From Nitratidesulfovibrio termitidis HI1 (GTDB taxonomy: Bacteria; Desulfobacterota; Desulfovibrionia; Desulfovibrionales; Desulfovibrionaceae), in contig NZ_KI632512.1 in assembly GCF_000504305.1 (NCBI RefSeq), positions 275,307 through 339,306 of the forward strand: a DNA stretch of 64,000 nucleotides, written 5' to 3'. Of this stretch, positions 1 to 64,000 are shown one piece after another. Both the position numbers and the translations under genes were made by a program. Every line of letters starts with the position of its first letter. Position 1 is the stretch's first letter. Below the pieces are notes generated by a model, which did no database searches, was not told the DNA's origin, and saw nothing but the letters and a program-made list of their open reading frames with translations.

Positions 1-708
<708 letters not shown>

Positions 709-782
709 CAGCGCGCGCCCAGGCCGCCTTGCCAAATCGGGCCAGGTCCCGAAGGAAGGGCCGGGCGGCGGATGGAATCCGG

Positions 783-820
783 AAACGGGAGGGATGCCGA
801 CATCCTTCCCGTTTTCTTTT
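783..820 (+). terminator. Rho-independent terminator after thiC
   Basis: A 14-bp stem (left arm 783-796, right arm 801-814, one G-U pair) with a 4-base loop is followed by a run of T residues. It lies 75 bases after the thiC stop and is oriented to end that transcript. The rest of the gap up to 989 shows nothing else recognisable. Confidence 0.85.
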
Positions 821-989
821 GCCGGTGGGGCGGCAGGGCATCCGGCGGGCCGGAACGGCAGGGGGAACGGACAGGGAAAGAGACAGGGAAAGGACAAGGG
901 CGAGGCGGGGCAGGGAGCCCGGCCCACGTGCGGTGGCCGGGCCATCCCGCACTTGCCACGCCGTAGCGCGGATGTCCCCGCGCTACAGG

Positions 990-3278
990 CTAGGCCCCCG
1001 TCTCGCGGTCTGGGGCGGCCCGCTCCGGCGCAGCCGCGATGCCGTCCCATCCGGCCACCACTTCCAGGCATTGGGCGGCACTCACCGGGCGGCTGAACAG
1101 ATACCCCTGAAAGACCTGGCACCCCAGAGCGACGAAACGCTCGAACTGTTCCCGTCGTTCCACCCCTTCCACTACGGTGGTGATGTCCAGGCTGCGGGCC
1201 AGTTCCACGATGCTGCGCACGATGTGTTCGTTGATGTCCCCGTGGCTGGCCTCGGTGAGCGAGCGGTCGATCTTGACCGTGTCCACGGGAAAATCGCGCA
1301 GGTAGCGCAGCGATGCGTGCCCCATGCCGAAGTCGTCGATGGCCACGCGCACCCCGGCCGCGCGCAGGCGGCGCAGGGCCTTGACGGTGCGCGTGTCGGG
1401 CAGCAGCACGGTGGATTCGGTCAGTTCCAGTTCCAGCAGGTGCGGGGCAAGGCCGGTGCGTGCCAGCACGTCCAGCACGTCACGATCGAAGCGCGGGTTC
1501 AGCAACTGGCGCGGCGCCACGTTGACCGACATGACGAAGCCGTCGGGCACCTGCCCCGCCCACGCCACGCGGCGGGCACAGGCGCGGTGCAGCACGAACA
1601 TGCCCAGCCGGTCGATGATGCCGGTGTCTTCCGCCAGGGCCACGGTGATGGGCGGCGCGATGCGTCCGTAAGCGGGGTGGCGCCAGCGCAGCAGCGCCTC
1701 GGCCCCGTGCGGGCGGCCATCCACCCCGATCTGGGGCTGGTACTCCAGAAACACTTCGCCGTTGCGGCCCATGGCGGCGGACAGATCGTTGGCCAGCGAG
1801 GCGGCAAGACGCCCTTCTTCGCCGGGGCGGCCGATGCACTTGCGTCCGCCCGGCCCCACCTCGCTGCTGTTGGCGGTGCGCAGCAGTTCCGCCAGGATGT
1901 GCCTGCCGTGCCGTTCGCGCAGGGCGTCGGTTGCCCGCACGAAGGGCAGGTACAAGGCCATGCCGAGGCCCAGGTTGACGGCCTGCATCAGTGACCCCGC
2001 CACGGAACCCGTGGCCGCGTACCCGTTGAGCAGGGGCGGGGTGGTCCAGACCACGTCGGGCAGGGTGTACGGCACCAGATGCAGCAGGGTGGCCGCATGG
2101 GCGGCGGTGGTCTGCGCCAGCGGCACCAGCAGGAAGGGGATCAGGTACACCGGGTTCATGACCATGGGCAGGCCGAACAACAGCGGTTCGTTGACGTTGC
2201 ACAGCGCGGGCAGCAGGGCCACCAGGGCCAGCCTGCGGGTGCCGCTGTCGCGGCTGGCGTACAGGATGGCGGCGATGAGGCACAGGGTGCTCCCCGACCC
2301 ACCCATGCGCGTGAACACGTCGAAAAAGGTCTTGGTCAGCACGAACGGCGGCGCCTGCCCCGCCGCCAGCGCCGTGGCATTGGCCAGCCCGGCGGGGGCG
2401 AAGATGGCGTCTTCTATGGGAAACAGCAGGTTGGGGCCATGCGCCCCGAAGAACCACAGCACCTGCGACAGACCCGTGTACAGCAGGCCGAGCCCCAGGG
2501 TGTTGCCACCCTCCAGAAAGGGCCGGGTCATGGCGGCGCGCAAGGCCGCATGCAGGTCGGGGATGCCGCCTTCCACCAGCCCCACGCGCAGCAGGCCGAA
2601 GATGACGATGGTCAGCATGCCCGCGGGCATGACGGTCAGGATGTCGCGCACCACCGGGTCGTGGCCCACGGCCTCCAGCGGCAGTTGCAGGCGCTTCACG
2701 TCCGACAGGCGCAGGAACAGCCCCGATCCGCCGACGGAAACGATGAACGCCAGAAGCAGGCCCCGGTCCATGGAGAACATGTCGCGCCAGGGCATGTCGT
2801 TGGCCGGGTTGGTGACCACGAAGAAGCAGGCCAGCACGACGATGGCGGACATGACCGGGCTGACGAACTGCCCGCCGCGCCGCTGGTTGTAGACCATGGC
2901 CATGGTGCCGCTGAAGGCGCACAGCACCGCCAGCGAGGCGACGCCGAAGGTGCCGGAAATCAGGGCGTCGCCCATGGTGATCCACGCGGGGCCAAACAGC
3001 GCGTCCAGTGCCCGGCGCAGCAAGGGGAAGGGCGTGTGGCGCATCATCAGCGCAAAGGCGCCCACCGTGACCAGCGGCAGCACCAGGGCCAGGGCGCGCT
3101 GCACCGCGATGACCACGGGCAGGTCGGCCACGCGCTCGGTCACGTCGGCAAAGGCCGCCGTCAGTGGTCGCCACCACGGCGCGGCACGGCTGGCCGCGTT
3201 GTCGGCGGCCTCGTCCCCCATGGTCCGCTCCCCGTCCGCGGGCGGGGAAGCGGTTTCTTCGGCGGCGCCCGCCTTCAT
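990..3278 (-). CDS. PTS EIIC-like membrane domain fused to a c-di-GMP phosphodiesterase (EAL)
   Basis: 762 residues. Residues about 50-465 form a multi-span membrane domain resembling EIIC permeases of the lactose/cellobiose family, including the block NEPLLFGLPMVMNPVYLIPF. Residues about 495-745 are an EAL domain. The residues expected for metal and c-di-GMP binding look intact: EALLRW, NVAPRQL, ELTES, IDDFG, VKIDRS, VVEGVE and FQGY. No GGDEF domain is present, so phosphodiesterase activity is the likely output. No EIIA or EIIB domain or gene is nearby, which argues against a working phosphotransferase and for the EIIC part acting as a ligand sensor or membrane anchor. The start is supported by GGGAGG five bases upstream. 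It is followed 30 bases later by a dehydrogenase gene on the same strand. Domain identities are solid. The sensed ligand is unknown. Confidence 0.85.
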   Translation of the reverse strand: MKAGAAEETASPPADGERTMGDEAADNAASRAAPWWRPLTAAFADVTERVADLPVVIAVQRALALVLPLVTVGAFALMMRHTPFPLLRRALDALFGPAWITMGDALISGTFGVASLAVLCAFSGTMAMVYNQRRGGQFVSPVMSAIVVLACFFVVTNPANDMPWRDMFSMDRGLLLAFIVSVGGSGLFLRLSDVKRLQLPLEAVGHDPVVRDILTVMPAGMLTIVIFGLLRVGLVEGGIPDLHAALRAAMTRPFLEGGNTLGLGLLYTGLSQVLWFFGAHGPNLLFPIEDAIFAPAGLANATALAAGQAPPFVLTKTFFDVFTRMGGSGSTLCLIAAILYASRDSGTRRLALVALLPALCNVNEPLLFGLPMVMNPVYLIPFLLVPLAQTTAAHAATLLHLVPYTLPDVVWTTPPLLNGYAATGSVAGSLMQAVNLGLGMALYLPFVRATDALRERHGRHILAELLRTANSSEVGPGGRKCIGRPGEEGRLAASLANDLSAAMGRNGEVFLEYQPQIGVDGRPHGAEALLRWRHPAYGRIAPPITVALAEDTGIIDRLGMFVLHRACARRVAWAGQVPDGFVMSVNVAPRQLLNPRFDRDVLDVLARTGLAPHLLELELTESTVLLPDTRTVKALRRLRAAGVRVAIDDFGMGHASLRYLRDFPVDTVKIDRSLTEASHGDINEHIVRSIVELARSLDITTVVEGVERREQFERFVALGCQVFQGYLFSRPVSAAQCLEVVAGWDGIAAAPERAAPDRETGA

Positions 3279-3308
3279 GCTGCCTCCCGGGTGGTGCGGC
3301 GGCCCGCG

Positions 3309-4277
3309 TTACGCCTTGGGCGCATTCACCACGTTGGCGGGCGCACCGGCCAGGAAGGCGCGGATGTTGTCCGCCGTGACGCGCATCAGGGTCTGGCGCG
3401 CGGTCAGGGTGGCCCAGGCCAGGTGCGGGGTGATCAGGCAGTTCTTGGCCGTCAGCAGCGGGTTGTCCGGACGGATGGGTTCCACCGCCACCACGTCCAC
3501 GCCAAGGCCGCCCAGATGGTTGTCGTTGAGGGCGGCAGCCACGGCGGCCTCGTCCAGCAGGGGGCCGCGCGCGGTGTTGATGAGGATGGCCCCCTGCTTC
3601 ATGGAGGCCAGGCGCACCCGGTTGACCATGCCGCGCGTGGCGTCGGTGAGCGGGCAGTGCAGGGTGACCACGTCGGACCGGGCGAAAAGTTCGTCAAGAG
3701 ATACGTAGGCGAACGGCTCGTACCCCGGCATGGTGCGGGTGTTGGGCGAATAGGCCAGCACCTTCATGCCGAAGGCGTTGGCGATCTGCCCCACGCGCTT
3801 GCCCATGTTGCCGAAGCCCACGATGCCCATGGTCTTGCCGGTCAGTTCGATCTGGGTGGTTTCCCAGAAGCACCAGTCCTTGTTGGCGCTCCAGTTTCCC
3901 ACCTTCACGCTGGCGTCGTGCCGGGCAATGCGGCGGCACAGTTCCAGCAGAAAGGCGAACACGTGCTGGGCCACGGCGTCGGTGCCGTAGCCGGGCACGT
4001 TGCAGACCGGGATGGAGCGCGCGGCGGCGGCGCGGACGTCCACCACGTCGTACCCCGTGGCCAGCACCCCGATGTAGGCCAGGTCGGGCAGTGCCGCGAT
4101 GGTGTCGGCATCCAGCTGGGTCTTGTTGGTCAGCACCATGTGCGCGCCCGCCGCACGTTCCCGGATGGCCTCGCGCGGGGTGCGGTCGTACACGGTCAGT
4201 TCGCCGAGCGCGGCAACGGCGTCCCACGGGTTGTCGCCGGGGTTCAGGGTGTAGCCGTCCAGTACGACGATACGCAT
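3309..4277 (-). CDS. D-2-hydroxyacid dehydrogenase (hydroxypyruvate/glycerate dehydrogenase type)
   Basis: 322 residues, NAD(P)-dependent, cytoplasmic. The nucleotide-binding motif is VGFGNMG near residue 150. The catalytic trio is visible as R in NTARGPLLDE, E in VDVVAVEPI and H in ITPHLAW. The last form is typical of glycerate dehydrogenase/hydroxypyruvate reductase, although substrate choice within this family cannot be read from sequence alone. I chose the internal Met (MRIVVLDGYTLNPGDNPW) rather than the 11-residue longer frame because GGAG lies seven bases before it and the family alignment begins there. It runs in the same direction as, and upstream of, the EIIC-EAL gene and could share its transcript. 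The divergent gene at 4427 leaves a 149-base intergenic segment for both promoters. Confidence 0.88.
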   Translation of the reverse strand: MRIVVLDGYTLNPGDNPWDAVAALGELTVYDRTPREAIRERAAGAHMVLTNKTQLDADTIAALPDLAYIGVLATGYDVVDVRAAAARSIPVCNVPGYGTDAVAQHVFAFLLELCRRIARHDASVKVGNWSANKDWCFWETTQIELTGKTMGIVGFGNMGKRVGQIANAFGMKVLAYSPNTRTMPGYEPFAYVSLDELFARSDVVTLHCPLTDATRGMVNRVRLASMKQGAILINTARGPLLDEAAVAAALNDNHLGGLGVDVVAVEPIRPDNPLLTAKNCLITPHLAWATLTARQTLMRVTADNIRAFLAGAPANVVNAPKA

Positions 4278-4426
4278 GGCAGTACTCCGAAAAGGTTTTT
4301 CTGTTGCCACGGGGCGTTGTGTCCAGTAAACCGAAACGTAACCTTCGGAATCCTACGTGAGTCCGCAGCCGGGGTAAAGCCCGGCGCCGCATCCGGGGGT
4401 ATCAGCCGCATACGGGACCGGGGACC

Positions 4427-6166
4427 ATGTGCAAGGCGCAAGCCGGGATGACCTGTCAGCAGTTCTGGGTGGCCGTGGTCTGCACGGCTCTTCTGCTGTT
4501 GGCCGTGTGGCCGGATCCGGGCGCCCGGGCGGCGCAGGACACAGGGCGGGGAGCGGGGCAAGTCGCCGCCGACCAGTCTGGCAACCTGTCTGGCAGTCCG
4601 GCAGGCAATCCGTTCACGCCTTTCATCCGTTCCGCCAGCCCCGCACATTCTTCTGAATCCGCACATGCCACGGCAGCCGCCAACGCTGCCGCCATCCATC
4701 CCTCGGGATTTCCCACCGGGCTTCTATGGGCCCAGAATTCCCACGCCGCAGGCGCGGCCCTCACCGGCGCGGCCCCTTCCGCCCCCGTGGGGGCGTCCGT
4801 CGCGTCCCCCCGTCCCGATCAGGCCGGGTTTGCGGAGGGCACGCCAACAGAGGACGAACTGGCCCCCGGTGAACCGGTGCGCCTTGGCATGTCCGCCCCC
4901 TTCAGCGGTCCCGGCGCGTCGCTGGGGCGTGAATTCCATCGCGGCGCGGCCAGTTGCCTGGCACGGGTCAACGCGGCGGGCGGGGTGCACGGCAGGCAGG
5001 TGGAAATCGTGGCCATGGACGATGGTTACGACCCGGAACGCACCGTGTGGAACGTCATCCGGCTCATCGAGGAAAAGCGCGTTTTCGCGCTGTTCGGTCT
5101 GGTGGGCACGCCCACGGTCACGCGAGTGCTGCCCCTGCTGGGCGGCCATCCGGAACGCACGGTGCCGTTGCTGTTTCCCTTCACCGGGGCGCGCCCCCTG
5201 TCCTTGCCGCGTCACGAGGGGCTGGTGTTCCGCCTGCGCGCCTCGTACGACGCCGAATTCTCCGAACTGGTGGACCGCCTGTACGGAGCCGGGTGCTCTC
5301 GCATCGCCGTGTTCTACCAGGCCGATGCCTATGGCCGCGAGGGCTGGGCCGACCTGCGCGACGCGCTGGCCCGCCGCCGTCTGTCCCTGGCGGCAGAGGC
5401 CTCTTATCCGCGCGGCGCGGGAAGCGACGCCGGCTTCACCCAACAGGCGGAGCTGATCCTGCAAGGCATGCCCGACGCCGTGGTCTGCGTGGGCACCGAC
5501 GCCGCGTGCGCGGCCTTCATCCGTGACCTGCGCGACCTTCTGTCCACGCAGGGCGCAAGCTGGCAGGCAAGCCACGGGGCAAGCCAGGGCACAGGCCAGG
5601 GCGCAAGCCCGCCATCCCCGCCGTTTTCCCGCAAGCCCGCCATCCCCGTGGCCATGCCCTCGTTCGTGGACAGCGCCCACCTGCTGGAGCTGCTCGCCGC
5701 CATGGGCCGCACCGCGCAGCGCGACTACACGCGCGATCTCGTGCTGACGGAGGTGGTGCCCGCATGGACCGGAAACCTGCCCGCCGCCAGGGACTACCGC
5801 CGTGATTTCGCGGAGATGGCGGAGGCCCCCGATGTGCCAGATGTGGTGGCCGTTCCCGGCGACGAGGCTGCCCCGCCGTCGGTTTCGGGCGGAGGGCAAG
5901 CGGGGATGGCGCCGCATCCCGGCGACGTGAGCTTCGAGGGATATCTGGCCGCACGACTGCTGGTGCTGGCGCTGGAACGCATGGGGCCGCATCCCTCGCC
6001 AGCCGGACTGCGGGCGGCGCTGGCCGGGCTTGACGGGCACGACCTGGGCGTCGGCCTGCCGTACCGCTACACCCCCGCCGAACAGGGGCTGGGGCTGGTG
6101 CGCTTCACCACCGTGCGCGGCGGCGTGCCGGTGGACCTGCGCGATTTTTCGGAGTGGCGGCGATGA
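4427..6166 (+). CDS. Periplasmic ligand-binding protein (amino-acid ABC receptor type) paired with a GGDEF-EAL sensor
   Basis: 579 residues. An N-terminal hydrophobic stretch (VAVVCTALLLLAVW) ending near ARA-AQ looks like a signal peptide. About 100 low-complexity residues follow, then a type-1 periplasmic binding fold beginning at EPVRLGMSAPFSGPGASLGREF, with the AMDDGYDPERT and GLVGTPTV segments usual in Leu/Ile/Val-type receptors. No permease or ATPase gene is present. Instead the stop codon overlaps the start of a membrane GGDEF/EAL protein by four bases (ATGA). This suggests the protein is a sensory receptor for that enzyme rather than an importer component. A repetitive Ala/Ser/Gly/Gln linker is encoded at about 5555-5615. 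An alternative start at 4448 cannot be excluded. Confidence 0.8.
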   Translation: MCKAQAGMTCQQFWVAVVCTALLLLAVWPDPGARAAQDTGRGAGQVAADQSGNLSGSPAGNPFTPFIRSASPAHSSESAHATAAANAAAIHPSGFPTGLLWAQNSHAAGAALTGAAPSAPVGASVASPRPDQAGFAEGTPTEDELAPGEPVRLGMSAPFSGPGASLGREFHRGAASCLARVNAAGGVHGRQVEIVAMDDGYDPERTVWNVIRLIEEKRVFALFGLVGTPTVTRVLPLLGGHPERTVPLLFPFTGARPLSLPRHEGLVFRLRASYDAEFSELVDRLYGAGCSRIAVFYQADAYGREGWADLRDALARRRLSLAAEASYPRGAGSDAGFTQQAELILQGMPDAVVCVGTDAACAAFIRDLRDLLSTQGASWQASHGASQGTGQGASPPSPPFSRKPAIPVAMPSFVDSAHLLELLAAMGRTAQRDYTRDLVLTEVVPAWTGNLPAARDYRRDFAEMAEAPDVPDVVAVPGDEAAPPSVSGGGQAGMAPHPGDVSFEGYLAARLLVLALERMGPHPSPAGLRAALAGLDGHDLGVGLPYRYTPAEQGLGLVRFTTVRGGVPVDLRDFSEWRR

Positions 6167-9100
6167 GGCGTTCGCGTCTGTTCGGGCGCACCCTGCGGGG
6201 GCTCATCGTGCTGTTTGGGGTGTATGCCGCCGTCACGTCCATCTATTCCGGCTGGACCCTGCACACCCTGCTGACCCGCGAATACGAAAGCAAGGCCCTG
6301 GCCATCGCCCGCGCCATCGCCGGGGCGGACCTGGAAAGCCTGATCGGGCGCGACGTGACCACCGTGCAGTCGCGCATCGACCAGTTTCTGGGCATCGACG
6401 GGGTGTCCTACGTGCTGGTGGTTGATGGCCGGGGCGAAACCGTGGCCCACACCTTCGTGCCCGTGGTGCCGGAACCGGTGCGCGAACTGGTGGCCTCGCT
6501 GGCGGGCGCGCGCATGAACGAGGTCACCGTGCTGCGCGACCGGCTGCATCTGCCCCCCACCCCGGATGGCCCGGCGGGCGGCGGGCATGGGGGAGGCCGC
6601 GAGGTGATGCACGTGACCATGCCGGTCTTTTCCGGCGTGGGGGGCTTCGTGCACATCGGCATGGACCGGGGGCGCATCAGCGAATACATCGACGGCGCCA
6701 TCCTGCGCCAGCAGGGGCTGGGGCTGGCCTTCTTCGTCGCGTGCACTGTGGGGGCGTGGGTGCTGCTGCATTCCATCTCACGGCCGCTCATGCGCCTGAC
6801 CGACCAGGCCCGCCGGGTGGCCGCGCACGATTTTTCGGCCCCGCCAGACCTGCCCGCCATGAAGGGCGACGACGAGATCGGCGATCTTTCCCGCGCCATG
6901 GACACCATGTCGCGCGACCTGGCCGGGCTGGTGGAAGGACTGGAGGATTCCGTGCGCCAGGCCACGGCGGAACTGGGCGGCGCGCTGGAGCAGCTTTCCA
7001 CCATCGTGGCGGGCATGGCCGACGGCCTGCTGGTCACCGATCCGCAGGGCATGGTGCTGCGCAGCAACGCGGCACTGTGCGAGATGTTCGGCCTGAATGC
7101 GGACCCCGACGGCAGGCCGGTGCGAGAGGTGTTCGGCTTCGTGGCGTCCGCCGTGCCGGTGCCGCCAGTGCCGGGGGACGGCATCCACGAATTCGCTTTC
7201 GAGACGGAAGAAGGCGAGGACATCCTGCCCGAGGCCGTGGTGCAGGACAACGCGGCGCTGCTGGCCTTTCTGGACGGGGCCGACGTGCCTGGACAGCCCA
7301 TGCCCGGCGTGTCCTGCACTCTGCCCGGCCCGTCAGCGGTGTACGCCACCGGCCTGGACTCGGGCCAATCAGGAACATCAGACTCGTCAGGTTCACCAGG
7401 TCCATCAGAATCATCTAAATCATCAGGCCCGTCGGGAACGGGCATGGCCCTGCGATCGGGAGAGGTGGCCGCCGTGCGGCGCGACGGCACCCCATGCTGG
7501 GTGGAACTTTCGCTGGTGCGGCGGCAGGTGATGGGCACTACCTACGGCATCTGTCTGGTGCGCGACGTGACCGAGCGCCGCCGCGCGCAGGACGCCCTGC
7601 ACCGTGCCCACGGCATGCTGGAGCGCAAGGTGCGCGAGCGCACCCGCGAACTGAGCCGCGCCAACGCCCAACTGATGCTGGAAAACGCCGAGCGCCGCAC
7701 CGTTGAGCAGGCCCTGCGCCGGGCCGAGGCGCGTTTCCGGGGCATTTTCGAACATGCCCTGGAAGGCATCTTCCAGAGCACGCCGGAAGGGCGTTTTCTG
7801 AGCGTCAACCCGGCCATGGCCCGCATTCTGGGCTATGAAGGGGTGCAGGATCTGCTGGAGGGCGTGGAATCCATCGGCGAAGGGGTTTATGTGGACCCGG
7901 TCCGGCGCGACGAGTTCGTGGCCCGCATGGAGGAGCACGGACAGGTCAACGCCTTCGAATTCCGGGGGCGGCGCAAGGGGGGCGAGCTCATCTGGCTGTC
8001 GGTCAACGCCCGGCGGGTGCCGGGGGCCGACGGGGCCACCATGTACTACGAAGGCTTTCTCGAAGACGTCACCATGGGCCACGAAAACCGCGAACGGCTG
8101 GAACACCAGGCTTTCCACGACCCGCTCACCGGGCTGCCCAACCGGGTGCTGTTCCACGACCGGCTGCAAATGGCCCTGAAGCGCGCCGCCCGCCGCCGCA
8201 ATTACACCTTTGCCATGCTGTACCTGGACCTTGACCGGTTCAAGGTCATCAACGACAGCCTGGGCCACGACGTGGGCGACGCCCTATTGAAGGTGGTGGC
8301 CGCCAAGCTGCGCGAATGCGTGCGCGACGTGGATACCGTGGCCCGCTTCGGCGGCGACGAGTTCGGCGTGCTGCTGGAGGAAACCCCCACCCGCGGCACG
8401 GCGGTGCGCGTGGCCCGGCGCATCCGGGCGCACCTGGCGGAGCCGGTGCGCATCGGCCCGCACGAGGTGTTCACCACGGCCAGCATCGGCATCGTGCTGC
8501 GCACCGACCAGTACACCACGCCCGAAGAACTGGTGCGCGACGCGGACACCGCCATGTACCGCGCGAAAGAGCAGGGGCAGTCGCGCTTCAAGGTGTTCAA
8601 CAAGCGCATGCGCGAAGAGGCGTTGCGACTGCTGACCATAGAGACGGATCTGCGCCGCGCCGTGGAACGGCAGGAGATGCGCTTGCACTACCAGCCCGTG
8701 GTGGCGCTGGAAGACGGTGGCCTGCACGGGGTGGAGGCGCTGCTGCGCTGGACGCGCACCGAGGGGGGCGACATTTCGCCCGCCGAATTCGTGCCCGTGG
8801 CCGAGGATACCGGGCTGATCACCTCCATCGGGGCCTTTGCGCTGGAAGAGGTGTGCATGCAACTGCGCCGCTGGAACGATGCCGGCCTGCCGCCGCCGGG
8901 GGTGGTGCACGTGAACATTTCCGGGCGCCAGTTCATGCAGCCCGGCCTGCCCCACGCCGTGGAGATGCTGCTGGACCGCACCGGCACCGACCCGCGCGCG
9001 CTGCGCTTCGAGGTGACCGAAAGCGTGCTGATGCGCCACGGCAGCCAGGCCATCACGGTCATGGCCCAACTGCGCGACCTGGGCATCCGGCTGTGCCTGG

Positions 9101-9441
9101 ACGACTTCGGCACCGGATATTCCTCGCTGGGCTACCTGAAGCGGCTGCCGGTGGACTCCATCAAGATCGACCGCAGCTTTGTGGCCGGGCTGGAGCACGA
9201 CCGCGACGGGCAGGCCATCGTGCGTTCCATCGTTTCGCTTGGGCTGCACCTGGGGCTGGAGATCGTGGCCGAAGGGGTGGAAACGCCCACCCAGGCGGAA
9301 ATACTGGTTTCACTGGGGTGCCGGTACGCCCAGGGCTTTCTGTACGCGCCGCCGGTTTCGGCGGGCGATCTTGCCGCCATGCTGGGCGCGGCGCCGTTTC
9401 CGTCCGCCGGGGGTGGTGTTTTCGCGGGGGGTTCGGTATAG
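6163..9441 (+). CDS. Membrane sensor with HAMP, PAS, GGDEF and EAL domains
   Basis: 1092 residues from the ATG at 6163, preceded by GGAG eight bases upstream. A GTG nine bases earlier is possible but less well spaced. Order: membrane segment about 10-30, extracytoplasmic sensor about 31-185, second membrane segment about 190-212, HAMP about 213-265, a first PAS region, a Ser/Gly/Pro-rich insert at about 401-426, a coiled region, a second PAS at about 525-640, GGDEF at about 730 and EAL at about 857. The GGDEF motif is exact and the upstream RxxD inhibitory site (RDVD) is present. The EAL side keeps EALLRW, DDFGTGYSSL, KIDRSF and EGVE. It could therefore make and degrade c-di-GMP, and the net direction is unknown. 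Co-translation with the binding protein at 4427 suggests ligand-gated control. Confidence 0.92.
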   Translation: MRRSRLFGRTLRGLIVLFGVYAAVTSIYSGWTLHTLLTREYESKALAIARAIAGADLESLIGRDVTTVQSRIDQFLGIDGVSYVLVVDGRGETVAHTFVPVVPEPVRELVASLAGARMNEVTVLRDRLHLPPTPDGPAGGGHGGGREVMHVTMPVFSGVGGFVHIGMDRGRISEYIDGAILRQQGLGLAFFVACTVGAWVLLHSISRPLMRLTDQARRVAAHDFSAPPDLPAMKGDDEIGDLSRAMDTMSRDLAGLVEGLEDSVRQATAELGGALEQLSTIVAGMADGLLVTDPQGMVLRSNAALCEMFGLNADPDGRPVREVFGFVASAVPVPPVPGDGIHEFAFETEEGEDILPEAVVQDNAALLAFLDGADVPGQPMPGVSCTLPGPSAVYATGLDSGQSGTSDSSGSPGPSESSKSSGPSGTGMALRSGEVAAVRRDGTPCWVELSLVRRQVMGTTYGICLVRDVTERRRAQDALHRAHGMLERKVRERTRELSRANAQLMLENAERRTVEQALRRAEARFRGIFEHALEGIFQSTPEGRFLSVNPAMARILGYEGVQDLLEGVESIGEGVYVDPVRRDEFVARMEEHGQVNAFEFRGRRKGGELIWLSVNARRVPGADGATMYYEGFLEDVTMGHENRERLEHQAFHDPLTGLPNRVLFHDRLQMALKRAARRRNYTFAMLYLDLDRFKVINDSLGHDVGDALLKVVAAKLRECVRDVDTVARFGGDEFGVLLEETPTRGTAVRVARRIRAHLAEPVRIGPHEVFTTASIGIVLRTDQYTTPEELVRDADTAMYRAKEQGQSRFKVFNKRMREEALRLLTIETDLRRAVERQEMRLHYQPVVALEDGGLHGVEALLRWTRTEGGDISPAEFVPVAEDTGLITSIGAFALEEVCMQLRRWNDAGLPPPGVVHVNISGRQFMQPGLPHAVEMLLDRTGTDPRALRFEVTESVLMRHGSQAITVMAQLRDLGIRLCLDDFGTGYSSLGYLKRLPVDSIKIDRSFVAGLEHDRDGQAIVRSIVSLGLHLGLEIVAEGVETPTQAEILVSLGCRYAQGFLYAPPVSAGDLAAMLGAAPFPSAGGGVFAGGSV

Positions 9442-9533
9442 CATGACACGCCGCACTTGCCCGCGCCGCCCGGGAACGGGGGCGGGGCGCGTGTCGCCTC
9501 ATGCGTGCTTCACTTCGTCGAACCGGAACCCTC

Positions 9534-12500
9534 ATGCGCTTGCGTCCCCTGCCGATCATCCTGTGTCTTGTGCTGCTTGCCGTCGGCGGCGGCTACGCGG
9601 CCTTGCGCCAGCTGGTCGATTCCGAGGCTGCGGCACGGCAACTGGGTGAATCGCTTACCGCGCTCACCGGGCACGCCAGCCGGGTGCAGGGCGGGGTGCG
9701 GGTGATCTTCGACCCCGACCCCACGGTGGTGGCCCGCGACGTGGTCATGGACCAGGCCGCCCCCTTTGCCGGGCAGGAGCCGTTGCTGCGAGTGGCCGAG
9801 GCGCGCTTCAACCTGCGACTTGCGGCCCTGTTCTCCGGTCGGGTGGAAGTGCGCGGCGTGGAAGTGGCCCGCCCGCAACTGGTGCTGCTGGCCGATGGTG
9901 AAGGCCGCAACGGATGGGACGGGCTGCTCGAACGTCTAGGCGGGAAGGCTGCCACACCGTCCGGCGTGCCATCTTTTTCCTCTGATGCCTCCGTTTCTCC
10001 CCCCGCTTCACCTGACGCGCTCCAGGCATCCCGTTTGCCGGAAGACGGGCCGCGCATCGAATCTCCCCCCCCTTCGACGGGCATATCCTGGTTCACCCCG
10101 CAAGTGGTGCTGACCGGCACTGCGACGCTGCGCATCGAAGACGCCGATCTGCAATGGCGCAACACGGCCAGCGGCGCGCAGATGCAGATCCGGGGGCTGG
10201 ATGTCGACCTGGTGGCCAGCAAGGGGCGTCTGGCCGAGGCGGCGCTGCGGCACGGCAACCTGGAATGGCGCGCCGATCCGCAGGCACGCCCCGCCACGGT
10301 GCGTGACCTGGACGTGTCGTTCACCACGCCGGGGGGCGGATGGAAGGCGCTGCGCGACCTGTTGCAGGGCGCGCTGGACGTGATGCCCCACCGCGAGGGC
10401 GCAGGGCAGAAGCCCCCCGCCAGGCAGGAACGTCCGGCAGAACAGGGCGCCCCCACCGGGCAGGGCAGCGCCGTGGGCCGGGGGGCAGGGGGCAGGGCGG
10501 GCGTGTTGCGCATGTCCTGCACCTATGATGTGGCCCCGGGCGTCACCGGTACACTGGGGGTGGAGGCGGCTGTTGCCCACGCGGCGTCGGAACATGCCCC
10601 ATCGGACATGACCGCGCTGTTGCCCGCAGAGGTGCACGGCACGGCACGGGCGCGCGGTCACCTGCCGCTGGGCGGGCAAGCCGTGCCCTTTGAACTTGTG
10701 GTGCCCTTCGACGCGCAGCGCGGCACGGACCCGCGCATCACCGGCGCGCGCCTGCAACTGGAGCAGGACGCCCTGGAGGTGACCGCCAGCCTGCGCGGGC
10801 TGGGCACCGGCGGCGCGGAGATGCACGGCACGGCAGAGGTGCGGCGGCTCAGCCTGCCGCGCTGGTTCGGTTTTGCGCGCAACCTGCCCGTGGGCCTGCA
10901 GCACGCGCTGGATGCCCTTTCCGGGCACCTGGAATTTTCGCTGGACCGGCACGGGCTGCGTGTGCCCGTGCTGCACGCCGAGGTACTGGGCATGCCCCTG
11001 CGCGGCTCGGGCGGGGTGGCCGATTTCGCCGCGCCGGTCGTCGCCATCGACGTGGCCGGGGCGGACATCGACGTGAACAAGGTGATGCCCGAACTGGCCG
11101 GGGCCGATCCGCACCCGCTGGTTCATGCCGGACCGCCCGCCGTGGAAGCTGCGGACACGCCCACCAGCCCCGCCAAGGCCAACGGTTCCGCCAGAAATGG
11201 GCAGCAATCCGCGGCAACTGCGGACGAGATTCCGGACGTGGGCTACGACATCCGCGTGCGGGCGGAAAAGGCGCGCGGCTGGAAGTTCGACGTGGGCGGG
11301 CTGGCCTTCCGCTGCTCGCCTTCGCGCGAGGGCACGCTGCTGGAATTCACCGCCGCTTCGTTCTACGGCGGCACGGCAAAGGCCCTGCTGGATATCGTGG
11401 GCGACTACCGCCTGCAATTCACCGCCGCCGAAGTGGCCCTGGCGCGCCCGGCGGCCATCGTCAGCGGGCGCGAATCCGCGGCCGGAAAGCTGGCGGTCAA
11501 GGCCTCACTGCGCGGTCAGGGGCACAGCCTGGGGGCCGTGGCCGCCTCCATGCGGGGCACGCTGGACGCGCGCATCGACGACGGTTTTCTGCTGGTGTGG
11601 CGCAATGGCGCGCTGGAACGGCAGCCGTTCAGCCGGTTCGACCTGCGGGGCGAGGCAGTGGGGCAAGGGTTCCCGGGCGGCAGGGTGCCCCCCAATCCCC
11701 CGGCGCGCCTGCCGTGGACCGGGGCCTGGCGGGCGGCCATGCGCACCCCCACCGGCACGGACTGGGAAGCCACGGCCAACGGGCCGTTGCTGTTCGACAC
11801 GGCCACCGGCCTGCCCGTGGCCGCCGACCGACTGCCCGCAACTCTGCGCCTTTCGCTGCCGCCCGCGCTGACCGACCTTGACCGCACGGTGGAGGCGCGT
11901 TTCTCCGGTCCGGTCCGCTTCGATTTCGACATGGGCTCCCTGAGTTCCGACCAACTGGACGTGGAATCGCTCGGCGCGCGGGGCCGTCTGGCCCTTACCG
12001 CCACCGGCATGAACAAGGTTGCCACCTGGGCGGGCAGTCTGACCGCCCGTTTCGCCGATCCGCGCGCCACCCTGCGCGGGCTGGGCCTTGCGCCATGGAA
12101 GATGGACGCCGCCGCATTGCGCTTGGCGGAACTGTCGGCGGGCTTCCGCCAGTCCGGCAACACCTTCGACCTGACCGACGCCCGGCTGGTGCTGGACGGC
12201 CAGCCGATAGCGGGTAACGTCTCGCGCATTTCCGGCCAGCGCCCCCTGTGGCGGTTCAGCCTGCACGCAGACGACTTCGACGCGGACCGCTATCTGGCCC
12301 CCCGCACGCCGGATCCCGCCCCCGGCGAACCGGAGCCCGTGCCTTCCGACGAGCCGCTGCACTACGCCTGGCTGCGCACGTTCGATGCCGACGGGCGCGT
12401 GTCGGTGGGGCGCGGCACGTTCAAACAGCTGCGCTTCGATGGCTTTACCGCGCCCATCCTGCTGCGTGACGGCCAACTGGAGGTGGGGCCCATCGCCTCC

Positions 12501-13178
12501 GGCTTCTATGGCGGCACGCTGGGCGGCAGCATTCGCGCCACGGCGGGAGACGCGCTGGCCACGCGCCTTGTGCTGGACGCGCGCGACTTCGATCTGGAAC
12601 CGGTGGGGCTGCGCTTCGCGGGCAAGGATTACGTGGGCGGCAAGGCCCTGCTGGTGCTGGACGTGCAAGGCCCCCTGCGCACCGAACTGGACATGCCCGC
12701 CGCCCTTTCCGGCACCTGGGCCTTCGAGGTGCGCGACGGCTTCTACAGCACGCGCGGCAAGTCGAGCACGCCGGAACAGTCCAAGACCCCGTTTTCGGAG
12801 GCGCGGGCCAGCGGGTACATGCGCACCGGGGTGCTGCACAACGAGGACTTCACCCTGAACAGCCTGCTGCTGACCATGGAGGGCCGGGGCTGGGTGGACA
12901 TTGCGAAGAAACGCATCGACTACACCACGGACGTTTCGCTGGTGCGGGTGCCCACCTTTCCCATCCGCTTCCATGGCGACCTGCGCAAGCCGGAAACCAG
13001 CGTGCGCCAGACCGGCATCGTCACCGGCACCCTGGGGAATCTGGGCAGCACCGTGTTCGACCTGCTGGGCGGGATTATCGGCATGCCGTTGCGGGTGCTG
13101 GAAGGCCTGCAGGACGCCGCGCGCGGCAACGGCACGACACCCAATGGGCAGCCGTCGCAGCAACAGTCGGGGCAGTAG
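9534..13178 (+). CDS. AsmA-family inner-membrane/periplasmic protein
   Basis: 1214 residues. One N-terminal membrane anchor (LPIILCLVLLAVGGGYAAL) is followed by a long beta-rich region typical of AsmA/YhdP-type proteins. These are proposed to form bridges that move phospholipid or otherwise affect outer-membrane assembly. Near the C-terminus the ESLGARGRLALTATG and DFTLNSLLLTMEGRGWVD stretches fit AsmA C-terminal repeats. I chose the ATG at 9534, which has GGAA six bases upstream and begins directly before the anchor. The ATG at 9501 lacks a convincing ribosome site. An Ala/Gln/Gly-rich linker is encoded at about 10405-10500. It stands alone between the c-di-GMP sensor and the histidine kinase, 92 bases after the former. 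Confidence 0.75.
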   Translation: MRLRPLPIILCLVLLAVGGGYAALRQLVDSEAAARQLGESLTALTGHASRVQGGVRVIFDPDPTVVARDVVMDQAAPFAGQEPLLRVAEARFNLRLAALFSGRVEVRGVEVARPQLVLLADGEGRNGWDGLLERLGGKAATPSGVPSFSSDASVSPPASPDALQASRLPEDGPRIESPPPSTGISWFTPQVVLTGTATLRIEDADLQWRNTASGAQMQIRGLDVDLVASKGRLAEAALRHGNLEWRADPQARPATVRDLDVSFTTPGGGWKALRDLLQGALDVMPHREGAGQKPPARQERPAEQGAPTGQGSAVGRGAGGRAGVLRMSCTYDVAPGVTGTLGVEAAVAHAASEHAPSDMTALLPAEVHGTARARGHLPLGGQAVPFELVVPFDAQRGTDPRITGARLQLEQDALEVTASLRGLGTGGAEMHGTAEVRRLSLPRWFGFARNLPVGLQHALDALSGHLEFSLDRHGLRVPVLHAEVLGMPLRGSGGVADFAAPVVAIDVAGADIDVNKVMPELAGADPHPLVHAGPPAVEAADTPTSPAKANGSARNGQQSAATADEIPDVGYDIRVRAEKARGWKFDVGGLAFRCSPSREGTLLEFTAASFYGGTAKALLDIVGDYRLQFTAAEVALARPAAIVSGRESAAGKLAVKASLRGQGHSLGAVAASMRGTLDARIDDGFLLVWRNGALERQPFSRFDLRGEAVGQGFPGGRVPPNPPARLPWTGAWRAAMRTPTGTDWEATANGPLLFDTATGLPVAADRLPATLRLSLPPALTDLDRTVEARFSGPVRFDFDMGSLSSDQLDVESLGARGRLALTATGMNKVATWAGSLTARFADPRATLRGLGLAPWKMDAAALRLAELSAGFRQSGNTFDLTDARLVLDGQPIAGNVSRISGQRPLWRFSLHADDFDADRYLAPRTPDPAPGEPEPVPSDEPLHYAWLRTFDADGRVSVGRGTFKQLRFDGFTAPILLRDGQLEVGPIASGFYGGTLGGSIRATAGDALATRLVLDARDFDLEPVGLRFAGKDYVGGKALLVLDVQGPLRTELDMPAALSGTWAFEVRDGFYSTRGKSSTPEQSKTPFSEARASGYMRTGVLHNEDFTLNSLLLTMEGRGWVDIAKKRIDYTTDVSLVRVPTFPIRFHGDLRKPETSVRQTGIVTGTLGNLGSTVFDLLGGIIGMPLRVLEGLQDAARGNGTTPNGQPSQQQSGQ

Positions 13179-13401
13179 GCCCGCAGATACCAGTTGGCGC
13201 GCCGTGTGCCGGGGGTGATGCCCGTGCGGGCAACCGCCAGCCGGATGCCGCCGGACCGCCAGCCGACGCCGTTGCGCAACCCGCCGATATCGCAGTTCCA
13301 CGGGGGCGGACGTGCGATCAGCTTTCCCCATGTCTCCCGCGTGTTGCTTCTGCTTTCGCTTCTTCTGCGTTCTCCCCGCAAGCTTTCCCCACCCTTCCGC
13401 A
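13179..13401. other. First half of a 437-base gap; nothing recognised
   Basis: The gap 13179-13615 separates the AsmA gene from the histidine kinase. Its left half is GC-rich and shows no gene, strong hairpin or repeat that I can support. The right half is clearly richer in A+T and holds the GTGCAA motif cluster described separately. Confidence 0.5.
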
Positions 13402-13526
13402 TTGCACACGTGCAACCGGGGTTGCGCGTTCTTTTGTTGTGTGCAATTTTATGCACAGATGGATGCGGATTTGTGCTGCTTGTGCAATGCATTTCTCGTA
13501 ACTGTTTGAAATTGCATTGTGCACAC
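13402..13526. promoter_or_regulatory. Cluster of GTGCAA/TTGCAC motifs upstream of the kinase-regulator operon
   Basis: Within 125 bases there are two inverted repeats: TTGCAC-AC-GTGCAA at 13402-13415 and TGTGCA-ATTTTA-TGCACA at 13440-13457. A further GTGCAA lies at 13482-13487 and TTGCAT/TTGTGCACAC at 13512-13526. The area is visibly richer in A+T than its surroundings. Regularly repeated half-sites 90-215 bases ahead of a gene suit an enhancer array for a sigma-54 activator, and the operon encodes one. The assignment is inference. No good -24/-12 element was found to go with it. Confidence 0.5.
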
Positions 13527-13615
13527 GTTGGCACGAGGTTTTCATGCCAGTTCCTCACGCCCGGCTTCTTGTGCAGCCGGGCGTGTGCATCACCACGGTT
13601 TTTCAAGGACGTTCC

Positions 13616-15796
13616 ATGGATATCGCCGACAAGAACACCGAGCGCAGTACCCTGATCATCGCGGTGATGGCGCTGGTGACCATCGGACTTTCGCTCATCG
13701 TCTCCACCGGGCAGACCCTGAACCGGCAGGAAGAGGCGGGCACCCAGCACCTCATCCTTACCGCCCGGTCGGTGTTGCAGGCGGTGGAAACATCGCTGCG
13801 GCGCGGGCTGTTCATGAGGCCCAACGGCCCCGGCCTGTTCAGCCCCGGCACGGCGGAACTGTTCCGCGAACTGGAGCAGAGCGGCGACGTGCTGTTCGTG
13901 GGCATCATCGACCGGCAGGGGGGGAGGGTGCTGACATCCCGTCCCACGCAAGAGGCGGGCGGTACGCTGGTCTTTCCGCCCGAAGCCTTGCAGGACCTGG
14001 CCCAGAAGGGCGAATGGCATGGCCGCGCCACCTTCGGCAAACTCAGCGCCTACGTGTACGGCAAGCGCATCCTGCCGCGCAGCCATGCCCTGATGCACGA
14101 CCCGGAACTGGACGACGGCGAGCAGGCCCGGCCCGAAGCCGGAGCCGACGGGGGGACGGCGCATGTCCCCGGTTCGTTGGGTCCGTCCGGTTCATCCGGC
14201 CCGTCCGGTTCATCCGGCCCGTCCAGTTCATCCGGCCCGTCCAGTTCATCCGGATCGTTCAGTCAGGGCGACTTTGCCCCGGACGACCCCAACCAGTTGC
14301 CCACCTTTCTGGTGGTGGGGCTGGATATGGCCAAGCACCTCGCGGTGTACCGGGGCTTTCGCCAGAACGCATTGTTTCAGGCGGCATACATCCTGGCGGC
14401 GGCGGTGTTCATCTGGGTGCTGACCATGAGCTTCCTGAAGCGCCGCGAGCAGGCGGGCCGCGCCGCCGTGCTGGAGCGTTTCCAGGCCCGGCTGGTGGAC
14501 AACCTGCCCGACGGCCTGCTGACCATCACCCAGGACAACGTGGTGCGCGCGGCCAACCCGGCGGCCCATGACATCCTGAAGGCCCGCGACGGCAGTCTGG
14601 CGGGCACCGACGTGGCCGAGTTGCCGCCGGAAATCGCCGGGTGCATCGCGGGTCCGGACAGTGGGGCAACCCCCGGCTGGACCAACCGCACCGTGGACGG
14701 CGCGCATCTGGAAATCCTGACCCTGCCCATTCGCGAAAGCGACGAGGAGCACGATCGTCTGGTCATCATCCGCGACCGCACCCAGATCCGCGAGTTGGAA
14801 AAGAGCCTGAGCGAGGCGGAAAAGCTGGCCGCCGTGGGCACCCTGGCCGCAGGGGTGGCGCACGAGATACGCAACCCGCTCTCGGCGCTGCGCGGTTTTG
14901 CCCAGTATTTCGCCAAGAAGCTGGCGGGCAAGCAGCCGGACGAGAACTACGCCCAGACCATGGTGCGCGAGGCCGACCGGCTGAACCGGGTCATCACCGA
15001 CCTGCTGTACCTGGCAAGGCCGCGCGCCATCGAACCGCGCGAGGTCAGCCTGGGCCAACTGGCCGCGGAACTGGAAAGCCTGGTGCGTTTCGATGCGGGC
15101 AAGCTGGGGGTGCGCATGCGCACCAGCCTGGGGCCGGACCTGGTCATGGCCGACGAGGACGCGTTGAAGCAGGCCCTGCTGAATCTGGTCCTGAACAGCC
15201 TGGACGCGCTGTCGCAGTGCCCCCAGCCCGTTGGTGACGACGGGCGCGAGGTTCACATCTCGTCCATGGCTTCCGATGGCGGCGTGTGGGTGTTCGTGCG
15301 CGACACCGGGCCCGGCATGAGCCGCGAGCAGCGCGAACAGGCCTTCGAGCCGTTCTACACCACCAAGAAGAAGGGCACCGGCCTTGGCCTTGCGCTGGTG
15401 CACAAGACCATGCGCGACCACGGGGGCCGCGCGCAGATAGATTCCGAGGTGGGGCGCGGCACCACGGTGGCGCTGTTCTTTCCGGGGGATGGGCACGGCG
15501 CGCCGGTCGGCACGGTCGGCGCCATGGACGATGCGGACAGCCCCAGAGGCGGCGACCCGCTGGACCACGGCGCGGACATTCCGCCAGGCAGTTGCCCCGG
15601 CGCGGCAGCCTTCGACATGGCCGCGGCCAACCGTGGGGGCAGGGGCGAGGGCCACGGCGGCCCCGTGCCGGGTGGCGACGCCCGGAGTGCGAGCGGCCCT
15701 GCGCATGCCGATCACGGGCATGCCGATTCCAGACAATCCACGACAGACCAGCCCACAACGGATACGGTCATCGACATAACCGAGGACAAACGATGA
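13616..15796 (+). CDS. Membrane sensor histidine kinase (NtrB/ZraS type)
   Basis: 726 residues. Start chosen at MDIADKNTERSTLIIAV, where AAGGA lies six bases upstream. Two membrane segments (about 14-34 and 255-275) enclose an extracytoplasmic sensor. This contains a Gly/Ser/Pro tandem repeat at about residues 190-214. A PAS-like region then precedes the kinase core: H-box GVAHEIRNPLSALRGF with the phospho-acceptor His near residue 415, N-box NLVLNSLDAL, G1 DTGPGM and G2 GTGLGLALVHKTM. The tail after about residue 620 is low-complexity. Its stop overlaps the start of a sigma-54 response regulator by four bases (ATGA), so the two are almost certainly a cognate pair. The signal sensed is not evident. 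Confidence 0.92.
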   Translation: MDIADKNTERSTLIIAVMALVTIGLSLIVSTGQTLNRQEEAGTQHLILTARSVLQAVETSLRRGLFMRPNGPGLFSPGTAELFRELEQSGDVLFVGIIDRQGGRVLTSRPTQEAGGTLVFPPEALQDLAQKGEWHGRATFGKLSAYVYGKRILPRSHALMHDPELDDGEQARPEAGADGGTAHVPGSLGPSGSSGPSGSSGPSSSSGPSSSSGSFSQGDFAPDDPNQLPTFLVVGLDMAKHLAVYRGFRQNALFQAAYILAAAVFIWVLTMSFLKRREQAGRAAVLERFQARLVDNLPDGLLTITQDNVVRAANPAAHDILKARDGSLAGTDVAELPPEIAGCIAGPDSGATPGWTNRTVDGAHLEILTLPIRESDEEHDRLVIIRDRTQIRELEKSLSEAEKLAAVGTLAAGVAHEIRNPLSALRGFAQYFAKKLAGKQPDENYAQTMVREADRLNRVITDLLYLARPRAIEPREVSLGQLAAELESLVRFDAGKLGVRMRTSLGPDLVMADEDALKQALLNLVLNSLDALSQCPQPVGDDGREVHISSMASDGGVWVFVRDTGPGMSREQREQAFEPFYTTKKKGTGLGLALVHKTMRDHGGRAQIDSEVGRGTTVALFFPGDGHGAPVGTVGAMDDADSPRGGDPLDHGADIPPGSCPGAAAFDMAAANRGGRGEGHGGPVPGGDARSASGPAHADHGHADSRQSTTDQPTTDTVIDITEDKR
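14185..14256 (+). repeat. 18-bp tandem repeat, four units, in the kinase sensor domain
   Basis: Four head-to-tail 18-bp units (14185, 14203, 14221, 14239), nearly identical, encode six-residue Ser/Gly/Pro units of the type SGSSGP. The unit keeps the reading frame, so gain or loss of units would change linker length without breaking the protein. Confidence 0.9.
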
Positions 15797-17349
15797 AGCG
15801 ACTTCTGGTCATCGACGACGAACCCGGACACCGCCTGATGGTCCGTGCCGTCATGGAGGACAGTGGCTGGAACGTGGAAGAGGCAGGTTCCGGCGAAGAA
15901 GGCCTGGAACAGCTGGCCCAGGACCGCGTGAACGTGGTCCTGCTGGACATGCGCATGCCCGGCATGGACGGGCAGGAGACATTGGCCCGCATCCAGGAAA
16001 TGTATCCCGGCCTGCCCGTGGTCATGCTGACCGCCTTCGGCACCGTGGGCTCCGCCGTGGTGGCCATGAAGAAGGGCGCCTTCGATTACCTGACCAAGCC
16101 CGCCGACAACGAGGAACTGACGGCCGTGCTGGAGAAGGCCTGGGACTTCGGCAGGCTGATGGAGGAAAACGAAAACCTGCGCCGCCGCCTGAGCAACGAC
16201 GATCCCACCGCGCCCATCGTGGGGACCAGCCAGGCCATGTGCCGGGTGCGTGATTTCATCCGCCAGGCAGGGCCCAGCGAGGCCACCATCCTGGTCATGG
16301 GCGAGTCGGGCACCGGCAAGGAACTCATCGCCCAAGGGCTGCACGATGCCAGTAACCGCGCCGACCAGCCGCTGGTGAAGGTGAACTGCGCGGCCCTGCC
16401 CGGCCACCTGCTGGAAAGCGAGCTGTTCGGGTACATGAAGGGCGCGTTCACCGGGGCCGTGCGCGACAAGCCGGGGCGTTTCCAACTGGCGCGCGGCGGC
16501 ACGCTGTTCCTCGACGAAATAGGCGAGCTGCCGCTGGAATTGCAGTCCAAGCTGCTGCGCGCCTTGCAGGAACGCGTGGTGGAACCGCTGGGCGCGGTAC
16601 GCCCCGTGCCCGTGGACGTGCGCATCATCGCCGCCACCAACCGCGACCTCAAGCGCGCGGTGGAGGCGGGTGAATTCCGCGAGGATCTCTTTTTCCGGCT
16701 CAACGTGCTGGAGGTGGTTTCGCCCCCCCTGCGCGACCGGCTGGAGGACTTGCCCATGCTGGCGGGGCGACTGCTGGAACGGCTGTGCCGCAAGAACAAG
16801 AAGGGCATCCGCAGCGTGAGCCCGGAATTTCTCGAAGCACTGATGCGTTATTCCTGGCCCGGCAACGTGCGCGAACTGGAAAACGTGCTGGAACGGTCAC
16901 TGATTCTCAGCCGCTCGGATACCCTGGGGCCGGATTCGCTGCCCTCGCAGGTGCTGGCGGACCGCCCCGACCGCCCCGACCGCTGGGACCGCCCCGACCG
17001 CTGGGGCAGGGAGCAGGACCGCCAGCGCCCCGACATGTCCGACAGGTCGGGCCCGGTTGACCGCTCCTTCGAGCGCCAGGGCAGGGGGTGGGGGCAGGAC
17101 AGCGCTTCCGCCATGCCGCGCGACGACGCGGGTTGGCCCGGCGAAGGCGACGGCCTTGTGTCCGGCGGTTACGGGGGTGTTCCGGGGGCGTATCCCGGCT
17201 CGCTGGACGACGCGGAGCGCGACGCCCTGTTGCGCGCGCTGGAAGTGCATGGAGGGCATCGGGAACGCACGGCCGACGCGCTGGGCATCAGTCGACGTAC
17301 CCTGCAATACAAGCTGAAGAAGTTCGGGTTGATCCGGCGCGGCATGTAG
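15793..17349 (+). CDS. Sigma-54-dependent response regulator (NtrC family)
   Basis: 518 residues. The receiver domain spans 1-120 with IDDE at the N-terminus, the phospho-acceptor Asp near residue 52 (VVLLDMRMPGMDG) and Lys in LTKPAD. An AAA+ domain follows at about 140-380 with Walker A GESGTGKE near 170, the sigma-54 contact loop GAFTGA near 217, Walker B LFLDEIGE and the arginine-finger region. A Fis-type helix-turn-helix closes the protein (ERTADALGISRRTLQYKL). The linker between AAA+ and HTH is unusually long, near 110 residues, and carries an Asp-Arg-Pro/Trp tandem repeat. The gene overlaps its kinase by four bases. Probable targets include sigma-54 promoters, but no target can be assigned from the window. 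Confidence 0.95.
   Translation: MKRLLVIDDEPGHRLMVRAVMEDSGWNVEEAGSGEEGLEQLAQDRVNVVLLDMRMPGMDGQETLARIQEMYPGLPVVMLTAFGTVGSAVVAMKKGAFDYLTKPADNEELTAVLEKAWDFGRLMEENENLRRRLSNDDPTAPIVGTSQAMCRVRDFIRQAGPSEATILVMGESGTGKELIAQGLHDASNRADQPLVKVNCAALPGHLLESELFGYMKGAFTGAVRDKPGRFQLARGGTLFLDEIGELPLELQSKLLRALQERVVEPLGAVRPVPVDVRIIAATNRDLKRAVEAGEFREDLFFRLNVLEVVSPPLRDRLEDLPMLAGRLLERLCRKNKKGIRSVSPEFLEALMRYSWPGNVRELENVLERSLILSRSDTLGPDSLPSQVLADRPDRPDRWDRPDRWGREQDRQRPDMSDRSGPVDRSFERQGRGWGQDSASAMPRDDAGWPGEGDGLVSGGYGGVPGAYPGSLDDAERDALLRALEVHGGHRERTADALGISRRTLQYKLKKFGLIRRGM
16960..17004 (+). repeat. 9-bp tandem repeat in the regulator linker
   Basis: Five units of 9 bp encode DRP-DRP-DRW-DRP-DRW between the AAA+ and DNA-binding domains. 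The unit length keeps the frame. Confidence 0.85.
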
Positions 17350-17366
17350 CCCGCCAGGGAGGCAGC

Positions 17367-17948
17367 ATGAACAGGGTGCACGGCGTTTCGGCTTTTGCGG
17401 CTCTTGTTGTTGCGACGACCATCATGTCCGGGTGTTCCGGCGCAAGCATGCGGGCCTCGTCCCTGCTTGAGCAGGGCAGATACGCAGATGCCGCCACGGC
17501 CTATGCCCGGGTGACGGCGGAAAACCCGTCCGACTGGCGGGCCGGGGTGCGCCACGGATATGCCCTGTACCGCAAGGGTGACTACGCGGGGGCACGTGCC
17601 GTGCTGACGCCGCTGACGGAGGATTGGCGTTCGGCGGAATACGCCCGGTTCTGGGCAGGCATCGCGGCCATTGCCGCGCGCGACGGTGATGCGGCCCGCG
17701 CGGCGTGGTCCGGCTGGACCACGGACAGGACCGAGGTGCTGCGGGCGGTGCGCCCGCGCGTGGATCTGCTGCGTGACGGTGAACTGGCCCTTGGGTCGCA
17801 GGCGGCGGACATGTATGCGCGCGAAGCCGCCCAGGCCAATGCCCTGGAAGAAATGAAGCGCTCGCGCGACATGTTCCGGCGCGGTATGGACAAGGGTGAC
17901 GTGCCCGACCCGGCGTTGCCGCCGAGCCCCGTGGAGTATCTGCCGTAG
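17367..17948 (+). CDS. Small lipoprotein with TPR-like repeats
   Basis: 193 residues. The N-terminus is a lipoprotein signal ending in the lipobox MSGC (IMSGCSG). The mature part begins with a TPR-like helical pair (LLEQGRYADAATAYARVTAENPSDWRAGVRHGYALYRKGDYAGARAVL) and ends in a Pro-rich tail. GGGAGG lies five bases before the ATG. It starts 17 bases after the regulator gene and is probably in the same transcript, so it may act in the envelope response of that two-component system. A perfect hairpin follows about 100 bases downstream. No specific function is recognised. Confidence 0.8.
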   Translation: MNRVHGVSAFAALVVATTIMSGCSGASMRASSLLEQGRYADAATAYARVTAENPSDWRAGVRHGYALYRKGDYAGARAVLTPLTEDWRSAEYARFWAGIAAIAARDGDAARAAWSGWTTDRTEVLRAVRPRVDLLRDGELALGSQAADMYAREAAQANALEEMKRSRDMFRRGMDKGDVPDPALPPSPVEYLP

Positions 17949-18048
17949 GCGGGGGGGCCTGCGGCCGGAGCGGTGGCAAGGCTGGCTGGCGAGCCCCGGA
18001 CAGGGCTGCCGCCAGAAACCGGGCCGCGTTGATGTGCGTGCCGGTATG

Positions 18049-18075
18049 GAAAACCACCCGTCAAGGGTGGTTTTC
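18049..18075 (+). terminator. Hairpin terminator ending the kinase-regulator-lipoprotein operon
   Basis: A perfect 11-bp stem (18049-18059 with 18065-18075) has a 5-base loop, and the right arm ends in four T residues. It lies 100 bases after the lipoprotein stop and 156 before the Hpt gene. Confidence 0.75.
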
Positions 18076-18230
18076 GCATTTCGAATGCCGATGATGAAGC
18101 ACCCGCGAAGGGTATCCGCTTGCGTACGAGGGGCGTATTGCCGTAGGCTGTAAGATGAACCTCGGCACCACGTCCGCATTCCGCGGGATGTTCGCCAACG
18201 GCGTGGTCCGGCAAGCCGCACGAGTGTCCC

Positions 18231-18596
18231 ATGAGCCAGTCCGCCCACCCGCCCGTCTTCGACATCGATGGAGTGCTGCACCGCCTGCAAGGCGACCGCG
18301 AATTCCTGACGCTGCTGCTCGACACCTTTCTGCCCGACTTTGCCGACCGGCTGACCAAGATGCAGGCTGCCCTGGGTGAAGGGCGACTGGGCGACCTTGC
18401 GCGCCTTGCCCACAGCCTGAAAGGGGCCTCCGCCACCATCGGCGCGTCGCGCCTGCACCACCGGGCCGCCGCCCTGGACCAGGCCTGCCGCGACGAGGAC
18501 ATGGCCACTGCCCGGTTGGAATGGCTGGGCCTTCTGGAAGATGCCGAAGCCACGCGCGAGCAGATCGGGGCGTGGCTGGCGGCCAACAGAACCTGA
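18231..18596 (+). CDS. Stand-alone histidine phosphotransfer (Hpt) protein
   Basis: 121 residues, a complete Hpt four-helix bundle by length. The phospho-acceptor motif is AHSLKGASATIGA, with His near residue 63. Such proteins relay phosphate between hybrid kinases and response regulators. The kinase next door is not a hybrid, so the partner of this Hpt is probably encoded elsewhere. It is separated from the kinase operon by a terminator and is likely transcribed alone. A 10-bp tandem repeat lies about 115 bases downstream. Confidence 0.88.
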   Translation: MSQSAHPPVFDIDGVLHRLQGDREFLTLLLDTFLPDFADRLTKMQAALGEGRLGDLARLAHSLKGASATIGASRLHHRAAALDQACRDEDMATARLEWLGLLEDAEATREQIGAWLAANRT

Positions 18597-18713
18597 CCGG
18601 ATGGCGTGCTTCGGTGTGAATCGGAGGACCTGCCAGACCTGACGGGTCTTACGGATGGGGAGATTCGGCGGAATTGGCAGAGCTGACGCCAACTACCGTA
18701 TCAGGCCCTGGCT

Positions 18714-18780
18714 GCGTCAGACCGCGTCAGACCGCGTCAGACCGCGTCAGACCGCGCCAGACCGCGTCAGACCGCGTCAG
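18714..18780. repeat. 10-bp tandem repeat between the Hpt and ferredoxin genes
   Basis: Six exact-length copies of ACCGCGTCAG (one with a single change) at 18721-18780 are preceded by a partial copy at 18714. The unit is not a multiple of three and the tract is intergenic, between the 3' ends of two convergent genes. Confidence 0.95.
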
Positions 18781-18814
18781 GCCAGCAGGCCGTAACAGGC
18801 CGCTCCGGATTGCG

Positions 18815-19078
18815 TCAGGCCGTGTCCCCGTCTTCGAAGCAGCCTTCCGGGCAGAAGGCCATCAGTTCGGTCAGCACCCCGTCCGGGGCCATGTCGCTGA
18901 CCAGGAATGGCCGTTCATCCCCTTCGCGCCACCCGACAATGTCGGGGGCCAGTTCCGTGCACGCCCCGCATCCGCTGCAATCGCCCGGCGAAAGCAGCAC
19001 TTCCCTGAAGCCGCGCGGGGTGGTGGGCGTATCCTGCTGCACCTGCGATGCCGCCGTTGAATCCTGACGATTGGTCAT
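18815..19078 (-). CDS. Single-cluster [4Fe-4S] ferredoxin
   Basis: 87 residues from the Met of MTNRQDS, which has GGGAGG five bases upstream. The upstream Met in the same frame lacks a ribosome site. The cluster ligands are CSGCGAC and a later CPEGC, that is CX2CX2C plus a distant Cys-Pro. This matches the single [4Fe-4S] ferredoxins of sulfate reducers, which serve as low-potential electron carriers. The protein has a Gln/Ser/Thr-rich N-terminal extension of about 25 residues and an acidic C-terminus. The neighbouring peroxiredoxin gene is on the same strand but is separated by a terminator. Confidence 0.88.
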   Translation of the reverse strand: MTNRQDSTAASQVQQDTPTTPRGFREVLLSPGDCSGCGACTELAPDIVGWREGDERPFLVSDMAPDGVLTELMAFCPEGCFEDGDTA

Positions 19079-19196
19079 CTGGCCTCCCGGGCGCGCCCGC
19101 GCGCCCAATCTTCAACTATGACCTGCGCAGGGACCAGGCAAGGTGCCCCGCGCGGTCATGCAATCTGAAAATACCCGCTACGTGCGGTGAACGAGA

Positions 19197-19224
19197 AAGG
19201 GGCACGACAAACGTCGTGCCCCTT
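19197..19224 (-). terminator. Terminator downstream of the peroxiredoxin gene
   Basis: A perfect 12-bp stem (19197-19208 with 19213-19224) has a 4-base loop. Read on the minus strand it is followed by TCTCG. It sits about 80 bases after the peroxiredoxin stop and separates it from the ferredoxin gene. Confidence 0.75.
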
Positions 19225-19303
19225 CGCATGCATGGGCGGCAGATCGGGGTCCTGCGTGCGGGCCGGTGTTGCATGGGCGGCCGCACGTACGCCGTCCGGC
19301 GAA

Positions 19304-19930
19304 CTAGGGAATGAGATCCTCGTACACCTTGCCCACCAGTTTTTCGGAGGGGGTCAGGGTGCGGGCGCCGGGTTCCCAGCGGGCGGGGCAGGCTTCCGCC
19401 GGGTGGTCGCGCAGGTGCTTGTTGGCCTGCATCTTGCGCACCAGTTCGGCGGCGTTGCGGCCCACGTTGTAGAAGTTCACCTCGGAACCCACCAGCGTGC
19501 CTTCGGGGTTGATGATGAACGTGCCGCGCAGGGCGGTGCCCGCGCCTTCATCGTACACGCCGAAGTAACGCGACACCGCGCCAGTGGGGTCGGCGGCCAT
19601 CTGGAAGCGCACGTTTTCGAGCAGGCGTTCGGAATTGCGCCAGGCAAGGTGGGCGAATTTGGTGTCGGTGGATACCGAGATGACTTCCACGCCCATGTCC
19701 TTCAGCGCCGCGTGGCGTTCCGCAAGGTCCGCCAGTTCGGTGGGGCACACGAAGGTGAAGTCGGCGGGGTAGAACACCAGCACGGTCCACTTGCGGTCCT
19801 GCTGCAGCTTTTCGAGCGAAATCTGTCCGAAGGAACCTTCGGTGGGGTCGTAGGTTTCCAGGGTGAAGGGCTTGACCGGGCGGCCAACGGTGGCAAGGGC
19901 GGGGTATTCCTGTTGGGTGGGGCAGCTCAT
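19304..19930 (-). CDS. ahpC: Typical 2-Cys peroxiredoxin (AhpC/Prx)
   Basis: 208 residues. The peroxidatic Cys lies in FTFVCPTE and the resolving Cys in EACPARW, with the conserved Arg in GTFIINPEG-flanked strands. It reduces hydrogen peroxide and organic peroxides in the cytoplasm. No ahpF-type reductase gene is adjacent, so electrons must come from elsewhere (thioredoxin or a rubredoxin system are possible). AAAGGAG is nine bases before the ATG. A palindromic AT-rich element 32-50 bases upstream of the start is a good candidate for peroxide-responsive control. Confidence 0.95.
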   Translation of the reverse strand: MSCPTQQEYPALATVGRPVKPFTLETYDPTEGSFGQISLEKLQQDRKWTVLVFYPADFTFVCPTELADLAERHAALKDMGVEVISVSTDTKFAHLAWRNSERLLENVRFQMAADPTGAVSRYFGVYDEGAGTALRGTFIINPEGTLVGSEVNFYNVGRNAAELVRKMQANKHLRDHPAEACPARWEPGARTLTPSEKLVGKVYEDLIP

Positions 19931-19961
19931 GTTCGGTGACTCCTTTGAAAGAGTTGTTAGT

Positions 19962-19980
19962 AATGATTTCTGGTATCATT
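19962..19980. promoter_or_regulatory. Palindromic operator candidate upstream of the peroxiredoxin gene
   Basis: AATGAT (19962-19967) and ATCATT (19975-19980) are perfect inverted arms with a 7-base spacer in an otherwise AT-rich promoter region. Fur/PerR-family boxes have this general form. PerR control of ahpC is established in other bacteria, so PerR is the natural candidate. The match to a specific consensus was not tested. Confidence 0.55.
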
Positions 19981-20263
19981 TATGACACTGGCAGCCTCAT
20001 GCGTCAAGAGGGAAGAAGAAAAAAGAAGGCGAAAGTTGCGGCGTACCCGTGAACCGTGCGGCGCGGCCAAGAAATTCATGGCTGCGGCGCATACGGCAGG
20101 GAATCTTGCTAGACGGCATGCGGACTGTCGCATGCCGACCACGCATGCCGTCACGGATGCGCCAGACATTGGCACATGACGTGGGCAGGGTGAGGTGGGT
20201 GCGGCGGGCGAGGCGGGTGCGGTGGGTGCCGTGCGGGCAAGGGGGCTGGACCCCGTAACGCAA
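19981..20263. other. Intergenic segment upstream of the peroxiredoxin gene; nothing firm
   Basis: This is the remainder of the 391-base gap 19931-20321. It begins purine-rich and AT-rich and becomes GC-rich with an imperfect GGTGGGTGCGG-type repetition at about 20187-20235. No gene or clear promoter was recognised. Confidence 0.4.
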
Positions 20264-20296
20264 CACGCCGCACGAAAGCGGGTTCCGTGCGGCGTG
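20264..20296 (-). terminator. Terminator-like hairpin after the secreted Lys/Ala-rich protein gene
   Basis: A perfect 11-bp GC-rich stem (20264-20274 with 20286-20296) has an 11-base loop, 26 bases beyond the stop codon of the minus-strand gene. There is no strong T tract. Confidence 0.55.
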
Positions 20297-20321
20297 CGAC
20301 AGGCTGTGCGGGCGTGGAGCG

Positions 20322-20963
20322 CTAGTCTATCCACTTGCCCTTGTCGTAGCGGATGATTTCGGTAACGCGGCGGGCCTTGACCACGGAGAAGTTGCCGGTG
20401 AGGGCTGCTTCCTTGGTGGCGGCGCGGCTTTCGTATTCCTGTTCGTGGTAGACGATCAGTCCCACGTACCTGGCGCCGGGGCCCTGGGCGTCATGCACGT
20501 CGGTGGAGAGCGAGTCGGGGTCCACGGCCATGTAGCGGGCCACGAATTCGTTGCCGTTCTGCACCACATCCTTGCGGCTCTGGCAGGGCCGCAGGCTTTC
20601 GTTCATGTGGCGCAGCTTGGCGCGGGCCAGGGTGTCGAGCTTGTTGTGCACGTCCTCGATGGTTTCGCCCACCGGCTTCTTGGCGGGGGTCACCTTGGCC
20701 ACCTGCGTGCCGGGGGCGGCCTTGGCGGATTTCGCGGGCTGGGTGGACTTTTGCGGTGCGGCCTTGGCGCTCTTGTCCGGTGATTTAGCAGGGGACTTTG
20801 CGGAAGCCTTTTCCGGGGTCTTCTTGGCCTGCTGGGTCGGCGGTACGGCAGTGGCATCCGCCGCTCCTGCCGGAGAAACGCAGACAGCCCCGCTCAGGAG
20901 CAGGGCCAGGGTAACGGGCAGCGTCAGGGCCTTTGCGGCCAATGCGATGCGGCCTTGCTTCAT
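20322..20963 (-). CDS. Secreted protein with Lys/Ala/Pro/Ser-rich linker, function unknown
   Basis: 213 residues. A signal peptide (LTLPVTLALLLSGAVCVSPAGA) is followed by a basic low-complexity linker of about 60 residues (repeats of the KSPAKSPDKSAKAAP type). A C-terminal domain of about 115 residues begins near VGETIEDVHNKL. That domain has no family I recognise. It contains an isolated Cys (LRPCQSRKDV) and the segment ARYVGLIVYHEQEYESRAATKEAALTG. GGAG lies nine bases before the ATG. It is directly downstream of a VWA-OmpA gene on the same strand with a 66-base gap, so the two may be co-transcribed. A basic linker next to a peptidoglycan-binding partner suggests a wall- or envelope-associated role, which is inference. 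Confidence 0.75.
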   Translation of the reverse strand: MKQGRIALAAKALTLPVTLALLLSGAVCVSPAGAADATAVPPTQQAKKTPEKASAKSPAKSPDKSAKAAPQKSTQPAKSAKAAPGTQVAKVTPAKKPVGETIEDVHNKLDTLARAKLRHMNESLRPCQSRKDVVQNGNEFVARYMAVDPDSLSTDVHDAQGPGARYVGLIVYHEQEYESRAATKEAALTGNFSVVKARRVTEIIRYDKGKWID

Positions 20964-21029
20964 CGACGTCGTCTCCGTTTGCGGAAAGGCCCGGCGGGTT
21001 TCCCCACCGGGCCTTCAAGGTCCGTTGTG

Positions 21030-22064
21030 CTACTTGATGAAGGAGAGTTCAACCCGGCGGTTCAACTTGCGGGTCTCTTCGGTGCTGTTGTCGTACTTGG
21101 GCATGGATTCGCCGTAGCCCTTGGTGATCAGGCGCGAGGACTCGACGCCCTGCTTGACCAGGAAGTCCTTGACCGACTTGGCGCGGGCTTCGGACAGCTT
21201 CTGGTTGTATTCGTCGGTGCCGAGGCTGCAGGTATGACCGGCAACTTCAACCGAGCCCTTCTTGGACTTCAGGATGGCGGCGGTTTCCACCAGAATGCTG
21301 GTGGCGGTGGCGTCCAGCTTGGCCGAGTTCAGGGCAAACTGGATGCTGCGCAGCACGATCACTTCGTCCATGGGGGCGACAGCGGCGGCGGGAGCGGCCT
21401 TTTCTTCGTAGAAGACGTCGCGCACGAACTTGTCGAGGGCGGCTTCGTTGGCCAGCAGTTCGGGGCCCTTGGCGGTGACGGCGCAGCCGTTCAGCTTGGC
21501 GATGGCGTCAAGGGTGGCCTGACCGGCGGGCTTGTCGGCCATGGAAATGACGTGCAGGCACAGGCCGGGGTTGGTGGAGAGCAGCAGCTTGGCTTCGGCC
21601 ACGGGGTCGGAACCCAGGTTGGATTCGCCGTCGCTGACCATGATCATGGCGGCCTTGCGCTTCATGGCCTTGGCATAGGTGGCCTTCTGCAGGCCGGTGC
21701 CCATGGGGGTCATGCGGGCAAAGGTGTCTTCGTTTTCGTTCAGCTTCTTGATGGCCTTTTCATAGGACGCCTTGTCCCACGCGGCCACGGGCTGGATTTC
21801 GGTCGAAGGGGCAAAGGTGTGCAGGCCGCCTTCGTAGCCCAGCGCCGGGATCTTGGCGTTGATGGCCGAGAGCAGCTTCTTGGTCATTTCCATCTTGCCC
21901 TTGCCCGTCTTCTCATGGGACATCATCATGGACCCGGAATAGTCCACGAAGAAGTCGAAGCTGGCGATCTTGGGCACAAGGGTGGATTGACCGGCGGCGA
22001 AGGCCGGGGCAGCGCAGACAAGCATCAGCGCCGCGACCAGAGTCAGGATTTTCGAAAATTTCAT
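21030..22064 (-). CDS. VWA domain-OmpA domain fusion, cell-envelope protein
   Basis: 344 residues from MKFSKILTLVAAL, with GGAGG six bases upstream. The signal peptide is cleaved near AFA-AG. Residues about 35-210 are a von Willebrand A domain with a metal-site DYSGS motif and SDGESNLG. Residues about 235-344 are an OmpA C-terminal domain (VEVAGHTCSLGTDEYNQKLSEARAKSVKDFLV, then NRRVELSF), which in this family binds peptidoglycan. The protein would be periplasmic or outer-membrane linked. The AT-rich segment 22065-22200 upstream probably holds its promoter, but no -35/-10 pair with standard spacing is convincing. Confidence 0.88.
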   Translation of the reverse strand: MKFSKILTLVAALMLVCAAPAFAAGQSTLVPKIASFDFFVDYSGSMMMSHEKTGKGKMEMTKKLLSAINAKIPALGYEGGLHTFAPSTEIQPVAAWDKASYEKAIKKLNENEDTFARMTPMGTGLQKATYAKAMKRKAAMIMVSDGESNLGSDPVAEAKLLLSTNPGLCLHVISMADKPAGQATLDAIAKLNGCAVTAKGPELLANEAALDKFVRDVFYEEKAAPAAAVAPMDEVIVLRSIQFALNSAKLDATATSILVETAAILKSKKGSVEVAGHTCSLGTDEYNQKLSEARAKSVKDFLVKQGVESSRLITKGYGESMPKYDNSTEETRKLNRRVELSFIK

Positions 22065-22220
22065 GGGAGCCTCCAAAGAATAGCTGATGTTGACGCAGGG
22101 AAAAAACTCCAGCCCGGAATTATCTTCATATTGTGCAAGTTACCGTCAAAGCATGGTCGTGACAAGACCCTTCTGCGTTTTAGGGCACAATCTTTCCGAT
22201 TTTTTACGGGCCGCATGCCG

Positions 22221-23642
22221 TCATGCAGGCTCTTGCGGAGCCTCCATGGCGGCTTCCAGCGCTTCATCCAGCGTCGGGTGGGCGAAAATGACAGAACCCG
22301 CGTCATGCGCTGTCCAGCCAGGCGCCGTGCCGCTCCCTCCCGCAAGCACGGCAGCCAGCGTCACCAGATGCGAAACCCCGTGGCCCACGGCGGTCACGCC
22401 TCGGATGCGCCCGTCAACCCAGACTATCTTGATGAAACCTTGCGTCGTTCCATACGCCTGGGCAATGGGATTGGCAATGAGCATAGAGCGCGAAACACGG
22501 GGGGAAAATCCCGTATTTTTCAGATCTTCCGCAGTAGGGCCAACCCGCATGGCCTCCAGATGGCCGTAGATGCACGCGGGCATCACGCCTGCGTCGTAGG
22601 GCGCCGGGGCGTCGCTGCAGGCATGGCGCACGGCGTAGCGGCCCTGATGGTCTGCCGCGTGGGCCAGCAGGGTGCGGCCGTTCACGTCGCCGATGGCGTA
22701 CACGTGCGGGGCCGCACGCAGCCACTCGTCGGTCTGCACCCAGCCGGGGCCGCGCAGGGTTGCGCCCAGCGCCTCCAGCCCGATACCGGCGGACGCGGGG
22801 CGGCGCCCCACGGCCAGCAACGCCTTGCTGGCGGTCAGTTCCTCGCCATCGTCAAAGCGCAGCACGGCGTTACCGTCCACGGTCGCCAGCGAGGCCACCT
22901 TGCGCCCGGTGTGGATGGTCCACCCTTCGCGGGCGTAGACCTTGCGCAGGGTGTCGCCCACTTCGGCATCCTCGGTGGGGGCCAGGCGGCTCATGCCTTC
23001 CACGATGGTGATGCGCGTGCCGAGGCGAGAGAAGAAGTCGGCCATTTCTAGGCCGATGGCTCCGCCGCCCACCACGATCAGGCTTTCCGGGGCCTCGGTC
23101 ACGTCGAGCAGCGCGGTGGAATCGAGCACCGCCGCGCCGTCGGCGGCAAGGCCGGGAAAGCTGGCCGGGGTGGAGCCGGTGGCCACGATCAGGGTCCCCC
23201 AGCCAAGCCGGGTTTCCTGCTCCGTGCCGTCGGCCTGCACGGCGGTGACGGCCAGTTCGCCGTCACCATCGCCCTGCCGTCCGCTGGTCACCCGGCCCTC
23301 GCCCGCGTACACGGCGATGCCCGCCGCCTTCAGGCGCTTTTCCAGCGCCTGGCGGGTGCCCTTGACGTACCTGTCCTTGCGCTGTTGCAGGCCGGGCAGA
23401 TCGAAGGCGATGTGCCCTTCGGCGCCCTTCAGCTTCTTTTGCGCTTCCAGCAGCGGCAGGGCGGCGGTGGCCCCCAGCAGCAGCTTGGTGGGGATGCACC
23501 CCCGGTTCAGGCAGGTGCCGCCCAGGCCGTCACGGTCCACCAGCGCCACGGAAAGCCCGCGCGCCGCCGCATCGAAGGCGGCCCGACTTCCGCCGGGCCC
23601 TCCTCCGAGTATGATCATGTCGTAGCGGGTGCTAGGCGTCAT
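22221..23642 (-). CDS. lpd: Dihydrolipoyl dehydrogenase
   Basis: 473 residues. FAD-binding GGGPGGSRAAFDAA is at the N-terminus, the redox-active disulfide is in GGTCLNRGCIPTK, the NAD-binding motif is VVGGGAIGLEMADFFSRLG, and the C-terminal active-site His is in IFAHPTLDEAL. It reoxidises lipoyl groups. Position after gcvPB makes the glycine cleavage H-protein the likely substrate (the L-protein). Its start overlaps the gcvPB stop by 11 bases, which implies translational coupling and may explain the weak ribosome site. Confidence 0.95.
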   Translation of the reverse strand: MTPSTRYDMIILGGGPGGSRAAFDAAARGLSVALVDRDGLGGTCLNRGCIPTKLLLGATAALPLLEAQKKLKGAEGHIAFDLPGLQQRKDRYVKGTRQALEKRLKAAGIAVYAGEGRVTSGRQGDGDGELAVTAVQADGTEQETRLGWGTLIVATGSTPASFPGLAADGAAVLDSTALLDVTEAPESLIVVGGGAIGLEMADFFSRLGTRITIVEGMSRLAPTEDAEVGDTLRKVYAREGWTIHTGRKVASLATVDGNAVLRFDDGEELTASKALLAVGRRPASAGIGLEALGATLRGPGWVQTDEWLRAAPHVYAIGDVNGRTLLAHAADHQGRYAVRHACSDAPAPYDAGVMPACIYGHLEAMRVGPTAEDLKNTGFSPRVSRSMLIANPIAQAYGTTQGFIKIVWVDGRIRGVTAVGHGVSHLVTLAAVLAGGSGTAPGWTAHDAGSVIFAHPTLDEALEAAMEAPQEPA

Positions 23643-25077
23643 CCGTCAGCACCATGTTGCGGGCCGCCGCCGTCTCGTCCAGCCTGCGCACCGGCGTGGT
23701 CACCGGGGCCGCGTGCAGGGCGTCGGGGTTTTGCGCCGCCGATTCCAGAATGGCGATGAGGTCGTCCGCGAATTCGTCGAGCGTCTGCCTGCTCTCGGTT
23801 TCCGTGGGCTCGAACATCATGCATTCCTTGACGATGAGCGGGAAGTAGATGGTGGGGGCGTGGTAGCCCTTGTCCAGCAGGGCCTTGGCCACGTCCAGCG
23901 CGCGGATGCCGCATTCGGCGTGGTTGCAGGCGGACGCCACGAACTCGTGCATGCAGATGCGGTCGTGGGGGATTTCCAGCACCTTTTCCAGCCGCTTGCG
24001 CAGGTAGTTGGCGTTGAGCACCGCGTATTCGGACACGCGTTCCAGCCCTTCGCCGCCCAGGCGCAGGATGTAGGCATAGGCCTTCAGCAGCACGCCGAAG
24101 TTGCCGTAGAACGGCGCCATGAAGCCGATGGACTTCGGATGGTCGTAGTTCAGGTAGTAGCGGCCATCGTGCAGCTTTTCCACACGCGAGATGGGCAGGT
24201 ACGGCACCAGCCGTTCGCTGACGCCCACCGGACCGGCACCGGGGCCGCCGCCGCCGTGCGGGGTGGCGAAGGTCTTGTGCAGGTTAAGGTGCACCACGTC
24301 AAAGCCCACGTCGCCCACGCGCATCTTGCCGAGGATGGCGTTAAGGTTCGCGCCGTCGTAGTAGAGCAGGGCGTCCACTGCGCGCAGCTTTTCGACAATG
24401 CGCGGCAGGTGGCTTTCGAACAGCCCCAGGGTGTTGGGGCAGGTCATCATCAGGGCGGCCACGTCGTCGGTCAGGGCGGCTTCCAGCGCGTCCGGATCGA
24501 CCATGCCGTCCTTGGATTCGATGTTCACCACCTCGTACCCGGCCAGTGCGGCGGATGCGGGGTTGGTGCCGTGGGCGGAATCCGGGCAGATGACCTTGGT
24601 CTTATGGTTGCCCTTGTCCTTGTGGTAGGCGGCGATGAGCATGGCGCCGGTAAGCTCGCCGTGCGCGCCCGCCATGGGGTGCAGGGTGAAGGCGCGCATG
24701 CCGGTGATTTCGCACAGCAGGCGCTCGGTCTCCCACATCACCTCAAGGGCGCCCTGGGTGTACTGGCCCGCGCCCTTCAACTGGGCCATCAGCGGGTGCA
24801 ACCGGGTAAAGCCGGGCAGGGCGGCCACCTGTTCGGTGAATTTGGGGTTGTACTTCATGGTGCACGAGCCGAGGGGGTAGAAATTGGAATCCACCCCGAA
24901 GTTCAGGCGCGACAGCCGCGTGAAGTGGCGCACCACGTCCAGTTCGCCCAGTTCGGGCAGGGCGGGGCGGGTGGCGCGCAGCAGGTTTGCGGGCAGCATG
25001 TCCGCCGCGTGCTTCTTCGGTTCTGCGGGCAGGCAGGCGGTGCGGCCGGGGACGGATGCGGCGAAGGCGGTCTTCAC
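23632..25077 (-). CDS. gcvPB: Glycine dehydrogenase (decarboxylating) subunit 2
   Basis: 481 residues. This is the pyridoxal-phosphate half of the split P-protein. The Schiff-base Lys is in LNLHKTFATPHGGGGPG. With GcvPA it decarboxylates glycine and passes the aminomethyl group to lipoyl-GcvH. The start is GTG at 25077, which overlaps the gcvPA stop (GTGA), and GGGAGG lies seven bases upstream. The gene is the third of four in the order gcvH-gcvPA-gcvPB-lpd. Confidence 0.96.
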   Translation of the reverse strand: MKTAFAASVPGRTACLPAEPKKHAADMLPANLLRATRPALPELGELDVVRHFTRLSRLNFGVDSNFYPLGSCTMKYNPKFTEQVAALPGFTRLHPLMAQLKGAGQYTQGALEVMWETERLLCEITGMRAFTLHPMAGAHGELTGAMLIAAYHKDKGNHKTKVICPDSAHGTNPASAALAGYEVVNIESKDGMVDPDALEAALTDDVAALMMTCPNTLGLFESHLPRIVEKLRAVDALLYYDGANLNAILGKMRVGDVGFDVVHLNLHKTFATPHGGGGPGAGPVGVSERLVPYLPISRVEKLHDGRYYLNYDHPKSIGFMAPFYGNFGVLLKAYAYILRLGGEGLERVSEYAVLNANYLRKRLEKVLEIPHDRICMHEFVASACNHAECGIRALDVAKALLDKGYHAPTIYFPLIVKECMMFEPTETESRQTLDEFADDLIAILESAAQNPDALHAAPVTTPVRRLDETAAARNMVLTDDA

Positions 25078-26405
25078 AGGATACCTCCCAGCATTTCGGC
25101 CAGAATGCCGACCTGTTCGAAGCTGTTCTTTTCAGTGCAGGCCACCAGCAGCACGTCGTCCATGCCTGCGTAGTAGCGCCCCACGGGAAAGCCGGGCACG
25201 TAGCCGCGCGCGGTAAGCCTGTCCACCGCCTCGAAGGCGGGAATGGGCAGCCGCACAGCGAATTCGTTGCCGTAGGGGGCGGTGTTCAGCGGGCGCACCC
25301 CGGCGATGGCGGTAAGCCGTTCCATGGCGTAGCGGGCGCGCTCCATGGAAAGTTCCGCCGTGCGGGTCAGGCCTTCCGGTCCCAGCAGGCACAGGTGCAC
25401 CAGCGTGCGCAGGGCGCACAGGGCCTGGTTGGAGCAGATGTTGGACGTGGCTTTGGCGCGGCGGATGTGCTGTTCGCGCGCCTGCAGCGTCAGCACGTAG
25501 CCGGTGCGGCCTTCGGTGTCGTTGGTGCGGCCCACGATGCGGCCCGGCATCTGGCGTACCATGTCCTTGGTGCAGGTCATGACGCCAAGGTACGGCCCGC
25601 CGAAGCTCAGCGGCTGGCCCAGCGACTGGCCTTCTGCCACGGCGATGTCCGCGCCCATTTCGCCGGGCGTTTTCAGCACCGACTGCATGACCGGGTACAC
25701 CGAAATGACCGACGCGGCCTTCTGGCTTCTGGCATGCGCGAACAGGTCGGTGAAGTCTTCCACCACCCCGAAGAAGTTGGGGTTCTGCACCACCACGGCG
25801 GCGCAGCCGGTATCCACGGCAGCCTTCAGGGCGGCCATGTCCGACGTGCCGTCCACCTGCGGCACGGTGACCAGATCGAGCGAGAGGTTGGACGTGTACG
25901 AGGCCAGCATGGTGCGCCAGATGGGGCTGACGGCCTCGTCGATGACCAGCTTGCGGCGCTTGGTGGCGCGCACGGCCATCATCATGGCTTCGAAGATGGC
26001 CGAACCGCCATCATACACGGACGCATTGGCGCAATCCATGTCCAGCAGGCGGCACACCGCCGTCTGGTATTCAAAGATGGCCTGCAGGGTGCCCTGCGAT
26101 GCTTCCGGCTGGTAGGGGGTGTAGGCGGTGTAGAATTCACCGCGCGAAACCAGCGCATCGACGGCAGCGGGGATGTGGTGGTTGTAGAAACCGCCGCCCA
26201 GAAAGCTGACCACGTCGGTGCGGTTGCGGGCGGCCATTTCTTCCATCTTGGCCATCACCTGCATTTCGCTCAGGCCCTGGGGCAGCTCGAAGCTGCGCGA
26301 GCGCATCTCTGCCGGAATATCGACGAAAAGGTCCTCGATGCTCTGCACGCCGATGACGGAGAGCATTTCCCGGACCTCCTCTGGGGAGTGCGGGATGAAC
26401 GGCAT
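25074..26405 (-). CDS. gcvPA: Glycine dehydrogenase (decarboxylating) subunit 1
   Basis: 443 residues. This is the N-terminal-half homologue of the P-protein, in the two-subunit form used by many anaerobes and Gram-positives. The beginning MPFIPHSPEEVREMLSVIG and the segments GGGFYNHHIPAAVDAL and YTPYQPEASQGTLQAIFEYQT are characteristic. It pairs with GcvPB as a heterotetramer. Sixteen bases separate it from gcvH and it overlaps gcvPB by four. Confidence 0.96.
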   Translation of the reverse strand: MPFIPHSPEEVREMLSVIGVQSIEDLFVDIPAEMRSRSFELPQGLSEMQVMAKMEEMAARNRTDVVSFLGGGFYNHHIPAAVDALVSRGEFYTAYTPYQPEASQGTLQAIFEYQTAVCRLLDMDCANASVYDGGSAIFEAMMMAVRATKRRKLVIDEAVSPIWRTMLASYTSNLSLDLVTVPQVDGTSDMAALKAAVDTGCAAVVVQNPNFFGVVEDFTDLFAHARSQKAASVISVYPVMQSVLKTPGEMGADIAVAEGQSLGQPLSFGGPYLGVMTCTKDMVRQMPGRIVGRTNDTEGRTGYVLTLQAREQHIRRAKATSNICSNQALCALRTLVHLCLLGPEGLTRTAELSMERARYAMERLTAIAGVRPLNTAPYGNEFAVRLPIPAFEAVDRLTARGYVPGFPVGRYYAGMDDVLLVACTEKNSFEQVGILAEMLGGIL

Positions 26406-26421
26406 GGGTTGCTCCTTGCCG

Positions 26422-26805
26422 CTAGTGGGCTTCGCGCGCGACGACGGCTTCGTAGTCGGCGGCGGAAAGCAGGCCTTCGGGCTTGCCGTCCAGCTTCACG
26501 CGCACCATCCAGCCGTCGGTGTAGGGCAGCTGGTTCACCAGTTCCGGCGCGCCGGAAAGGGCGTCGTTGACGGCGCTGACGGTGCCGGCAAGGGGCGAGT
26601 ACAGTTCGCTGGCGGCCTTCACCGATTCCACCGAACCCATTTCCTGGCCGGTGGCCAGGGTGTCGCCCACGGCGGGCAGGTCGACGAAGGTCAGGTCGCC
26701 CAGTTGTTCCTGGGCAAACTGGGTGATGCCGATGACGGCCTCGTCACCTTCGATGCGCACCCATTCGTGGGTATCGGTGTAGAGCAGGTCGGCGGGAATG
26801 GACAT
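26422..26805 (-). CDS. gcvH: Glycine cleavage system H protein
   Basis: 127 residues, normal length. The lipoylated Lys is in [14 protein letters not shown]. It carries the aminomethyl group between P, T and L proteins. The ATG has AGGAGG six bases upstream. It is the first gene of the gcvH-gcvPA-gcvPB-lpd operon. No gcvT gene follows or precedes, so the T protein must be encoded elsewhere or be absent. Confidence 0.97.
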
Positions 26806-27112
26806 GTGTTGCCTCCTGGAAGGGGTCGGCCTGTGGTGGGGGCCAGTGGGGGGTGAGTGGAATGCGCGGCGCGGGCGCGGCGGTCACGGCCCGGCTGCGG
26901 TGTGTGGCGCTGTTGCGAACGATGCGGGGCGCGGTCTGCCCCGGTGCAGGCGGGCGGCGCGGCCCTTGCTGCGGTGGTACGCAATGAAAGGATACGCCGG
27001 ACAGGCCAGACCGTGGCCGGGAACGCGGATAGCGCGCCGGTGCACCGGTAATAGCCGGACACGGCGCGACCCGCAAGTGCCGCGACACATTGAAAAGGGG
27101 GGAGAGGCGCGC
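26806..27112. other. 307-base gap upstream of gcvH; no riboswitch or promoter recognised
   Basis: The segment is GC-rich with no convincing -35/-10 pair on the minus strand. I looked for the paired-aptamer features of a glycine riboswitch and did not find them. The promoter of the gcv operon should lie here. Confidence 0.4.
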
Positions 27113-27526
27113 CTACTTTTCGGTCTTTTCCAGATGCACGCCGAGCTTTTCGATTTCGTCCAGCAGCAACTGGCGGCGGATGGGCTTTACGATGAAGCTG
27201 ACGGCATCGCCCAGAAAGAAGGCGTCGTGCACTTCCTGCGAATCGTCCAGGCCGGAAATCATGATGACCTTCACGGCCTTTTCGGGGGCAACGCCCTCTT
27301 CTTTTTCGATTTCGCGGATTTCGCGCAGGGCCTGTTGCCCGTCGGCGTTGGGCATGAGGATGTCGAGGGTGACGACATCATAGGGTTCGCCGTCCTTGAG
27401 GGCGGAAGCGAAGGCTTGCACGCCTTCCTCGCCGTCGGTGGCGATGTCGACATACCCGTAGGGATGAAGGAGTTTCTGGACCAGTCTGCGGCTGTCGAAG
27501 TCGTCGTCAACGACCAGGAATTTCAT
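27113..27526 (-). CDS. Receiver-only response regulator
   Basis: 137 residues from MKFLVVDDDFDS, with AAGGA eight bases upstream. It is a single receiver domain: acidic pair DDD at the N-terminus, phospho-acceptor Asp in VVTLDILMPNADG, switch Ser in VIMISGLDD and Lys in FIVKPI. A short charged C-terminal helix follows and there is no output domain, so it acts by protein contact (CheY-like) or in a phosphorelay. The stand-alone Hpt at 18231 is one possible partner within the window, but nothing links the two directly. Confidence 0.93.
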   Translation of the reverse strand: MKFLVVDDDFDSRRLVQKLLHPYGYVDIATDGEEGVQAFASALKDGEPYDVVTLDILMPNADGQQALREIREIEKEEGVAPEKAVKVIMISGLDDSQEVHDAFFLGDAVSFIVKPIRRQLLLDEIEKLGVHLEKTEK

Positions 27527-27717
27527 CGGAACGTCCTTCTGCCTGCGCGCGGTGTGCGCCGTGGTTTCGCCGCCGCGCCTGCGTGAGGCGGCGGCCTGAT
27601 GGATGCCCGGTAAACGTGATGCGGTCCGAATTTCGGGCTTTGGCTGGCGCATGCCGCGTCCGCCCCCGGAATTGCTGACGAACATAGCCGCCAGCGGTAG
27701 CGCGGTCAATGAGCGTT

Positions 27718-27750
27718 AACGCCCTGCGTGACTTTCTATCACGTGGCGTT
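27718..27750 (-). terminator. Possible terminator after pgm
   Basis: An interrupted stem pairs AACGCC (27718-27723) with GGCGTT (27745-27750) and CGTGA (27727-27731) with TCACG (27739-27743). It lies 18 bases beyond the pgm stop on the minus strand and has no clear T tract. Confidence 0.4.
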
Positions 27751-27767
27751 GTTGTGCCGCCTGCCGT

Positions 27768-29417
<1,650 letters not shown>

Positions 29418-29743
29418 GGCGTGCTCCTGTCCTGACGGCGCGAAGTGTGCCGAAGTGTTTGGAGAATTTGTATACCGTCGGGGCAGGGCAAGCGCAAGGG
29501 CAAGGGTGGAGTTATAATTAGCTACATTGTGCTGGTTGCTCGTACAGGGGGAGAGTTTGCTCCTCAAGGTGTTAACGTGCATGTATGATGGAATATTCTC
29601 CCACTGCTCTCTGTTTGGCTTCAGCTTCCAATATGGTTTTTCTTGAAAAAACAGGATAAACGGATTTATCTTCAAGTATTCAGAGTTGATACCGCGTGTG
29701 TGCGCGTCTGTAGCGATGGTTAATGGTATAGCAGGGACATGAT
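29418..29743. other. 326-base gap marking the start of the low-GC insertion
   Basis: The right part, from about 29510, is suddenly AT-rich (for example TTATAAT at 29512-29518), while the left part has the base composition of the pgm gene and carries its promoter. An imperfect short hairpin of A and T tracts lies near 29633-29652. No gene was recognised. The composition change marks one edge of the accessory region. Confidence 0.6.
29469..29497 (-). promoter_or_regulatory. Sigma-70-type promoter candidate for pgm
   Basis: On the minus strand TTGCGC (29497-29492) and TATACA (29474-29469) are separated by exactly 17 bases. The predicted start of transcription is about 45 bases ahead of the pgm ATG. 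Confidence 0.55.
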
Positions 29744-31180
29744 ATGGATGGTTTCTTTTTAAATATCAGCGAAGGGCTTCATTTCTTGCTAGCCACTTTC
29801 AACGGCAAAGCACTTGCGGTTGCAGGCACTGTCAGCACAAGGGACCTTGCACTTCTTTCATGGATTGGAATGGCTGTTGCTTTGGTCTTTGCTTTCAAAA
29901 AGACAAGGGAGCCCGCTTTTCAGGTTGTCAAAGCTGCTTTGAGAAAAAAATTAGTTTCAGTCTGTTTTGCCATATTGGCATACACTGGTGGCTCCTTGTA
30001 CCTGCTTGAGCAACTTGGCCTATTCACAGTGTATCAGCTTAAATACGCCTTCATCTGGATTGTTTCAGTAGGATTTATACCACTTGGGAAAATGAAAGAA
30101 TTTCAGAAAAACATGGTTGGAAACGCTTTCACTCTTGTCAGGTCAGGTTGGACTTGGCTGGCTTTGTTTTCATTTTTTCTCGGCCTTTATCCGTTTGATT
30201 TCTTGGTTGAGTTTTTTATTGGCGTTCCACTCATGCTTTTTTTCGGAATCATACTCGCTTACGCGGAGAAGATGGAGGAACAACGTATCGTCAAGATGAC
30301 AAGCTTTATGATTTTGGGGATTGTATTGTTCGTCGTCGTACGAACAGGCTTTGACATGTATAGCAATCCGAAGGCGTATTTCAACCAGCATGTTCTCTTG
30401 AACTATGTCTCCGTCGCATCCTTGACAGTTCTGTATGTGCCGTTCGTGTTTGCCTTCACCATGTTTTGTGCCTACGAAAGCGTGTTTGTATTGGTAGATT
30501 TCCATGTAAAGAAGAGGCCAGTGGCTCTTTATGCGAAGATAGTGTCTTTCATTGTCTTTAACTTCAATGTTAATATCGCAAAGAGGTGGTCTCAGATTGT
30601 AGCTTGCACAAGACCGCAAAATATCGCAGGAATCAATTCGGGAATAAAAATAATTATGCAAACATGGTTGTCTGAGATATTTCCTGAGCCTGTTTCAGGA
30701 AATGAGGGGTGGCTTCCAAAAGATGCTAGGCATTTTCTTGATGATTATGAACTGATGCCTGATGACTACGACTGGAGATATGGAGATTATTATTCCGCAT
30801 CAGATACCACGACAGCCAATGATATAAACATTATGAACACGTATTGTTATTCGATTCGTGGCGTCAAAGGGGTTGTTAAAAAGCTTGTCTTTAAAATGTC
30901 AGTGCTCAACGTCGCAAGGCATCTAGAACGGTCCGTAACCAAAGGTCAAGTGGTCAATGACTTCCTTGCAATGTGCAACATGCTCTGGTTTCGGGCAAAT
31001 GGTGTTGATTTGCTAGGTTCGGTTATTGACTCGATCCGTTCCTGTTCCAAGTCCGAATTCTCCTTAGGTGAAATCCACGGCCAGTTTGAATGTGTTTCGT
31101 TGGAGAATGGATGCGAAATGATATTTGTCGTCCAACAAGGACAATGGGATGAAAACTGTACAGAGATAGTATTCCCCTGA
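29744..31180 (+). CDS. Low-GC multi-span membrane protein with C-terminal cytosolic domain, unknown function
   Basis: 478 residues. Roughly seven hydrophobic spans occupy residues about 30-245 (for example [36 protein letters not shown] and [15 protein letters not shown]). A soluble region of about 210 residues follows, with an acidic aromatic patch LPDDYDW-type near residue 340 and several Cys. I recognise no family. Hand counts of three 60-base lines gave 38-47% G+C against about 77% in a pgm line, so the gene is almost certainly acquired. AGGGA lies about seven bases before the ATG. It is followed, convergently, by a RhuM-family gene. A membrane anchor plus cytosolic domain in an isolated foreign island is compatible with a defence or toxin role, but that is speculation. 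Confidence 0.75.
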
Positions 31181-31337
31181 CACAGCCGTGCCCGGGGAGG
31201 TGCTGATCAGGCGGCCTGTTGGCCCACGCCATGCTCGCCCGGCATTGCTCTTTGACGTGTAAAAAAGCTTGTGGGGGCAGCCTGCGGTGACCAAGGACGG
31301 CAGCCGTTACACACGCCTGCGATAGTCACCCTGTCCG

Positions 31338-32435
31338 TCAGTTTTTGCCGCGCCGCAGTTTGTCGCGTGTTGAAGACATCGTCGGATGTTCGGGGGCTTT
31401 CGGTTCAGGCAGCGCTTTGGCGGCGTCTTCCAATGCCCGCACATTGAACGTTTCCCCCTCGGCTTCCAGCAGTGCGCGCCGTTGTGCGGCAAACTGCTCA
31501 TACTGGCCTTCCGCGTGGGTGTCCGCCTGCTTTTTGGAAATCCGGCCCGCGCCTTCAAGCACGTCGCGGTCGTTGAATTTCAGGAAGGAATCAAGCTTTT
31601 CGGCCCAGTCCTTGAGAAAAATTTCCTTGCGGCGGCGGGCTTGGTCTTCTGCAAAGTCCAGCCACATGGTGACGATGCGGTTGAGTTCACCAATCTCCGT
31701 TTCGTGCAGATAGTTCTTGGCAACGGTGACGTCCGCCTTCTGCACGCTTCCCGACTTCCACGTCGTCAGCCCCATGTTCGGCAGGCTGCTGTCGGCCCGT
31801 TCGGCGATGAGTTCCGCAGCGGTCTTGCCGGTGACGGCAAAGTGCAACTTGTTCTGGATGAACCGGAAAAACTGGGTGGTTTCCGGCAGCGTGGGGGAGT
31901 AATCCGCCGCCATTGCGAATATCTCGCGCACGCGCAGGTACATCCGGCGTTCGCTGGCCCGAATGTCGCGGATGCGATCAAGCAGTTCGTCAAAGCGGTC
32001 CGGCACGGCTGATCCGGCAACGGGCGGGTTCTTCAACCGTTCGTCGTCCAGAGTGAAGCCCTTGACCAGATATTCCCGCAGCCGCTCCGTGGCCCAGCGA
32101 CGGAACTGGGTGCCGCGAGGCGAACGGACGCGATAGCCCACGGCCAGTATGGCGTCGAGACTGTAGAACTTGACGCTGCGCCGGACCTGCCGCGCCCCCT
32201 CGGCCCGAACCTGTAAGTAACTCTTACAGGTTGCCTCGGGGGTAATTTCGCCCTCTGCGTACAGGGCCTTCAGATGCAGGGTGATGTTTTGCGACGAAGT
32301 CTGGAACAGCTCGGCCATCATTGCCTGCGAAAGCCAAAGCGTATCCTCGGCAAACCGGCATTCCACACGGGTGTGACCATCCTCGGTTTCGTAGAGCAGG
32401 AATTCACCCGGCAGTGGCGATTGAAGGTCGGTCAT
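31338..32435 (-). CDS. RhuM-family protein
   Basis: 365 residues from MTDLQSPLPGEFLLYETEDG, just after an AGGAGG-rich ribosome site. The opening (FLLYETEDGHTRVECRFAEDTLWLSQAMMAELFQTSSQNITLHLKALYAEGEI) and GYRVRSPRGTQFRRWATERLREYLVKGF are characteristic of the RhuM family, first named from a Salmonella pathogenicity island. Its members often sit beside type I restriction-modification genes or in mobile regions. The first 90 residues look like a winged-helix DNA-binding unit. The biochemical function is not established. Here no restriction genes accompany it, only the low-GC membrane protein on the opposite strand. Its own G+C content is close to the host, so the two may have arrived separately. 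Confidence 0.85.
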   Translation of the reverse strand: MTDLQSPLPGEFLLYETEDGHTRVECRFAEDTLWLSQAMMAELFQTSSQNITLHLKALYAEGEITPEATCKSYLQVRAEGARQVRRSVKFYSLDAILAVGYRVRSPRGTQFRRWATERLREYLVKGFTLDDERLKNPPVAGSAVPDRFDELLDRIRDIRASERRMYLRVREIFAMAADYSPTLPETTQFFRFIQNKLHFAVTGKTAAELIAERADSSLPNMGLTTWKSGSVQKADVTVAKNYLHETEIGELNRIVTMWLDFAEDQARRRKEIFLKDWAEKLDSFLKFNDRDVLEGAGRISKKQADTHAEGQYEQFAAQRRALLEAEGETFNVRALEDAAKALPEPKAPEHPTMSSTRDKLRRGKN

Positions 32436-32550
32436 CCCTCCTCCTGTCGGCATCTTGCAAGGATGGCGGCTTGCGTCCGGTGGGGCTGTGGGGCATGGCC
32501 CGCGCCCCGGTCAGCTGTTCTCCGGGGCGTCAGGCCTGGCGATGCATGCG

Positions 32551-33651
32551 TTACACGTTGAACAGGAAGTGGACCACGTCGCCGTCCTTCATCACGTATT
32601 CCTTGCCTTCCACGCGCAGCACCCCGGCGGACCGGCAGGCCGCTTCGGTGCCGTGCTTCACGTAGTCGTCGTAGCCGATAACTTCGGCCCGGATGAAGCC
32701 GCGTTCGAAGTCGGTGTGGATTACGCCCGCGCAGGCCGGGGCCTTCCAGCCCTGCTGGATGGTCCAGGCGCGCACTTCCTTTTCGCCCACGGTAAAGTAG
32801 CTGGCCAGGCCCAGCGTGTGGTAGCCGGTGCGGATGATGCTGACGAGGCCGCTTTCCTTGATACCGTAAGAAGCCAGCATCTCTGCCTGTTCCTCGTCGG
32901 AAAGGCCCTGAAGCTCTTCCTCGATCTTGGCACAGATCACCACCATGTCGCAGCCGCGCTGCTCGGCCAGTTCGCGCACGCGGCGCACGTGGTCGTTGGC
33001 GCCGTCCAGGTTGGCCTCGTCCACGTTGGCGCAGTAGATGACCTTCTTGGCGGTGATCAGGCCCATTTCGCGCATGGCCTGCTTGAACAGGTCGTTGTCT
33101 TTGCCTTCAAAGGTGGAGGCCGGGTTGCCCGCGTTCATGTGCTCCAGCAGGCGGCCCAGTTCGTCAGCCGCGGCCTTGGCTTCCTTGTCGAACTTGGACG
33201 TCTTGGACAGGCGCTCGTACCGCTTTTCGGCGGACTGAATGTCGGCCAGCAGCAGTTCGGTCTCTATGGTCTCTATGTCGCGGATGGGGTCGATGGCCCC
33301 GTCCACGTGGGTGATGTTCTCGTCGTCGAAGCAGCGCACCACTTCAAGAATGGCGGCGCATTCGCGGATGTTGGCCAGAAACTGGTTGCCCAGCCCTTCG
33401 CCCTTGCTGGCCCCGCGCACCAGCCCGGCAATGTCGATGAAGTCCACCGTGGCGCTGATGGTCTTCTGCGGCTTGGCCATTTCGGTCAGCTTGTCGATGC
33501 GCACATCGGGCACGGCCACAGTGGCCTTGTTGGGTTCTATGGTGCAGAAGGGGTAGTTGGCCGCCTCGGCGTTCTGGGTCTTGGTCAGTGCGTTGAACAG
33601 GGTGGACTTGCCCACGTTGGGCAGCCCGACGATGCCTATGCTGAGAGCCAT
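32551..33651 (-). CDS. ychF: Redox-regulated GTPase/ATPase YchF
   Basis: 366 residues from [17 protein letters not shown], with GGAG seven bases upstream, the usual length for YchF. The P-loop is GLPNVGKST, the G3 region is [10 protein letters not shown], and the C-terminal TGS-like domain ends in the conserved DVVHFLFNV. It is an Obg-family nucleotidase associated with ribosomes and stress responses. A longer upstream frame continues through the P-loop Met but is composed of Arg/Pro-rich shadow sequence. Confidence 0.96.
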
Positions 33652-34004
33652 GTCTGTCTCCGGAAATTGCGATGATGGCGCGCGCGCCGTATGCGGCGCG
33701 GGGCGCGGGTTGGGGGGCGGCGTGGCCGCCGGGGCTTCATAGCGTCTTTTGCGCGGTTTGGAAAGGGCGGGCGGGGATGGGGGACAGCGGGGGCGGCGCT
33801 GGGGCGCGACGGGACGCGGCAGGCGACGAAAGGTGGCATGCGCGCGGGGCGAGGTGCGCGCGGCCAGCATGCGGCCCGCACACGACCAGCGCATGGCCCG
33901 CACGCGGCGTCGGCATGGGATCGAAGGTCGCTGGGGCCGGGCGCAGTCAGGACGGGGCGGGCGGGCCGGGCACAACCTGCGCGCCACCGCCCGTCAGCCG
34001 TGGC
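33652..34004. other. 353-base GC-rich gap; nothing recognised
   Basis: The gap lies between ychF and the LysE gene, both on the minus strand. It is very GC-rich with many chance palindromes. I could not pick out a promoter or a terminator with confidence. Confidence 0.4.
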
Positions 34005-34655
34005 TTAGAACAGCGAGAAAACAGAAATCGCCAGCAGCGCGCCCATCACCGCGTTGCACCAGCGTATCGCCACCGGGGAATGCAGCAGCCCGCGCAGGGC
34101 CGTGCCGCCCGCACACCAAAGGGCCAGGGACGGGAAGGCCATGGCCGCGAACACTGCCGTAAGCGCCAGCAGTTCCGGCGATACGCCGTGCAGGCCAAGC
34201 ACGTTGGCGGCTAGGGCGGATTCTTCCCCGCCATGCCCGGAAACGTAGGTGGTCACCCCGGCCACGGCGGCCAGCCATGCCTTCGGGTTCACCCACTGGA
34301 ACAGCGCCCCTTCGATGAAGTTCATGGGGCGCGCGGCGTTGCGGCCTTTTGCCGCTTCGCCCGGCGTGGGCGGGGCGGCGGTGGCGATGCGCCAGGCCAG
34401 CCACAGCAGGTAGGCGGAACCTACCCAGCGCAGCCAGTCGTGCAGTTGCGGCACGGCGGCGAAAATCCGATCCATGCCGAGGCCCACGGCAATGATCATC
34501 AGCGGAAAGCCCAGCGAGACGCCCAGCAGGTGGGGCATGGTGCGCCAGAAGCCGAAGGTGAGGCCCGATGACATGACCATGGTGTTGTTGGGGCCGGGGG
34601 TGACGCTCATGGCGATGGCATAGGTGCTCATGGCGGCCAGGGTCGCGAATTCCAT
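34005..34655 (-). CDS. LysE/RhtB-family amino-acid exporter
   Basis: 216 residues from MEFATLAAMSTYAIAMSVTPGPNN, with GGAG seven bases upstream. The TPGPNN motif at the end of the first span and about six membrane segments are typical of LysE/RhtB exporters in the inner membrane. The substrate cannot be deduced. It has no obvious operon partner. Confidence 0.9.
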   Translation of the reverse strand: MEFATLAAMSTYAIAMSVTPGPNNTMVMSSGLTFGFWRTMPHLLGVSLGFPLMIIAVGLGMDRIFAAVPQLHDWLRWVGSAYLLWLAWRIATAAPPTPGEAAKGRNAARPMNFIEGALFQWVNPKAWLAAVAGVTTYVSGHGGEESALAANVLGLHGVSPELLALTAVFAAMAFPSLALWCAGGTALRGLLHSPVAIRWCNAVMGALLAISVFSLF

Positions 34656-34782
34656 GGGATGCTCCGGTGAGTGTGTCGTGTCGTTGTACAGGGCGCGGGG
34701 GCAAAGGGAAAGCGTTGGGAGGGGGAGCAGGGACGGGCGGTGGGGTTTGGTAATGCGCGAGGGCACTGCTGTCGGAATCCGC

Positions 34783-34950
34783 GCGCTGCGGTCGCCATCC
34801 GTAATGATCGTGCTGCGCACTCTCATAACGGCTGCCGCCTTTTTCCGCCGGGCTGTGTTGGCTGTCTTTTTTTGATGCTCACGTACATAAGTACAGCGCT
34901 GCTTTCGCCATCCGTAACGTTCGCGCTACGCGCTCACCTAACGGCTGCCG
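34783..34950. repeat. Two 55-base direct repeats, 84% identical
   Basis: Copy 1 at 34783-34837 and copy 2 at 34896-34950 align without gaps and differ at 9 of 55 positions by hand count. Both begin GCGCTGC and end TAACGGCTGCCG. Copy 2 is also flanked by an inverted pair of T and A tracts (about 34859-34873 and 34960-34972). The tract is intergenic (gap 34656-35224) and encodes no plausible protein. It may be a dispersed intergenic repeat family of this genus. Confidence 0.8.
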
Positions 34951-34998
34951 ATCTCCGCTCAAAAAAAGCCATCCGCCTTGCCCGGCGAAAAAACTCGT

Positions 34999-35127
34999 AA
35001 TTCCTTGCATCGCCCCCGCACAGCCCTCCGCGCCGGAAGACAGGCGCGGAGTATAAGGACGCAAGGCAATTTGGGGCTGAAGAATGAGGAACCCTTGGCA
35101 ACGCTAGCAGGTTCCTCATTTTCATTT
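34999..35127 (+). ncRNA. Candidate structured small RNA ending at a terminator
   Basis: Several complementary segments occur in order on the plus strand. AATTCCTTGC (34999-35008) pairs with GCAAGG-c-AATT (35061-35071). Inside it, CTCCGCGCC (35026-35034) pairs with GGCGCGGAG (35043-35051) around an 8-base loop. CAGCCC (35021-35026) could form a pseudoknot with GGGCTG (35075-35080). The segment ends in a hairpin AATGAGGAACC/GGTTCCTCATT (35083-35093, 35110-35120) followed by TTCATTT, a plausible Rho-independent terminator on a strand with no protein gene. No known RNA family is recognised. The 5' end is a guess. Confidence 0.45.
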
Positions 35128-35157
35128 AGAAACGGCGGTCCCCCAGCTAATACGAAA

Positions 35158-35189
35158 GCGCCGGGACATCCATGCGGATGCCCCGGCGC
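35158..35189 (-). terminator. Terminator after the M16 peptidase gene
   Basis: A 14-bp stem (35158-35171 with 35176-35189, one G-U pair on the minus strand) has a 4-base loop, followed on the minus strand by TTTCGTATT. It lies about 35 bases after the peptidase stop. Confidence 0.75.
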
Positions 35190-35224
35190 GGGAACGGCAT
35201 CAGATTACGGTATTGCGGTCTGGT

Positions 35225-38041
35225 TTAGGGCAGCACGCGGACGGTATACGCCCCCTCAACCTTCAGATACTTGCGGGCCAGCGCGCGCAGGGCCTCGGCG
35301 TCCAGCTTGGCCGCCTTGTCCACCACCTGCTTGTTGAAGGCCAGCGGGTACCCCTGCGACGTCAGCACCGCCGCCTCGGAGCTGCGGCTGCCAAGGCGCT
35401 GGTGTTCGCGGTAGTAGTCGCCTTCCAGCTGGTTCTTGCCGCGCCGCAGTTCGTCGTCGGGCAGGGTGTCGACGTGCAGGCGGGCGATGACGTCCTTGAA
35501 GCCCTGCGTGGCCTGGTCCAGCTTGCCCGGCTCGGTGCCTATGTAGAAGATCATGAACCCGGCCTTTTCCGACTGCCAGTTCATGGCGGTGACGGTGTAG
35601 CCCAGGCCCTGCTCGTCGCGCAGGTCGCGGAACAGCAGGCCGCTCTGGCCGGACAGGATGGCCTGCATCAGTTCAAGGCCGGGGGTGTCGTCGCTTTTCA
35701 GCGGCGTGGTGGGGAATACCAGCATCAGGTGGGCCTGATTGCGGCCCGGCAGGTGCAGGTCCAGCCCCTTGTCCTTGTTCCAACTGGGCGCGGACAGGCT
35801 GGCGGGCCTGGCGTCGGGCGCGGGCAGTTCCTTTGCGTGGCGGATGATCGCTTCGCGGTCGTACTGGCCGCACACGGCCATCACCCACGGCTGGCGCACC
35901 TGCTGCGTCCAGAAGCCGCGCACGTCGGTCACGCCGAACTTCTGCACCGTTTCGGGCATGCCCAGATGGTAGTAGCCGTAGGTGTGACCGGGGAACAGGA
36001 AGGGCGTCAGATGGCGGAAGGCCAGGCCCATGGGCTGGTCCTCTCGCGCCTTGATGGCGGCCACCTGGTTCACCCGTTCGCGCGCCACTTCCGCGTCGGC
36101 AAAGGCGGGCGCGGTCAGCACCTGCCCCAGCAGGGCGAACATGTCGTCATTGAAGCGCGAAGGCTGGCGCAGCGCCAGGCTGAAGGTCTGACGCCCGGCG
36201 GCAGCGCCAAGGCTGGCGGCGCGGTCGGACTGGTAGGTCTCCATGGACGGCGCATCCAGCCCGTCCGCAATGCCTGCGGCCTTTGCCCCGGCGGACTGCG
36301 GCGTGGGCAGGGTGCCCTTCAGCAGCGCGCTTGCGGCCAGAGAGGCCAGACCCTGCTTGCCTTCGGGCAGCAGCGCGTTGCCGCCGCTGAACACCATGTC
36401 CACCGCCGTGTAGGGCAGGGTGGCGTCTGGCATGAGGATGAGCGTGCGGCCCTTGCCAAGGTCGATGACCTCGGTCTTGTCGGCCACGGCGGCGGATGCG
36501 GCGTCGGACCCGGCGTGGGCCGGGGCGGGCCATGCTTTCGCCAGCGTGGCGGCAAGGTCGGGCGTCTGCGATGTTTCCGGCGTCAGGGCCACCACGGAAA
36601 GCCGTTCGGGCCGCAGCCAGCGGGTGATCAGGTCTTGCAGGGTGGCGGGGGTGACGTCGTGCAGGCCGCGCAGGTAGTTGGTTTCACCCTGCATGCCGGT
36701 GAAGAACTGGAAGTAGCCGAGCTTGGATGCAAGGCCGGGCAGGGTTTCCTTGGCCCGGAACATGTCGTCTTCCAGGTTCAGCTTGGCGCGTTCGATGTCT
36801 TCCGCCGTGAAGCGGCTGGCGGACAGCGAGGACAGGTCCGCCGTCAGCGCGGTCCAGAAGGCGTCCAGCTTGTCGGCGTCCAGTTCCGCCATGATGTTCA
36901 GCATGCCCACGCGCTCGAAGCTGTAGTTGGACACCGAAATGGAATCAACCAGCTGCTTTTCGTACTTGTAGGTGCGGTACAGCAGCGAGGTGCGGTCGCC
37001 GCCCAGCAGGTGGGCCAGCACGTCAAGCTGGGGCGACTGCGCATCGCCAAAGCCGGGCGCGGGGAAGGAAATGCCCAGGTACACCTTGTTCCACGGCCCG
37101 GGTTCGATCTTGACTGTCGGAGCGGGGATAACGGGGGCGGCGGCGACAGTGCCGGAGGCGGGCTTGGCCGTCTTTTCCGTTTGGGCGGGCTTGGCGGACT
37201 TTTCGGATTTGGCCGCTGCGGGCGCGGCGGTCTTGCCGCCGTCCGCCTTGCCGCCATCGATAATGGTCAGCGGCTGGGCCAGCAGCTTTTCCGCGTCGAT
37301 GGGCGCGGGCGGGGTGACCGTGGCGTCGTTCTTCAGGTCGCCGAACAGGCGCTGCGCCTCGGCCAGCGCTTCCGCAGGGTTCACGTTGCCGACCACGGCC
37401 AGCAGCATGGACTGCGGCTGGTAGTGCCTGCGGATGTAATCGCGGATGTCGTCCGCCGTGAACGACCTGATGGTTTCGCGCAGGCCGATGATGGGCGATG
37501 CGTAGGGCGTGCCGTTCAGGGTCAGGGCCTGCATGTGCTGGAACAGCCGGTTGTCCGGGCTGTCCTCTCCGCGTTGCAGTTCGGCGAGGATGACTTCCTT
37601 TTCGGATTCAAGCTCGGCGGGGTCCAGCGTGGGGTGAAAGGCCATGTCCTTCAGCACGTCCATGCCCAGCTTCCACTGCGCGGCGGGCATGTCGGTAAGG
37701 TACACGGTGTAGTCGAAGCTGGTGGCGGCGTTCAGGTAGCCGCCCGCGCGTTCCACGTCGCGGGCAACGGCGCCCTTGGGGCGGCTTTCCGTGCCCTTGA
37801 ACACCATGTGCTCCAGCACGTGGCTTATGCCTGCCTCGCGCGGGGTTTCGTAGGTGGAACCGGCGTGCACGTACAGGCGCAGCGAGGCCAGCGGAAAACG
37901 CTCGTCCTGCTGGATGAGCACCGTCAGGCCGTTGGACAGGCGGGTCAGCTGTGGGGCCGGGGCTGTGGGCGTGGCGGCCGTGGCTGCGGTCGGCATCGTC
38001 AGGGCTCCGAGGAGAAGAAACAGGGTGAGAAGGGTGCGCAT
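35225..38041 (-). CDS. Periplasmic M16-family zinc peptidase (two tandem M16 halves)
   Basis: 938 residues from MRTLLTLFLLLGALTMPTAATA, a signal peptide, with GGAG nine bases upstream. The inverted zinc motif HVLEH with the downstream Glu (EKEVILAELQR) marks an active N-terminal half. The C-terminal half lacks the motif, as is usual for the structural partner domain. A Lys/Ala/Pro-rich insert of about 60 residues (KSEKSAKPAQTEKTAKPA) interrupts the first half and resembles the linker of the secreted protein at 20322. It probably degrades peptides or processes envelope proteins in the periplasm. Confidence 0.93.
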   Translation of the reverse strand: MRTLLTLFLLLGALTMPTAATAATPTAPAPQLTRLSNGLTVLIQQDERFPLASLRLYVHAGSTYETPREAGISHVLEHMVFKGTESRPKGAVARDVERAGGYLNAATSFDYTVYLTDMPAAQWKLGMDVLKDMAFHPTLDPAELESEKEVILAELQRGEDSPDNRLFQHMQALTLNGTPYASPIIGLRETIRSFTADDIRDYIRRHYQPQSMLLAVVGNVNPAEALAEAQRLFGDLKNDATVTPPAPIDAEKLLAQPLTIIDGGKADGGKTAAPAAAKSEKSAKPAQTEKTAKPASGTVAAAPVIPAPTVKIEPGPWNKVYLGISFPAPGFGDAQSPQLDVLAHLLGGDRTSLLYRTYKYEKQLVDSISVSNYSFERVGMLNIMAELDADKLDAFWTALTADLSSLSASRFTAEDIERAKLNLEDDMFRAKETLPGLASKLGYFQFFTGMQGETNYLRGLHDVTPATLQDLITRWLRPERLSVVALTPETSQTPDLAATLAKAWPAPAHAGSDAASAAVADKTEVIDLGKGRTLILMPDATLPYTAVDMVFSGGNALLPEGKQGLASLAASALLKGTLPTPQSAGAKAAGIADGLDAPSMETYQSDRAASLGAAAGRQTFSLALRQPSRFNDDMFALLGQVLTAPAFADAEVARERVNQVAAIKAREDQPMGLAFRHLTPFLFPGHTYGYYHLGMPETVQKFGVTDVRGFWTQQVRQPWVMAVCGQYDREAIIRHAKELPAPDARPASLSAPSWNKDKGLDLHLPGRNQAHLMLVFPTTPLKSDDTPGLELMQAILSGQSGLLFRDLRDEQGLGYTVTAMNWQSEKAGFMIFYIGTEPGKLDQATQGFKDVIARLHVDTLPDDELRRGKNQLEGDYYREHQRLGSRSSEAAVLTSQGYPLAFNKQVVDKAAKLDAEALRALARKYLKVEGAYTVRVLP

Positions 38042-38583
38042 TGCGAATGTCTCCGATGCGCCGCGCGGGGCGGCGTGCGCTGTGTCGTACCGGCTGTCGG
38101 AACGGCGGCCGGTGATGGCCGTAAAACGTGCGGCGCGGCCCTTGCAAAGGGCATGGCCGCAGGGCCGGGGGCGTCGGTCTGCCGACGCCGCGAACAAAGC
38201 CGCGTGTGCAGGCTTTGCATGGCGGGGCCGACAGGTACATGTAATCGTTTCCCGGCGCAAGGCAAGGTGGCGGCGGAAGACAAAACGGCGCTTTGTTGCT
38301 ACTGACGCAGTGGAAAGCCGTGGCCAGGGCGACGTGCAGGCAGAAACGACGCGCGCCGCTGTACGGCGGGGCCCGGGTCAACACTGCCGCAGGGCGGCCC
38401 TGCCCGATGCACTTCGGCCTCGCGCAGACCGGTCCCGTGTAGAGACCGGTCCCGTGTAGACCTGCCCGACGCAACCGGGGTCGACGCAACCGGGGCCGAC
38501 GCAACCCTGCCCGACGCAACCGGGGCCGCGCGCCCGCATAATCATGTTTCCGGTACGCCATCCGGCGTACAGATCACAAGGCA
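38042..38583. other. 542-base gap between divergent genes, ending in tandem repeats
   Basis: The gap should hold promoters for the M16 gene (left) and the STAS-protein gene (right). I saw no convincing promoter. Its right end carries the tandem repeats at 38427-38525. Confidence 0.45.
38427..38525. repeat. Two adjoining tandem repeats (17-bp x2, 15-bp x4)
   Basis: A 17-bp unit GACCGGTCCCGTGTAGA occurs twice (38427-38443, 38444-38460). Five bases later a 15-bp unit CCGACGCAACCGGGG occurs four times (38466-38525), the third copy diverged. The tract ends 58 bases before the start of the STAS-protein gene, where promoter elements would normally sit. Confidence 0.9.
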
Positions 38584-40554
38584 ATGCAACGACTTCTCAA
38601 GCAATACCGCAACGACGTGGGTGATGTGCTGGCCGAGGCCGACGTGCATCTGCTGGAACTGGAAGTGGCGGGTGAACGCGCCGATCCGGAACTGCTGGGC
38701 CGTCTGTCCCGCCTGGTGCACGGGCTGCGCGGCGCCGCGGGCCTGTTGGGGCTGGATGGCGCCGGTCGCATGGCCCGCCTGCTGGAGGCGGCCTTTGAAC
38801 TGGCCCGTGACGGCTCGCTGCCGCTTTCGGCGCCTGCCGTATCCGCGCTGGAAGGGTGCATGCGGGCGCTGGCCGGGCTTTCCGGCGTGGTGGAGACGGA
38901 TGAGAGCGCCGAAGGCCCTGCCGGGGACGCGCCACCCGAGGGTGCCGGGCAGTATCCGGCGGTGTGCGTTACCGGCGATCCCAATGCGCTGGACCGGGAT
39001 GATTCGCCCGCCGGGCGGGCCCTGCTGCGGCTGGTGGCCCTGTTGGACGACGCGCTGCCTGAACCGTTGCAGGGCACCGCACGCGAGCATTTGTCGATTT
39101 GCGACCCCGATGGGCATTGTCTGTTCGATCTGCACGGCATCGATGTGCTGCGCGCCCGGCGTGACGGGCTGTACGTGTACGTGGTGGAGTTTGGCGGCTC
39201 CGACGACCTGCTGCGCAAGGACCTGAGCCCGCTGGGGCTGCTGGCCTTCCTGCGCAAGAGCGGTCTGGTGCTGGATGCGCGCTTTGTGCCCGGTCCGGGC
39301 TGCGCTGGGCCGGGAACGCCCGGTTGCGGATTGCACGTGCTGTACGCGTCGATCCTGGAGCCGGACCTTGTGAACACGGTGTTCCAGGTGGAATCGGCCA
39401 GGGTGCACCCCATCGACGTGGAAAGGGTGCGGCGCGGCGAACCGGGCTGGCAGCGCGCACCGGCGCGCAGCGCCACCATGGCGGTGATGGCGGCGCACAA
39501 GGCGCCCGACGCCGACAGCATCGACGACCTGATGCGCCAGTACGACACGGCCATGCGGAAACTGCGGGAGGATACCATGAGCAACGGCACCGACGACGAA
39601 AGCAAGTTTTCCGGCACGGTGGTGGACCCCGATGCCGAGGAGCGCAGGCTGGCGGAACTGGAGGCGGAGCTTGCCGCGGGCATGGACGCCCTGGCCCTTG
39701 ACGATGACGGAGACGGAGCAGGGGGCGATGACGCCTCGCGGCGTGCCCTGGCCTCGCTGATCGGCGGCATGGTGGGTGACGATGCGGTGCCGGGCGGTTC
39801 CGGGGACGTTGCGACTGCCAGTTCAGGCGACGTTGCGCCGGGCGGTTCCGCTGACGTTGCGCCGGATGACGACGACGCCGATCTGTTCGCCGATGCCGAT
39901 GCCGAGACAGAACAGGGTGATTCCTCCGATCAGATCGAGCCCGAGGGAGCAGCGCCGACCGGGTTTGAGGCCGAGCATCCCGACATGCGTGCGGGGATGG
40001 TGGACGACACGGCTTCCGCGGGCTCCCTTGCACCAAACGCTTCCGACGATCCTGACGTGGACCCCGACGCCGACCTGTTCGCCGACAGCGGCGAAGCTCC
40101 CGATCTTTCGTACCTCGACGCCGCATTGGCCGACAGGCCCGTTGACGGCGTGGCCCTGGATCTCTCCGCCGGGGTTGCCAGCCGCACCGTGGCCGGGTTC
40201 ACCGTGCGCGCCGCCGATGGCGATGCTTCATTTCAGGGAGGCGCAAAGGGCGTGCTGGTGCTGTCCGGCGAGGTGACCATCGAACGCGGGGCCGACCTGC
40301 GCGAGGCGCTGCTGGACGTGCTGGGGAGTTTTGCGGCGGTGCGCATCGACATGTCCGGCGTCACGGCGGCGGACCTGACCCTGGTGCAACTGCTGCAGTC
40401 GGCAGCCGTCACCGCGCGTTCGCGCGGGGTGGACCTGGCGACCACCGGCCCGGTATCCGAAGCCGTGGCCGAGGCGGCGCGCCGCACCGGGCTGGATGCT
40501 CCGGGCATCCGCCGCGTGGGACTGGAAAAGTTGTTGCCGATCGAGTGCACGTAG
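38584..40554 (+). CDS. Hpt/CheA-P2-like protein fused to a C-terminal STAS domain
   Basis: 656 residues. Residues 1-105 resemble a CheA P1/Hpt bundle with LVHGLRGAAGLLG (candidate phospho-His near 46). Residues about 120-285 recall the region after P1 in CheA (DLLRKDLSPLGLLAFLRKSG followed by ILEPDLVNTVFQVE). There is no kinase dimerisation, ATPase or CheW domain. Residues about 330-530 are an acidic Asp/Ala/Gly linker with a 24-bp tandem repeat (39784-39855). Residues about 545-656 are a STAS domain (GVLVLSGEVTIERGADLREALLDVLGSFAAVRIDMSGVTAADLTLVQLL). The fusion suggests a link between chemotaxis-like phosphotransfer and a partner-switching output. The P2 assignment is tentative. Confidence 0.75.
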   Translation: MQRLLKQYRNDVGDVLAEADVHLLELEVAGERADPELLGRLSRLVHGLRGAAGLLGLDGAGRMARLLEAAFELARDGSLPLSAPAVSALEGCMRALAGLSGVVETDESAEGPAGDAPPEGAGQYPAVCVTGDPNALDRDDSPAGRALLRLVALLDDALPEPLQGTAREHLSICDPDGHCLFDLHGIDVLRARRDGLYVYVVEFGGSDDLLRKDLSPLGLLAFLRKSGLVLDARFVPGPGCAGPGTPGCGLHVLYASILEPDLVNTVFQVESARVHPIDVERVRRGEPGWQRAPARSATMAVMAAHKAPDADSIDDLMRQYDTAMRKLREDTMSNGTDDESKFSGTVVDPDAEERRLAELEAELAAGMDALALDDDGDGAGGDDASRRALASLIGGMVGDDAVPGGSGDVATASSGDVAPGGSADVAPDDDDADLFADADAETEQGDSSDQIEPEGAAPTGFEAEHPDMRAGMVDDTASAGSLAPNASDDPDVDPDADLFADSGEAPDLSYLDAALADRPVDGVALDLSAGVASRTVAGFTVRAADGDASFQGGAKGVLVLSGEVTIERGADLREALLDVLGSFAAVRIDMSGVTAADLTLVQLLQSAAVTARSRGVDLATTGPVSEAVAEAARRTGLDAPGIRRVGLEKLLPIECT

Positions 40555-40592
40555 CTCCGGCGGTACCGTCCTTTGCAATTCCGCAACGCACC

Positions 40593-40634
40593 ACGAAACG
40601 GCGCGCTCCCATGGGGAACGCGCCGTTTTTCGTG
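40593..40634 (+). terminator. Rho-independent terminator after the STAS-fusion gene
   Basis: AAACGGCGCG (40596-40605) pairs with CGCGCCGTTT (40619-40628), extendable by CACG/CGTG with a small T bulge, and includes a run of five T residues. It lies about 40 bases after the stop. Confidence 0.8.
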
Positions 40635-40816
40635 GCGTGCGGCATCGTCGGCCGAGGCGACGACGGAGTCCGGGTATCCGTGGTGCGGAAGACAGGGGAA
40701 GGCAGGTGGAAAGCGTGAGGAACCAGAGTGGAGAGCGGCAGCTATCCGGAGGAGCGGCAGGGGGAAATTTTCGTGCTTCGGGTGGGCTGCCTGCATCGCA
40801 GCGGCTGACCGGGCCG

Positions 40817-41035
40817 TCAGGCCGCGCAGGCAGCCACGGGACCGTCGCAGTAATAGTTGATGAACTGGCCGATCTGCACGCCCAGATGCACGCATTCGAT
40901 GCCGTCCTTGCGCAGGCGGACGATCCAGGCGTCCTTGTCGTTGTCGAAGGTGACGTGCAAGGCAATCCCGTGCCTGTCCAGGGCCGGATGTATCTCGCGG
41001 ATCTTGTCCGCGAGGATGGTGGCGGTGATGTTCAT
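40817..41035 (-). CDS. Small protein of 72 residues, unknown function
   Basis: Begins MNITATILADKIREIHPALD and has an excellent ribosome site (GGGAGG six bases upstream) and a balanced amino-acid composition unlike the Arg/Pro-rich shadow frames around it. It is predicted soluble alpha/beta with three Cys (one near residue 48, two near the C-terminus in YYCDGPVAACAA). I do not recognise the family. It stands alone between convergent and co-directional neighbours. Confidence 0.7.
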   Translation of the reverse strand: MNITATILADKIREIHPALDRHGIALHVTFDNDKDAWIVRLRKDGIECVHLGVQIGQFINYYCDGPVAACAA

Positions 41036-41237
41036 GGCGTCCTCCCGGCGGTTGTGCCCGCCTATGGGAAAGATAGTGTCGCTTCAGGCTATGGCAACCA
41101 GCATCCCTTGCTGGTGCCGATGAACGGGGAACTCGGATCGCCATTCCCGATATCGCGTGCCTATGAACGTGTTTTCAAAAAGACGGGGCCGCCTCCTGAT
41201 GGAAGCGGCCCCGTGAAGCATGCGGCATTGCGGCGGG

Positions 41238-43907
41238 TTATGCCCGCGCCACCCCGTCAAAGCGCTGGGACACCTTGAGCAGATGCACCTCGTGGATTTC
41301 GGCCTGCGGGGTCACGGCGCGGGCCAGCGAAAGAGGCGACACGTACAGCTCGGTCCAGTCCATGTCCAGCAGCACGCTGCCGTCGTCGCGCACCTCTATG
41401 GACCGGAACAGGGGGCGGATGTCGGTGGTGCGCGGTCCCTTCTTGGTTTCGCGCGTCCATTCCAGCGCGGGGGCGGCGGCAAAGTCGCGCCAGGCCTGCA
41501 TGAAGGCGTCGCGACGAGCATCATCCACGCCGTAGCGCAACTCGAAGTTTTCTCCGGCGGGTTGCGGCGCGGTGTTGCGGCCCACGGGCAGTTCCTCCAC
41601 AAAGGTTACCCGCATGCCGCGCGGCAGGCGGCCATCAAGGGCGCGGCGCACCTCGTCGGCGGTGCGGTATTCGCGCAGGTACACGGCCAGCCATTCCGCC
41701 CGGCTGGCCACGCCCACGGGCAGGGCCCGCCCGAATGACAACAGCGGCAGGGGATGGAACCCGCGCGAGAACGCGGGCGGCAGACCGGCCCGGCGCAGGG
41801 CGCGCTCGAACAGCGATTGCAGTTCAAGCTGGCTGAGGAACACCGCCATGTCTTCCTTGGTGTACCAGATGCGGTAGTGGCCCGCCTTCAGGGCCAGTTC
41901 GTCGGAAATCTGCGGCGGCTTGTCCGCCTTTTCCGGCATGCGTATCCGGCCCTGTTCATCCAGTGTGGGCTGGTGGGCCTGCTGGTCGCGCTGGGGCAGG
42001 TTGGTGCGGTTGGCATAGGCGGTAACGCCCGGCAGCTTGTCCAGGCGGGACGGGGAGGACTTGGTGTCGCACACCCCGCACAGGTGGCAGGCGCCGTAGC
42101 GGCAGTCGCCCGTCAGCTTCATGTCCAGCGCGCGGTGGCGTTCACGCAGCAGGAATTCGCGGCTGGCCCCGGCATCCAGATGGTCCCAGGGCAGCGGCTC
42201 GTCCTCGCCGCGCTCGCGGGTGTAGTCCGAGGCGGCCAGGCCGTGTTCGGCCATGGCGTCCAGCCACGGGGCAAGATCGAACCCTTCGATCCAACTGCTG
42301 AAGATGGCGCCCTTGCGGTAGGCGCTTTCCACCACGTCGGCCAGCCGCCGGTCCCCGCGCGAGAAGATGCCTTCCAGCGCGCTCATTGATGCCTCGTGCC
42401 AGCGCATCTTCAGGCATTTTTCGCCCTTGAAGCGCGAAAGCAGGTAGCCGATGCGCTCGCGGATTTCTTCAAGCGATAGTTGACGTTCCCACTGGAAGGG
42501 GGTGTGCGGCTTGGGCACGAAGGGCGAGATGGCCGCCGTGACCTGCAAGCGGCGGATGCCCGGCCCGGCGGCATCGCGCACCTTGCGGCACAGGTCCACG
42601 ATGGCGTCGAGGTCTTCGCGCGTTTCGGTGGGCAGGCCGATCATGAAATACAGCTTCACCTGCTGCCAGCCATGCTCGAACAGCTTCTGCACGTGCAGCA
42701 GCAGCCCTTCCTCGGTGACGCCCTTGTTGATCACGTCGCGCAGGCGCTGGCTGCCCGCTTCCGGCGCAAGGGTGGCCCCGGTGCGGCGGATGCCCGCCAT
42801 GCGGCGCATGATCTCGTCGTCGATGGACCCCACCCGCAGGGACGGCAGCGAGACCGCCACCTGCTCCTGCGCGCAGCGGTCCACGGTGGACAGGAACAAC
42901 TGCTTGAGCGCGGAGAAGTCGCCCGTGCTCAGGGACAGGAAGGACACGTCGTCGTAGCCGGTTTCGTTCAGGCATTCTTCAAGCAGCGCATGAAGGTTTT
43001 CGGTGGAGCGTTCGCGCGCCGGGCGATAGATGATGCCCGCCTGACAGAACCGGCAGCCGCGCGTGCAGCCCCGGCCAATCTCCAGCGCCAGCCGGTTGTG
43101 CACCGCGCCGAAGGGCACGGTCTGGCTGGCCGGGTAGCGGGCGGTGTCCATGTCGGCCACCACGCGCCGGGCCACGCGGGTGTAGCCCGTGTCACCAGAC
43201 TGCAAGGGGGACGGCGGAGGCGGGAGCAGGGGGCGGGGCGGCGTGCCCGGCACGTTGCGGGCCGTATCAGGCGGCACGGAGCCTTCGAAAAACTCCGGCA
43301 CGTACACGCCGGGAATGCGCCGGGCGTCGTCCAGAAAGCGGGACCGGGAGTGCCCGGCGGCGCGGGCTGCCGTCAGCAGGTCCACCAGTTCGGCCATCAC
43401 CTCTTCGCCTTCGCCCAGCACCATCAGGTCCATGAACGGGGCCAGCGGTTCCGCCGCCAGCGCACAGCCGCCGCCCGCCATGACCACCGGCCACGCGGTG
43501 AGCGAATCGGCCTTGGCCCGTTCCGCCGCGCGCAGGGGGATGGACGCAAGGTCCAGCATGTACAGCACGTTGGAATAGCACAGCTCATGCGTGATGCTGA
43601 ACCCCACAAGGTGGGTGGCCGCCAGCGGGGTGTCCGATTCCAGGGTGGCCAGCGGCACGCCGCGCTCGCGCAGCACCGCGCCCGCGTCGCGGCAGGGGGT
43701 GAACACCCGCTCGGCCCACACGTCGGCCCGTTCGTTCAGGATGGCGTACAGGATTTTCTGCCCCAGGTAGGACATGCCCACCTCGTACATGTCGGGAAAG
43801 GCCAGCGCCACGCGCAGGGTGGTGGCGTCGGGCGTCTTGTGGACGGTACCTTCCTCGATGCCGATGTAGCGGCTGGGCTTGGGCAGCAGGGGCAGAAGTT
43901 CGCGCAT
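41238..43907 (-). CDS. B12-binding-type radical SAM protein fused to a DUF2344 domain
   Basis: 889 residues from MRELLPLLPKPSRYIG, with AGGA a few bases upstream. The N-terminal part resembles the cobalamin-binding-like domain of this radical SAM family. The SAM cluster motif is RGCTRGCRFCQAG. A second Cys-rich motif, CRYGACHLCGVCD, lies near residue 600. The C-terminal about 230 residues are the separate family DUF2344 (HYRIWYTKEDMAVFLSQLELQSLFERALRRAGLPPAFSRGFHP), here as one polypeptide. In other genomes the pair is often near RNase G and ribosomal genes, so an RNA or ribosome modification role is suspected but not shown. A Pro-rich linker near 43190-43250 interrupts the N-terminal half. 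Confidence 0.9.
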   Translation of the reverse strand: MRELLPLLPKPSRYIGIEEGTVHKTPDATTLRVALAFPDMYEVGMSYLGQKILYAILNERADVWAERVFTPCRDAGAVLRERGVPLATLESDTPLAATHLVGFSITHELCYSNVLYMLDLASIPLRAAERAKADSLTAWPVVMAGGGCALAAEPLAPFMDLMVLGEGEEVMAELVDLLTAARAAGHSRSRFLDDARRIPGVYVPEFFEGSVPPDTARNVPGTPPRPLLPPPPSPLQSGDTGYTRVARRVVADMDTARYPASQTVPFGAVHNRLALEIGRGCTRGCRFCQAGIIYRPARERSTENLHALLEECLNETGYDDVSFLSLSTGDFSALKQLFLSTVDRCAQEQVAVSLPSLRVGSIDDEIMRRMAGIRRTGATLAPEAGSQRLRDVINKGVTEEGLLLHVQKLFEHGWQQVKLYFMIGLPTETREDLDAIVDLCRKVRDAAGPGIRRLQVTAAISPFVPKPHTPFQWERQLSLEEIRERIGYLLSRFKGEKCLKMRWHEASMSALEGIFSRGDRRLADVVESAYRKGAIFSSWIEGFDLAPWLDAMAEHGLAASDYTRERGEDEPLPWDHLDAGASREFLLRERHRALDMKLTGDCRYGACHLCGVCDTKSSPSRLDKLPGVTAYANRTNLPQRDQQAHQPTLDEQGRIRMPEKADKPPQISDELALKAGHYRIWYTKEDMAVFLSQLELQSLFERALRRAGLPPAFSRGFHPLPLLSFGRALPVGVASRAEWLAVYLREYRTADEVRRALDGRLPRGMRVTFVEELPVGRNTAPQPAGENFELRYGVDDARRDAFMQAWRDFAAAPALEWTRETKKGPRTTDIRPLFRSIEVRDDGSVLLDMDWTELYVSPLSLARAVTPQAEIHEVHLLKVSQRFDGVARA

Positions 43908-44020
43908 GGTTCCTGATGGGGATGAAGGGTGCGGAGGGTGAGGGCGGTGCGGTTGCGCCGCCAATCATGAAGGTGCAAAGGCAACAAGGACAACAGGGAA
44001 AATGGCCCGAAGCCGACATG

Positions 44021-44046
44021 AAAAGGGGGCGGCAGCGCCACCCCCT
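44021..44046 (-). terminator. Terminator after the small gene at 44158
   Basis: On the minus strand an AGGGGG/CCCCCT stem extended by GG/CC (one G-U pair) with a short loop is followed by TTTT (plus-strand A residues 44021-44024). It lies about 110 bases after the stop. Confidence 0.7.
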
Positions 44047-44157
44047 GAAACATGCCGGACCTGAACAGGTCAGCCCCCGACCTGGTGTCCGCACGGCGCC
44101 CTTTGGGACGGTCGGGCGGTCGGCGCCCGGCGGGAACGTGCGGGCGTGGTGCCGGGA

Positions 44158-44526
44158 CTACTTCTTCAGCAGGTCGGAAATGCCGGTGATCTTGCCGCCC
44201 GCCGGGCCCTTGGTCAGGTTCAGGTTGCCCAGCCCGCCGCCAAGGCCGCCGGTGGCCAGGGTGAGGTTGGACGTGGCTTCGAGGTACTTGGTCTTCAGTT
44301 CCTCGGGGCAGGTCTTGTATTCGTAGATGACGTGCACGCGGCTGATGACGCCGTCAAAGCCCTGCTCGAAGGGATAGCCGTACGGCAGCAGCATCATCTG
44401 CACACCCTGCTGGGTGGGCACGGTCTGCAACGCGGCCACGTCCTTGAGCGAGTCGGAGGCTTCGTCGAACTTGCCGAGCACCAGTTCGCCATTCACGAGC
44501 TTCACCAGTCTGATATCGTAGGCCAT
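44158..44526 (-). CDS. Small conserved-looking protein, possibly Sm-like fold, unknown function
   Basis: 122 residues from MAYDIRLVKLVNGELVLGKFDEA, with AAGGAG about ten bases upstream. The opening strand-turn-strand (VKLVNGELVLGKF) resembles the start of small Sm/LSm-like or PRC-barrel folds. The C-terminal third is Gly/Leu-rich (GGLGGGLGNLNLTKG). Function is unknown. It follows an MFS gene by 85 bases on the same strand and ends at a terminator. Confidence 0.75.
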   Translation of the reverse strand: MAYDIRLVKLVNGELVLGKFDEASDSLKDVAALQTVPTQQGVQMMLLPYGYPFEQGFDGVISRVHVIYEYKTCPEELKTKYLEATSNLTLATGGLGGGLGNLNLTKGPAGGKITGISDLLKK

Positions 44527-44611
44527 CGGGGGTGTCTCCTTGGTGGTTGGTTCCCGGCATAGGTAGGGGCTGGGGCTGGCGCTGTCAAGCAAGGGCGCGC
44601 CGTGGGGGGCG

Positions 44612-45829
44612 TCAGCGGCCCGGTTCCGGCGGCAGCAGTCGCAGGGGGATGATGGAGGCCAGCGCCAGCAGGCCCAGCAGGGCGAACCCGGCTCTGAAAC
44701 TCAAGGTCTGCCCCACCAGCCCCAGCAGGGCCGGCGCCGCGCCAGTGCCCAGGAGCGACGAGACAGGCGTGGCGATGCACAGTACCGTGGGCTGGCGCGC
44801 GGCGGGCCAGCAGCGGGCCAGTTCCTTGAAGATGGCGGGAAAGATGAACGCGGTCATGCCCCCCTGCACGGTCATGGCCGCCGTGACCACGAGCGTGGAT
44901 GGAACCGCCATGACCAGCAGCGAGACCCCGGTCAGCGCAAGGCATGCAGTGATGGTGCGCCGCGCCCCCATGCGGTCGGAAACCCAGCCCCCGGCCAGCG
45001 CGGCGAAGGGCGTGATCACGCGCGATGCCGCCAGCAGGCCATTGGCCGTGGAGGGCGCAAGGCCCATGCCGTCCACCAGGTACAGGGGCAGCACGCTGTA
45101 CACGGCGTACTCCCCGGCCACCCCTACGGCCAGCAGCCACGCGAACAGCCATGTCAGCGGCGAGCGCAGCACCCCGGCAAATCCTTGTATGGATGGCGGT
45201 TCCGCCAGGGTCCGCCCGCCGCGCCCCACCCATGCGAACACCATGCCCGCCAGCATGCCCGCCACGCCCACGGCCAGCAGCACGCCCCGCCAGTCGGTGA
45301 CGCGCAGGCCCGCTTCGGCCAGCAGCGGCATGACCACGAAGCTGAGGTTAGGCCCCAGTTCGTGGATGGACACGGCCTTGCCCCAGTCGCGCTGGCGGGC
45401 AAGGGTGCCCAGCGTGGCCATGCCCGCCGGAAAGTACAGCCCGGCCGCCAGCCCCATGAGCACGAACATGTACCGCGCCGTGGCGTGGTCGCGCACGGCA
45501 GCCATGCCCATGAGCACCGCGCCGGTGGCCATGCACGAAAAGGCCGCCATGCGCCGGGGCGTCACCCGGCTGAGCAGGAAGGCGCTGGCCGCAAGGCTGA
45601 CGGTGAAGCCGCAGGCCATCAGGAACAGCAGGCGGGTGGCCTGGGCATGGTCCAGCCCCAGATCCGACTCTATGGAAAGCAGCAGCGGGGCCAGCATGGC
45701 CCGCGAACCGTAGTTGATGAAGAATAGCAGGCCCACCAGCCCCACCCACGGCAGGGCGGCGGCAAAGGAGGGGGCGGTGTCCGCCTGCATGGCGGGCGGC
45801 GCGGCGGGCGGGGTGGTATCGGCGGTCAT
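44612..45829 (-). CDS. Major facilitator superfamily transporter
   Basis: 405 residues with about twelve membrane spans and the inter-span motif SDRMGARRT-type loop (GGWVSDRMGARRTITACLAL) in the middle. The N-terminus is a short Pro/Ala-rich cytosolic stretch. Substrate is unknown. No strong ribosome site precedes the chosen ATG, and the first Met inside the first span region is an alternative. A strong terminator immediately upstream isolates it from the DRTGG gene. Confidence 0.88.
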   Translation of the reverse strand: MTADTTPPAAPPAMQADTAPSFAAALPWVGLVGLLFFINYGSRAMLAPLLLSIESDLGLDHAQATRLLFLMACGFTVSLAASAFLLSRVTPRRMAAFSCMATGAVLMGMAAVRDHATARYMFVLMGLAAGLYFPAGMATLGTLARQRDWGKAVSIHELGPNLSFVVMPLLAEAGLRVTDWRGVLLAVGVAGMLAGMVFAWVGRGGRTLAEPPSIQGFAGVLRSPLTWLFAWLLAVGVAGEYAVYSVLPLYLVDGMGLAPSTANGLLAASRVITPFAALAGGWVSDRMGARRTITACLALTGVSLLVMAVPSTLVVTAAMTVQGGMTAFIFPAIFKELARCWPAARQPTVLCIATPVSSLLGTGAAPALLGLVGQTLSFRAGFALLGLLALASIIPLRLLPPEPGR

Positions 45830-45855
45830 GGCTGAGTCCGGTAGGTGGTGGCCGC

Positions 45856-45885
45856 AAAAAAACGGGGGGGCAGGGGCCCCCCCGT
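45856..45885 (-). terminator. Strong terminator after the BioD/DRTGG gene
   Basis: On the minus strand an ACGGGGGGG/CCCCCCCGT stem with a 6-base loop is followed by seven T residues (plus-strand A residues 45856-45862). It lies 26 bases after the stop. Confidence 0.9.
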
Positions 45886-45910
45886 GCGTTTCGCGTTGCG
45901 TCGGGCGGCC

Positions 45911-46975
45911 TTACAGGCCTGCCGCTTCCTTGACGTAGGCGAAGTCGATGGAGGAGCTGACGAGTTGCGCGCCCTGCCTGATCTTGATCACGTCGCGCAG
46001 CTTGTGGCGCGAAAGGATGACTTCCATCTTCTTGGCCACGGTGTACGTGTCGTCGCGCACCACCACGATGGGAATGTTCAGCACTTCGGACCGGGTAAGG
46101 ATGATGTCGTTGGGGTACAGGTTGCCGGTCAGCACCAGGCACGGGCAGTTGCCTTCCAGCGCCACCAGTTGCACGTCTGACCGGTCCCCCCCCACGATGA
46201 CGGCGGAATTCTTGTTCTTGCGGAAGTGGGTCATGAAGTTTTCGACCTGCATGGTGCCGATGAGGAAGTTTTCCACCACCTTGTCGGACTTGTTCTGGGC
46301 CGAGATGACCTTGCCGCCCAGCCGTTCGGCCAGGTCGCCCACCTTGATGGCCCCCATCAGCGGGTCCTTGGGGATGACGCCCACCACGCGCACGCCGTTG
46401 CGCTCCAGGAACGGCTTGATCAGCCCCTCCACCTCGTTCATGAAGTTGGCGGGGATGTCGTTCAGCACCACGCCTGCCAGGTTGTCGCCCAGGGTATCCT
46501 TGAGCACCACCAGGTAGTCGTAGTTCAGTTCCTTGTGCAGGCGGTCGATGATGACGGCCTTCAGCCCCAGTTCCTTGACCACGCGGATGCCGTCCACATT
46601 GCAGTAGCGGCCCGAATACATGCTGCCGGAACCGGCCACCACCATCACGTCGTGGCGGCTGGCAAGCTGGTTGTAGGCATCGACGATGCCGGGCATGTAG
46701 TCTTCGCACTGGCCGCTGAAGGCCCGCACCTTGAAGTCCTGGGTGACCAGCACCGGAGTGACCAGGTTGGATGGTTCTTCCAGCCCCAGCACGTCCTGCA
46801 CGAAGAAGGCGTCCTCGTCGCCCAGCACGCCGCCGCGTTCCTGCGGCATGGCGCCCACGGGCTTCATGTAGCCCACGTTGTAGCCATCCTTCTGCAGGCG
46901 CAGGCCAAGGCCCATGATCACCATGTTCTTGCCGGAATACCCGGCCGTGGAACCCACGTAGATGCCCGCCGCCAT
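45911..46975 (-). CDS. BioD-like P-loop plus DRTGG-domain protein (phosphotransacetylase N-domain family)
   Basis: 354 residues from [17 protein letters not shown], with AGGAGG five bases upstream. The N-terminal 210 residues look like a dethiobiotin-synthetase-type P-loop domain ([12 protein letters not shown]). The C-terminal part is a DRTGG domain ([17 protein letters not shown] ... [16 protein letters not shown]), the combination found at the N-terminus of long phosphotransacetylases but here without the catalytic Pta domain. It is probably a regulatory or sensory nucleotide-binding protein. It is divergent from rnc. Confidence 0.85.
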
Positions 46976-47411
46976 AGCAGCCTCCTGTTGCTGGATCCGC
47001 GCGCATGCCCGTGGCCCATCCGCCAACGTGCCTTCCCGTCTGTCTCGCGGGCTGGCTGGCGGTGGGTGTGCCCGGCTGTTTCCGTCATGTTGTCCGGAGC
47101 CGGTGCGGGATGCCGTGTGCTTGATTGATTCTGCCCCGAATAACAGCCGAAAATCAAGGGACAACTGCAAGTTTGTGGCTGTTCGCTCGCACAGCCCGTG
47201 GTTGCTCATCCTGGCTCGCGCAGGTGGTCGCGGGTGTGGCGGCAACGGCGCACCATCAAGCGCCGGAAATTTGACGAGTTGTCGAGGGCAGCATGCGCGC
47301 CGCGTGCGGTCTTGCACAATGGGGGCGGTACCGGTATCGTTCCCGGCCATGACCGGAACGCCGGGCGGCAAAAGCTGCCGGTCGGCACCCAGAAGGAGCG
47401 ATTACCGACCC
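46976..47411. other. 436-base gap between divergent genes; nothing firm
   Basis: Promoters for the BioD/DRTGG gene and rnc should lie here. The central 100 bases are less GC-rich than the rest. I did not find a standard promoter or hairpin that I would defend. Confidence 0.4.
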
Positions 47412-48104
47412 ATGTTCGAAAAACTGCAAACCGACATTCATTACGCCTTCAAAGACGCGGCCCTGCTGGCCACGGCCATGACCCACAGTTCATGGGCCAA
47501 CGAGCAGCAGGAGCACGTGGAGCACAACGAACGCCTGGAATTTCTGGGCGATGCCGTGCTTGAGCTGTGCGTGTCGGAAGAACTGTTCGCCCGTTTTCCC
47601 GGTGCCCGCGAGGGCGACCTGACCCGCATGCGGGCGCGCCTTGTCAGCAAACCGGCGCTGGCCGAACTTGCGCGCGATCTGCAACTGGAGCTGTACCTGC
47701 GGCTTGGCCGGGGCGAGGAAAGCCAGGGAGGGCGCGAACGCAGCTCTTTGCTGTCGGACGCGCTGGAGGCCATGCTGGGGGCGGTGTTTCTGGACGGGGG
47801 GTATGAGCGGGCGCGGGCCGTGGTGCGCCATGTGCTGGCCGCCCGCTGGCCCTGCGATGCCGACGGCAAGCGCAGCAAGGACTACAAGAGTCGCTTGCAG
47901 GAACTGACGCAGAGCCTGTTCCGGGAGCGGCCGGTATATGCCCTGATGGGCAGCAGCGGGCCGGAACACGAAAAGCGCTTCGAGGTGCGGCTGACGCTGC
48001 CGGATGACACCGTGTTCACGGCCATCGGCCCCAGCGTCAAAAGGGCCGAACAGATGGCGGCCGGTCTGGCGCTTAAAGGGCTGGAGTCACGCTGCGAGGG
48101 CTGA
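47412..48104 (+). CDS. rnc: Ribonuclease III
   Basis: 230 residues, standard length. The catalytic signature is [19 protein letters not shown]. The second catalytic cluster is [20 protein letters not shown]-terminal double-stranded RNA-binding domain begins near [19 protein letters not shown]. It processes rRNA and cleaves structured mRNAs. AAGGAG lies about 13 bases before the ATG, a somewhat long spacing. A perfect hairpin terminator follows within 15 bases of the stop. Confidence 0.97.
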
Positions 48105-48116
48105 GATGGAGACAAT

Positions 48117-48150
48117 GACCGGGAAGGCCGTTCCTTCCCGGTCCTGTTGT
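48117..48150 (+). terminator. Rho-independent terminator after rnc
   Basis: A perfect 11-bp stem (48117-48127 with 48133-48143) has a 5-base loop, followed by CTGTTGTCTTT. The convergent flagellin gene ends about 65 bases further on. Confidence 0.8.
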
Positions 48151-48207
48151 CTTTGGTCAACCTTCGCCAACTGATGCGCGGTGTTACGCCATCATGGGCG
48201 CGGGCTG

Positions 48208-49107
48208 CTAGCCACCGCCGATGAGCTGCATGGCCATCTGCGGCAGCGAGTTGGCCTGCGAAAGCATGGCCACGGCGGACTGGGTGAGGATCTGGTTGCG
48301 CACGAATTCCGTCATTTCCTCGGCCACGTCCACGTCGGAAATGCGCGACTCGGAGGATTGCAGGTTTTCCGCCTGGATGGTCAGGTTGCTGATGGTGTTC
48401 TCCAGGCGGTTCTGCAGGGCGCCGAGCGCCGCGCGAATCTTGTCCTTGGAGATGATCGCCTGGTCCAGGGCGGTCAGGGCGTTCTGGGCGGCCGACTGGG
48501 TGGAGATGGTGTAGCCCCCGGCCCCGACGCCCGTGGCGGACGCGTTGCCGATGCCCAGTTGCGACGCCGTGGCCCCGCCGATCTTGATGTAGTAGTAATC
48601 CTCGTTCGAATCGTTGCCGGTGCCGAAGTGGATCTTCAGTTCGCCGGTCTGGCGCAGCCCCGAGCCGTTGTGGGTACCCGAAAGGGTGCCGTCCAGCAGG
48701 TGGATGCCGTTGAAGTCCGTGGCGTTGGCGATACGGGTGATTTCCGAAGCCATGGCCTGATATTCGGATTCGATCATCAGGCGCTGGTCGGAGTTGTAGG
48801 TACCCGTGGCCGCCTGTTCGGCCAGTTCCTTCATGCGGATGAGCTTTTCGTCGATGATCTGCAGCGCGCCGTCGGCGGTCTGGATCATCGAGATGGCGTC
48901 GTTGGCGTTACGGATGCCCTGACGCATGGTGGAAATATCGGCCCGCATAAGTTCGCGAATGGCGAGGCCTGCGGCGTCGTCGGCCGCAGTGCCCACGCGC
49001 AGACCCGAGGAAAGGCGGCGGGTGGACGTTGCCAGGCGACCGTAGCTCTCGTTCAGGTTACGAGAGGCGTTCAGCGCCATCATGTTGTGATTGATGACCA
49101 AAGACAT
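48208..49107 (-). CDS. Flagellin
   Basis: 299 residues. Conserved D0/D1 N-terminus (SLVINHNMMALNASRNLNESYGRLATSTRRLSSGLRVGTAADDAAGLAI) and C-terminus (SRISDVDVAEEMTEFVRNQILTQSAVAMLSQANSLPQMAMQLI) frame a short variable middle of about 100 residues, so this is a small flagellin. GGAGG lies eight bases upstream of the ATG. A near-perfect sigma-54 promoter sits 37-52 bases upstream of the start. The filament would be exported and polymerised under the cap. Two glycosyltransferases at 55-58.6 kb are candidates for its modification. Confidence 0.96.
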   Translation of the reverse strand: MSLVINHNMMALNASRNLNESYGRLATSTRRLSSGLRVGTAADDAAGLAIRELMRADISTMRQGIRNANDAISMIQTADGALQIIDEKLIRMKELAEQAATGTYNSDQRLMIESEYQAMASEITRIANATDFNGIHLLDGTLSGTHNGSGLRQTGELKIHFGTGNDSNEDYYYIKIGGATASQLGIGNASATGVGAGGYTISTQSAAQNALTALDQAIISKDKIRAALGALQNRLENTISNLTIQAENLQSSESRISDVDVAEEMTEFVRNQILTQSAVAMLSQANSLPQMAMQLIGGG

Positions 49108-49143
49108 GTGGTGAACCTCCTTCGGGTTGTCTGGCCTGCATTA

Positions 49144-49159
49144 AGCAATGTTGGTGCCA
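49144..49159 (-). promoter_or_regulatory. Sigma-54 promoter of the flagellin gene
   Basis: The minus strand reads TGGCACCAACATTGCT, matching the -24/-12 consensus TGGCAC-N5-TTGC with exactly ten bases between GG and GC. Transcription would begin near 49133, leaving a 25-base leader with a good ribosome site. An enhancer-binding activator must drive it. Which one is not shown here. Confidence 0.88.
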
Positions 49160-49331
49160 ACGCGTTTTTTGCAAAGAAAGGTAAAGTGTTAGCAAAACTC
49201 TAGACACCGCGCGCCCGGTTGCCGACACGCCCATGCCAAAATTTTCCCAGGGCTTGCGGGCTGCTGCGCTGCACGGGGGCATGGCGGGGGAATTTTTTGC
49301 ATCCCTTGCCCGCATGCCGGGTTGCAGCCCC

Positions 49332-49358
49332 TAATATGGCGGCGCAATCTGCCGATAA
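49332..49358 (+). promoter_or_regulatory. Sigma-28 (FliA) promoter of flaG
   Basis: TAAT (49332-49335), a 15-base spacer, and an exact GCCGATAA (49351-49358) match the flagellar sigma-28 consensus TAAA-N15-GCCGATAA with one change. It lies about 50 bases before the FlaG start. Confidence 0.88.
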
Positions 49359-49410
49359 GTGGAGTGAGACGATGTTTCCGGGGGAGGCAATGTCGCCTCG
49401 AGGAGGGACC

Positions 49411-49806
49411 ATGATGCTGCTGGACGAAATCCAGGCGGTAGCGGCAGGTTCTTCCACGGGTTCGGATATCAAGCGCCCCCCGGCACGCGGCCTGGCCGCC
49501 GCATCCTCATCCTCTACTTCTCAATCTCTTGCGGGATGGCAGCCGACCGGGGACGAACGACCCGTGGAAGCGGACAATGTGGACATGCAACAGCTCGAGA
49601 GCTCGCTGAGCGACCTTTCGCGCACCCTTGAAGCCAAGGGCGCCGCGCTGAAGTTCGAGATAGTGAGCGACCAGGGCGTGGTGCAGGTCGAGGTGTCCGA
49701 AAAGAACAGCAACAAGGTGCTCATGCGCATCCCCCCCGAAGGGGTGCTGCGCGTGGGCAAGGACGGGGGCATGACCCTTGGCGGGCTGCTCAACCGGCAA
49801 TTCTAG
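49411..49806 (+). CDS. flaG: FlaG-family flagellar protein
   Basis: 131 residues from MMLLDEIQAV, with AGGAGG a few bases upstream. The longer frame upstream overlaps the promoter and is not used. The N-terminal 55 residues are Ser/Ala-rich and disordered. The C-terminal domain (DLSRTLEAKGAALKFEIVSDQGVVQVEVSEKNSNKVLMRIPPEGVLRV) is the FlaG fold, linked in other bacteria to filament length. It is transcribed divergently from flagellin with its own sigma-28 promoter. Confidence 0.9.
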   Translation: MMLLDEIQAVAAGSSTGSDIKRPPARGLAAASSSSTSQSLAGWQPTGDERPVEADNVDMQQLESSLSDLSRTLEAKGAALKFEIVSDQGVVQVEVSEKNSNKVLMRIPPEGVLRVGKDGGMTLGGLLNRQF

Positions 49807-50318
49807 GGGCGCGGCGGCAGGGCTCATCCCCTCCGCCGTGCCGTGACCGGTTTTGCCTGACAGGTTTTGCGCTTGTCGTCGGCATGGCGTGTTTCACCAT
49901 GTCGAGCCCGTCCTTGCCTGGATCGCGAGGTGCCCGATGGCGCTTGCCCCGGCTCTGCCGCAATAGCTCTGGCTCACCTGTGCCCGGTCCACTGGCGGTC
50001 GGCCAGGCTGGGCTGGGCCGGGTCGGTTGGGCAGGGTCGGTTGGGCAGGGGCGTAAACGCCGTGCCACCTGCATCTTGTTGTCGGCGGCCTGTTCGGCGC
50101 GCATATTGTTTGCTGCGGGGGGCAGCCAGGCACCTGTGTCGCCCCCTTTCTGCTGCTGCGGGTAGCCTTGGTCTGACCGCCAATGCGAAACACCCCGGAC
50201 CGCTTCCCTAGGGAAACAGTCCGGGGTGTTTCGCGTTGCGCATGTCGCGCCGCGCCGCCGCCGACACGGTGCGGACGCGGGTTCGGGCCCGCGTCCGCCG
50301 GTCGATCATGATCCGTCG
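49807..50318. other. 512-base gap between convergent flaG and flgE
   Basis: It contains a GC-rich imperfect repetition of GGTCGGTTGGGCAGG at about 50020-50055 and the large hairpin at 50185-50234. No gene was recognised. Confidence 0.5.
50185..50234 (-). terminator. Large hairpin terminator between flaG and flgE
   Basis: A perfect 16-bp stem (50185-50200 with 50219-50234) has an 18-base loop that itself contains the palindrome TTCCCTAGGGAA. It is about 85 bases beyond the flgE stop and could serve both converging transcripts. Confidence 0.75.
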
Positions 50319-51956
50319 CTAACGCTTCATGTTCACGACGGTTTCAAGCATGGTGTCCGTTGTGGTGATGACCTTGCTGTTGGACTGGAAGCCGCGCTGG
50401 GTGGTGATCATCTGCACGAACTCGCGGGCAAGGTCCACGTTGGACTGTTCCAGCGAGTTGGAGTTGATGGAGCCGTACCCGTTGGCGTTGGCCGGACCCG
50501 CCAGCGCGTCGCCCGAGGCGCGCGTTTCGGAGAACAGGTTGCCCCCTTCGCGCCGCAGGTTGGTGGGACTGGTGAAGTCGTACAGGGTGATCTGGTACAG
50601 GTCCAGGATGACCCCGTTGGAGTACCGGCCGTGCACGATGCCGTCCTGGTCCACGGTGATGTTCTGCAAAAAGCCGAAGGTGTAGCCGTCCTGCTTCTGG
50701 AAGATCATGGACGACGAGCCGCCGTAGCTGGTCATGGACGTGGACTGGCGTTCGCCCTGCGCGCCCAGCCCGCCGAGGTTGCTGGCGTTGCTGCCGATGG
50801 CGGCGGCGCTGGCCGGGGCGCTGGCCCAGGAGTTGCTGAGGTTGCGCAGGCCGAAGTTCAGTTCCATCAGGTACGGTTCGGCTTCATCGGGCACCGTGGG
50901 CGAGGTGTAGCTGGCGTTGGCGACGCCCGAGAAGTTGGCCACGAACAGCGGGTAACCGTTGTTGGAGAAGGTGGTGGGCACCCAGTTGTTCATGTCCTTC
51001 AGCGAACCGGTGGCGCCGCTGGCGATGGTGAAGGCGGTCATGTCCGTGAGCTGGCCGGAGGTGTCGAAGGTCAGCGTGCCGGTCATCAGGATGCCCGCCG
51101 CCGAGGTGCCCGCGAAATCCAGGCCGTTGACCGAGCGCAGGTCGTCCGAGGGATTCATGGTGACCATGTATTCCCAGTAGCGCTTGCCGCTGGCGGCGTT
51201 GGCAACCGTGTCGGTGGCCACCTGGTCGAAGTAGACGGTCAGCTCGTGCGAGGTGCCGCCTTCGTCATAGACCTTGATGGTGGTCTGATAGGCAAAGCGG
51301 CTGTCCGCCAGAGGCGTGTCTGCCGAGCCGTCCCAGTTGTTGAACACCGAGAAGAACGGGTCGGTGGCGTTGACCGACTTGTCGCCGCCGTCGCGCGCGT
51401 CGAGGTTGTGGGCCGAGGTGATGGTGGACGTATGCTGCGGCTCGGCCGTGAAGCCGTCGAGCTTGATGTCCTTGGGCGAGCCCGCCCCCTTGATCTGCGA
51501 GGTGGTGGTGGTCACCTGCGCGGTGGAGGTGGACAGCGACGGACGGGCCTTTTCGATTTCCCAGCCTTGCAGCACGTAGCCGTGCGGGTCGACCAGGTAG
51601 CCGTCGTTGTCGAAGCGGAAGTTGCCCGCACGGGTGTAGTACGAGGTTTCCTGCCCCTTGGGCCGCACCTGGAAGAAGCCCTTGCCGCCGATGGCAAGGT
51701 CCGTGGCCTCGTTGGTGGTTTCAAAGGCGCCCTGGCTGAAGTCGCCGAAGATGGCGCCGATGGACACGCCGCGACCCACCTGGCTCACCCCGGCCGCGCT
51801 GTAGACGTCCTGGTTGATGAAGTCCTGGAAGTCCATGCGCGAGCCCTTGAAGCCCACGGTGTTGACGTTGGCGATGTTGTTGCCGAGAACGTTCATCTTC
51901 TCGCCGTGGGCCAGCAGTCCCGAAACGCCGGTCCACATACTTGCCGTGACACTCAT
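50319..51956 (-). CDS. flgE: Flagellar hook protein FlgE
   Basis: 545 residues. N-terminal rod-type motif ASMWTGVSGLLAHGEKMNVLGNNIANVNTVGFKGSR, TDLAIGGKGFFQV and the C-terminal NVDLAREFVQMITTQRGFQSNSKVITTTDTMLETVVNMKR are those of FlgE. AGGAGG lies six bases before the ATG. It forms the hook outside the outer membrane after export by the flagellar secretion system. It is the last gene of fliK-flgD-flgE. Confidence 0.96.
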   Translation of the reverse strand: MSVTASMWTGVSGLLAHGEKMNVLGNNIANVNTVGFKGSRMDFQDFINQDVYSAAGVSQVGRGVSIGAIFGDFSQGAFETTNEATDLAIGGKGFFQVRPKGQETSYYTRAGNFRFDNDGYLVDPHGYVLQGWEIEKARPSLSTSTAQVTTTTSQIKGAGSPKDIKLDGFTAEPQHTSTITSAHNLDARDGGDKSVNATDPFFSVFNNWDGSADTPLADSRFAYQTTIKVYDEGGTSHELTVYFDQVATDTVANAASGKRYWEYMVTMNPSDDLRSVNGLDFAGTSAAGILMTGTLTFDTSGQLTDMTAFTIASGATGSLKDMNNWVPTTFSNNGYPLFVANFSGVANASYTSPTVPDEAEPYLMELNFGLRNLSNSWASAPASAAAIGSNASNLGGLGAQGERQSTSMTSYGGSSSMIFQKQDGYTFGFLQNITVDQDGIVHGRYSNGVILDLYQITLYDFTSPTNLRREGGNLFSETRASGDALAGPANANGYGSINSNSLEQSNVDLAREFVQMITTQRGFQSNSKVITTTDTMLETVVNMKR

Positions 51957-52021
51957 GATCGACCTCCTGTGTCCGTAGCACCCGCAGGGGGTGTTGTGTG
52001 CTTGCTTCCGTTCCGCAGGGG

Positions 52022-52825
52022 TTAGCTGTCGCTATCCGTGCCGCTGTCGGAACCGTCTCCGGAATCGTTTCCGGAATCATCTTCGGAATCGTCGCCGCCG
52101 GTATCGTTGTCGCCGGTACTGGTATTGGGCGCCACGATTTCGGAGACGTTGCTGAAGGCGATGTGGCGGCCGTCCGCCAGGCTCAGGTAGGGTTCGTCGT
52201 CCACCTTGACCACGCCCGACACCTGGCCGGAAACCTGGGTGGTGATGTAGACGGACTTGCCGTCCGTGCCTTCGCCGTACATGGCGACCGCGTAGACACC
52301 GTCCGGCACGATGGTGCCCTGGTAATCCTTGCCGTCCCACTTGTACTGGTAGGTGCCGGGCTGCTTGGCGCCCATCAGTTCCGTGCGCACCAGGTTCATT
52401 TCGCTGTCGTAAATGTTGATGTAGCCGTTGTTCACCTGCTCCTGCACCGTGAAGTACACCGTGCTGACGGAGTTGACCGTCGCGCCCGTGCTGTCCTTCT
52501 GCGAGGTCTTGCTGATCTCGTAGCCGCTGGCGGTCACTTCCTTGCCGATGTAGCCCACGGCGGCGGACATCTGCTGCTGCTTGGCGCTGGCGTTCAGGTC
52601 GGTGATGCCGGTGGAGATGTTGGTGAGCTGTTCAAGGCTGGTGAACTGCGCCAACTGGGCGACGAATTCCTTGTCGTCCATGGGGTTCAGCGGGTCCTGA
52701 TGGCTCAGCTGGGCCACCAGCAGGTTCAGGAACGCCTGCTTGTCCAGTTCGTCGTTCTTGGTCTTGGCGCCAAGGTAGCTGTTGAATGTCTGTTCGGCCT
52801 GGCCGATGACGGGGCTGGCTGCCAT
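52022..52825 (-). CDS. flgD: Flagellar hook cap/scaffold protein FlgD
   Basis: 267 residues. The conserved N-terminus includes [46 protein letters not shown]. The FlgD tudor/Ig-like domain follows ([28 protein letters not shown]). The last about 30 residues are an unusual Asp/Ser/Gly/Glu tail ([19 protein letters not shown]), encoded by repetitive TCCGGAATCGTTTCCGGAAT-like DNA. Family members normally end without it. It lies nine bases after fliK. Confidence 0.94.
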
Positions 52826-52834
52826 GGTGGCCTC

Positions 52835-54763
52835 CTATGCGATGAGGTCGAGCCCGGAGGCGGTAAGAGTTGCCGGGCGTCCGGTGGAGGCTGCCGTTGC
52901 GGCGGCGTCCACGGCCTGCATGCCGGTGTCGTCGTCCCCGTCCCGAAGGCGGCGCAGGCGGCGGTAGCGTTCGCGCTCCGCGCTGCGGGCCTGCTGTTCC
53001 TGGTTGGCGTTGTGCTGGGCCGCATCCTGCCAGGCTTGCGAGAACGAGTTGTCCTGCAACTGGGTCTGCACTTCCAGCCGGTCCACCTTCAGCCCCTGCT
53101 GTTCCAGCGCGGTGCGCAGCACGTGCAACTGGTCGTTGAGGGCCTGCGCGGTCTCGGTGCGGTCGGGCCGGATGGTGGCGTTGACCTCTCCGTTGCGCAC
53201 GGAAAGGGTCACGGTCACGTTGCCCAGTTCACCGGGGTCAAGCTTCATGGTCAGCTGGCGGGTGCCGTCCTGCATGGAGGTGAGAATGCCCCGCTCAAGC
53301 TGGGCCGCCGCCTGTTCGGAAAGATAGGGGGTCAGGGCCTGGCCCTGCCGCTGGGCCGCGCTGGCGGCATTGGCCGCACCGGAAGCGCTGGCAGAGGCGT
53401 CGGCCATGCTCTGGGCCGCGCCGCTGAGGGACGGGCTGACGTCGATCTTGCGCAGCAGTTCGGCCCACGGGTCGCTGCTGCCGCCGGAAGCGGGCCGACC
53501 GTGCTGGTCCTGCTGCCAGGCGGAACCCTTGCCGTCGCCCGACTGCGAAGATTGCTTATCCAGTCCGAAGGCCTGCGCCTGGGCATTGCCCTGCGCCACC
53601 TGCGCCTGCTGGCTGTTGGCCCCGCCGTTGTTGCTCCCGTTGCCGTTATGCAGCGGTACGTTCTGCTGCATGGCGTCACCCGCCTGTGCGGCATGGCGCG
53701 GATCGGACAACGGACCGGCATGCGCCTGCGTGCTGCCCCCGGTGTGCATCAGGCCGGACTGGCGGGTCTTGCCCGCGTTGGCCGATCCGCCATCGTGGCG
53801 TTCCGCATCCAGCGCGGGGGCCACGCCGCTGCCGTTGCCCTTGCCGGTGGCGGATTCACGAATCAGCACCTCGCTGCGCTGGGCGGCACGGTCACTGCGC
53901 CGGTCGGACTGCTCTATCCGCGTGGCCGACTTCTTGGCCGCCTGCAACACCGGGTCGAGTGCGGACCCAAGGGCCGAGGCCAGATTGCGGTCGGCCTGCT
54001 CGCGCGCGGCCATTTCCTGCCCGGCGGGCACCAGAACGGACTTCAGCCCGGCGGCCGTGGTGGAAATTTCGGTCTGCCCGGCGAACAGCGTCTTCATGGC
54101 GGCCAGCACTTCGGGCGAGAGACGCAGGCCCTTGGCCATGGCCTCCAGTTCCTCAACGTTGACGTCGATGGCGTCGCCGTCGGTCTTGCTGCTCAGCTTG
54201 CTGCTGACGGCCTTCCACACCGCGTCCGTGTTGCCCGCGTCCATCTGGGCCAGCATGTCTTCCGCTTCATCGGGCAGCATGCCGATCTTTTGCAGGAACT
54301 GCTTGGCGTCCAGGCGCTGGTTGCCGTTAAGGGACGTGACGGTGGAGCCGTCGGCGTTCAGGTTGGCGTAGGGGCCATCCTTGCGCAGGGCCGAGATGAC
54401 CTGGCCCAGCGAGTAGCTGCCGGGGGTGGAGGCCATCTGGGTGAGGCGTTCCAGCCGATCGGGCGAAACGCCGCTCTTTTCCAGCTGGTTCCGCAGCGCG
54501 ATGACGTCCTGATAGGAAAGGCTGATCTGCCCCGGCGCGGTGAGCACGCCGCCGTCCTCGCCCCTGCGCACCTTGCCCTTGGCTTCCGTGGCCGCATTGG
54601 CGGCGGTGCGGAGGGCGGTGGCGCCCGCGCCGGAAACGGAGCGCGGGCTCGCCTTGTCCGCGAGCACGGAAGCGAAGTCGAGGGTGCTGGCAGTGACCTT
54701 GGGGCGTCGCGTCACGTCGGACGGCGCCTTTTCGGTCTCGGGAAGGAAGGGAAAAATATGCAT
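52835..54763 (-). CDS. fliK: Flagellar hook-length control protein FliK
   Basis: 642 residues from MHIFPFLPETEKAP, with AAGGAG nine bases upstream. The long middle is Gln/Ala/Ser/Gly-rich and poorly conserved, as expected of a molecular ruler. The C-terminal Flg_hook domain is clear (LTMKLDPGELGNVTVTLSVRNGEVNATIRPDRTETAQALNDQLHVLRTALEQQGLKVDRLEVQ). It ends in an Arg-rich segment and a short Ala-rich tail. It heads the fliK-flgD-flgE operon. Confidence 0.93.
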   Translation of the reverse strand: MHIFPFLPETEKAPSDVTRRPKVTASTLDFASVLADKASPRSVSGAGATALRTAANAATEAKGKVRRGEDGGVLTAPGQISLSYQDVIALRNQLEKSGVSPDRLERLTQMASTPGSYSLGQVISALRKDGPYANLNADGSTVTSLNGNQRLDAKQFLQKIGMLPDEAEDMLAQMDAGNTDAVWKAVSSKLSSKTDGDAIDVNVEELEAMAKGLRLSPEVLAAMKTLFAGQTEISTTAAGLKSVLVPAGQEMAAREQADRNLASALGSALDPVLQAAKKSATRIEQSDRRSDRAAQRSEVLIRESATGKGNGSGVAPALDAERHDGGSANAGKTRQSGLMHTGGSTQAHAGPLSDPRHAAQAGDAMQQNVPLHNGNGSNNGGANSQQAQVAQGNAQAQAFGLDKQSSQSGDGKGSAWQQDQHGRPASGGSSDPWAELLRKIDVSPSLSGAAQSMADASASASGAANAASAAQRQGQALTPYLSEQAAAQLERGILTSMQDGTRQLTMKLDPGELGNVTVTLSVRNGEVNATIRPDRTETAQALNDQLHVLRTALEQQGLKVDRLEVQTQLQDNSFSQAWQDAAQHNANQEQQARSAERERYRRLRRLRDGDDDTGMQAVDAAATAASTGRPATLTASGLDLIA

Positions 54764-55158
54764 GCCGGGGCTCCTTGCAGCCATTGGATTACAAGGACCG
54801 TTCCAAAACTGTACGCGACGTGATTTCAATGAGTTACGGCATGCAGATGCGCCCCGCCCGGCAAGGGCTGCCGTACGTTTGCGGTGGGGAAGAAGGGCTT
54901 GTTTGCACTTCTTGACCATTCTTGATGATCGGAGAGGGCGGGGCGAATGCGCGGGGGCAGCCCGGAACTGAGGGGACGTGCCGGGGGGCGTGACAAGAAC
55001 AGTGGCGGGAGACATGCCGGGAATGGGGCAGATGCACGGCTCCGGGCGCACTCCATACGTCAGGGGCATGCGCAGGAGGCAGAGCCACCAGTGACCCTGT
55101 TGCGGATCGGGCCGGTCGTTCGTTCAGGATGGAGAGGCAGGCGCGGGCGGTGAGGGGA
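54764..55158. other. 395-base gap upstream of fliK
   Basis: It holds a weak sigma-54-like element near 54789-54807. The rest is GC-rich with no gene recognised. It separates the glycosyltransferase genes from the hook operon on the same strand. Confidence 0.45.
54789..54807 (-). promoter_or_regulatory. Imperfect sigma-54 promoter candidate for fliK-flgD-flgE
   Basis: The minus strand reads TTTGGAACGGTCCTTGTAA. The -24 GG and the spacing of ten are kept, but the -12 GC is GT and the -24 block has A for C. Hook genes are often sigma-54-dependent, which makes the position plausible. Confidence 0.4.
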
Positions 55159-56715
55159 TCAGGCCGTGAGGGCGGCCAGAGCTTCCACCAGGGCCAGGGC
55201 CTCGGCCCAGGCGGCGGGTGTGGCGTCGGCGTTCTGCACGGACATGTGCAGGTAGCCCGTGAGGGGCCGCAGCATGGGCGGATGGCAATGCCAGAAGTCG
55301 GGCGGCAGGGTGGCCTGGCCGGACCCCAGCCCGCGCAGGGCACGGGCCAGATCGCGTCCGAGGCCCGACAGGCCACGGCGCAAGGCTTCGGCCAGGCGGG
55401 GCGAGGCCGCGGCAAGGTCGACCCAGGCCCGGCGGGCGGTGGCTTCGCCGTGCAGGCCGAGCCGCCATGCCCAGAAGGCCTTCCAGAACTGGCCGAACAG
55501 GCGGCGGGGTACAGCCTGCTGCCCGTGGTCGGAGGTAGCCAGCGGGACGAGGTCGAACAGGCCCAGCGCGTCACGTCCGGTACGCAGCAATTCCAGGCCC
55601 GGCAGGCGCAGCCGGGCAAGGCGCGAGGCGGCGGTGGCTCCATTCGCGCCATCCAGGGCCGGGGCGGCGGCGTCCTGTTCGCGCAGCAGGGCCTGCACCA
55701 GCGAGGACACTCGCGCGGGGTCGAACCTGTCGCGGCACAGCACGGAAGGCTGGGTGCACCGCCAGCAGCCCACGCAACTGATGGTGGCGCGCAGCACATG
55801 GTGGCCGGGGGGAAAGGGGGCGGTTTCCCAGGCGTTCACCGGACCCATGGACAGGTTCAGGGTGGGGGTCTGGGTCCAGGCGGCCACGTGCATGGGGCCG
55901 GTGTCCGGCGTGACCAGCAGGCGCAGCGAACGGGTGAAGGCCACCAGTTCCGGCAGGGTGAAGCGGCCGCACAGATTCAGGGCCGGGGTATTGGCGCGGC
56001 GGGCCACGTCGGCCCCCAGCGCCGCCTCCGCCGGGCCGCCCAGCAGGACGGGCTTCAGCCCGCGCCGCAGCAGGTCGCGGGCCAGCGCGGCCCAGAACGG
56101 GGCGTTGGGGCATTTTTCCGGCTCGCTGGCCCCCAGGAACAACCCCACCCGTTGCGGGTCGCGCCCCTGATGTTGCGGCGCGGGCCAGTCGGTGCCGCGT
56201 ATGCGGCGGGCGGGCACGCAGTCCAGCGCGTTCAGGTCGGCCCAGTGGAACAGGTTGTGCCGGTTGTTGTGCACCAGCGAGGTCCGGTACAGCTGCCAGC
56301 GCCCGTGCACGTAGGTGGTGCGGTCCGCACCCTTCCCCGTGCCCCCACCGGCAAGATATGGACCGAAATGGGCGTCGGCATGCAGTTGCCCGGCCAGCGC
56401 GGCGGCCTCTGTCCGGTGGCTGAGGTTGACCACCAGGTGGTAGCGGTTCTGGCGCAGCCGGTTGGCCGCATCGTACGGAAAGAATACCGCCTCCGGCCCG
56501 ATGGGCATCAGCCCCTTGAAGAATGTTTCCTCGCCCACCACCCACAGCGGGCGGCGCGGGTGTTCCGCCCGCAGCCACGCCAGCAGCGGAAAGGTCAGCA
56601 CCAGGTCGCCCATGCGCTGCATCTGCAACACCAGAATGGGGGCATCGGGGGCCTTGTCCGCCTGTGCGTTGACGGGCGTCGTGGCGGGTGCCGGGGGCGT
56701 GGGGGCGGTGGTCAT
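55159..56715 (-). CDS. Family 9 glycosyltransferase (heptosyltransferase-like)
   Basis: 518 residues if starting at MTTAPTPPAPATTP. The ribosome site is weak and the Met of MQRMGDLVLTFPLLAWL is an alternative. The GT9 features are MGDLVLTFPLLAWLR at the N-terminus, GLFLGASEPEKCPNAPFWAALA, LLGGPAEAALGADVA and LVTPDTGPMHVAAW, the usual sugar-nucleotide-site strand. A C-terminal extension of about 170 residues beyond the normal GT9 fold includes CVGCWRCTQPSVLCRDRF. It transfers heptose or a related sugar. Placement between fliK and another glycosyltransferase suggests flagellin modification, although lipopolysaccharide remains possible. Confidence 0.82.
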   Translation of the reverse strand: MTTAPTPPAPATTPVNAQADKAPDAPILVLQMQRMGDLVLTFPLLAWLRAEHPRRPLWVVGEETFFKGLMPIGPEAVFFPYDAANRLRQNRYHLVVNLSHRTEAAALAGQLHADAHFGPYLAGGGTGKGADRTTYVHGRWQLYRTSLVHNNRHNLFHWADLNALDCVPARRIRGTDWPAPQHQGRDPQRVGLFLGASEPEKCPNAPFWAALARDLLRRGLKPVLLGGPAEAALGADVARRANTPALNLCGRFTLPELVAFTRSLRLLVTPDTGPMHVAAWTQTPTLNLSMGPVNAWETAPFPPGHHVLRATISCVGCWRCTQPSVLCRDRFDPARVSSLVQALLREQDAAAPALDGANGATAASRLARLRLPGLELLRTGRDALGLFDLVPLATSDHGQQAVPRRLFGQFWKAFWAWRLGLHGEATARRAWVDLAAASPRLAEALRRGLSGLGRDLARALRGLGSGQATLPPDFWHCHPPMLRPLTGYLHMSVQNADATPAAWAEALALVEALAALTA

Positions 56716-56773
56716 GACCGTGGTGTGGGCCTTGGTATGGGGGCAGATTTGGGGGTGGCGTGGCCAGGTGGGG

Positions 56774-58633
56774 TTATCTGGCGCGGGCCGGGCCGAAGAT
56801 GCGGCGCATGTGGTCCAGCAGCGAACGCAGCCGGTGCTCGTAGGTGTGTTCGGCCAGGATGCGCCTGCGCGCGGCGGCCACCACGCGGGCACGCTCTTCC
56901 GGGTGGTCCAGGTAGCGGCGCAACAGGTCGTCGGCCTCTTCCGGTTCCGCGTAGCAGACCACTTCGTGCCCCGGTTCGAACAGGTTTTCGATCTGGTCGC
57001 GCCAGTCGGTGAGCACGAACGACCCGGTGGCGGGCACGTCGAACACCCGCTGGTTTACCGCGCCCTTCATCTGCTTGCTGGTGCAGTTGAAGTTGATTTC
57101 CGACAGGGGGTAAAATGCGGGCAGTTCGGTGTAATAGTTGATTTCCGGATGCAGCCGCCAGCCTTCGGGCGTGGTGCGGAACACCTTGCGCCAGCCCTTG
57201 TCGCCCACGATGAGCGGGGCAAAGGGCAGGGCGCGCGCCACGCAGGCCGCGCGGTACTGGCGGGTGGCCTCCCAGGTGAGCATGGTCTCGTAGCACAGCC
57301 GCCGCTCGGCGTCGCCCATCGCGTCACGCCCATTCTTCGCATCCAGCCCTCCCAGGCCGTCGTACACGGCGGCAAGATCCGGCTGGTACGCCCGCAGGTA
57401 GGCCCCCACGGACCGCTCGCCGTGCGCGCCGAAGCTTGCCGCCACCTCGCGGTACGAGCGCAGCAGCGCGGCGGGCAGTTTGCCTGCCTTCATGCGGTGG
57501 GCCACCTTGTAGACCATGGAATTGCCCACGAACGACACCCGCGCCCGCCACGGATGGCGAGCGGGCGGCGGCGATGCGGGCGGGGCGAAGCGCACCGGGT
57601 CCGTGCCCAGGGGCAGGTAGGCCACATGCTCGAAGCCCAGGTCGCGCAGCGAGGGCAGGTTGTCCGCGTCCCAGGTGAAGATGGCCGTCCATGGGCTGAC
57701 GATGCGCCGGTACAGGTAGAGGATCAGATGCGGGTTGTCCACGAACCACGAGGCCAGGGGCAGGCGCAGCTTTTCCAGCAGGTCGGTCAGCACGCCTTCG
57801 CGGTCCACGCCCAGGTGGTTGATGGTAAAGGCGAAGTCGGGCCGGAATTCCACCACCGCGCGCAGCAGCCTTTCCACGAATTCGCCCCGGCCCACCTCGT
57901 CGTCATCCAGGGTCAGCAGGTGGTAGGGCACGCCCAGGCGCTGGCAGGCGGTGACTATTTCGCCCATCAGGAAATACTGGCTGGTGATCAGCAGCATGCG
58001 CGGCAGGGCGGCGGGGTCCGCGAATTTGGGGTAGGCGGCGCGTTCCCAGAAATTGTAGCGGGCGCTGGCGGACAGCACGTCGCGCAGGCGGGCGTAATGG
58101 GCGCGGTCCAGGCGCAGGTAGAAGGGGTGCGGCAGGGGCAGCAGTTGCAGCCCGCCGTGCTCGTACTGCCAGCGGGTAAGGGTGCGCAGGGCCGCGTCCG
58201 CGTCGTCGTCGGTCACCCACAGGATGCGTCTGCCGCGAGCATCGTCGGCGTAGCGTTCACGCAGACGGGTGGCGGCAAGGATTTCCGTGGAGCGGTCCAC
58301 CACGGCCACCGGGCCAGGGTGCAGTTCCAGCAGGCGGTCCAGGGCCGCGCCGGTGCCCGCGCCCAGAAGGACGGGCAGGACGGGTGGGACGGGCGGAGCG
58401 GGCGTGGACGCCGTATCCGCACGCAGCTTTTCGTAAGGAGCCAGCAGGGCCAGTTCACGCGCCGGGCCGCCGGGGCCCAGCATGGTCATGCTGCGCCCGT
58501 CCACGGTCACTTCCACGTCGCTGACGGGCGCATCGTCGGCGCCCGCACCCAGCGGGCGGGGCGAAGGCAGCACGTGGGCTGACAGCCTTGGGCGGGGTGC
58601 GGCCTTGGGCGGGGTAGCGTCAACTGGCGGCAT
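56774..58633 (-). CDS. CgeB-type glycosyltransferase
   Basis: 619 residues. An N-terminal about 190-residue Pro/Ala-rich and methyltransferase-like region precedes a core resembling the DUF3880 plus Glyco_trans_1_2 arrangement of CgeB proteins. Indicative stretches are [68 protein letters not shown] and [30 protein letters not shown]. In several flagellated anaerobes such proteins lie among flagellin glycosylation genes. It precedes the GT9 gene by 58 bases. A strong ribosome site is not visible. Confidence 0.82.
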
Positions 58634-58717
58634 GGTCCGTGAAATGCCTTTGCTCGGGGCAGCGCCCGGTTGCGGTGGAAGGGGATGCGGGCGCGCCAGT
58701 GCGGTACTTGCGGGCCA

Positions 58718-59911
58718 TCAGCGTTGGCTGGGCCCGTGGCTGGCCCCGTGGCTGGCCCCGTGGCTGGCCCCGTGACTGGCCCCGTGACTGGGCGGAAGGG
58801 CGGGCGATTCCACCGCCAGTTCGCCGTCGCGCAGCACGATGCGCACGTCGCGCAATTCCTCGCGCACCTCCATCCACGATTCCTCGATGGAAATTTCCAC
58901 GCCGGGCATGATGCGTCCGGGCACCACCAGGCGGCAGCGCTCCGCTATGGGGCCGCCGCGCTTCAGGTCTTCCCACAGCGCGGCACGCTGGCGCAGCAGG
59001 CGGTCCATTTTCTTCAGCGCGGCCTCCAGGCGGCGCACCGGTTCTTCCTTGCCCGCCGGGGTGTCCGCGGCCACGGCCTCGTAATGGATGATGCGCTGGC
59101 GCAGATCGCGGATGTTTTCCTCCAGCCGGGTGATCTTGCGGAATTTGAACGGGTCGTACCCCAGGTTGACCTTGGTGGGGGTGCCCTGAGCGCCGCCCAG
59201 CTGGTTTTCGATGTACACCACGCCCGCGCCGTGCACCGTGCCGCCCTGCACGCGGTCCTTCACGACAAGGTTTGCCCCGGCGTAGATGCGGCAGTGCAGG
59301 GCAAAGCGTTCGATGTACATGTTGCCGTGCGAGCGCAGTTCCGCGGTTTCGGCAAAGGGCACGCGCAGGGTGTCGCCCGCGTCGAGCAGGCAGCCCTTGC
59401 CGCCCTTGATGCCGCTTTCGCAGGCAATGGCCCCCCGCGCACGCACCACCGCGCCTTCCACCACTCCCTTGATCAGGATGTTGTCCGCCTGGATTTCGAA
59501 ACCGGGTTTCACGTCGGCATGAATGGCCATGTCGCCCACGAAGAAGATGTTGCCGGTGTGGAAGTCCACGTCGCGGCGCACGTTGAGCATCTTCTTCACC
59601 GTGATCAGCCCGTCGTGATAGAAGACGTACCCGTTGGCGTCGGCCACCACCCGGTTCGGCGAGCCGGGGTCCACGTCGCAGTTGGGACCGCAGGGCAGTT
59701 CGGCGGGCGGGGCGTCGTACACGTAGCGCGGGTCCAGCGGACCTTCGCCCGCTTCTTCCAGCGGCACCAGTTCCGCCAGCACCTGCCCCTTCACCACGTT
59801 CTGGACGTAGCCGAGGTTGTAGCGGTCGATGTTGCCAGCATCGTCCGCCTTTGGCTTCAGGTGCATGTAGTCGAAGTCGGGCTCGAAGTGGTGGCGCAGG
59901 TAATATGGCAT
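58718..59911 (-). CDS. DUF342/FapA-family protein
   Basis: 397 residues from MPYYLRHHFEPDFDYMHLKPKADDAGN, with GGAG eight bases upstream. The central right-handed beta-helix of DUF342 is visible (NVRRDVDFHTGNIFFVGDMAIHADVKPGFEIQADNILIKGVVEGAVVRARGAI). A coiled coil follows (ITRLEENIRDLRQRIIHYEAVAA). The family has been named FapA, flagellar assembly protein A, after work on control of flagellation in Vibrio. The C-terminus carries four tandem SHGA repeats of 12 bp. It lies after the RsbV-like gene and before the glycosyltransferases. Confidence 0.85.
   Translation of the reverse strand: MPYYLRHHFEPDFDYMHLKPKADDAGNIDRYNLGYVQNVVKGQVLAELVPLEEAGEGPLDPRYVYDAPPAELPCGPNCDVDPGSPNRVVADANGYVFYHDGLITVKKMLNVRRDVDFHTGNIFFVGDMAIHADVKPGFEIQADNILIKGVVEGAVVRARGAIACESGIKGGKGCLLDAGDTLRVPFAETAELRSHGNMYIERFALHCRIYAGANLVVKDRVQGGTVHGAGVVYIENQLGGAQGTPTKVNLGYDPFKFRKITRLEENIRDLRQRIIHYEAVAADTPAGKEEPVRRLEAALKKMDRLLRQRAALWEDLKRGGPIAERCRLVVPGRIMPGVEISIEESWMEVREELRDVRIVLRDGELAVESPALPPSHGASHGASHGASHGASHGPSQR
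58724..58790 (-). repeat. 12-bp tandem repeat encoding SHGA units
   Basis: Five or so copies of a 12-bp unit (plus-strand CCCCGTGGCTGG) encode the C-terminal SHGASHGASHGASHGPS of the DUF342 protein. The unit keeps the frame. Confidence 0.92.
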
Positions 59912-60032
59912 GTGGCGCTCTCCGTGGGCTGTGCCTGCGGCGCCGCGTGGCGCGCCGCGTATCCGGACTGCGGGCGGGGAAAGACCGTGTTCCTGCCGTG
60001 GCCGTGCTGCACGTTTTCCGTGCCTGCGGGCA

Positions 60033-60377
60033 CTAGTCCGGCAGCAGGGCCAGCAGATCGTCCTCGTCGCCAAGAATGGGGAAGAACCCGGTGAGTTGCG
60101 CTGTTTCCATGGTGTGCACGGCTTCGGCGGTGGGCCGGTACAACAGCAGGCGGCGTCCCATGGACCGCGCCTTGGTGCTGGCGGCCACCAGCGTGCCCAG
60201 CCCGGAGCTGTCCAGAAACGACACGGCGCCCAGGTCCAGCACCACGTCGGACACGCCCTTGCGGGCGAACAGCCGTTCCAGTTCGTTGCGGACCTCCGTG
60301 GCGTTGGCCAGGGTCAGTTCGCCCGTCAGCGCCGCGACAAGGATGTTTCCGTGATCGTCAAGCTCGAGGTGCGCCAT
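60033..60377 (-). CDS. STAS-domain anti-anti-sigma factor (RsbV/SpoIIAA type)
   Basis: 114 residues. The phosphorylatable Ser is in VSFLDSSGLGTL. Dephosphorylated RsbV-type proteins bind and sequester the kinase RsbW. The ATG lies inside the upstream kinase gene (52-base overlap) with GGAGG five bases ahead, which implies tight coupling. The kinase and phosphatase are the two genes upstream. Confidence 0.93.
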   Translation of the reverse strand: MAHLELDDHGNILVAALTGELTLANATEVRNELERLFARKGVSDVVLDLGAVSFLDSSGLGTLVAASTKARSMGRRLLLYRPTAEAVHTMETAQLTGFFPILGDEDDLLALLPD

Positions 60378-60832
60378 TGTTCCTCCGGGATGGCCAATTG
60401 TAGATGCAGGGTGTTGCCGTCCGGGCCGGCATCACCCGTCACGGCATCGCACAGGCAGGCGATGATGCGCAAGCCCCGTCCGGACGTGGCTTCCGCTGCC
60501 GCCCCTGCCATGGTGGATGTGCCGGATTTACCGGAAGGGTCAGACAGGCCGGGCGGGGGCAGCGGGCAGGCCGCGCAGCCGCGCCCCCAGTCGGTGACGG
60601 CCAGTTCCATGCCCATGTGCGGATTCACCGTCAGGCGCACCCGCAGCGGGCCGGGCTGCCCTTCCGGGTAGGCGTGGCGCACCACGTTGGCGCATGCCTC
60701 CGCCGTGACCAGTTCCAGCGGGTGCACCAGTGTCGGCACGGCCAGGTAGGCGGCCATGGTGGCGGCAATGCCGCGCACGAAGGGGCGGTAGGTTTCGCGC
60801 AGGGCGGTGGTGGAGAATTCGTAGGTGTGCAT
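60326..60832 (-). CDS. Serine kinase/anti-sigma factor of the RsbW family
   Basis: 168 residues from MHTYEFSTTALRETYRPF, with GGAAG six bases upstream. The GHKL ATP-site motifs are visible: N-box VTAEACANVVRHAYP, G1 VTDWGRGC and G2 SGRGLRIIACLCD. A Gly/Ser/Pro insert sits between G1 and G2. It would phosphorylate the RsbV-like protein and may bind a sigma factor or another target. No sigma gene is adjacent. Confidence 0.9.
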   Translation of the reverse strand: MHTYEFSTTALRETYRPFVRGIAATMAAYLAVPTLVHPLELVTAEACANVVRHAYPEGQPGPLRVRLTVNPHMGMELAVTDWGRGCAACPLPPPGLSDPSGKSGTSTMAGAAAEATSGRGLRIIACLCDAVTGDAGPDGNTLHLQLAIPEEQWRTSSLTITETSLSRR

Positions 60833-60843
60833 GGCGCTTCCGT

Positions 60844-62349
60844 TCAATCGGCCCCGGCGGGTTCGTCTGGCCTGACTTGCTCGTCTGGCCTGACCTGTTC
60901 GTGCGGCCTGACCACATCGCCCGTGCCGGGGGCGTCGCGGCGTATCCACAGGGCGGTCACGTCGTCACGGAAGGGGGGCATGCCGCCCGCCGCATCGCGC
61001 AGGGCCGATTCCATGGCGGCCAGCACATCGCTGCCTGTGCGCAGGCAGGGTTCGGTCAGAGTCAGAAACCGTTCCGAGCCAAGGTGCGCCCCACCGGGCG
61101 CCGTCCAGTCGTGCAGGCCGTCGGTGAACAGCAGCAACTGGCTGCCGGGCGGAAAGGGGCGTTGTTCGGCCGCATACTCGGCGTTGAAGAACCCCAGCAG
61201 CGGCGCGTTGGAGGGCAGGCGGGTGATCTGCCCGTCGCCGCCGCGCAGCAGGGCGGGGCAATGCCCGGCGTTGACGTATTCCAGCGTGCCCGTGGCAAAG
61301 TCGATGTCCCCCGCGAACAGGGTGACGAAGTCCGGTTCGCCGCCGATGATGTCCACCAGGTGCCGGTTGATGCGCCGCACGGTCTCCGTCAGCGGCTGGG
61401 GCGGCATGCCGTCGGCGTGGCGGGCGGCGGCGCCGTCGTTCTGGGCGCGCACCAGGGTGCGCACGATGCTCATGAGAAAGGCGGCGCGGGCACCGTGGCC
61501 GGACACATCGGCTATGACCACCCGCAGCACCGGTCCGTCGGTTTCAGGCGAGGCAACCGGCGCTGACGGTGCGGCCTGCGCCAGAGGGGCTGGCCGTGCC
61601 GGGGACGCAGGGCACACGGCAACGCCGGAAGGGCGCGGGGGCAGCAGGAAGTAGTCGAAATAGTCGCCGCTGGCATCATCGGAGGGGCGGTACAGGCTTT
61701 CCACGTGCAGGCCGGGCAGATACGGCGAGGACGAAGGCAGCAGGCGCATCTGCAATTCGGCCACGCGGGCCATTTCGCGGGTCAGCCGGTCGGAGTAGGC
61801 GCGCAGTTGGCGGGCCATGCGGGCCTGCCGGGCGCCCACGGACACACGGGCATCCAGTTCCAGCGGTTCCAGGGGCAGGCGCAGCGCGTCGTTGGCGCCC
61901 TGGGCCAGCGCATCCGCCCGCAGGGCATGGTCGTCCGGTTCGGTAAGCACGATGAGGAACACGTCCTCGTCGCGGCGTACGGCGCGGATGGCCCGCACCA
62001 GGTCGAGCACGGGGCGGTGACCGCCTTCATGCGCGGCAGGCGCCAATGTGGGGGGCGAGGGAGGCGGTACGGGATCGTAGGGCGGCGGCGGGGGCGCGGC
62101 AAAGTGCGGGGGCGTGCGCGTCAGGCCGGGCCGGGCGGGATGTGCCTGGCCGGAATGTGCCTGGTCGGGGTCGGGCAGGGCGGGGTCGATGATCACCACA
62201 TGAGGGCGGCGTGCGGCGTGCACATCCAGCGCCTCGGCCAGGGTGGCGGCGCGCAGCACGGTGCGGCCCGTGCCGGGCAGGCGGCGCAGCGCCTCGCGCG
62301 TCAGCGGCGAGGGTGCGGCGATGAGAAGGGTGATGTCATCCGCCGCCAT
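60844..62349 (-). CDS. PP2C-type phosphatase (RsbU/SpoIIE) with a degenerate, split receiver domain
   Basis: 501 residues. The N-terminal 180 residues fold like a receiver, but the usual acidic pair is AA (LLIAAPS) and the conserved Lys is Arg (LRLPLEP). A Pro/Ala/His-rich insert of about 50 residues splits the domain right after the phospho-acceptor strand VVIIDPALP. A coiled linker leads to the SpoIIE phosphatase domain (SDDASGDYFDYFLL, VIADVSGHGARAAFLMSI, LEYVNAGHCPALL, LLFTDGLHDW, FRDDVTALWI), with metal-binding Asp residues present. It would dephosphorylate the RsbV-like protein. Gene order phosphatase-kinase-antagonist is that of a partner switch. Its start overlaps the end of dtd by 14 bases. 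A tandem repeat lies at the C-terminus. Confidence 0.88.
   Translation of the reverse strand: MAADDITLLIAAPSPLTREALRRLPGTGRTVLRAATLAEALDVHAARRPHVVIIDPALPDPDQAHSGQAHPARPGLTRTPPHFAAPPPPPYDPVPPPSPPTLAPAAHEGGHRPVLDLVRAIRAVRRDEDVFLIVLTEPDDHALRADALAQGANDALRLPLEPLELDARVSVGARQARMARQLRAYSDRLTREMARVAELQMRLLPSSSPYLPGLHVESLYRPSDDASGDYFDYFLLPPRPSGVAVCPASPARPAPLAQAAPSAPVASPETDGPVLRVVIADVSGHGARAAFLMSIVRTLVRAQNDGAAARHADGMPPQPLTETVRRINRHLVDIIGGEPDFVTLFAGDIDFATGTLEYVNAGHCPALLRGGDGQITRLPSNAPLLGFFNAEYAAEQRPFPPGSQLLLFTDGLHDWTAPGGAHLGSERFLTLTEPCLRTGSDVLAAMESALRDAAGGMPPFRDDVTALWIRRDAPGTGDVVRPHEQVRPDEQVRPDEPAGAD
60862..60915 (-). repeat. 18-bp tandem repeat at the end of the phosphatase gene
   Basis: Three 18-bp units (60862, 60880, 60898), the third slightly diverged, encode the repeating VRPDEQ units near the C-terminus. 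The frame is kept. Confidence 0.88.
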
Positions 62350-62890
62350 GGGGTGGTCGCCGCTCCGGAAAGAGGTCGTCGTCGCTCAGCCAGATGGTCA
62401 CCGGCCCCCAGTTGACGAGGGAGACGTCCATGTCGGCCGCGAAGATGCCACAGCGTACCCGCCCCGGCAGGCGTGCGTCAATATCGGTAGCCAGTTGTTC
62501 GAACAGGCGCTCGGCCACGGCGGGCGGCGCGGCGGCGGAAAACGACGGGCGGCGGCCCTTGCGGCAGTCCGCGTGCAGGGTGAACTGGGGCACCAGCAGC
62601 AGTTGGCCCAGGGTGGCGGCGGAAGCGATACCGCTTTTTTCCGCCTCCCGCATGCTGGCGGGCACGGCCCATTCGCGCAGGCCCACGTTCATCTTGCCCG
62701 CATCGTCCGGGAACACGCGCAGGTCCAGCAGCTTGTCGATCATGCCCGCCCAGCGGGGCTCGCCGGGCAGCGCGTCGGTGTCGCGCGGGCCAAAGCCCGC
62801 CAGCACCACCAGCCCCGGCCCGATGGCGGCCACGGTCTCGCCGTCCACCGCCACCGATCCCCGGCGCGCCCGTTGCAACAGCAGTCGCAT
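62336..62890 (-). CDS. dtd: D-aminoacyl-tRNA deacylase
   Basis: 184 residues against about 145-150 for the family. It removes D-amino acids from mischarged tRNA. Conserved blocks are MRLLLQRARRGSVAVDGE, KLLDLRVFPDDAGKMN, QFTLHADCRKGRRPSFSAAAPP and the Gly-Pro motif NWGPVTIWL. Two oddities: the SQxTL active-site motif reads PQFTL, and about 20 extra residues (PASMREAEKSGIASAATLG) precede it. The C-terminus is also slightly extended. GAGGA lies six bases upstream of the ATG. Confidence 0.92.
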   Translation of the reverse strand: MRLLLQRARRGSVAVDGETVAAIGPGLVVLAGFGPRDTDALPGEPRWAGMIDKLLDLRVFPDDAGKMNVGLREWAVPASMREAEKSGIASAATLGQLLLVPQFTLHADCRKGRRPSFSAAAPPAVAERLFEQLATDIDARLPGRVRCGIFAADMDVSLVNWGPVTIWLSDDDLFPERRPPHGGG

Positions 62891-62974
62891 GTCCGTTCCT
62901 CTGTTCTGGGCGTGAAGCGGGACAAGAAGCCGCAGCCAGCCGGGGATGAGGGGAAAGGGGGCAGGCCTGTCGGC

Positions 62975-64000
62975 CTACTGTGCCCCGTCGTCGTCGGAAG
63001 CTTCGGGCTTTGCGGCGCTGGCCGATGCGGCGGCCAGTTCCGCCTTCAGCTTCTCTTCTTCCTCGGTGCGCAGGATGCGGCGCAGCACCTTGCCCACCAC
63101 GGTCTTGGGCAGGTCGTCGCGAAATTCCACCTGCTTGGGCACCTTGTAGCTGGCCAGCTTTTCGCGGCAGTGGGCCACCACCTCCGCCTTGGTCAGCTTT
63201 TCGCCGGGCTGCACGACCACGAAGGCCTTGATCATCTCGCCGCGCGTGGGGTGGGGTACGCCCACGGTTACCGCTTCCTTGATTTTGGGGTGCTCGTGCA
63301 GCACCTCGTCGATCTCGCGCGGGTACACGTTGTAGCCGCCCACCAGGAACATGTCCTTCTTGCGGTCCACGATGGTGAAGTAGCCGTCATCGTCCATGAT
63401 GGCGATGTCGCCCGTGTACAGCCAGCCGTTGCGCAGGGTGTTGGCGGTTTCGTCCGGGCGGTTCCAGTAGCCCTTCATGACCTGCGGGCCACGGATGATC
63501 AGTTCGCCCACCTTGCCCGCGGGCAACGGCACCTGGCCCACCTCCATGTCCACGATGCGCGCCTCGGTGTCCGGAAAGGGGATGCCGATGGACCCGGTCT
63601 TGCTGACCCCGTGGATGGGGTTCAGGTGGGTGACCGGCGAGGCCTCTGTCAGGCCGAAGCCCTCGATGACCTGCGCGCCCGTAAGTTCCCTGAACCGCTT
63701 GATGTGCTCCACAGGCATGGGGGCCGACCCCGAAATGCAGTAGCGGATGGAGGTCAGGTCGTAGTCGCCCACCTCCTTCTGCTGCATCAGCGAGATGTAG
63801 ATGGAAGGTGCGCCGGGGAAGATGGTGGGCTTGTGCTTCTGGATGCCCACCAGCACGTCGCGCGGGACATAGCGCGGGAAGGGCACGATGGTGGCCGAAA
63901 GGGCCGTGGGCAGGGTGAGGCAGGTGGTCAGCCCGTAGACATGGAAGTAGGGCATCAGACCCAGGAAACAGTGGTCCATGTCGCAGGCGTCGCCAAGAAT
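62975..64000 (-). CDS. fadD: Long-chain fatty-acid-CoA ligase, C-terminal part
   Basis: The frame stays open to the window edge, so the N-terminus is missing. It is an adenylate-forming (ANL) enzyme that activates fatty acids to acyl-CoA. Visible motifs are GFGLTEASPVTHLNP, GWLYTGDIAIMDDDGYFTIVDRKKDMFLVGGYNVYPREIDEVL and the catalytic Lys in LPKTVVGKVLRRIL. The last 25 residues are an Ala/Glu/Asp-rich tail. It heads the leftward array that continues with dtd. Confidence 0.93.
   Translation of the reverse strand: MLGDACDMDHCFLGLMPYFHVYGLTTCLTLPTALSATIVPFPRYVPRDVLVGIQKHKPTIFPGAPSIYISLMQQKEVGDYDLTSIRYCISGSAPMPVEHIKRFRELTGAQVIEGFGLTEASPVTHLNPIHGVSKTGSIGIPFPDTEARIVDMEVGQVPLPAGKVGELIIRGPQVMKGYWNRPDETANTLRNGWLYTGDIAIMDDDGYFTIVDRKKDMFLVGGYNVYPREIDEVLHEHPKIKEAVTVGVPHPTRGEMIKAFVVVQPGEKLTKAEVVAHCREKLASYKVPKQVEFRDDLPKTVVGKVLRRILRTEEEEKLKAELAAASASAAKPEASDDDGAQ

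Follow-up and report, generated by a model that had tools for sequence, protein, structure and literature searches.

Partner switches without a sigma factor of their own have been reported to affect motility in two systems, HsbR-HsbA (PMC6482189) and RbaVWY (PMC3999984). In Pseudomonas, HsbR joins a receiver, a PP2C phosphatase and a kinase (Rec-PP2C-kinase; PMC6482189), and the HsbR-HsbA system of P. aeruginosa, acting in the HptB pathway, is reported to control FlgM/FliA and RpoS (PMC6482189, PMC8256260). In RbaY-RbaW-RbaV of Rhodobacter capsulatus, RbaV is the determining output, an rbaW mutant is non-motile and no cognate sigma factor is reported to have been found (PMC3999984). RsbY of B. 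cereus receives phosphate from RsbK (PMC9912610). In the titles and opening abstract lines of the best-ranked literature matches, we found no paper on a partner switch in Desulfovibrio; PMC13023848, containing both "Desulfovibrio" and "RsbW", has the latter only in the title of a cited Clostridioides paper.

The locus and its proteins

The window (the whole stretch of 64,000 nucleotides analyzed) carries on its minus strand the gene order dtd-rsbU-rsbW-rsbV-fapA-gtA-gtB-fliK-flgD-flgE. The upstream gene dtd, encoding a D-aminoacyl-tRNA deacylase (62336..62890; Pfam Tyr_Deacylase, 1.9e-40, and synteny), overlaps rsbU by 14 nt. The rsbU-like gene (60844..62349) was characterized using Pfam, alignments and an AlphaFold2 model searched with Foldseek, and encodes a degenerate receiver (approximately 61840..62349 by alignment) that contains a disordered insert, a long helix and a PP2C (SpoIIE) phosphatase domain. 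The phosphatase matches Pfam SpoIIE/PP2C with E 2.9e-35, the receiver match is below threshold, and the model matched P. aeruginosa RssB. Besides RsbU, no SpoIIE-type match was found in the 4.26-Mb single-contig Nitratidesulfovibrio genome. The gene is followed by those of an rsbW-like kinase (60326..60832; HATPase_c_2, E 8.8e-19) and an rsbV-like STAS antagonist (60033..60377; STAS, E 3.1e-19) with a D-S-S-G motif containing Ser57 (codon 60207-60209). An earlier note had described the three genes as overlapping or nearly so in the order RsbU-RsbW-RsbV: the order holds and rsbW and rsbV overlap by 52 nt, but rsbW most likely begins at ATG 60832, to which we corrected its start, and is thus separated from rsbU by 11 nt.

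Beyond a gap of 121 nt after rsbV lie fapA (DUF342; 58718..59911, start ATG 59911; FapA beta-solenoid, E 3e-40), the glycosyltransferase genes gtA (56774..58633, start approximate; DUF3880 and Glyco_trans_1_2) and gtB (GT family 9; 55159..56715, with a probable start at ATG 56715 and the frame open up to 56892), and then fliK (52835..54763, start ATG 54763), flgD (52022..52825) and flgE (50319..51956; FlgE_D2, 2.7e-21). The Pfam matches agree with the same-strand succession described before; the span originally singled out, 58718-62349, takes in fapA as well. The last three genes have a sigma-54 promoter-like site of their own before fliK (TGGAACGGTCCTTGTA; 54790..54805, minus strand), found in 5/5 genus loci, one of them with a G to T change inside the spacer.

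All three protein signatures of a partner-switching module of the RsbU/W/V type are present: the PP2C aspartates D229, D281, D410 and D462-D463, invariant in 25/25 aligned RsbU rows; the HATPase_c_2 N box of RsbW, with its Glu and Asn in 29/29 aligned rows (a count leaving out the L039 row, which is in the wrong frame); and the serine of the STAS DS motif of RsbV, found in 32/32 aligned rows. The receiver differs from the phosphorylatable receiver of the HsbR type in all five genus loci, as the acidic pair is replaced by AP and the conserved Lys by Leu while Asp55 is retained in the alignment. The receiver being degenerate in the genus, the Nitratidesulfovibrio protein lacks residues needed for phosphorylation, and the phosphorelay input has probably been lost.

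Distribution of the switch and of flagella

Conservation of the gene order had been proposed as a check, and the flagellar block indeed recurs in four families of Desulfovibrionales (f1, f3, f4 and f5), which is more than expected by chance. We read the surroundings of rsbU in 54 genomes, chosen as the top RsbU matches and not as a random sample. At least one same-strand neighbor from the flagellar block was present in 39 of them, often with motA-motB (motA within the neighborhood in 25/39), and dtd adjoins rsbU in 43, including 8 without a flagellar neighbor in the stretch read. For G235, the second RsbU copy was read and counted among the 15 genomes without neighbors; by coordinates, its main copy shares a contig with gtA and flgE. 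Within the stretch read, flagellar neighbors were found in 0/5 genomes of family f6, and the loci of Nitrospinaceae and others outside the order had no block neighbors apart from stray weak matches. In genus g33, a relocated RsbU orthologue lies beside fliI-fliH-fliG-fliF in all four genomes read.

The composition of the module varies. The rsbU and rsbW genes are fused in 10 of the 39 genomes having both side by side. At the locus itself, seven genomes lack RsbW but carry RsbU-RsbV, two lack RsbU but carry RsbW-RsbV, and in three (G061-G063) no strong rsbV adjoins rsbU-rsbW; in G061, a weak STAS match past gtB is all that was found. We rejected a second STAS-HATPase pair in the genome under study (L250) as a candidate RsbU partner: G082 of the same genus has no match to the L250 HATPase, so the pair is not a fixed partner.

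Plain E-values were unusable for scoring the presence of RsbU, as they also admit matches to the receiver alone or to paralogous PP2C proteins, and we instead required a match to profile A1 at E <= 1e-100 (80 genomes). Two carriers were dropped, G040 for having its copy in a second paralogue clade of the tree and G043, with a copy outside that tree, on identity and score; G050 was kept among the resulting 78, though its copy falls in a side clade with the second copy of G055. Taking genomes as independent and ignoring phylogeny, flgE is present in 74/78 genomes with the switch versus 216/270 without it (Fisher p 0.001), an association also compatible with a dedicated flagellar role and a few relics. 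Across the same 348 genomes, gtA tracks flgE closely (259 of the 261 gtA genomes have flgE), which points to a role in flagellar glycosylation. G035 is counted among the flgE-lacking genomes in these tables; as FlhA is present there, with a FliA-like gene close to it, we rejected this genome as an aflagellate case and took it as flagellated.

The association is broken in both directions. Three genomes (G018, G088 and G090) keep dtd-fapA-motA-motB-gtA-gtB-flgD-flgE and lack rsbUWV, while dtd-rsbU-rsbW-rsbV is kept in the near-complete G055 and G033 and in the less complete G034, in all three of which no FlgE, FlhA or FlgM was found. The switch is thus neither absent where no flagellar genes are detected nor present wherever its flagellar neighbors are, as would be expected of a dedicated regulator of flagellar assembly. 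G033 and G034 are metagenome-assembled genomes, 92% and 82% complete, and the absences in G034 are weak since no sigma-70 gene was found in it either. Given the short branches to the flagellated G038, their loss of flagella may be recent. Between the two, dN/dS is low for all three genes (rsbU 0.135, rsbW 0.050 and rsbV 0.163).

Candidate outputs of the switch

As the earlier note stated, the switch is without a sigma factor gene: the sigma-70 family is absent from the whole window, and the four genes of the family in the genome (Sigma70_r2 matches) all lie outside it. Searching 80 loci with these four proteins using tblastn, we found no sigma gene in the rsbU loci of relatives; the sole match (L190, FliA-like) is in an flgE region of G052 without rsbU. 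The sigma factor gene that an operon of the SigB type contains is thus missing from the window and from the relatives' rsbU loci alike. FliA-like and FlgM genes are present in the genome, and we found no convincing sigma-28 site over the operon: exact matches to the patterns numbered 0, and of 10 matches with up to three mismatches in the window (4.2 expected), the one within the switch genes (61323) is on the plus strand and hence the wrong one.

We favor, with about even confidence, a sigma-less partner switch of the HsbR-HsbA or RbaY-RbaW-RbaV kind, with a target encoded elsewhere, a probable effect on the motile-versus-sessile decision and at least one non-flagellar output. From the conserved residues we infer a cycle in which RsbW would phosphorylate RsbV on Ser57 and the phosphatase domain of RsbU would take the phosphate off, the ratio of RsbV to RsbV-P determining which partner RsbV binds, RsbW or a different one. 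Together with dtd, the module would belong to an ancestral flagellar neighborhood of Desulfovibrionales, and its output would most likely reach, by way of RsbV, a target whose gene lies outside the locus; this role of RsbV is suggested by the seven genomes without RsbW and the two without RsbU at the locus, while G061-G063 argue against it. In flagellated hosts, neighborhood and analogy make an effect on the motile-versus-sessile state most likely, for example via FlgM-FliA or a diguanylate cyclase. Because either the switch or flagella can occur alone among relatives, the target probably extends beyond flagellar assembly, and an action on hook assembly alone would not be expected; the retention of the module in G055, G033 and G034 and the low dN/dS of the latter two argue for at least one output independent of flagella. 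The Nitratidesulfovibrio RsbU would probably be controlled by binding, or be constitutive.

More tentatively, the module may be an order-wide, dtd-coupled switch in which RsbV, without a linked sigma factor and in some lineages without a kinase at the locus, governs an output, either non-transcriptional or through a second messenger, that flagellated and aflagellate sulfate reducers share. The Nitratidesulfovibrio phosphatase would then have been freed from the phosphorelay by decay of its receiver, perhaps heeding a protein partner that binds the pseudo-receiver.

An ordinary anti-sigma role for RsbW, directed at an RpoH-like, ECF, FliA or RpoD factor encoded elsewhere, is in our view unlikely. 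The best PDB matches by sequence, B. subtilis RsbW for RsbW (weak, E 0.0046) and SpoIIAA for RsbV, are consistent with such a role, as are the four sigma genes of the genome and the reported control of RpoS by HsbR in P. aeruginosa (PMC6482189), but none of the rsbU loci read contains a sigma gene by tblastn, seven genomes do without RsbW at the locus, and only RpoD- and RpoH-like factors were seen in G033, which lacks flagellar genes. Nor do we think it probable that a general stress or envelope regulator has merely remained bound by position to dtd, a frozen ancestral accident with no functional link to motility; the adjacency of dtd, also where flagellar neighbors are lacking, and the losses in both directions would agree with this, while the persistence of the neighborhood across four families and the moved RsbU copy beside another flagellar cluster speak against it. 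Direct control of flagellar assembly, the target suggested in the earlier note and here meaning that RsbV or RsbW binds FapA, MotA/B or export or hook proteins, is partly supported by the conserved block with its frequent motA, the relocated RsbU, the prevalence of flgE and the motility effects of published sigma-less switches, but appears doubtful given the genomes having either flagellar neighbors or the module alone, the f6 loci and the separate sigma-54 site of the hook genes.

Comparison with known systems

The comparative set provides natural strains with flagella and no switch, with the switch and no flagella, and with fused, split and kinase-less forms, allowing direct testing of what sigma-less partner switches act on. 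BtrU-BtrW-BtrV of Bordetella resembles the present module in that the partner switch is linked with an export machinery (PMC8256260), but this machinery is that of type III secretion and not flagella. The RsbY/RsbU-RsbW-RsbV proteins of the Bacillus SigB system belong to the same domain families and probably share the chemistry, while here the window has no sigma-70 gene and the receiver is degenerate in the genus. RbaY-RbaW-RbaV also combines a REC-PP2C phosphatase, a HATPase kinase and a STAS protein, with no sigma gene nearby (PMC3999984); there rbaY lies apart from rbaV-rbaW and the system regulates a gene transfer agent, whereas here the three genes stand together with dtd. HsbR-HsbA shares the receiver, PP2C and kinase domains and the STAS antagonist, and the fused form occurs in 10 related genomes; in contrast to it, the module studied here is split into three genes, has a receiver that is degenerate in the genus, and is set among dtd, fapA, glycosyltransferase and hook genes.

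Gene layout and protein features

Pfam assignments and coordinates confirmed the phosphatase-kinase-antagonist set that the earlier note had described beside fapA, two glycosyltransferase genes (gtA and gtB) and hook genes. All lie on the minus strand: dtd (62336-62890), rsbU (60844-62349), rsbW (60326-60832), rsbV (60033-60377), fapA (58718-59911), gtA (56774-58633), gtB (open frame 55159-56892, probable start 56715), fliK (52835-54763), flgD (52022-52825) and flgE (50319-51956). The three switch genes had been called overlapping or nearly so; rsbW and rsbV share 52 nt, but rsbU and rsbW are merely close, with a gap of 11 nt. An overlap of 14 nt joins dtd to rsbU. The genome is a single contig of 4.26 Mb, and close relatives with named records include Nitratidesulfovibrio liaohensis, N. 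oxamicus and Desulfovibrio sp. A2.

RsbU gave the only SpoIIE-type match found in the genome. Elsewhere, a second STAS and HATPase_c_2 pair at G000:C1:2403.1-2403.8 kb (region L250:8468-9813, G000:C1:2402.5-2403.8 kb) is followed by a gene for a transglycosylase SLT domain protein; its HATPase was matched in 36/59 family genomes, with no match in the same-genus genome G082. At 38584-40554 (+), the window encodes a protein of 656 aa that carries an Hpt domain at its N terminus and a STAS domain at its C terminus.

In the alignments, the phosphorylation-motif Asp-Ser was kept in 32/32 RsbV rows, the PP2C aspartates in 25/25 RsbU rows and the N-box Glu and Asn in 29/29 RsbW rows, a count leaving out L039, which was in the wrong frame (right frame, E 6e-45). 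The RsbU receiver of the window and four same-genus loci retains the phospho-acceptor Asp; in all five, AP replaces its acidic pair and Leu its conserved lysine. Most other rows with a complete receiver look canonical, further losses occurring in L040, L042, L059 and L071. An AlphaFold2 model of RsbU (mean pLDDT 79.9) comprised receiver-like strand/helix alternation with an insert modelled at low confidence, plus a long helix and a PP2C portion. Its best PDB matches were P. aeruginosa RssB, also ranked first by profile search, and, lower down, the PP2C domains of Rv1364c and SiaA; superposition was loose at full length (rmsd about 14) and tighter for the phosphatase domain alone (about 4).

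Conservation of the block across the order

For 54 genomes of the order, taken as top matches rather than sampled at random, we read the RsbU loci, excluding G040 and G043 as judged carriers of a second paralogue. The gene order, whose conservation the earlier note proposed to check, recurs: at least one of fapA, motA, motB, gtA, gtB, flgD and flgE lies on the same strand within the stretch read in 39/54 genomes, from families f1, f3, f4 and f5. The fullest order seen was dtd-rsbU-rsbW-rsbV-fapA-motA-motB-gtA-gtB-fliK-flgD-flgE. The dtd gene adjoins rsbU in 43 of the 54, eight of these having no flagellar neighbour. Of the 39 block genomes, 25 carry motA within the block, and Pfam supported both motA and motB at L036. 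Judging from the fapA-gtA gap and a motA search there, neither the window nor the four complete same-genus loci have motA-motB at this position; the window genome's motA-like genes sit elsewhere.

The switch itself varies. RsbU and RsbW form one protein in 10 of the 39 genomes having both side by side; seven genomes (f4, f6) have rsbU-rsbV with rsbW absent at the locus, three (G061-G063) rsbU-rsbW without a strong rsbV nearby and two (G089, G091) rsbW-rsbV without rsbU there. In the tree, a fully supported split divided the block family from a second receiver-PP2C family with adjoining STAS genes, present in f5 genomes (L074, L083, L085, L086). Strong RsbU matches also occurred in 17 genomes of genus g33, whose RsbU groups with L051 inside the block clade (support 94/76). 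In all four g33 loci read, rsbW and rsbV are absent and RsbU adjoins fliI-fliH-fliG-fliF (Pfam), a second flagellar link of RsbU.

Among 348 genomes of the order, flgE was found in 290, gtA in 261 and flagellar-type RsbU in 78 (after dropping G040 and G043). With gtA, flgE was present in 259 genomes and absent in 2, against 31 and 56 without it (Fisher p 1.7e-39); for RsbU, the counts were 74 and 4 against 216 and 54 (Fisher p 0.001), the tests ignoring phylogeny, the cut-offs being set in this analysis and gtA calls being partly lost to fragmented assemblies (G080, G081). One of the four RsbU genomes without flgE, G035, has FlhA and a nearby FliA-like gene. These patterns suggest that gtA is a conserved, flagella-linked glycosyltransferase and that the switch is tied to flagella only loosely.

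Separate losses of switch and flagella

The switch and flagella dissociate in both directions. Among 20 flgE regions read, those of G018, G088 and G090 retain dtd-fapA-motA-motB-gtA-gtB-flgD-flgE, and none of the three switch genes lies between dtd and fapA; RsbU profile A1 detected no full-length orthologue in G018 (best E 9.5e-38), G088 or G090 (none at 1e-25). Conversely, G055 (100% complete) and G033 (92%) keep dtd-rsbU-rsbW-rsbV, followed by non-flagellar-looking genes; FlgE was not found at 1e-20, nor were FlhA and FlgM. By labels assigned in this analysis, their sigma-70 matches are RpoD-like and a second RpoH-like one, with a short third in G055, and none is close to the window genome's FliA-like protein. 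G034 (82% complete; contig ending shortly past rsbV) agrees, its flagellar absences being weak because no sigma-70 gene was found there at all.

Between G033 and G034, dN/dS was 0.135 for rsbU, 0.050 for rsbW and 0.163 for rsbV (dS 0.30-0.44), so the genes would still be constrained, provided that flagella loss predates the G033-G034 split. That loss may be fairly recent, since their RsbU lies near that of flagellated G038 in the tree. Five f6 genomes were read (G050, G052-G055); all five lack a flagellar neighbour within the stretch read, although FlgE is present in G052-G054. Flagellar assembly as the target, suggested by the earlier note, is thus partly supported: the block neighbourhood in four families and the g33 loci favor it, and the losses in both directions and f6 count against it.

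Transcription, outputs and known systems

A sigma-54 site, TGGAACG[G/T]TCCTTGTA, lies 27 nt upstream of the fliK start in 5/5 genus loci and is preceded by a conserved repeat. The window holds three sigma-54 matches against 1.2 expected; one match alone is no surprise, and the evidence is the site's place and conservation. Across 46 scanned sequences, not all extending to fliK, a match fell between gtB and flgD in 11 and only two fell between dtd and gtB; a mononucleotide-shuffled control gave 8 in 859,784 nt. We take DVU1445-DVU1443 of D. vulgaris Hildenborough to be fliK-flgD-flgE. A sigma-54 study lists DVU1445-DVU1443 as a flagellar unit (PMC4641369). The hook genes may therefore be transcribed separately from the switch, and lying next to each other on one strand does not make genes a single operon. 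A perfect sigma-54 consensus, TGGCACCAACATTGCT, was also seen at 49144-49159 (-), close upstream of a flagellin gene (48208-49107), and at four same-genus loci.

The absence of a sigma factor gene was borne out for the sigma-70 family, all four genome matches lying beyond the window. One sigma-70 family gene (regions 2 and 4; L251:7454-8221, G000:C1:2125.7 kb) looks ECF-like and is flanked by flagellin-like and response regulator-like genes. In tblastn of the four proteins against 80 loci, the single match was a flgE region of G052 without rsbU and no rsbU locus matched, which makes a linked sigma target unlikely.

From their families, RsbW would phosphorylate RsbV and RsbU would undo this. 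FapA is a possible partner, given its place beside the switch and its role in Vibrio vulnificus, where HubP is stated to recruit it to the pole, linking flagella to glucose (PMC12918733).

The module resembles HsbR-HsbA of P. aeruginosa, in which the fused HsbR protein and HsbA are reported to act together on FlgM-FliA and RpoS as regulators (PMC6482189, PMC8256260). The window genome has FliA-like and FlgM genes, making an HsbA-like FlgM-FliA route possible; it cannot be the sole output because G055 and G033 keep the switch without detected FlgM. The module likewise resembles RbaY-RbaW-RbaV of R. capsulatus, where REC-PP2C RbaY acts with RbaW and RbaV with no known sigma target, RbaV itself serves as the determining output, and loss of motility is reported for an rbaW mutant (PMC3999984).
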